A stretch of 21,455 nt of DNA from a virus, in IMG/VR virus record IMGVR_UViG_3300037993_000161, positions 1 through 21,455 of that record; one strand, 5' to 3'. The notes beneath the pieces were generated by a model that searched no databases, was not told where the DNA came from, and saw only the letters and a list, made by a program, of their open reading frames with translations. Shown here in pieces: positions 1 through 21,455 of this stretch (position 1 is the stretch's first letter; every line of letters starts with the position of its first letter). The position numbers and the translations under genes are program-made.

Positions 1-1
1 T

Positions 2-691
2 CCGCCCGTCGAGATAAAATGCAAGAATTGTGGGGAGTCTCATCTGGAAAATGAGGCGTGCAGGCCCGATGATTATTATAGCCCTACGCCTCCGCCCGTG
101 AGCCGGGCTGATCGAATTAAGGCACTTGAGGCGGCAGCCGAGGCGGCAGAAGCAGCGGCACTCGCGGCGAGACAGGCAGCGCTTGACGCGCTCTCGGTTG
201 AGGATTCGCTTGCGGAAGCGAAGGCTGCAATGGCTTGGGACGAAAAAACCGGCTGGCCTATGCCTACCGCCGAGGATGAGGCTTACGCGGCGAGTGTTGG
301 CGGGAAAGCAGCGGTCATCATCAAAGGCAAAGTCATTGCCCGGATGCGCACTCCCCGGCTCATTCGATTGGAGAGAATTGCTAAAGGACTGCCTCCGCTG
401 CCTGTTGAACAATATGAGACTTCTCCTGTTGAAACTCCGACACGGTCAGGGCCTCCTGGAAGAAAAATTATTATTGTGGAATTTCACGAAGACTACGAAG
501 GGGGCTTGAGGGGTGCGGATGTTAACACTTTTGAATCCGCTGCCGAGGCTGCCCGGCTGCTTGGTGTAACTCCGCCCGCGCTGTCTCAGGCGTTTAAAAA
601 AGCCAACGGAGCGCCGGTTAGGATTCGGGGAGTGACATTACAGTATCTTGATCTCCACATCGCGGACGACAAAAATTTTAAAGGAGAATAA
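2..691 (+). CDS. Putative DNA-binding protein with Cys knuckle and NUMOD1-like C-terminus (5' partial)
   Basis: The reading frame is open from base 2 with no stop, so the gene probably begins upstream of the window; the GTG at 98 is only an internal codon and has no ribosome binding site. The part before base 98 encodes a C-x2-C-x9-C cluster (CKNC and then C at the end of ENEAC), a possible zinc knuckle. An alanine/glutamate-rich helical stretch follows, likely coiled coil. The last roughly 65 residues (KIIIVEF, then ESAAEAARLLGVTPPALSQ, then GVTLQYL) have the layout of NUMOD1, the helix-turn-helix module found in homing endonucleases: a beta strand, 'S-x2-EAA-x-LLG', a recognition helix and a final aromatic strand. 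No nuclease motif is visible, so function beyond likely DNA binding is not claimed. It ends 2 nt before the next ATG and may be co-transcribed with it. Confidence 0.7.
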   Translation, partial: PPVEIKCKNCGESHLENEACRPDDYYSPTPPPVSRADRIKALEAAAEAAEAAALAARQAALDALSVEDSLAEAKAAMAWDEKTGWPMPTAEDEAYAASVGGKAAVIIKGKVIARMRTPRLIRLERIAKGLPPLPVEQYETSPVETPTRSGPPGRKIIIVEFHEDYEGGLRGADVNTFESAAEAARLLGVTPPALSQAFKKANGAPVRIRGVTLQYLDLHIADDKNFKGE

Positions 692-693
692 AC

Positions 694-1632
694 ATGAATA
701 ACAACTACAAAAACAAAAGAGTCCTGATTACCGGCGCAAGCGGGTTCAAGGGAAAGTGGCTGACTAAAATACTCGTCCGCGCGGGCGCAACCGTTTATGA
801 TTACAGGTTTGATATTCTGGATGCCAGAAGTATTGTCCGGCATGTGGATTCGGTTAAACCGGATATTGCGTTCCATCTGGCGGCGGTATCCAGCCCTGCG
901 ATTGCCGACAGGGATAAAGATTACGCTTTTGCCGTCAATTTTTACGGGACTAGCAACGTGGTGTGGGCCTGTGTCAGTGCCGGATGCCCTGTTGTATGCG
1001 CATCCAGCGATCAGGTGTATTTCAACGATGGGCGGCTCGGAGAGTATTTTGAGGGCGACATGCTTTGCGGAAGGAGTGTGTATTTTCACTCAAAAGCGTG
1101 CGCAGAGCGGGCTGCTGAGGCTTTTGGGCGAAGCCGCGCCTCAATCGTGCGGAGCAGCCTTTGCATCGGTGGAAATGATTTTTGCAAAGAGCGGCTGTTT
1201 CCGTCCATAGCGGAAGCCGTGCGCACGGGTGTTCCTCTTGTCATCAAGCATCCGAATTTTGTGAGGCCGGTGCTTCATGTGTTGGATTCGCTGCGGGGAT
1301 ACTTGATGGTGGGCGCGCGGCTGATGGAGGGCACGCCCGGCGAAGCTTTTAACCTTTCACCCAATGCCAACATGGTGGATACGGTTGGGGAAATTATTGC
1401 CAGTGTCGCATTCCTTTGGCCGGAGTTTCACTTTGAGATTGCCGACGCGGGAGAAAAAGACGCCACAGTCACACGATTAAGCTCTGAGAAAGCCCTGCGC
1501 CGCCTGGGTTGGACACCTGTTTGGGGCATAAATGAGACAATCAGGAAGACAGTGGATTGGTATAAAGCCCAACAGCGCTGCGCGGATTATACTGATTCGG
1601 TGATCGCGTCTTACGAAGCCGATATTTTCTAA
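694..1632 (+). CDS. Extended SDR sugar-nucleotide dehydratase, CDP-glucose 4,6-dehydratase-like
   Basis: 312 residues. An AAGGAG ribosome binding site at 681-686 sets the ATG. The N-terminal Rossmann fold shows T-GASGFKG (13-20), where GFKG-x-WL is characteristic of the CDP-glucose 4,6-dehydratase (RfbG-like) branch rather than GalE or RmlB. HLAA lies at 61-64, the SSD catalytic segment at 104-106 and Y130-x3-K134 (YFHSK) completes the catalytic set. IGGNDF (158-163), a 'P-x-I' motif and 'RPVLHVLDSLRGYL' match the substrate-binding half of that family. The expected reaction is NAD-dependent conversion of an NDP-glucose to the 4-keto-6-deoxy sugar. The protein is a little shorter than the usual ~355 residues, so the substrate is uncertain. 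It is followed after 4 nt by two glycosyltransferase-like genes, suggesting a phage sugar-modification cassette. No missing catalytic residue was seen. Confidence 0.88.
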   Translation: MNNNYKNKRVLITGASGFKGKWLTKILVRAGATVYDYRFDILDARSIVRHVDSVKPDIAFHLAAVSSPAIADRDKDYAFAVNFYGTSNVVWACVSAGCPVVCASSDQVYFNDGRLGEYFEGDMLCGRSVYFHSKACAERAAEAFGRSRASIVRSSLCIGGNDFCKERLFPSIAEAVRTGVPLVIKHPNFVRPVLHVLDSLRGYLMVGARLMEGTPGEAFNLSPNANMVDTVGEIIASVAFLWPEFHFEIADAGEKDATVTRLSSEKALRRLGWTPVWGINETIRKTVDWYKAQQRCADYTDSVIASYEADIF

Positions 1633-1636
1633 TCTT

Positions 1637-2668
1637 ATGTTGACAACAAAACAGTTGAAAAAACAGGCGGTGCGGAGGCAGACCGAGAAATGGCTGGCGG
1701 AGATCAAGGCCCATCAAGCCGCCGCAGCCGCATGGGCGGGTGTGGTGAAAGATGCCTCCGGCAAAGTTGTTGATGCAGTGAAGAAAAGTGACACGCTTAA
1801 AGCGACGCTTGCCAGGGCTGCCGCGCCGGTCAAGGCTCCCCGGAACAGATTTTTTATTTTTGTGCCGGATTATTACCCGTGCTCTGGCGGCTCCCGGACG
1901 ATGCACTATATGGCCGCGCTGCTCGTCGATGCGGGCGTTCCTGTTGTCACCAATAAACTTTGCTTCTTCAATCCGACCATTCCGGTCGAGCAGATCGCCC
2001 AGGATGGAGATGTGGCCGTTTATTACGACGGCGTGCGCTCCACCGATAATCCTCTTTGCGCCAAGCGCGTCTGCCGGTGGATGCTCTGCTTTGCAGAAGA
2101 GTATTTCAAGGGAAAAATCAAAAAAGAAGAGTGCGCCATTATTTACATGAAGAAATATCTGGCCAGCGTTCAGGCGGCGTGCCATCACCCCGTGACTGAG
2201 GAAGATATTATTTACCTGCCCCACATCGACCCGGCGTGGTGCTTCGCGCCCTCGGTCAAGACGATTAAGTATTGTTTCTACGGGGCCGGGGCCGCGAGCA
2301 AAACCTGTGTGGCGCAAAATCCAAAACTTCACACCATCCAGCCTCCGCCCGGTGCCGTCGTGATTCCCGGCTTTGTGGACAAATTCCCCGATGACCAGGG
2401 GCATGACCAGTTTTTTGTCCATCAGCGCACCGTTGCGATCTTGCGCGCGTCAGAGACGCTCTGGACGGTCGATCACAACACCGCGCTCAACATAGAGGCG
2501 GCGCTGTGCGGCTGCCGGGTGATTTATCTGTTTGATGACGGGTCATACCAGGAACAATTTTTCCCGCGTGAAGTTCTCGAACTTGAGGCCATGAATCCAC
2601 AGCGGGACGTTGCCGTGGCCCGTAGATTTGCAGATAGGGTGCTTAAATTTTTCGGAGAATCCTTATGA
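1637..2668 (+). CDS. Glycosyltransferase-like protein, copy 1 (GT-B type)
   Basis: 343 residues. It has an N-terminal helical extension (about 1-68, Ala/Lys-rich) that copy 2 lacks. The core starts FFIFVPDYYPCSGGSRTMHY (72-91), like the N-terminal loop of GT-B enzymes (G-G-x-R followed by an alternating hydrophobic helix). The C-terminal half has D279-H-N-T-A-L-N-I-E287-A-A-L-C-G-C-R-V, the 'E-A-x-x-x-G-x-x-V' donor-binding signature of GT1/GT4-like transferases. Acceptor and donor are unknown. The start codon lies 4 nt after the previous stop without a clear Shine-Dalgarno site, so translation probably couples to the upstream gene. Its end overlaps the next ATG by 4 nt (ATGA). A specific GT family is not assigned. 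Confidence 0.68.
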   Translation: MLTTKQLKKQAVRRQTEKWLAEIKAHQAAAAAWAGVVKDASGKVVDAVKKSDTLKATLARAAAPVKAPRNRFFIFVPDYYPCSGGSRTMHYMAALLVDAGVPVVTNKLCFFNPTIPVEQIAQDGDVAVYYDGVRSTDNPLCAKRVCRWMLCFAEEYFKGKIKKEECAIIYMKKYLASVQAACHHPVTEEDIIYLPHIDPAWCFAPSVKTIKYCFYGAGAASKTCVAQNPKLHTIQPPPGAVVIPGFVDKFPDDQGHDQFFVHQRTVAILRASETLWTVDHNTALNIEAALCGCRVIYLFDDGSYQEQFFPREVLELEAMNPQRDVAVARRFADRVLKFFGESL

Positions 2669-3489
2669 ACGATACATTTCTTCTTGACCTACCAGAATAT
2701 CATGGGTGCAGCGGGCCGGGCCGCACCTGGCACTACATGGCCGCGCTGATGGTGGAGGCGGGATTTGAAGTCGCCACGACCAGCCTTTGTTTTCTGAATC
2801 CCAACATCCCGGTGCGGGTAAAGGCAATTGAGAGCGATATTGTCTGTTACCGGCACCCGACCAGAAACGCCAATCCAACCGGCGCGCGCCGAAAGTGCTG
2901 CTGGGAAGATCGCTCTGCCAATACTACTTTCTCGGCAGATCACATTCACGAGGACGAATGCTTCATTATTTATGAGGAAGAATATATTTATCTGGCGGCG
3001 CTGCAAACGATCTGTGACCATGAGATCACGCGGGAAGATATTGTTTACCTGCCCTATATAGACCCCACTTTCTGTTTCCCAGGAAAGAAGACCATTAAAA
3101 GTCTTCTCTATGGTGTCGGCTCCGCGCACAAGCCAGTTTGTGGCGTTGACCCGGACATCCCCGGCGCGGTGATTATTCCCAATGAGAACGCTGCTTTTCC
3201 AGACGGCCAGAGACATAACCCGGACTATGTGCATCATCGCACGCTTGGCCTTTTGCGCGCCGCTGAAAATCTATACACGACAGACCATAACACGTCCCTG
3301 ATAATCGAGGCTCATTTATGCGGCTGCCGCGTCTGGTATGTCATGTATGACGGGACAGTCCAGGAGAAAAGATTTGGGGCCGACCGGGCGGCGCATGAAA
3401 CGATTGACCCTGTTCGAGATATTGAGATTGCCCGGCGTTTTGGCACGCGCATCCTCAAATTTTTTGAGGGTGGTTTGACTTCACGGTGA
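2665..3489 (+). CDS. Glycosyltransferase-like protein, copy 2 (paralogue)
   Basis: 274 residues, a clear tandem paralogue of the preceding gene without its N-terminal extension. Shared signposts occur in the same order: YHGCSGPGRTWHYMAAL (12-28), SLCFLNPNIPV, ECFIIYEEEY, ITREDIVYLPYIDP, KTIKSLLYGVG, and TDHNTSLIIEAHLCGCRV with the same E-x4-C-G-C-R-V donor-loop signature. A GGAG at 2654-2657 lies 7 nt before the ATG. The two copies have diverged considerably but keep the motif spacing, suggesting an old duplication followed by specialisation, perhaps for sequential sugar transfers. The promoter for the next gene lies inside the last codons of this one (TTGACT at 3475). Confidence 0.68.
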   Translation: MNDTFLLDLPEYHGCSGPGRTWHYMAALMVEAGFEVATTSLCFLNPNIPVRVKAIESDIVCYRHPTRNANPTGARRKCCWEDRSANTTFSADHIHEDECFIIYEEEYIYLAALQTICDHEITREDIVYLPYIDPTFCFPGKKTIKSLLYGVGSAHKPVCGVDPDIPGAVIIPNENAAFPDGQRHNPDYVHHRTLGLLRAAENLYTTDHNTSLIIEAHLCGCRVWYVMYDGTVQEKRFGADRAAHETIDPVRDIEIARRFGTRILKFFEGGLTSR

Positions 3490-3503
3490 AATTCTGTTAA
3501 CCT
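3475..3503 (+). promoter_or_regulatory. Sigma70-type promoter giving a leaderless transcript
   Basis: TTGACT (3475-3480), a 17-nt spacer and TAACCT (3498-3503). The start codon of the next gene is at 3510, 6 nt after the -10 hexamer, exactly where transcription should begin. No ribosome binding site could fit. Predicted from sequence only. Confidence 0.5.
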
Positions 3504-3509
3504 TATTTT

Positions 3510-3701
3510 ATGAATGTTTCATTGAAATCATCGTCTGTAGGCCGCGGCTCTACTCGAAGTGCCGGAGAGAAGCCTGTCTATGTCCCTCCGGCTGCCCGGC
3601 CCGCGCCCGCATCATCGGTGGGCATTGGTGCCGCGCGCCAACAATCCCCGGCCCCGTTGCCGGTTGCCTCGGAAAAAGCTGAAATGAAAAAAAGGGGTTG
3701 A
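3510..3701 (+). CDS. Small basic Pro/Ala-rich protein, unknown
   Basis: 63 residues, rich in Ser, Pro, Ala and Arg and probably disordered (VPPAARPAPASS in the middle; basic C-terminus EMKKRG). No known domain recognised. It is supported mainly by the promoter placed directly at its ATG and by its fit in the otherwise gapless gene order. Its stop codon (TGA, 3699-3701) is embedded in the TTGACA of the next promoter. A spurious ORF is possible. Confidence 0.45.
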   Translation: MNVSLKSSSVGRGSTRSAGEKPVYVPPAARPAPASSVGIGAARQQSPAPLPVASEKAEMKKRG

Positions 3702-3726
3702 CATTTACAGGCCGATCTTCTAAACT
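3698..3726 (+). promoter_or_regulatory. Sigma70-type promoter, consensus -35, leaderless
   Basis: Perfect TTGACA (3698-3703), 17-nt spacer, TAAACT (3721-3726) followed by GGT. The next ATG is 8 nt downstream at 3735, so predicted leader length is 0-2 nt. The TAAACTGGT block recurs as TAGACTGGT at 6099 and TAAGCTGGT at 10194. Confidence 0.75.
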
Positions 3727-3734
3727 GGTTTTAT

Positions 3735-3938
3735 ATGGCATCATTTGCATCTATTGCGCCCGACGCTATTGAAGTCCGGGAAATCGCTGACATTTCGGCT
3801 ACCTTAACGGCTAATCTCGCCACTTGGGTTGGAAATACCGTTACGGCTGGGCAGATTGCCACGGTTTTGGCTGGTATTACGATTGCCTTAGCGCAGGCTC
3901 GCGGATTGAATTACAACATTTACAACCCGGCGTTGTAA
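3735..3938 (+). CDS. Small hypothetical phage protein, leaderless
   Basis: 67 residues, no charged cluster, mostly Ala/Thr/Ile (ISATLTANLATWVGNTVTAG, then IATVLAGITIALAQA). It could form one amphipathic or membrane-associated helix around residues 38-57, but this is not a clean transmembrane segment. No family recognised. Its promoter puts the 5' end of the mRNA at the ATG. The stop codon lies in the loop of a small stem (CGGCG 3928-3932 with CGCCG 3940-3944), which is mutually exclusive with TACAAC 3921-3926 pairing GTTGTA 3932-3937. Confidence 0.6.
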   Translation: MASFASIAPDAIEVREIADISATLTANLATWVGNTVTAGQIATVLAGITIALAQARGLNYNIYNPAL

Positions 3939-3986
3939 TCGCCGCGTGGGTGGATGTTCATCGATTAAGACAGGTGAAGTGTTTTT

Positions 3987-4193
3987 ATGAGTGAAACAAA
4001 AAACGGCCCTTACCAGGATGTTCCGTCCCGTGAGAGTGCTTTGCCCAATACGGAGCCACAGGCCCCCCGCAGTATCCCGTTGTCCGAAGTGGGCGACGAC
4101 CGCGCCGGGAACAAGCCCTACAATGGGGATGCCAGTTCTTCCCGTATGCGCGGACGTGGTGGCTCTTGTCCGGTTCCTCCCCCAGTGAGTTAA
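3987..4193 (+). CDS. Small hydrophilic hypothetical protein
   Basis: 68 residues, Ser/Pro/Gly-rich and probably disordered (SETKNGPYQDVPSRESALP at the start, RMRGRGGSCPVPPPVS at the end). AGGTGA at 3972-3977 lies 9 nt before the ATG and is a good ribosome binding site. A second ORF in another frame starts at 3991 but lacks its own site. The spacing to the next gene is 6 nt. Function unknown. Confidence 0.6.
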   Translation: MSETKNGPYQDVPSRESALPNTEPQAPRSIPLSEVGDDRAGNKPYNGDASSSRMRGRGGSCPVPPPVS

Positions 4194-4199
4194 GGATTT

Positions 4200-4364
4200 A
4201 TGGCTAAAAAATTCCATGCGATTCAACGGGGCAAAGGCGGCGGATTCAATGTCATCGCGAAACATTCAGGCAAGCCGTTGAGCAAAAAGCCCCATAAGAC
4301 CCGTGCTGAGGCATTGGCTCAGTTGCGAGCCGTCGAATGGTCAATGGGCGGCGGTCACGATTAA
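4200..4364 (+). CDS. Small basic phage protein (54 aa)
   Basis: 54 residues (MAKKFHAIQRGKGGGF at the start, HSGKPLSKKP in the middle, KTRAEALAQLRAVEWSMGGG near the end). The pattern 'K-P-L-S-K-K-P-x-K-T-x-x-E-A-x-x-Q-L-R-A-V-E' is a recurrent small phage protein type often found close to packaging and head genes; no biochemical role is known to me. AAGGA at 4192-4196 provides the ribosome binding site. The strong helical, basic C-terminal half suggests nucleic acid or protein binding, which is inference. Confidence 0.75.
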   Translation: MAKKFHAIQRGKGGGFNVIAKHSGKPLSKKPHKTRAEALAQLRAVEWSMGGGHD

Positions 4365-4430
4365 ACGACTTACGCGCCGGGCGACGCTGGGTTTTCATGT
4401 TTTCCCCAGCAATAAAACGCACGGTGTAAA

Positions 4431-4478
4431 GAGGGGCGGCTGTTACTGCGCTAACGCTGGCAGCCGCCCTCGCTTTTT
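4431..4478 (+). terminator. Rho-independent terminator directly before terL
   Basis: GGGCGGCTG (4434-4442) pairs perfectly with CAGCCGCCC (4461-4469), with an 18-nt loop, followed by TCGC and TTTTT (4474-4478). The terL ATG is 3 nt after the T-tract. A further weak stem (GCTGGG 4386-4391 with CCCAGC 4405-4410) lies upstream in the same 117-nt gap. Confidence 0.8.
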
Positions 4479-4481
4479 GAA

Positions 4482-6068
4482 ATGCCAGTTCAAGCATCAA
4501 CGCTAGAGAATGAAGCTCAAGCCGTGGTTGAAGCGGGCGCGTGGTATCGGCCTTCGGCTGATATGCAGGAATTTCATGCGTCGAAGGCTCGCATTCGTGC
4601 GCTCATCGGCGGTCGGGGAACCGGCAAAACCACGGCGATTGCAGTTGAAGTGATCGGACATTGCCTTTACAACTCAGGAGCCAAAGCCTATATTCTCCGC
4701 AAGACCCAGGACAGCAATCAGGATACAACCCTGGAAACTTTCGAGCATCAGGTATTCCCAAAAATGGGGACGGCTTATCAGGACACCGGCGTAAGCCTGT
4801 TCAAAAAGATTAACGGCGGAAAGCAATTCCGGCTTCCGAGCAAGCTCGCGGTCGAAAAATATAATGAGTTTCTCAAGAAAGTCCCGCACGCTACCAAAGC
4901 GCAGAAACTCACGTGGTTGGATTCGGTTGGAAATGTCTATTGCTCATTTATATTTTTTGACGGTGTCCCGGAAGATAGATACCGTGCCAGCCGGTTCCGT
5001 GGGTATGAGTGTTCGCTTCTGGTCTTTGTTGAGGCCGATCAGTTGGAGCGCGAAGACTTGGATTTGGGTGTGGCCACTTTGCGATGGAAGGGGGTTGACC
5101 CGTCAAGGTGCGATGAGCTTGGGTTTATTCGGGATGGGGGTGTTATTCTTGACACTAATCCCCCCTCGCCTCGGCATTGGATTGCAAAACTTGAAGAGGA
5201 TTCCAAAGACGACCCGTTTGTCAGATTTTGGCATTTAAAAACTCAGGACAACGCAAAAAATCTTCCGAAGGGCTATGTTGAGAATCTTGAGCGTCAATAC
5301 AAGAAAAATCCGGCCATGCTGATGCGGATGGTTTACGGGCAGTATGCCGATGCGTTTGAAGGCACGCCTGTATTGTTCCAATTTTCGACCGAGCACACTT
5401 CGGAGAGTCTGCCCTGGCCGCAGGGTGCATATTTGATTCGAGGCTGGGACTTCGGGACGACACAGGCGGTGACCTTTTCCGCCTATTGGTTTGACGGCCA
5501 TGATGAGTATTGGTGGGACATGCACGAGTATTTTGCCCGGCAATCGGACGTGGAGCGTCAAGCGCGGGGTGCTTTGGAGATCACGCGGACGGCCTTTCCT
5601 TTCTGGAATGATCGCTCCATCTGCTCTGGTGTGAAGGATTTTTGCGACATCGCGGGCAATGCAAAAACCGACAAGGGTTCAAGCGTGCAGGTGCTTCGCA
5701 CGTATGGAATTTATCCAGGCTTCACCCGTATGGGATTACAGGAATCATTAGCTGTTTACAACCGGCTTCTGGAAAAGCGGGATAGATTTGGCAAGCCTAT
5801 TTATCGCATCGATAAGAACACTTGTCCCATGCTTTATACCGCATCCATCGGGGGCTATCGCTATCCCGTGGAGGGTGAGCCTGGGTTTGGTGGGGATGAG
5901 CCGTTAAAAGGCCCGGTTGGCGGCGATTTTGACCACGTTGCGGATGCTTCCCGTTACGCTAAATACAACAACTTACGGCTGCTCAGGGCCGAAGTTGAGC
6001 AGGCAAAGAAGCCCGTGGGGGCCTTTAATGTGAAGGAAATCCCCAATCGGCCAAAACGCTGGTATTAA
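4482..6068 (+). CDS. terL: Terminase large subunit (packaging ATPase and nuclease)
   Basis: 528 residues. The N-terminal ATPase has a Walker A loop GGRGTGKT (43-50), a hydrophobic strand with acidic residues SLLVFVEADQL (178-188) as Walker B, and coupling motif ILDTNPPSP (222-230). The C-terminal RNase H-like nuclease has IRGWDFGTT (319-327, D323), FCDIAGNAKT (387-396, D389) and GGDFDHVADASRYAKY (480-495), supplying the three expected acidic metal ligands. It cuts concatemeric DNA and pumps it into the prohead through the portal. Length and motif order are normal for a complete TerL. The start is unusual: the ATG lies at the edge of a terminator with no ribosome binding site, and no better in-frame start with one is visible, so expression may rely on read-through or antitermination. 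No small terminase subunit is recognisable nearby. Confidence 0.95.
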   Translation: MPVQASTLENEAQAVVEAGAWYRPSADMQEFHASKARIRALIGGRGTGKTTAIAVEVIGHCLYNSGAKAYILRKTQDSNQDTTLETFEHQVFPKMGTAYQDTGVSLFKKINGGKQFRLPSKLAVEKYNEFLKKVPHATKAQKLTWLDSVGNVYCSFIFFDGVPEDRYRASRFRGYECSLLVFVEADQLEREDLDLGVATLRWKGVDPSRCDELGFIRDGGVILDTNPPSPRHWIAKLEEDSKDDPFVRFWHLKTQDNAKNLPKGYVENLERQYKKNPAMLMRMVYGQYADAFEGTPVLFQFSTEHTSESLPWPQGAYLIRGWDFGTTQAVTFSAYWFDGHDEYWWDMHEYFARQSDVERQARGALEITRTAFPFWNDRSICSGVKDFCDIAGNAKTDKGSSVQVLRTYGIYPGFTRMGLQESLAVYNRLLEKRDRFGKPIYRIDKNTCPMLYTASIGGYRYPVEGEPGFGGDEPLKGPVGGDFDHVADASRYAKYNNLRLLRAEVEQAKKPVGAFNVKEIPNRPKRWY

Positions 6069-6074
6069 ATGGCG

Positions 6075-6104
6075 TTGACAAACAGGCTCGAAATCGGTTA
6101 GACT
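6075..6104 (+). promoter_or_regulatory. Sigma70-type promoter, leaderless, reading into a tRNA
   Basis: TTGACA (6075-6080), 18-nt spacer, TAGACT (6099-6104) followed by GGT. ATG at 6113, 8 nt after the -10. The transcript should also cover the tRNA gene at 6538 and the downstream genes. Confidence 0.75.
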
Positions 6105-6112
6105 GGTAGATT

Positions 6113-6535
6113 ATGGAACTAGGTAAGAAACACGAGTCGCTCGGCTCCCTGGCGACCCCGGAGAAATCCAACGAGAAGGAGCCAAAAGTCACTTATCCTG
6201 GCTTTTCCTTGAGGGATGAGCACGCCGCAAAGTTTTTGGACGAAACTGAGGCTAAGGTGGGCGAAGAGTTTGCTGCCACGGTTCGCATTTGTGTCACGGG
6301 CCTTACTGATGATAGTTTTGGAAAAAGTGTCCAGTTTGATGTGATCGAGCTTGACGACATCGCGCCAGAGCACGAAGAGGGCCGCGAGACCTACGGAGAA
6401 AGCTCCGGCAGTGGTTCCGGTTCTGGTGAGGGTGAGGAAGAGTCGGACGAGGAAGAGACCAAGGCCCTGGGCTATAAGCGGAAGAAATCCAAAAAGGAAG
6501 CTCCGCCGATTAGTGCCAAGGATTTGGCTGAATAA
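6113..6535 (+). CDS. Small phage protein: beta domain plus acidic and basic tail
   Basis: 140 residues. Residues 25-84 form a compact predicted domain (VTYPGFSLRDEHAAKFLDE, then ATVRICVTGLTDDSFGKSV, FDVIELDDI), which resembles small phage proteins with a 'YPGFSLRDEHA' opening that sit near head genes; their role is unknown. Residues 86-118 are highly acidic and Ser/Gly-rich (SSGSGSGSGEGEEESDEEE), followed by a basic patch YKRKKSKKEA (121-130). The charged tail could act in head assembly or DNA mimicry, but this is only inference. There is no Shine-Dalgarno site; the promoter puts the mRNA 5' end at the ATG. The stop is 2 nt before the tRNA. Confidence 0.8.
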   Translation: MELGKKHESLGSLATPEKSNEKEPKVTYPGFSLRDEHAAKFLDETEAKVGEEFAATVRICVTGLTDDSFGKSVQFDVIELDDIAPEHEEGRETYGESSGSGSGSGEGEEESDEEETKALGYKRKKSKKEAPPISAKDLAE

Positions 6536-6537
6536 TT

Positions 6538-6613
6538 TGCGGGGTGGAGCAGTGAGTAGCTCGTCACGCTCATAACGTGGAGGTCGCGGGTGCAAGTCCC
6601 GCCCCCGCTACCA
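6538..6613 (+). tRNA. tRNA-fMet-like (CAU anticodon), initiator type, encoded CCA
   Basis: A complete cloverleaf can be drawn: acceptor TGCGGGG (6538-6544) with CCCCGCT (6603-6609); D stem GAGC/GCTC (6547-6550, 6559-6562); anticodon stem TCACG/CGTGG with loop CTCATAA (6569-6575, anticodon CAT); T stem GCGGG/CCCGC with loop TGCAAGT (6591-6597); ACCA at 6610-6613. The acceptor, D-stem and variable loop AGGTC are nearly those of E. coli initiator tRNA. Initiator hallmarks present: unpaired 1-72 (U x U) and A11:U24. Departures: the three G-C pairs of the initiator anticodon stem are reduced to A-U, C-G, G-C; the D loop (AGTGAGTA) lacks the GG dinucleotide; T-loop position 55 is G. It may therefore be a decaying or altered tRNA. 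Confidence 0.85.
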
Positions 6614-6630
6614 GTTAAGGAGTAAAAGTT

Positions 6631-7017
6631 ATGTTGAATTATGTTGGCCCGAATATCGGCCCCGCGCCAGTGAGCGCCATGCTTCCCCCGGCCACGCCGG
6701 GGACTATCCCATCAGGAGTCCCAGGGGCCACACCGGCACCCGCGCCGCTGCCGAATACTCCGGTTATTCATGGCCCGGCTGCTCCGCCTCCGGCTGCGCT
6801 TGGTGCTATTCTGCGGCAGGCCGGAGGGCCTCCGGGGGCTGCTCCGCAAGCTCCGCCGCCTCAATATCAGGCCGTCACTCAGCTTGATGGGTCGATTCTT
6901 TTGCATATCAAATTGCCTGATGGGACACTTGGCCCAATCGTGAAAGTTCTTCCACCGCTGAAGCACCCACTGAATCCCCATCAGCCGCCCAATATCGCTC
7001 CCGGAGCGAAAGCTTAA
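6631..7017 (+). CDS. Proline-rich small structural-type protein
   Basis: 128 residues, about one quarter proline, mostly PA/AP/PP runs up to residue 82, so it is probably extended or disordered. The segment from about 83-110 (QYQAVTQLDGSILLHIKLPD, then GTLGPIVKVLPPL) looks like a short beta hairpin. AAGGAG at 6616-6621, 3-8 nt after the tRNA, is its ribosome binding site, so tRNA processing would leave this site at the new mRNA 5' end. The Pro-rich composition matches the C-terminus of the portal and the scaffold candidate. Function unknown. Confidence 0.75.
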   Translation: MLNYVGPNIGPAPVSAMLPPATPGTIPSGVPGATPAPAPLPNTPVIHGPAAPPPAALGAILRQAGGPPGAAPQAPPPQYQAVTQLDGSILLHIKLPDGTLGPIVKVLPPLKHPLNPHQPPNIAPGAKA

Positions 7018-7647
7018 ATGACTCTTCAAGAGTATCACGACCCAGTTGCCATTTCTGCAAGAAAGCGGGAAAGAAATCATTTACGTTACTTGAAAAACAA
7101 AGATAGAATTTCTGCGCAGAACCGAAGGTGGGAAAAGAAGAACCCTGAGCGATGCCGCGCAAAAAGAAAGCGGTTTTATCTTCGACATAGGGAAGCTATT
7201 CTTAAAAAAGCTAGGCAAGCGCGTCAGAACAGCCCAGAAGCATCAAGACTTGCATGTCGTAAATATGCAAAAAGCAGTAAAGGCATAGCGCAGCGGAAGA
7301 ATTACAAGAAGACCTTACTTTGTCAAATCGGCAATCGGCTGCGGAACCGAATTCGCTCTGCTTTACGCGAACGGGACGGTAGAAAAGCGTTTAAAACACA
7401 AGAGCTTATCGGGTGCTCAATTGATTTTCTTCGACAACATTTAGAGTCAAAATTCAGGCCAGGTATGTCATGGGCTATTCCAGGGTCTTTTCACATTGAC
7501 CATGTAAAGCCAATTAAAGAGTTCGACCTGACAGACCCAAAGCAACAGAAAGCCTGTTTTTCATACACCAATCTCCAGCCGCTTTGGGCAACGGAGAATT
7601 TGAAGAAAGGTGAACGTCTATGGACAGATTACTCGCCCGCAGGTTAG
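7018..7647 (+). CDS. HNH homing endonuclease
   Basis: 209 residues. The N-terminal ~100 residues are very basic and repeat an Arg/Lys-aromatic pattern (RYLKNKDR, NRRWEKKNPERCRAKRKR, RFYLRHREAI), likely for DNA contact. The C-terminal nuclease reads LIGCSIDFLRQHLESKF (130-146), GMSW (149-152), H159-I-D-H162, FDLTDPKQQKAC (169-180) and TNLQPLWATENLKKG (184-198), with N185 and N194; this is the classic phage HNH layout with all key residues. It starts directly after the preceding stop. Base composition is visibly more A-rich than its neighbours, consistent with horizontal entry. Its last 28 nt overlap a 27-codon ORF in another frame. It is the only mobile gene here and adjoins the interrupted portal region. 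Confidence 0.92.
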   Translation: MTLQEYHDPVAISARKRERNHLRYLKNKDRISAQNRRWEKKNPERCRAKRKRFYLRHREAILKKARQARQNSPEASRLACRKYAKSSKGIAQRKNYKKTLLCQIGNRLRNRIRSALRERDGRKAFKTQELIGCSIDFLRQHLESKFRPGMSWAIPGSFHIDHVKPIKEFDLTDPKQQKACFSYTNLQPLWATENLKKGERLWTDYSPAG

Positions 7648-7703
7648 ATACAGATAAAGATTTGAGAGCGCGGATGGTGAAGTTGGCCAAAGACTATCTG
7701 TAG
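7620..7703 (+). CDS. 27-codon ORF, candidate first segment of the portal gene
   Basis: Encodes 27 residues (MDRLLARRLDTDKD then LRARMVKLAKDYL), predicted amphipathic helix, ending at TAG 7701-7703. A good ribosome binding site (AAAGGTGA, 7605-7612) precedes its ATG, embedded in the end of the HNH gene. It is in the same reading frame as the portal ORF, which itself has no ribosome binding site or ATG at its beginning and whose frame stays open back to 7809. The N-terminal helix fits what portal proteins carry before their conserved clip/wing region. It could instead be a chance ORF or a tiny separate protein. Confidence 0.5.
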   Translation: MDRLLARRLDTDKDLRARMVKLAKDYL

Positions 7704-7838
7704 CCATGCCGGGAAATAGTTCGTAATTGAACACATTCCCGGTATGGCTACTTAAAGTCTAAGAATTGGTCGCGATGCCCTAGCGTATTGGTAGCGGGAG
7801 CCTGGTGACTTAACATCACTGGGCTTACCCGCTACCTA
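7691..7838 (+). other. Structured gap with in-frame stops between the 27-codon ORF and the portal ORF
   Basis: Contains two long stem-loops. Stem 1: 7700-7715 pairs with 7736-7751 (16 bp, one G-T), with an inner GTTC/GAAC stem (7719-7722, 7729-7732); flanking AGACT (7691-7695) can also pair with AGTCT (7756-7760). Stem 2: GGTAGCGGG (7790-7798) with CCCGCTACC (7828-7836), continuing into AGCCTGGTGA (7799-7808) with TCACTGGGCT (7816-7825), with a TA bulge and loop CTTAACA. Frame stops are TAG 7701, TGA 7728 and TGA 7806. There is no T-tract after either stem, so they are poor terminators. The rest of the 7648-7895 interval holds no other gene. Confidence 0.6.
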
Positions 7839-7895
7839 AAAATTTTCAGCAACGACTTTGATCTTTGCTACGATATTCTCTCGTGCTACTCCTCG

Positions 7896-10160
7896 TTGAG
7901 TAAAAAAGACACGGAGAATTTGGAGCGGGGGCACCCGAAGCGGTATATCCTTCCGATGACCGCGACTCAGATCACGACCATGACCACGTATATCGCCCAG
8001 GTGCTTTTTGGCCAGGAAACGCCGTGGAAGGTCGAGGGACGCCGCCCGGAGGATGACGTGCCTGCGGAGCTTGTCAATAATCTTTTGCGCTGGAATGCGG
8101 AGCAACAGCCGACTTATTTGCTGGGGTATCTTTGGGTGCAGGACGCGCTCGCCATCAATCGCGGGATTTTTTACAATTCATGGTCGCCGATCTTCCGACC
8201 GGAAATGGTGCCAATAATGGTTGAAGACCCGAATGATTTGGATGAAAGCGGCAAGCCCCGGACGTATATGCGCCCGACGCGGCGTAACAAAGTGATCGGC
8301 AATTTTGCCAAGATGGAAATTGTCAGTCCGTATGATTTCATTGCTGACCCTGCTCTTCCAATTCATCGTATTCAAGACATGCGATTTACTGGTCACAGGA
8401 CTATTATTTCTGTCACGGAGCTTCGCCGTCGAGCCAAGCTCCCGATTGACCACCCATCTTATGTTCTGCCGAGTGCTGTTGAAGATTTGGTTGCTAAAGC
8501 CAAAAAGGGAATTGCGCAGGCTGATGCGGCGGTTCCCTCGTTGCCCGGTGTTCTTCCGAATCCTACGGAAATCAGATTGAGCCGCACGGCTTACGAGCGC
8601 ACGCGCGCCTTGCAGCCAACCGGCAACATCCAGGCGGATAAGAATGACACGGGAAACGTCGAATGCTGGGAGCTATGGGTTCGTCTGGTTCCGTCTGAAA
8701 ATCGTATTTACAGCGATGAAACTCCGACTCCCCCGCTTTCCGGCGGTAAATCCAGTCCGACCGGCGCGCAGCTAAATAATGACGACGGCCAGGGATACCA
8801 AAATCCCGCTGCCGGTCTTGCCAGTGTGGCCCGGCCCGATCAGGGCTTTCCCAATATCGTGGAGTCCAATGTGGCCCGTCCTGGACGTGGCCCGATCAAC
8901 ACGACTCGCAATAGTTTGGAGCCGGGCATCGCGGGAGGCCCTCCCGGAACAAAAGCGCGCGACAATAATCCCGCCGCAAACCAGGATTTCACGCAGCCCG
9001 GTGCGACCGAAGACGAGCCGGTTATCTTCCAGATTCTCATTTCTGGCGGCGATGTCCTGCTCTCAATGAACGAATCCACTTACGAGCATGGGCTGTTTCC
9101 GTATTCAGTGGCCGAAGGACGACCCAATGCCCATTTCCAATTTTCAGTGAGTTGGATTCAGATGTTGAAGGGCATTCAGGATTACGTTGACTTTTTGAAA
9201 AATCGGCACCAGGAAGCGGTGAGCCGCACGCTTGGGAACATTTTCGTTTACGACCCGCGTTGTGTTGATGTGACCGATTTTATGAATCCCGACAAAGAGG
9301 GATTGCTGATTACGCTCAAGCCGGAAGCAGAAGGGAAAAAGCTCAGTGAGATTTTCCAGCAGATTCCGATTAAAGACTTGACAGAGAAATTTCTTGAGGA
9401 AGCAATGCAGTTCATCAAGTTTTCTCAGAGCGTCACCGCTGCCGATGAGGGAATGCAGGGTGTCATGCCGGGCGGCGAGCCTGCCAGCGCCACGCAGTTT
9501 GCCGGGACACAGCAAATGGGAGCGGGCCGGTTGACTTCTATTGCCCGCCTGATGTCGTCCCAGGCGCTCGTGCCGCAAACAAGAATGATTGTCAGCATGT
9601 TCCAGCAATTCATGGACGACGCTCAAATGATTCGGTTCAAGCCTTCCGATGTGACGAGCCTGCCGCCTGAGTTGAGGGACGCGGCTTCCGTGAGCCTGGA
9701 TAAAAACGCCATCGCGGGCGAGTATGATTTTCCGCCGCACGACGGCACACTGCCCGGCACGGATGGGCGCAAAGTCGCGGCGATCTCGAAACTGTTGGAA
9801 GCTGCCCAGGGATTCCCCGATGCGTTTTCGCCTCAGCCCGGCAATCTCAATCCAAAGAAACTCTTATTCCTTGGGGCTAAGGCTGCGGGTCTTCATGTCG
9901 AGAATTTTTTGTATGACAAGAATTCGTTGCCTCCTGCCGGGCCTCCTGGAATTCCTGGCGCTCCTGCTCTTCCTGGCGCTCCTGGTGTTCCTCCGGCTAA
10001 CGGCGCTCCCGCTGGTTTACCTCCTGTCGGCCCTCCTGGTGTTCCGGCTGGTATTCCGCAGAACCCAGGCCCGAAGCCAACATTGCCCGCGCTGGGGCCG
10101 TTGACCGCGCCGGTATTGACTCCGATCTCTCCGGGGCAGCCCAGACCGGGGAGCGTATAA
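7896..10160 (+). CDS. Portal protein (possibly N-terminally incomplete as annotated)
   Basis: 754 residues counted from the TTG at 7896, the first conventional start. It is the dodecameric portal expected directly after TerL in this gene order: conserved N-terminal region (KKDTENLERGHPKRYILPM, then a helical membrane-like stretch TTYIAQVLFG), then WVQDALAINRGIFYNSW and YDFIADPALP, a long helical centre (IQDYVDFLKNRHQEAVSRT), FVYDPRC, and SVTAADEGMQGVMPGGEPAS. Two unusual parts: a Gly/Pro/Asn-rich stretch of about 105 residues near 270-375, and a Pro/Gly-rich collagen-like C-terminus after about residue 675 (PGAPALPGAPGVPP). The start has no Shine-Dalgarno site, and upstream the frame is open to 7809, reading KIFSNDFDLCYDILSCYSSL, which looks like genuine portal sequence. 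The true N-terminus is therefore probably upstream. Confidence 0.82.
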   Translation: MSKKDTENLERGHPKRYILPMTATQITTMTTYIAQVLFGQETPWKVEGRRPEDDVPAELVNNLLRWNAEQQPTYLLGYLWVQDALAINRGIFYNSWSPIFRPEMVPIMVEDPNDLDESGKPRTYMRPTRRNKVIGNFAKMEIVSPYDFIADPALPIHRIQDMRFTGHRTIISVTELRRRAKLPIDHPSYVLPSAVEDLVAKAKKGIAQADAAVPSLPGVLPNPTEIRLSRTAYERTRALQPTGNIQADKNDTGNVECWELWVRLVPSENRIYSDETPTPPLSGGKSSPTGAQLNNDDGQGYQNPAAGLASVARPDQGFPNIVESNVARPGRGPINTTRNSLEPGIAGGPPGTKARDNNPAANQDFTQPGATEDEPVIFQILISGGDVLLSMNESTYEHGLFPYSVAEGRPNAHFQFSVSWIQMLKGIQDYVDFLKNRHQEAVSRTLGNIFVYDPRCVDVTDFMNPDKEGLLITLKPEAEGKKLSEIFQQIPIKDLTEKFLEEAMQFIKFSQSVTAADEGMQGVMPGGEPASATQFAGTQQMGAGRLTSIARLMSSQALVPQTRMIVSMFQQFMDDAQMIRFKPSDVTSLPPELRDAASVSLDKNAIAGEYDFPPHDGTLPGTDGRKVAAISKLLEAAQGFPDAFSPQPGNLNPKKLLFLGAKAAGLHVENFLYDKNSLPPAGPPGIPGAPALPGAPGVPPANGAPAGLPPVGPPGVPAGIPQNPGPKPTLPALGPLTAPVLTPISPGQPRPGSV

Positions 10161-10169
10161 ATAAATGCC

Positions 10170-10199
10170 TTGACATTCTTTAGGCGTTTATTGTAAGCT
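10170..10199 (+). promoter_or_regulatory. Sigma70-type promoter after the portal
   Basis: TTGACA (10170-10175), 18-nt spacer, TAAGCT (10194-10199) followed by GGT. The ATG at 10212 lies 12 nt after the -10, giving a leader of only about 5 nt. TATAGT at 10202-10207 is an alternative -10 but would have a 26-nt spacer. Confidence 0.65.
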
Positions 10200-10211
10200 G
10201 GTATAGTATTG

Positions 10212-10490
10212 ATGAATGTCCTGGACGTTGACCCTAAAAATCTGGCGTATGATTTCCGGCGTGACTGGAAACTGTTTCAAGATGGCAGGGTCAAAAAATT
10301 CCTGGCTGCATGGTTGCAAAAAGAGCTAAAGGAAGCGCGGGGAGCGCTCGAATATGTGGCCCCGGAAAATCTTGGAAAGTCCCAGGGTATTGTGTGTCAA
10401 ATAAAGAAAATGTCAACACTGATCGAAAAGCAGGATTGTCAGGACTCCTTGAAGGAAGTTCTCACGTTCCTTGACTCAACTGAAAAATAA
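10212..10490 (+). CDS. Small helical hypothetical protein
   Basis: 92 residues from ATG 10212 (a TTG at 10209 is one codon earlier and less likely). The sequence is charged and helical (FRRDWKLFQDGRVKKFLAAW, then LQKELKEARGALEY, then IKKMSTLIEKQDCQDSLKEV), with no known domain. Small helical proteins between portal and scaffold occur in many phages, but no function is assigned. It has no ribosome binding site; the promoter is placed for a near-leaderless transcript. Its stop is 4 nt before the next ATG. Confidence 0.7.
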   Translation: MNVLDVDPKNLAYDFRRDWKLFQDGRVKKFLAAWLQKELKEARGALEYVAPENLGKSQGIVCQIKKMSTLIEKQDCQDSLKEVLTFLDSTEK

Positions 10491-10494
10491 TCTT

Positions 10495-11531
<1,037 letters not shown>

Positions 11532-11535
<4 letters not shown>

Positions 11536-11555
11536 TTCTTTACGAGAAGAATCAA
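11532..11555 (+). other. Stem-loop at the end of the scaffold gene
   Basis: TTGATTCTT (11532-11540) pairs perfectly with AAGAATCAA (11547-11555), 6-nt loop TACGAG. It contains the TGA stop (11533-11535). There is no T-tract, so it is more likely an mRNA stabiliser or weak pause site than a terminator. Confidence 0.6.
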
Positions 11556-11561
11556 AGGGTA

Positions 11562-11591
11562 TTTACAAGTGGGCCTGTTTCTTGCTACACT
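11562..11591 (+). promoter_or_regulatory. Promoter for the major capsid protein
   Basis: TTTACA (11562-11567), 18-nt spacer, TACACT (11586-11591). Predicted start near 11598 gives a leader of about 39 nt that carries AAAGGA (11624-11629) before the capsid ATG. Unlike the other promoters, it has a leader and lacks the TARRCTGGT block. Confidence 0.6.
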
Positions 11592-11636
11592 ACTAATGAT
11601 GACCAAAGTAGTCACACGGTAACAAAGGAATAATTT

Positions 11637-12893
11637 ATGCCAAGTGCAATCGCAGGTTTACTCTCCACCAGCAACGCCAACAGCGATCTCGACACCAAGG
11701 CCGACTTGGTTGGTGAGTATCAGGATACAATTCTCGTGCGGAACAGCAAGGGGATGAACGCGGGCAGCACGCTCTTCGGGCTGATGTCGCGCCTCAAAGC
11801 CGAGCCTGCCGAAAATACTGAATTCAACTGGTTTGAGCGAGACCCGGTAAACCGTCAGGTCTATGTTGAGACCGCCAATGCTGTGGCACCCGTTCAATCC
11901 GGGCAGGCTGGCACCGTAGTTGTTACTACTGACTCGACCGGCGCGACTGATATTACCGCCTGGACATTTTTGGCCCAGGGCCATGTTCTTCGCAACATGC
12001 GGACGGGTGAAATGATTCAGGTCACGGCTGACCCGACTTCCGATACCGTTACGGTTGCCCGCGCTATCAATGGCGGCACGCTGACGGGTTATACGCTTGT
12101 GCAGGGCGACACTCTCGCCATCGTCACCTTGGGCAAAGACGAAGGTGCTTTGCCGACGCGGGCCAGCTATGAGGAACCGCAAATCTTGACGAATTTCGTT
12201 CAGACCTTCAATGCCACGATTGATGTTACCAATGCCTTCAAGGCCAATAAGCTGCGCTCTGATATGGCCGGGCCTCTCAAGGCGCGCCGGATTCAAGCCC
12301 TGGAAAAAATCTCCAAGGACATTGAGGCTGCTTTCCTGTTGGGCACCAAGCAACGTCTGACCGGCTCCAATGGCTACGTCTATTACACGGGCGGCATCAA
12401 AGACGCTATCGACACTGCCGTCCCGGAAAACGCTCTTAACGGCGGAAGTGGCACCTGTTCCTATGCGACTCAGGTTGCCCCCTGGATGCAGGGATTTATG
12501 ACGGTTGGTTCTGACGCCAAGCTGGGTCTTTGCGGCCCGACAGCCTACGCGGCTTTTTCTGCACTGGCTAATTCCGCGACCAACGGCTTCCGAATTATGA
12601 ACCAGGAAACCGTGTGGGGAATGAATATCACGGTTATCAATACGCCTTTCGGTGAGCTTGATCTGGCCTTCCATCCGCTGTTGAAAGAAATTCCGGCGTT
12701 TTCGTCCTGGATTTTCGTAGCGGACTTGGCTCATGTAATGCAGAAGACTCTGGAACCTTTGTTCCTTGAGCCTAACATCCAAACCCCCGGTCAAGACAGC
12801 TACATGGAGCAGTTCCGGGCCAAGCTGGGGTTGAAGCTGCGGTTTGCTGAGGCGTTTGGTTACGCCTACAATTTGACTGCCATCCAGGCGTAA
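11637..12893 (+). CDS. Major capsid protein, SU10-like
   Basis: 418 residues. The overall layout matches the SU10-type HK97-fold capsid proteins: N-terminal arm, a beta-rich insertion around residues 88-166 (GTVVVTTDSTGATDITAW, then VTADPTSDTVTVARA), then FNATIDVTNAFKA, and the spine-helix region QALEKISKDIEAAFLLGTKQ (about 219-238) followed by RLTGSNGYVYYTGGI. The end is LKLRFAEAFGYAYNLTAIQA. It is expected to form the icosahedral shell. Ribosome binding site AAAGGA at 11624-11629. It has its own promoter and stem-loops on both sides, consistent with high, independent expression. SU10 assignment rests on motif memory, not a search. Confidence 0.87.
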   Translation: MPSAIAGLLSTSNANSDLDTKADLVGEYQDTILVRNSKGMNAGSTLFGLMSRLKAEPAENTEFNWFERDPVNRQVYVETANAVAPVQSGQAGTVVVTTDSTGATDITAWTFLAQGHVLRNMRTGEMIQVTADPTSDTVTVARAINGGTLTGYTLVQGDTLAIVTLGKDEGALPTRASYEEPQILTNFVQTFNATIDVTNAFKANKLRSDMAGPLKARRIQALEKISKDIEAAFLLGTKQRLTGSNGYVYYTGGIKDAIDTAVPENALNGGSGTCSYATQVAPWMQGFMTVGSDAKLGLCGPTAYAAFSALANSATNGFRIMNQETVWGMNITVINTPFGELDLAFHPLLKEIPAFSSWIFVADLAHVMQKTLEPLFLEPNIQTPGQDSYMEQFRAKLGLKLRFAEAFGYAYNLTAIQA

Positions 12894-12899
12894 GCCTGG
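12884..12899 (+). other. Stem-loop with the capsid stop codon in a GTAA tetraloop
   Basis: CCAGGC (12884-12889) pairs with GCCTGG (12894-12899), loop GTAA, which fits the stable GNRA class; the TAA is the capsid stop. No T-tract follows. Confidence 0.75.
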
Positions 12900-12947
12900 G
12901 GCAGCACGGCACATGGTGTAAGGGAGTGCCTTTAGTCCATTACACTT

Positions 12948-13277
12948 ATGGCCGAAGAGAAAGAAATTTTGACGCCAGCGGCAGCCCTGAGAAGGGTTTC
13001 AGGAACCGCTGAGGACGCCAAGGAGAATAAGGGAGGCGTAGGGCAGAAGGGAACGCCTCCTACAACTCCACCGAAGTTTCAGTTTGTGAAACTTTTTGGC
13101 GTAGCGGACGTGATAAAGTTTGCAGACGGGACGAGATTTCAGTTTCGTTTGATTCGGCGGAATAATGACGCCGGATATGCGCCGAATTCGTTTCTGAAAA
13201 CGGATGACGAGAAGCTGGCCGCAAATTTGCGAGCAGCCTCGAAAAATAAGGCGTGGGGAATTGTGGAAATCAAGTAG
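12948..13277 (+). CDS. Small hypothetical protein downstream of the capsid gene
   Basis: 109 residues. The first ~45 are charged, Gly/Pro-rich and probably disordered (GVGQKGTPPTTPPK). The rest is a compact predicted beta/alpha domain (FQFVKLFGVADVIKFADGTR, then FQFRLIRRNNDAGYAPN, then WGIVEIK). Position suggests a capsid decoration or head-completion protein, but no family was recognised. No close ribosome binding site: AAGGGAG at 12920-12926 lies 21 nt upstream and could be brought near by GTGTAA (12916-12921) pairing with TTACAC (12940-12945), though that stem would also hide it. Confidence 0.75.
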   Translation: MAEEKEILTPAAALRRVSGTAEDAKENKGGVGQKGTPPTTPPKFQFVKLFGVADVIKFADGTRFQFRLIRRNNDAGYAPNSFLKTDDEKLAANLRAASKNKAWGIVEIK

Positions 13278-13288
13278 GAGACAAAATT

Positions 13289-13459
13289 ATGGGTGACAAT
13301 GTTAAGCCGACATATGCGAAGTCTGATGTGAAATCGGGCTTGGTCAACGAACAATACGCCGAGCGCATCCTGGACGGGGAACCGCCCAAGAAAAACGTGG
13401 AAGCGGTTGACAGGGAAAACCAGGTCAAGAACGCTCCCGGCTCCGTAATGAAGAAGTAA
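13289..13459 (+). CDS. Small hypothetical protein (56 aa)
   Basis: 56 residues from ATG 13289, set by TAGGAG (13275-13280); an earlier in-frame start at 13253 lies inside the previous gene and has no ribosome binding site. Hydrophilic (VKPTYAKSDVKSGLVNEQYA in the first half), with no recognised domain. It ends 27 nt before a terminator and is the last gene of the capsid transcript. Confidence 0.7.
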   Translation: MGDNVKPTYAKSDVKSGLVNEQYAERILDGEPPKKNVEAVDRENQVKNAPGSVMKK

Positions 13460-13486
13460 TCCCCGGCCACGGGACAGGTGCTTTCC

Positions 13487-13531
13487 AAAGTGCCAAAAGG
13501 GGTGTGTCCCTTTTTGGCACTTTTATTTTTT
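13487..13531 (+). terminator. Rho-independent terminator before the adaptor gene
   Basis: AAAGTGCCAAAA (13487-13498) plus the following G run pairs with 13508-13523 (about 15 bp with minor mismatch), short loop around GTGTG, then TTTTATTTTTT (13521-13531). The GTG of the next gene follows at once. Confidence 0.9.
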
Positions 13532-14203
13532 GTGAATTTTTCTGATATTCAAGCCCGGCTGGGGAGAGCGATTCTCCGAAGCGATCTTGCGCCCGACTAT
13601 GGCAATTTCGTCAATGAGGCTCTCATTGAGATCGAGAATCGGCGTTCTTGGGCGTGCATGAAGGTCACAGAGCCGGTCGTGCTTGGGCCAGGGGCCGGGT
13701 ATGAGCTTGTTGCGCTTGAGTCGAATTTTAAGGAGCTTCGTCGCGCGCCCGCGATCAATTTCGTTGCGGATGACGGCGGGAGAATTCCTGCCACGACCAT
13801 CTTTGAGGAAGAGGAAATTTTTCGAGTTTGGGCCTGGGGTGGTGCTCCAATGTTTGTATGGCCTCCGCGCGTGTTTCTCGTGCGCGGCGCGCCTACACCA
13901 GCGCAATCGGCGGCTGGCGCATCCGTGGGAGCAAAGATCGGGATTGTTGAGCCTCTGATTGAGGCGTTTAATCTCGAAGTTAATATGTATGCGTATCTGC
14001 CAGCCCTTGTCAATCCTACGGATACGTCACCGCTTTTAACCGCTTATCCAAATATGATTTTGGAAAAGGCAAAGGCGATTGCGTTCTCCAACATCAATGA
14101 CGATGAATCGCAAAAGGCAGAGGGAAAATTCGAGGCCAAATACCGGCAGGCTTCTTACCAGGATGCTTATTCTGAAGTCGTTGGCCGAAAATTGAGAATG
14201 TAA
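13532..14203 (+). CDS. Head-tail adaptor (SU10-like connector)
   Basis: 223 residues from GTG 13532; an upstream in-frame start at 13478 would encode the terminator hairpin and is rejected. The N-terminal helix FSDIQARLGRAILR with 'APDYGNFVNEALIEIENRRS' and the C-terminal YPNMILEKAKAIAFSNINDD match the alpha-helical adaptors that bind below the portal in SU10/podovirus-like phages. The middle is beta-rich (TEPVVLGPGAGYELVALE, IFRVWAWGG). Gene order after the capsid supports this. There is no ribosome binding site, only the U-tract of the terminator before the start, so it probably depends on read-through. Confidence 0.7.
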   Translation: MNFSDIQARLGRAILRSDLAPDYGNFVNEALIEIENRRSWACMKVTEPVVLGPGAGYELVALESNFKELRRAPAINFVADDGGRIPATTIFEEEEIFRVWAWGGAPMFVWPPRVFLVRGAPTPAQSAAGASVGAKIGIVEPLIEAFNLEVNMYAYLPALVNPTDTSPLLTAYPNMILEKAKAIAFSNINDDESQKAEGKFEAKYRQASYQDAYSEVVGRKLRM

Positions 14204-14205
14204 CT

Positions 14206-14919
14206 ATGAGCTATTTAACCGAGACAGTTCCGGCAGACAGTGAAGCGGTCACATTAGGTGCAAGCCGAATCCGCGAGTTAAAAGTGGATTTGGACGCCCT
14301 GATCGAACAGATTTGGGAAGATGCCGGACTCTTCACTCCTGGATGGATTAAGGCAGGCGGAGCGGCTGGCGGCGCATCGCTCTTTACTGCGGGTGCTATC
14401 CAGACCGCAGACATTGCACCTTTTGCTATTACTACGGGCCTTTTGGCTCCCCAGGCGGTCACACCGGCGCAAATTCAACTTCTTTCAATCACGGCGGGCT
14501 TGCTGGCGTCGGGTATTGTGATGCCTGCTAATTCTGTCGCTACCAATTCGATTCAGAATAATGCGGTAGGCTTAGCCCAGTCAAATATCAGTTCACTTGT
14601 GGCAGGTTTTGCAAAAGTGGGAACATATAATGGAACTGCCGCATCGGTTGATACTATAACAGTAAGCGGTTTAAGCTTTGCTCCTACGGTTTTGATTGTG
14701 GTAGATTCAACACATACCGGCATTGGGATTGCTTTTAATTCAGAAGCGTCTGGCGGAATTTCATCGATTCACGAATCGTGGGACAGTCCTGTTACAGGTC
14801 TCATTAGTCCATTTTTAAATGACGTGCAGTGGAATGCTGACGGATTTACGATCTTGCACGGAAATACTTTTTTTAGCACCAATCTCCGGGCATATACCTA
14901 TCTTGCCCTTGCCATCTAA
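14206..14919 (+). CDS. Tail fibre-like protein
   Basis: 237 residues. The N-terminus (SEAVTLGASRIRELKVDLDA) has the 'G-x-x-R-I-R-E-L-K' attachment helix common at the base of phage fibres. The centre is a repetitive Ile/Ala/Thr stretch (IQTADIAPFAITTGLLAPQA, and a second copy-like piece IQLLSITAGLLASGI) compatible with a triple beta-helix shaft. The last ~95 residues (VGTYNGTAASVDTITVSGLS ... WNADGFTIL ... LRAYTYLALA) resemble a recurrent fibre-tip domain ending in 'Y-x-Y-x-A'. Likely host contact. The start is 2 nt after the previous stop, without its own site; its stop overlaps the next ATG (TAATG). Confidence 0.7.
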   Translation: MSYLTETVPADSEAVTLGASRIRELKVDLDALIEQIWEDAGLFTPGWIKAGGAAGGASLFTAGAIQTADIAPFAITTGLLAPQAVTPAQIQLLSITAGLLASGIVMPANSVATNSIQNNAVGLAQSNISSLVAGFAKVGTYNGTAASVDTITVSGLSFAPTVLIVVDSTHTGIGIAFNSEASGGISSIHESWDSPVTGLISPFLNDVQWNADGFTILHGNTFFSTNLRAYTYLALAI

Positions 14920-15770
14920 TGCGCCGCGCAAAGCCAATCTCAGTTGTCGTAAAAGCTCCGAGCAGGGGTCTCGTAACTCGTTTGCCTTCGATCTCGGCTG
15001 ACTTGTTGCCAACGCAGAGCAGCGAAATTCAGGGCACGATTCTCAGCAGCGCGGCCTATCAACGGTCTTCGGCTGTTGCTCAGAATGTCCGATATGAAGA
15101 CGGCGTTGTATGTGCGGCTCCGGGGCATCAGCGTATTTTTTTGTCTTCTGAATTACTGCAAGGGATAGTGGCGTATTGGCCGTTGCAGGAGCCAAATGGC
15201 ACCCGGTTTGACGCCACGCCTAACGGCTATAATCTTACTGACGTGCCTGGCACGGCTCCCGGTGTGCCGGATATATTGACCACTCCGGGGATACTCGGAC
15301 TGGCGGCGCTGTTCCCCCCGATGCCTCCGATTAGCCCGGTAGTCGGAGGCGGAGATTCAGCAACACTGGATTCGGCCTTATCAAGCGGGTTTATAAATCC
15401 CCTTATCGAAAGACTTCCGAAAGATTTATTCACGCTGGATAGTTCGCTTTCGTCCGGGGCCATGACTCCTACAGTGTTAATATCCAACGCGCCGGGGGAT
15501 TCCATATCCGTGGACGGCGCTTTTGATTCGGGAATTTATACTGAGACTGTCATTGTATCTGATGCGCCAGGCGATTCGATTTCTTTGGATAGTGCGCTGA
15601 ATTCGGGGACTTATGCCCTTGTGGTCATAGTGTCTTCCGCGCCGGGTGATTCGGTTTCTCTGGATACGGCATTATCTTCGGGAAGCTATACTGAGACAGT
15701 TATCGGGCCGATTTCGCATTCAGATAGTTTTGCGCTGGATTCAGCGATTTTGTCAGGAAGTTACGGATAA
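14919..15770 (+). CDS. Nozzle-type N-terminus with half a LamG domain and 25-aa repeats
   Basis: 283 residues. Residues 1-73 (APSRGLVTRLPSISADLLP, then VAQNVRYEDGVVCAAPGHQR) look like the N-terminal region of T7-like nozzle proteins. Residues 82-133 (GIVAYWPLQEPNGTRFDATP, NGYNLTDV, LGLAALF) are the first strands of a LamG/concanavalin-type domain, but the rest is missing. The remainder, residues 144-283, is six imperfect repeats of about 25 residues with core G-D-S-x-S-L-D-S-A-L-x-S-G. The matching second half of the LamG domain and the propeller appear at the start of the gene at 17258. It could be a standalone short fibre, but a broken nozzle gene is preferred. Confidence 0.7.
   Translation: MRRAKPISVVVKAPSRGLVTRLPSISADLLPTQSSEIQGTILSSAAYQRSSAVAQNVRYEDGVVCAAPGHQRIFLSSELLQGIVAYWPLQEPNGTRFDATPNGYNLTDVPGTAPGVPDILTTPGILGLAALFPPMPPISPVVGGGDSATLDSALSSGFINPLIERLPKDLFTLDSSLSSGAMTPTVLISNAPGDSISVDGAFDSGIYTETVIVSDAPGDSISLDSALNSGTYALVVIVSSAPGDSVSLDTALSSGSYTETVIGPISHSDSFALDSAILSGSYG
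15348..15770 (+). repeat. Six imperfect 75-nt repeats (25 aa) in the previous gene
   Basis: Aspartates at residues 146, 169, 194, 219, 244 and 269 mark the period (23 then 25 residues). The copies are diverged at DNA level but the third to fifth are quite similar (the third opens APGDSISVDGAFDSG). Confidence 0.85.
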
Positions 15771-15774
15771 ATAT

Positions 15775-17247
15775 ATGCATAAAGAAATTTTCATCAATGG
15801 GACAGAGGCGGGTATTTCTAATCGCTTCAAAGCGCAGGTAATTGAACGCAGGCCGGGACACCCCGATTGCGGCAAGATTGTTCGTGAGACCGATTGGGCA
15901 AACAATCTCATTCTCGAAAACGGGATGAACAACATTGCGTCGATTACGATTGCCGCCCTATTTACTTACTGTTGTGTGGGAACTGATTCTACGCCGACCG
16001 TAGTTTCTTCAGGAGCGGTTACAGCTTCGACCAGCGGAACAACCTGCACTTCCTTCGCTGGATTTTTTAACAGCGGTATGACGGGGATGCTTATCTATTT
16101 TCCTGGGACTACTAACTCAGCCGTAATTACACACTACACTAATTCTACTACAGTCACTCTTTCTGCCACACTTGCCCAATCGTCGGCAGTATTTGAAGTT
16201 TTTGCGATAAACCAGACTGGCCTTAACGCCGAGGTTCATCGCACAAATAACTACTTGACTGGGGCTGGAAACTGTGGCACGACTTACTCGGCTGGTCTTT
16301 ACACCCACACGCGCACTTTCGATTTTCCCATTGAATCCGGGGATGAATTATACTACGAAGTTGGATTTTCCAATAACTCGTCGGCTGGGGCGAATTTAAA
16401 TATGCGCGGCATTTTCTCGGCTGCGCCTGTTGCCGTTGTTACTGGCCAACAGATTCGTGTGGTCTATCAGGCGTTGGTTACGGTGACACCTATTTCTGCG
16501 CGTCTTAGGAATATGGGAATTCCGCCAGGGGTGCAAATTTCTGGATGGCCAGCGTTGCTTTATACTGTAGCCTTTACTCCTTCTTCACCCACAATCACTA
16601 TGGCAGGACAACCTGCTTTTACGCAAAATACTCCTGTATTTTTTGAAGGCACGACGGCTCCGACAGGCATAACTTTTGGAACCGTTTACTATGCAAATCC
16701 TGCCGGAACGGATTTAGTTAATACTCTTTCTGTTTCCGCTACTCCTAGTGGTAGTGCCATAACTGTAACCAGCAGCGGAACTGACGCCGATCAGCTTTAC
16801 ACTAATACCATCGGACATGAAATACTTGGGTGTCATCAATTCTCCGGGGTTGGAACCGACGGAAGTTCTATTGCTTTCAGTGTTCCAAACAACGGTTCCG
16901 CGTTTGGTGAGCCGTCTCAGAGCAAGTATATGGCTATCCTTACGGATACTAATGCGCTTCCGACTTTTCCCGGAACTGGCGTGTTTCCTGGCGGCGGGGA
17001 CACCCCCACGGGAGGGACACAGGCCCTTGTTGCTGGAAGTTACGTATCTGGAAGTTACACGCTTACTTGGAGTGTAACATATTCTGTCGATCAGGGAAAC
17101 AGCAATGCCATTTTCAAGCTTTGCACTATTGACCCAAGCGGCGGGGCTGAGGGATTGATTTATCTTTTTACAATGCCGCAGCAAAAAAGCAATACTTATA
17201 CGTTGACGATTGTTTGGCAATGGACGTGGGACAGAATTTTAACATAA
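15775..17247 (+). CDS. Large tail/fibre-like structural protein, unknown
   Basis: 490 residues from ATG 15775 (an earlier in-frame start at 15646 lies inside the previous gene). The N-terminus (EIFINGTEAGISNRFKAQVI, then WANNLILENGMNNIASI) resembles the opening domain of metagenomic phage fibre proteins, with 'N-L-I-L-E-N-G-M'. The rest is Thr/Ser/Gly-rich and beta-sheet-like, with an Ig-like stretch around residues 255-345. Ribosome binding is poor (AGGAAG at 15755-15760, 14 nt away). It sits between two halves of a split LamG domain. No enzyme motif seen. Confidence 0.65.
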   Translation: MHKEIFINGTEAGISNRFKAQVIERRPGHPDCGKIVRETDWANNLILENGMNNIASITIAALFTYCCVGTDSTPTVVSSGAVTASTSGTTCTSFAGFFNSGMTGMLIYFPGTTNSAVITHYTNSTTVTLSATLAQSSAVFEVFAINQTGLNAEVHRTNNYLTGAGNCGTTYSAGLYTHTRTFDFPIESGDELYYEVGFSNNSSAGANLNMRGIFSAAPVAVVTGQQIRVVYQALVTVTPISARLRNMGIPPGVQISGWPALLYTVAFTPSSPTITMAGQPAFTQNTPVFFEGTTAPTGITFGTVYYANPAGTDLVNTLSVSATPSGSAITVTSSGTDADQLYTNTIGHEILGCHQFSGVGTDGSSIAFSVPNNGSAFGEPSQSKYMAILTDTNALPTFPGTGVFPGGGDTPTGGTQALVAGSYVSGSYTLTWSVTYSVDQGNSNAIFKLCTIDPSGGAEGLIYLFTMPQQKSNTYTLTIVWQWTWDRILT

Positions 17248-17257
17248 AGAGGTTTAA

Positions 17258-20200
17258 GTGCCTACGTTCACTGCTCCATATCTTTCGAGCACGGCAACGG
17301 CTTTAGTGGCCTTGCACACTGGCCCGTTTACGATTACGGGCTGGTTTGAGCCTACGGCTCTGAGCACGGTTTATACCCCGTATTTGCCCACCCCGATTTT
17401 AACAGGCCCGTCGTGGAGCATTTCGTTGAATGAGGACGGCACGCTATCATTTCTTGTCAACAATTCTGCACTGAGTATCTCAACTACAGTGAAGACTTCC
17501 GCCTCAGTGAATTCCGGCTGGAATTTTTTCGCCGTGGTTTACAGTCCGAATCCCGGCGGCACATATCCGAATGTAGGCACGATCACGATTTGGCTTAACG
17601 GCGTTCCGGCATCCGCCGCGCTTTTGGCGTTGGCGGATTCCACGGTATCGAGTGTTTCTCCATATAAAGATTTTGAACTGGGAAATCCTAATCTCATGTC
17701 GTGGCCTGCGCCGGACGGATTCTCGCTTGATGCAGTCGGAGTATGGGCGCGGGCGCTGTCGAGCGCGGACGTTGGTATAGTGTATAATTCCGGGCGCGGC
17801 AACCCTTATCCATTCTTGGGAGGGCCGTTCAGCTTGATCTTCCAGGCCAATCTTGTCAATGATACTCCTACACCTCTGGTGATATGCTCTCAGGATTCGG
17901 TCTTTTCAGTCGCGGAGACTTCGGCTAACGGTGCCGGGGCCACTTCGTATGAGGCATTTTTTAACTATCTCTACCAGGGCACCGCGCTCACGCCGGGATA
18001 TAATTGGACTGCAGATAATTTCAGCGATAAAGTTATTTTGGCACAGCATGATAATCCGGCGCTCTACTGGACTCCGCCAAGCGCCACTGCGCTCCCGCTG
18101 CCGGGCTTGCCCGCTGGGAGTCAGTATGACGGTGTGGCCGTATTCCAGAATCACGTTTTGTTGTGGCAGGATGACAATTTGATATGGAGCGACATTGACG
18201 ACTTCACCGATTACATTCCGATTGCCTCGACTGTGGTGTCTGCGGTGCTCACGCTGTTGGCTCCGTTCGTTCAGCCCATACCCGGAGGAAGCGTCACTGT
18301 CCAGGTTGCAAATCCCGCCGCTGTGATTCCAAGCTTAAGCATTTCGGGGGATTTGACTTTCCCAAACACTAATGTTAATGACACATCACAAGCTCTTTTG
18401 ACTCTTACCAATACGGGAAATGCCCCTATTGAAATTAACAGCATTGATCTTCCAGCGGGATTTGCGGGGACTTTTACCGGGCCGATTGCTGTTGGCGCGT
18501 CACAGTCCGTAACTATAACATTCTCTCCCACACAAAGCATACCATATAGCGGGACTATCGTTGTAGGATGCACCGGGCCATCTGGCTCGACTGTTCTTGG
18601 AACTACTGTGTATCCTATTTCTGGAACAGGAATCGGGGCCACGGCGATTATTAACCTCTCTGGAAATTTTAATTTCGGAAGCGTAGTTGTAAAGACATTG
18701 CCCGCTCAACCTCAGCCGGGGTTTTTAGACGGCTATGTGCTTGTTACAAATCCTGGAAATACGGCATTGAATATAACGAGTGTGACTGTGCCCGCTGGAT
18801 TTAGCACCACTTTCACGACTGGGACTGTTCCTGGGACTACCTCGCCGTCTGAGGCTCCGGGAACCCTGGTTATCCCGATCAGATTTACCCCTACATCGTT
18901 TGCGATTTACACCGGGGACGTAACTGTCAACTGTTCAAATGCCACTAATGGCATGAATTATGTGGCGGTAAACGGGACTGGTGTTAGTTCATTGACTACT
19001 CCGTCTGTTTTTATAAACGACAACGGAGCCTGTCAGTTCGGATTCGTAAATACTGGCACTATTACGTCCCCCGTCGAGGTAACAATAACAAATGTCTCAG
19101 GCGTTGGCGTTTATGTTTATCCGATTCTCCCCTCAACGAGCATTCCTGGGTTTGTTATCGGGGCACCCCTAACTGGAGTCCCTCCTGCGAGTGGTCTCGC
19201 TCCCTACGCCTCAACTACTTTTTCTGTAACCTTTGAGCCTACTTTAGTCCAAGGATACGCTGGAAGCATTTCGATTACCTATACGCATCCAGGTGCCGCA
19301 CAGGATTATTTATCAAATGCCCTGCCTATATTTGGAACCGGCGTTACGCCAGGGCCTCAGATTGTGGCTTCTGGAAGTTTGAATTACGGCGATGTTCCGT
19401 ATGGCAGCACGGTTGCAGCCATGTTTTCTCTTTACAATCCTGGACAGTCTAATCTCACAGTATCAGATATAACATATCCTTCGGCTGTGTTTACCGGGCC
19501 TGCATCAGTAACAGTGGCTCCGGGTCAAACGATAAACTCTTACGTTTATTTCACTCCCGCTTTCTCTGATGAAACAATAAACGACACTTTCTCCGGGGAT
19601 ATAACGGCCACGACTAATGTTCCTAACGGGCTTGGCGGTTTCACTCCTGTATCATATCCCATATCGGGGACTGGCATACCACTCCCCGTTCCGCTTCAAC
19701 TTGTAGCCGGTCAGGTGGTTTCCCTGACTGTTACGCAGGGTGATTTTGTGTATGGAACTGGAACCCAAGTTTACTACAACTATTATACGGTAACGTCAAT
19801 GACCGGAAAGAGCTTGGTGTTGACGCTGATGAATTTGACTGGAGCTACGCCTGCGGGCCTGACAGTGGCAGCCAATGGAGTCCAGTTCTTCACGCTGGAT
19901 GCGAATGAAGCCGGGTCAACCGTGGTCTCCGGCTCCCGCATGAACGGCCCCATTTTTGACATCATACCGCAAGGCGACTACGCTTATATTTTCAAAAGCC
20001 GGTCGATTCAAAGTATTGCCTACACTGGCCTAGGTAACGGGACTTTTTTCATTCACAATGAAATCAGCGGCGAAGGTTTGATTGGCCGCAACGCGGTGAC
20101 AGACAGCGGCGACGGGAGAATGTTTTTCTTGGGCCACAAAGAATTGTATCTCTACGAGGGAGGCCCTAATCTCAAGCCCATTTGCCAGCAATACACCCGG

Positions 20201-20938
20201 CAGCTTTTTGCGGAGTTTGATCGGACAAAGGTGAATCAGATTCTTTTGTTCCACAATGAGAATAGAAAAGAAATCTGGACGATCTATCCCATTACCGGAG
20301 GGTCTTTCAAAGTCCTTATCTGGAATTACGTGGAAGATTCCGCCACGATTGATATTTACAGCAATGCTTCATTCCAGCCTACGGCGATTGGGTTGGTGGA
20401 TTGGTCAACCGACCCAACTTGGAGCCAGCTTTCAAACAGCGATCTTGCCAATGAAATAACCTGGGCGCAGCTTCCCAGTTCATTGGATTGGGATACATTT
20501 GTGAGCGCGAGCATAAACCACGCTCCTGTGTTTGGAAGCGCGGATGCAGGGCTTCGGCTGCATGGCTCAGTTTACAATCGGGAAGGCGCGGGCTATACGG
20601 CACTTTCTGAATCAATGGACTACGATCTTGGGGCACCGGATAACTTCAAGTATGTAGATGTCGTGGTTTTGGCTTTGCAGCTTTCGACTCTTGTTCCGGT
20701 TCCTGCGGGCGCAACGATGTATGTTCAAGTCGGCACTCAAGCCAGCTTGAGCGGCGCGGCGATCATATGGACAGACCCCTTTCCGATTTTGGTGGACGGC
20801 ACTCAGCCACTTCCTGTCAAGGTGAATCCTGGCGGTTCTGGCCGTTATTTGCGGGTGCGCTTTTACAGCCAAGACCCCGATGTTCAATGGCGCATTGAAC
20901 AGTTCGAGATTTTAGCTAGGCCAGGCGGATTCTATTAA
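17258..20938 (+). CDS. Tail nozzle-like beta-propeller protein with four inserted ASH/HYDIN-like Ig domains
   Basis: 1226 residues. GTG start with AAAGAGG (17246-17252). Residues 1-~180 continue a LamG fold (YLSSTATALVALHTGPFTIT, GWFEP, SWSISLNEDGTLSFLVN, TITIWLNGVP). Residues ~190-340 are propeller-type (NWTADNFSDKVILAQHDNPA and YDGVAVFQNHVLLWQDDNLI, WSDIDDF). Residues ~357-806 are four Ig-like repeats with 'G-x-L-x-F-G/P-x-x-x-x ... T-N-T-G-N ... F-x-P-T ... Y-x-G ... I-S-G-T-G', as in ASPM/SPD-2/Hydin domains. From ~890 the propeller resumes (MNGPIFDIIPQGDYAYIFKS, FFIHNEISGEGLIGRNAVTD, MFFLGHKELYLYEGGP). A C-terminal jelly-roll-like part ends in 'W-R-I-E-Q-F'. This is probably the short tail's distal tube. 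The nozzle assignment is by motif resemblance to T7-like nozzles and should be tested. Confidence 0.7.
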   Translation: MPTFTAPYLSSTATALVALHTGPFTITGWFEPTALSTVYTPYLPTPILTGPSWSISLNEDGTLSFLVNNSALSISTTVKTSASVNSGWNFFAVVYSPNPGGTYPNVGTITIWLNGVPASAALLALADSTVSSVSPYKDFELGNPNLMSWPAPDGFSLDAVGVWARALSSADVGIVYNSGRGNPYPFLGGPFSLIFQANLVNDTPTPLVICSQDSVFSVAETSANGAGATSYEAFFNYLYQGTALTPGYNWTADNFSDKVILAQHDNPALYWTPPSATALPLPGLPAGSQYDGVAVFQNHVLLWQDDNLIWSDIDDFTDYIPIASTVVSAVLTLLAPFVQPIPGGSVTVQVANPAAVIPSLSISGDLTFPNTNVNDTSQALLTLTNTGNAPIEINSIDLPAGFAGTFTGPIAVGASQSVTITFSPTQSIPYSGTIVVGCTGPSGSTVLGTTVYPISGTGIGATAIINLSGNFNFGSVVVKTLPAQPQPGFLDGYVLVTNPGNTALNITSVTVPAGFSTTFTTGTVPGTTSPSEAPGTLVIPIRFTPTSFAIYTGDVTVNCSNATNGMNYVAVNGTGVSSLTTPSVFINDNGACQFGFVNTGTITSPVEVTITNVSGVGVYVYPILPSTSIPGFVIGAPLTGVPPASGLAPYASTTFSVTFEPTLVQGYAGSISITYTHPGAAQDYLSNALPIFGTGVTPGPQIVASGSLNYGDVPYGSTVAAMFSLYNPGQSNLTVSDITYPSAVFTGPASVTVAPGQTINSYVYFTPAFSDETINDTFSGDITATTNVPNGLGGFTPVSYPISGTGIPLPVPLQLVAGQVVSLTVTQGDFVYGTGTQVYYNYYTVTSMTGKSLVLTLMNLTGATPAGLTVAANGVQFFTLDANEAGSTVVSGSRMNGPIFDIIPQGDYAYIFKSRSIQSIAYTGLGNGTFFIHNEISGEGLIGRNAVTDSGDGRMFFLGHKELYLYEGGPNLKPICQQYTRQLFAEFDRTKVNQILLFHNENRKEIWTIYPITGGSFKVLIWNYVEDSATIDIYSNASFQPTAIGLVDWSTDPTWSQLSNSDLANEITWAQLPSSLDWDTFVSASINHAPVFGSADAGLRLHGSVYNREGAGYTALSESMDYDLGAPDNFKYVDVVVLALQLSTLVPVPAGATMYVQVGTQASLSGAAIIWTDPFPILVDGTQPLPVKVNPGGSGRYLRVRFYSQDPDVQWRIEQFEILARPGGFY
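18325..19680 (+). repeat. Four tandem Ig-like domain repeats (about 110 aa each)
   Basis: Each unit ends in a variant of I-S-G-T-G or V-N-G-T-G or I-F-G-T-G. The four are strongly diverged, so this is a protein-level array rather than a DNA repeat. Confidence 0.85.
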
Positions 20939-20944
20939 GGCTGT

Positions 20945-21455
20945 ATGGGCGAACCCACACCCCCATTCACGCTTCCCCCCACACCCTCAACAGGGGGGCA
21001 TAATCTAAAAGATTATCAGCAGGCCGTTGCAGTATGGACGCGCAAGTGCCAGCAGGCTGTGCAGCATGTTGCGGGGAGTGGAAGCGGAGGGACTGGGGCA
21101 ACTGGTGCTCCTGGTGCTCCTGGCGCTCCTGGCGCTCCTGGTGCTCCTGGGGCGACCGGGCCGACTGGTTACACGGGCGGTGCTGGGGCCGCTGGGGCGA
21201 CCGGGCCGACTGGTTACACGGGCGGTGCTGGGGCCGCTGGGGCCGCTGGGGCGACAGGGCCGACTGGTTACACGGGCGGCGCTGGGGCCGCTGGGGCGAC
21301 AGGGCCGACTGGTTACACGGGCGGCGCTGGGGCCGCTGGGGCGACCGGGCCGACTGGTTACACGGGCGGTGCTGGGGCCGCTGGGGCGACCGGGCCGACT
21401 GGTTACACGGGCGGTGCTGGGGCCGCTGGGGCCGCTGGGGCGACCGGGCCGACTG
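20945..21455 (+). CDS. Collagen-like tail fibre protein (3' partial)
   Basis: Open from ATG 20945 to the end of the window (170 codons). AAGG at 20937-20940 is a weak ribosome binding site. Residues 1-47 are the head ([14 protein letters not shown], then [20 protein letters not shown], an amphipathic helix likely for trimerisation or attachment). From residue 49 every third residue is Gly: [15 protein letters not shown], then repeats of [15 protein letters not shown]. Such Gly-X-Y tracts form collagen-like triple helices in phage fibres. Only the beginning is present, so the receptor-binding end is unknown. Confidence 0.85.
21149..21455 (+). repeat. Tandem 45/54-nt collagen-coding repeats
   Basis: About six and a half units starting GGGGCGAC, coding [15 protein letters not shown]; the second and sixth unit have an extra 9 nt (Gly-Ala-Ala). 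Near-perfect DNA identity with single-base variants (ACC/ACA, GGT/GGC). The array continues beyond the window. Confidence 0.95.

Follow-up and report, generated by a model that had tools for sequence, protein, structure and literature searches.

Where does the portal gene of this phage begin, and how could its 5' end be read through the stop codons that lie in it? In the window, i.e., the whole 21,455-nucleotide stretch of viral DNA analyzed here, the listed portal open reading frame (ORF) has TTG 7896 as its start codon, with no Shine-Dalgarno sequence before it, and its frame is open back to 7809. Upstream of it, we read an ATG ORF of 27 codons (7620-7703; MDRLLARRLDTDKDLRARMVKLAKDYL, then a stop), with a Shine-Dalgarno-like AAAGG (7606-7610) that ends 9 nt 5' of ATG 7620; these and the other features mapped at this locus are on the plus strand. 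In-frame stops between the upstream ORF and the portal are found at 7701 (TAG), 7728 (TGA), and 7806 (TGA). The earlier note on this DNA had described the good ribosome binding site of the short ORF, the TTG start lacking one, the three stops, and two hairpins of 16 and 19 bp, and all of these were confirmed on the sequence.

Related viruses indicate what the upstream ORF encodes. In 13 of the 15 related viral contigs (the window not counted), the residues upstream of the TTG start are encoded in one open frame; the other two (L002 and L007) are the same phage itself, and both have insertions. These 13 contigs do not represent 13 independent lineages, as the N-termini are identical in L009-L013 and in L004/L005. 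The homologue comparison by which the earlier note had proposed to refute its own reading came out on the side of that reading: in homologous portals, the counterpart of the upstream ORF is part of an unbroken N-terminus, and the extra DNA is lacking. The first 50 portal residues are well conserved among relatives. Portal coding segment 1 (7620-7700; 27 codons, MDRLL...AKDYL, the last being CTG 7698-7700) is homologous to the N-terminus of the 13 uninterrupted contigs. Segment 2 (7762-7791; 10 codons, RIGRDALAYW) is in the +1 frame, which is out of reach for simple readthrough, and matches the relatives at all 10 positions; in a comparison with the six frames of the window, this stretch scored 10/10 and the runner-up 6/10. 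Its last three residues, AYW, are invariant in the 13 uninterrupted relatives. Segment 3 (7848-10160) encodes the rest of an SU10-type portal in frame 0 up to the stop, with matches to Pfam SU10_portal (PF23899; E 1.2e-14, 54.1 bits versus a curated cut-off of 30) and PHROG 156 (portal). An AlphaFold2 run on the portal alignment gave a mean pLDDT of 31.9, and its model was set aside.

When 61 + 56 = 117 nt (39 codons) are taken out, the three segments form a single portal frame of 807 codons with its sole stop at the end. Sequence comparison establishes the three coding pieces and the two insertions, including the exact phase of the insertions, and shows that relatives lack these. In this SU10-like phage, the portal gene may well start at ATG 7620 and be interrupted twice near its 5' end. 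The earlier note had envisaged one gap of 138 nt; the interruption is real, and because ten conserved coding codons lie inside that gap, there must be two insertions and the single gap is rejected. The sequence is better accounted for by a 61-nt and a 56-nt element than by one of 138 nt.

Insertion 1 (7701-7761; 61 nt) begins with TAG and is absent from 12 aligned contigs and from L037; its boundary may slide leftward by up to 4 nt. Insertion 2 (7792-7847; 56 nt) also begins with TAG, and the alignment and the uninterrupted site in L037 (TGGAGCAACGACTTT) fix its boundary between TGG and AGC. The gene has, at two places, a non-coding gap that is absent from homologues and has flanks in different frames, as expected for a programmed translational bypass of T4 gene 60 type. 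In both cases TAGC opens the insertion directly 3' of a sense codon (TAG 7701 after CTG, TAG 7792 after TGG), and the insertion site follows TATNNG and precedes AG. By eye, the two elements share the ends TAGC...GCTAC-YTAAA. Hairpin 1 is predicted at 7700-7751, with a 16-bp stem (7700-7715 with 7736-7751), an inner 5-bp stem, and an outer 5-bp helix around it (7691-7695 with 7756-7760). Hairpin 2 is predicted at 7790-7836, with 19 bp and a 2-nt bulge. Each begins at the final base or bases of the codon before TAG, such that both insertions would place a stop-containing stem-loop at the candidate take-off site. Compared with shuffles, the fold of the 61-nt element has a stability z-score of -8.35 and that of the 56-nt element one of -5.93, and none of 200 shuffles was as good for either. 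Hairpin 2 was also considered as a tRNA-like structure and ruled out, as ARAGORN finds no tRNA there. Between L007 and the window, there are six differences in 4352 positions, three of which fall within the 117 inserted nt (binomial P 4e-4, for a region picked after the data were seen). None of these three breaks a pair, and G7804A changes a G.U pair to A-U.

Searches for further carriers of the inserts found none in IMG/VR, and the exact core of hairpin 1 occurs there only in the two contigs of the same phage. A blastn search with positions 7670-7860 against 50,697 phage records gave nothing at E up to 1. A motif scan with VKLAKDYL returned 23 stretches, including 14 portals (12 uninterrupted and 2 interrupted). 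The corresponding scan with GRDALAYW returned 15 stretches, and the two contigs new to the comparison (L076 and L077) were unrelated. Among cellular genomes, there is one relative (L042, a contig of a Verrucomicrobiales MAG; 39% identity), which is uninterrupted; plasmids had no match. In a tblastn search of ORFs of the relative G003 against the 45.8-kb contig G001 of this phage, no other broken gene was found among those common to G003. A stem-loop at 13487-13523 was considered as a second gene interruption and rejected; it lies 5' of the G003-homologous part of its gene and is followed by a T-rich run, and thus looks like a terminator.

The HNH gene that the earlier note saw adjoining the portal is present as an intact, free-standing ORF of HNH/endonuclease VII-like type (7018-7647), the 3' end of which overlaps the portal start. 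This assignment derives from PHROG and alignment: the ORF matches PHROG 1035 (endonuclease VII; E 1.1e-6), its top PHROG match is a family of unknown function, and the catalytic-type residues (H-x-D-H, N, and N..K) are invariant in an alignment with four relatives. Pfam gave no match up to E 0.1, and NCBIfam gave chance matches only. The endonuclease may be a homing partner whose target in the portal gene is spoiled by the insertions; the gap of phage T4 gene 60 has reportedly been proposed to spoil the target of the endonuclease mobA. L008 has no HNH gene upstream of the portal. In L004, L005, and L006, apparent short remnants of the HNH C-terminus precede the portal ATG without insertions, so HNH gene and insertions are not strictly linked. 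Among the 79 best other HNH loci, from at least 600 stretches matched, a strong stem-loop lies within 500 nt downstream in nine; five of these were translated and inspected by eye without homologues, and no interrupted gene was seen. Six HNH relatives from named phages have no unbroken stem of at least 13 bp scoring at least 32. A rather speculative proposal is that the two insertions are tandem copies, in one gene, of an unnamed class of tiny mobile hairpin element, the spread of which is driven by the HNH enzyme next door, and which is skipped by a double ribosome hop or cut from the RNA by a new hairpin-based mechanism. Such copies would survive inside essential phage genes because each brings its own skip signal.

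For the expression of the interrupted gene, ribosome bypass of both insertions is the best candidate mechanism; its chances appear about even. Both insertions would stay in the mRNA and be passed over by ribosomes as in T4 gene 60. The ribosome would halt on CUG while UAG occupies the A site, where hairpin 1 would help to loosen the peptidyl-tRNA-Leu, which would re-pair at CUA 7759-7761, the candidate landing codon, and reading would resume at AGA. CTG and CTA are 61 nt apart here and could be read by one tRNA-Leu. A second bypass across hairpin 2 would bring the ribosome back into the main frame at AGC 7848; the predicted product is ...AKDYL-RIGRDALAYW-SNDFDLCYD.... Since a phage head needs only a few portal subunits, the phage could tolerate two moderately efficient bypasses.

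The second step fits less neatly. Insertion 2 has no landing codon that matches tRNA-Trp, and TGG would land on TTC. The sole exact codon match at a distance of 56 nt is CTA 7780 to CTA 7836 (1 of the 10 segment 2 codons, with about a 15% probability by chance), and this hop would replace the invariant AYW by KIF. Exact skipping of insertion 2 would yield the tryptic peptide DALAYWSNDFDLCYDILSCYSSLSK, and the CTA-to-CTA hop IFSNDFDLCYDILSCYSSLSK. In T4 constructs, sliding is described as losing processivity beyond about 56 nt (PMC11194080); insertion 2 equals this length, and insertion 1 at 61 nt is longer. No 5' stem-loop was seen before take-off, and 7620-7700 folds like shuffles (z 0.08). 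No KKYK signal is found in the 37 residues before take-off 2. Take-off 1 is preceded by 27 residues only, a chain without room for this signal, which in T4 lies about 30 residues back. As the same N-terminal residues occur in insertion-free relatives, no dedicated nascent-peptide signal is visible.

A less probable reading, which needs no unusual mechanism, is that neither insertion is skipped. In that case, the 5' piece would end at TAG 7701 and a shortened portal would start within segment 3, the allele being tolerated or partly defective. Candidate internal starts are TTG 7920 (GGAG three bases 5'; 61 residues lost), TTG 7896 (53 lost), and ATG 7956 (73 lost); the first of these, in the context GGAG-AAT-TTG (7913-7922), could serve as a weak start. 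With the solved portal gp5 (8zkk), similarity starts only at profile residue 51. Against an internal start are the conservation of the first 50 residues in relatives, the intact state of all three pieces, including ten codons in an unreachable frame, the good ribosome binding site retained by the upstream ATG, and the same arrangement in L002 and L007, even if the insertions may be too recent for decay.

More doubtful is the removal of the two hairpin elements from the RNA as a new, very small type of intron, or their skipping by RNA polymerase, either of which would leave the mRNA continuous. The exact loss of 7792-7847 restores AYWSND, which a codon-matched hop would not, and the shared ends of the elements would also suit such processing. 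However, we know of no self-splicing intron near 56 to 61 nt, all being far larger, and the Rfam search of 6400-8600 (E up to 5) gave six matches with no introns among them; at the hairpins, matches were only far below the gathering score. By eye, the insertion borders are not brought together by the hairpins in a bulge-helix-bulge. Phage group I introns with HNH endonucleases share with this locus the HNH neighbor, the interrupted essential gene, and the restored frame. Unlike such introns, the elements are too short, as the earlier note had argued for the gap as a whole; they have no Rfam intron match, and their borders break the U/G rule of group I introns. In addition, the account of the HNH-adjacent tape-measure gene of phage Corndog describes RT-PCR without splicing (PMC4351075).

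The bypass that the earlier note had proposed, a single slide from CTG 7698 to CTA 7836, is very improbable. It suits both frame and codons, with DYL-KIFSNDFD as an open product, but it would drop the conserved and still intact RIGRDALAYW and require a slide of 138 nt, against the limit of about 56 nt given for T4 (PMC11194080). Least credible of all is a reading with the 27-codon ORF as leader peptide and the hairpins as attenuators or terminators before a normally starting portal: a short ORF with hairpins resembles an attenuator in outline, but both the leader and the codons between the hairpins have their homologues in the portal N-terminus (for segment 2, this already contradicts the reading), no T-run directly follows either hairpin, and neither hairpin appeared in a terminator scan (the loop limit of which, 3-8, is unfit for the whole of hairpin 1).

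Returning to bypass of both insertions, the comparison with T4 gene 60 and mobA that the earlier note had drawn fits much of the anatomy. In published descriptions of T4 gene 60, UAG follows the take-off codon and is located inside the take-off stem-loop (PMC5009743; PMC11194080). Likewise here, an essential phage gene has a gap of about 50-60 nt (50 nt in T4) close to its 5' end, with different frames on either side, a UAG directly after the putative take-off codon and held in a hairpin, and an HNH gene upstream comparable to mobA (PMC5009743; PMC3014915; PMC2988022). Unlike T4 gene 60, there are two tandem gaps in a virion portal gene, with Leu or Trp codons rather than Gly, longer hairpins, and neither the 5' stem-loop nor the KKYK signal; the portal is not split by the HNH gene, and bypass here is a prediction from the sequence. 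The mitochondrial byps of Magnusiomyces capitatus are similarly described as several short inserts in coding genes that need skipping, with take-off and landing codons that are not always perfectly matched (PMC5009743; PMC8211752). They differ in number, with 81 inserts in 12 mitochondrial genes versus two in one phage gene, the comparison being by description. In phages Corndog and Firecracker, an HNH gene is inserted at the 5' end of a virion (tape-measure) gene with an unclear start, for which bypass is one of two proposals reported (PMC4351075). Unlike the locus studied here, Firecracker shows no hairpin insertion at its junction and becomes homologous to Dylan again about 10 nt past the HNH gene.

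For efficient bypass of long gaps, the sources cited here describe one well-studied natural phage case, T4 gene 60; otherwise there are the byps in mitochondria of one yeast group and a small number of unproven candidates (PMC5009743; PMC3014915). The parts of the open PMC literature covered here contained no paper reporting bypass for a portal gene. If the insertions are processed as RNA instead, they would be introns of approximately 60 nt, below known self-splicing sizes. If bypass is true, this portal would be a second phage case, with tandem gaps, in a virion gene, with other codons, and again beside an HNH endonuclease. It would then separate general features of the T4 system (the stop after take-off, the hairpin, and the HNH neighbor) from others (the 5' stem-loop, KKYK, and Gly codons), and would favor an origin of bypass sites as protection within homing cassettes.

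The ORF at 7896-10160 of this 21,455-base viral record matched the SU10 portal model (54.1 bits against a cut-off of 30), and the adjoining terminase and capsid genes are consistent with a portal identity. The earlier note had described a portal ORF whose start looked poor, preceded in the same frame by a 27-codon ORF and separated from it by three stops and two hairpins; re-checking of the sequence and a fold check confirmed these coordinates and positions. It had suggested a single bypass of 138 nt, which agrees in kind with the bypass considered below, but we found two insertions (61 and 56 nt) rather than one gap. The portal of a related viral contig, L008, reads MDRLVARRLDTDKDYRSRLVKLAKDYL-KIGRDALAYW-SSDFDLAYD, and codons for RIGRDALAYW are located between the two hairpins of the window (7762-7791, frame +1). 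All 10 positions of this segment carry residues allowed by the relatives, whereas the runner-up among 10-residue stretches, over all six frames of the window, reaches 6. In a DNA alignment, one gap fell between CTG (7698-7700) and AGA (7762) and the other within TGG...AGC; the latter border was placed between TGG and AGC because the portal of another contig, L037, reads TACTGGAGCAACGACTTTGAC. Insertion 1 occupies 7701-7761 (61 nt; its borders may lie as many as four bases further left, leaving the protein unchanged) and insertion 2 occupies 7792-7847 (56 nt). Neither length is divisible by three, but their sum of 117 is, and removal of both leaves 807 codons from ATG 7620 with the only stop at the end of the gene.

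An IMG/VR scan with the portal as query gave 14 loci, and the use of alignment A1 (eight portals) as query added one viral locus (L037) and one GTDB locus (L042). Of the 15 viral contigs (window not counted), 13 have an unbroken portal N-terminus (L003-L006, L008-L015, and L037); these are not 13 independent lineages, as five (L009-L013) share the same N-terminus and so do L004 and L005. The two interrupted cases are L002, the window's phage on a 45,849-bp contig, with a single substitution and a 45-nt repeat indel separating it from the window over 10,262 bases compared, and L007, a 4352-bp contig with a different record number. A scan for the motif VKLAKDYL, independent of the portal searches, found 23 stretches, of which 14 are portals; the same two were interrupted and the other 12 were not. 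The L042 portal (39% identity) is also uninterrupted; its contig belongs to a Verrucomicrobiales MAG, a weak hint of the host group, and no further related portal turned up in the GTDB genomes. The 45-nt difference from L002 (10629-10674) is in a repeat coding PKTET units and represents a difference in repeat number. A long collagen-like GXY repeat protein, probably a fibre, begins at 20945-21455, and a protein of 2456 residues is encoded on a longer contig of this phage (L019:1974-9344, minus strand).

Both insertions have strong predicted folds. The fold of 7600-7900 has a z of -6.31 (0/100 shuffles as good), and the values for insertions 1 and 2 alone are -8.35 and -5.93 (0/200 shuffles as good for each). 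In a scan of unbroken stems of at least 13 bp, hairpin 1 had the top score in the window (39.5), followed by stems at 13487-13523 (37.5; terminator-like) and 4433-4470 (29.5), with a maximum of 33.0 in ten block-shuffled windows; hairpin 2 has a bulge and falls outside this scoring. Both insertions begin with TAGC, with the TAG in frame right after a sense codon. By eye, the last base or bases of the preceding codon open each hairpin and GCTAC closes it, each insertion has an A-rich tail (CTTAAAGTCTA; CCTAAAAATTTTC), and the flanks share TATNNG before and AG after, while no shared stem sequence was seen beyond the ends. These similarities, read by eye from two copies, are suggestive only. Over 4352 bases, L007 carries six substitutions relative to the window, and three fall within the 117 nt of inserted sequence (binomial P 4e-4, for a region picked after seeing the data; assembly errors can also gather at strong hairpins). 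Those three (G.U to A-U in stem 2, a change in loop 2, and another in insertion 1's unpaired tail) break no base pair; two of the remaining substitutions alter an amino acid and the third is silent.

The HNH gene reported beside the portal is an intact ORF (7018-7647) that retains the H-x-D-H, N, and N..K residues found to be invariant when it was aligned with four relatives; a Pfam search of this ORF gave no match up to E 0.1. A 15-nt direct repeat (ACGGAGAATTTG(A/G)AG; 14/15 identical, 320 nt apart) has one copy in the end of this gene (7591-7605) and one in the portal just past the interrupted part (7911-7925). In L008, which lacks the HNH gene, the upstream neighbour runs straight into the portal. 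The short stretch ahead of the portal ATG in L004, L005, and L006 codes for sequence resembling an HNH C-terminus (NLQPLWAKGNISKGAKW; LRPLWAEDNIRKADKW), with the pattern PLWA...N..K directly 5' of the ATG at L004:3688-3841 and L006:3790-3841. These appear to be HNH gene remnants, and an HNH gene was therefore probably once present at this site in other lineages and later lost. Since the portals beside them are uninterrupted, the insertions do not follow the HNH gene everywhere. The layout is comparable to that of T4 gene 60, where mobA, an HNH gene, lies upstream and the 50-nt gap may have served as protection from the nuclease (PMC5009743, PMC3014915, PMC2988022). The terminase large subunits of L004 (778-2781) and L006 (383-2887) have, by eye, an apparent intein-like insert (CFSGDTLILTEFGEKPISEI...VYNLTV...EHEYFASGILVSN), overlapped in L006 by an extra HNH-like ORF; this insert is absent from the window's terminase.

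ARAGORN identified a tRNA-Met(CAT) gene between two head-cluster genes (6538-6613) and in the longer contig of the window's phage, but none in 14 loci of relatives. Initiator tRNAs are marked by an unpaired 1:72, an A11-U24 pair, and three G-C pairs in the anticodon stem; by eye, the predicted tRNA shares the first two (1:72 being U.U) and lacks the third.

For the expression of the portal, we consider the chance of ribosome bypass of both insertions to be about even. The ribosome would skip each insertion whole, and the layout expected for this is present: a UAG after the take-off codon, a stop in the hairpin base, and a gap length near 50-60 nt. Simple readthrough is excluded by the difference in frames and by the need to skip each insertion whole. 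At insertion 1, one tRNA-Leu could take off at CTG and land at CTA, although its 61 nt exceed the 56 nt up to which T4 sliding is described as processive (PMC11194080). At insertion 2, the conserved residues would be restored exactly only if tRNA-Trp landed on TTC, a poor match; just one of the middle segment's ten codons has an exact match 56 nt on, and this hop, CTA 7780 to CTA 7836 (~15% by chance), would swap AYW, invariant in 13 relatives, for KIF. Minimal pairing can reportedly suffice in T4 constructs. Imperfect take-off/landing matches are also known for byps, the short skipped inserts in Magnusiomyces capitatus mitochondrial genes (PMC5009743). Unlike in T4 gene 60, a 5' stem-loop and KKYK signal were looked for in the window's portal and not found. 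Initiation from within the gene, as at TTG 7920, which has GGAG three bases before it, would give a truncated portal with no new mechanism required, but such a start would lose 61 residues while all three coding pieces remain intact, and we regard it as rather unlikely. Removal of the insertions at the RNA level, which would account for insertion 2 more simply, is improbable, as no Rfam intron matched and no self-splicing intron is known to be as small as 56-61 nt. A single long hop, attenuation, and unknowns share the remaining probability.

On the 45.8-kb contig, no other interrupted gene was found among the genes shared with the relative G003. Among the IMG/VR matches listed, a strong stem-loop lies no more than 500 nt downstream in nine of the best 79 HNH relatives (besides the window's own), and no interrupted gene was seen in the five of these nine loci that were translated. 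The arrangement is thus known from one phage lineage only, and searches of the open PMC literature showed no portal gene for which bypass had been described. Within this lineage, it is a real and unusual feature: small hairpin elements break an essential phage gene in two places, next to a gene for a homing-type endonuclease.
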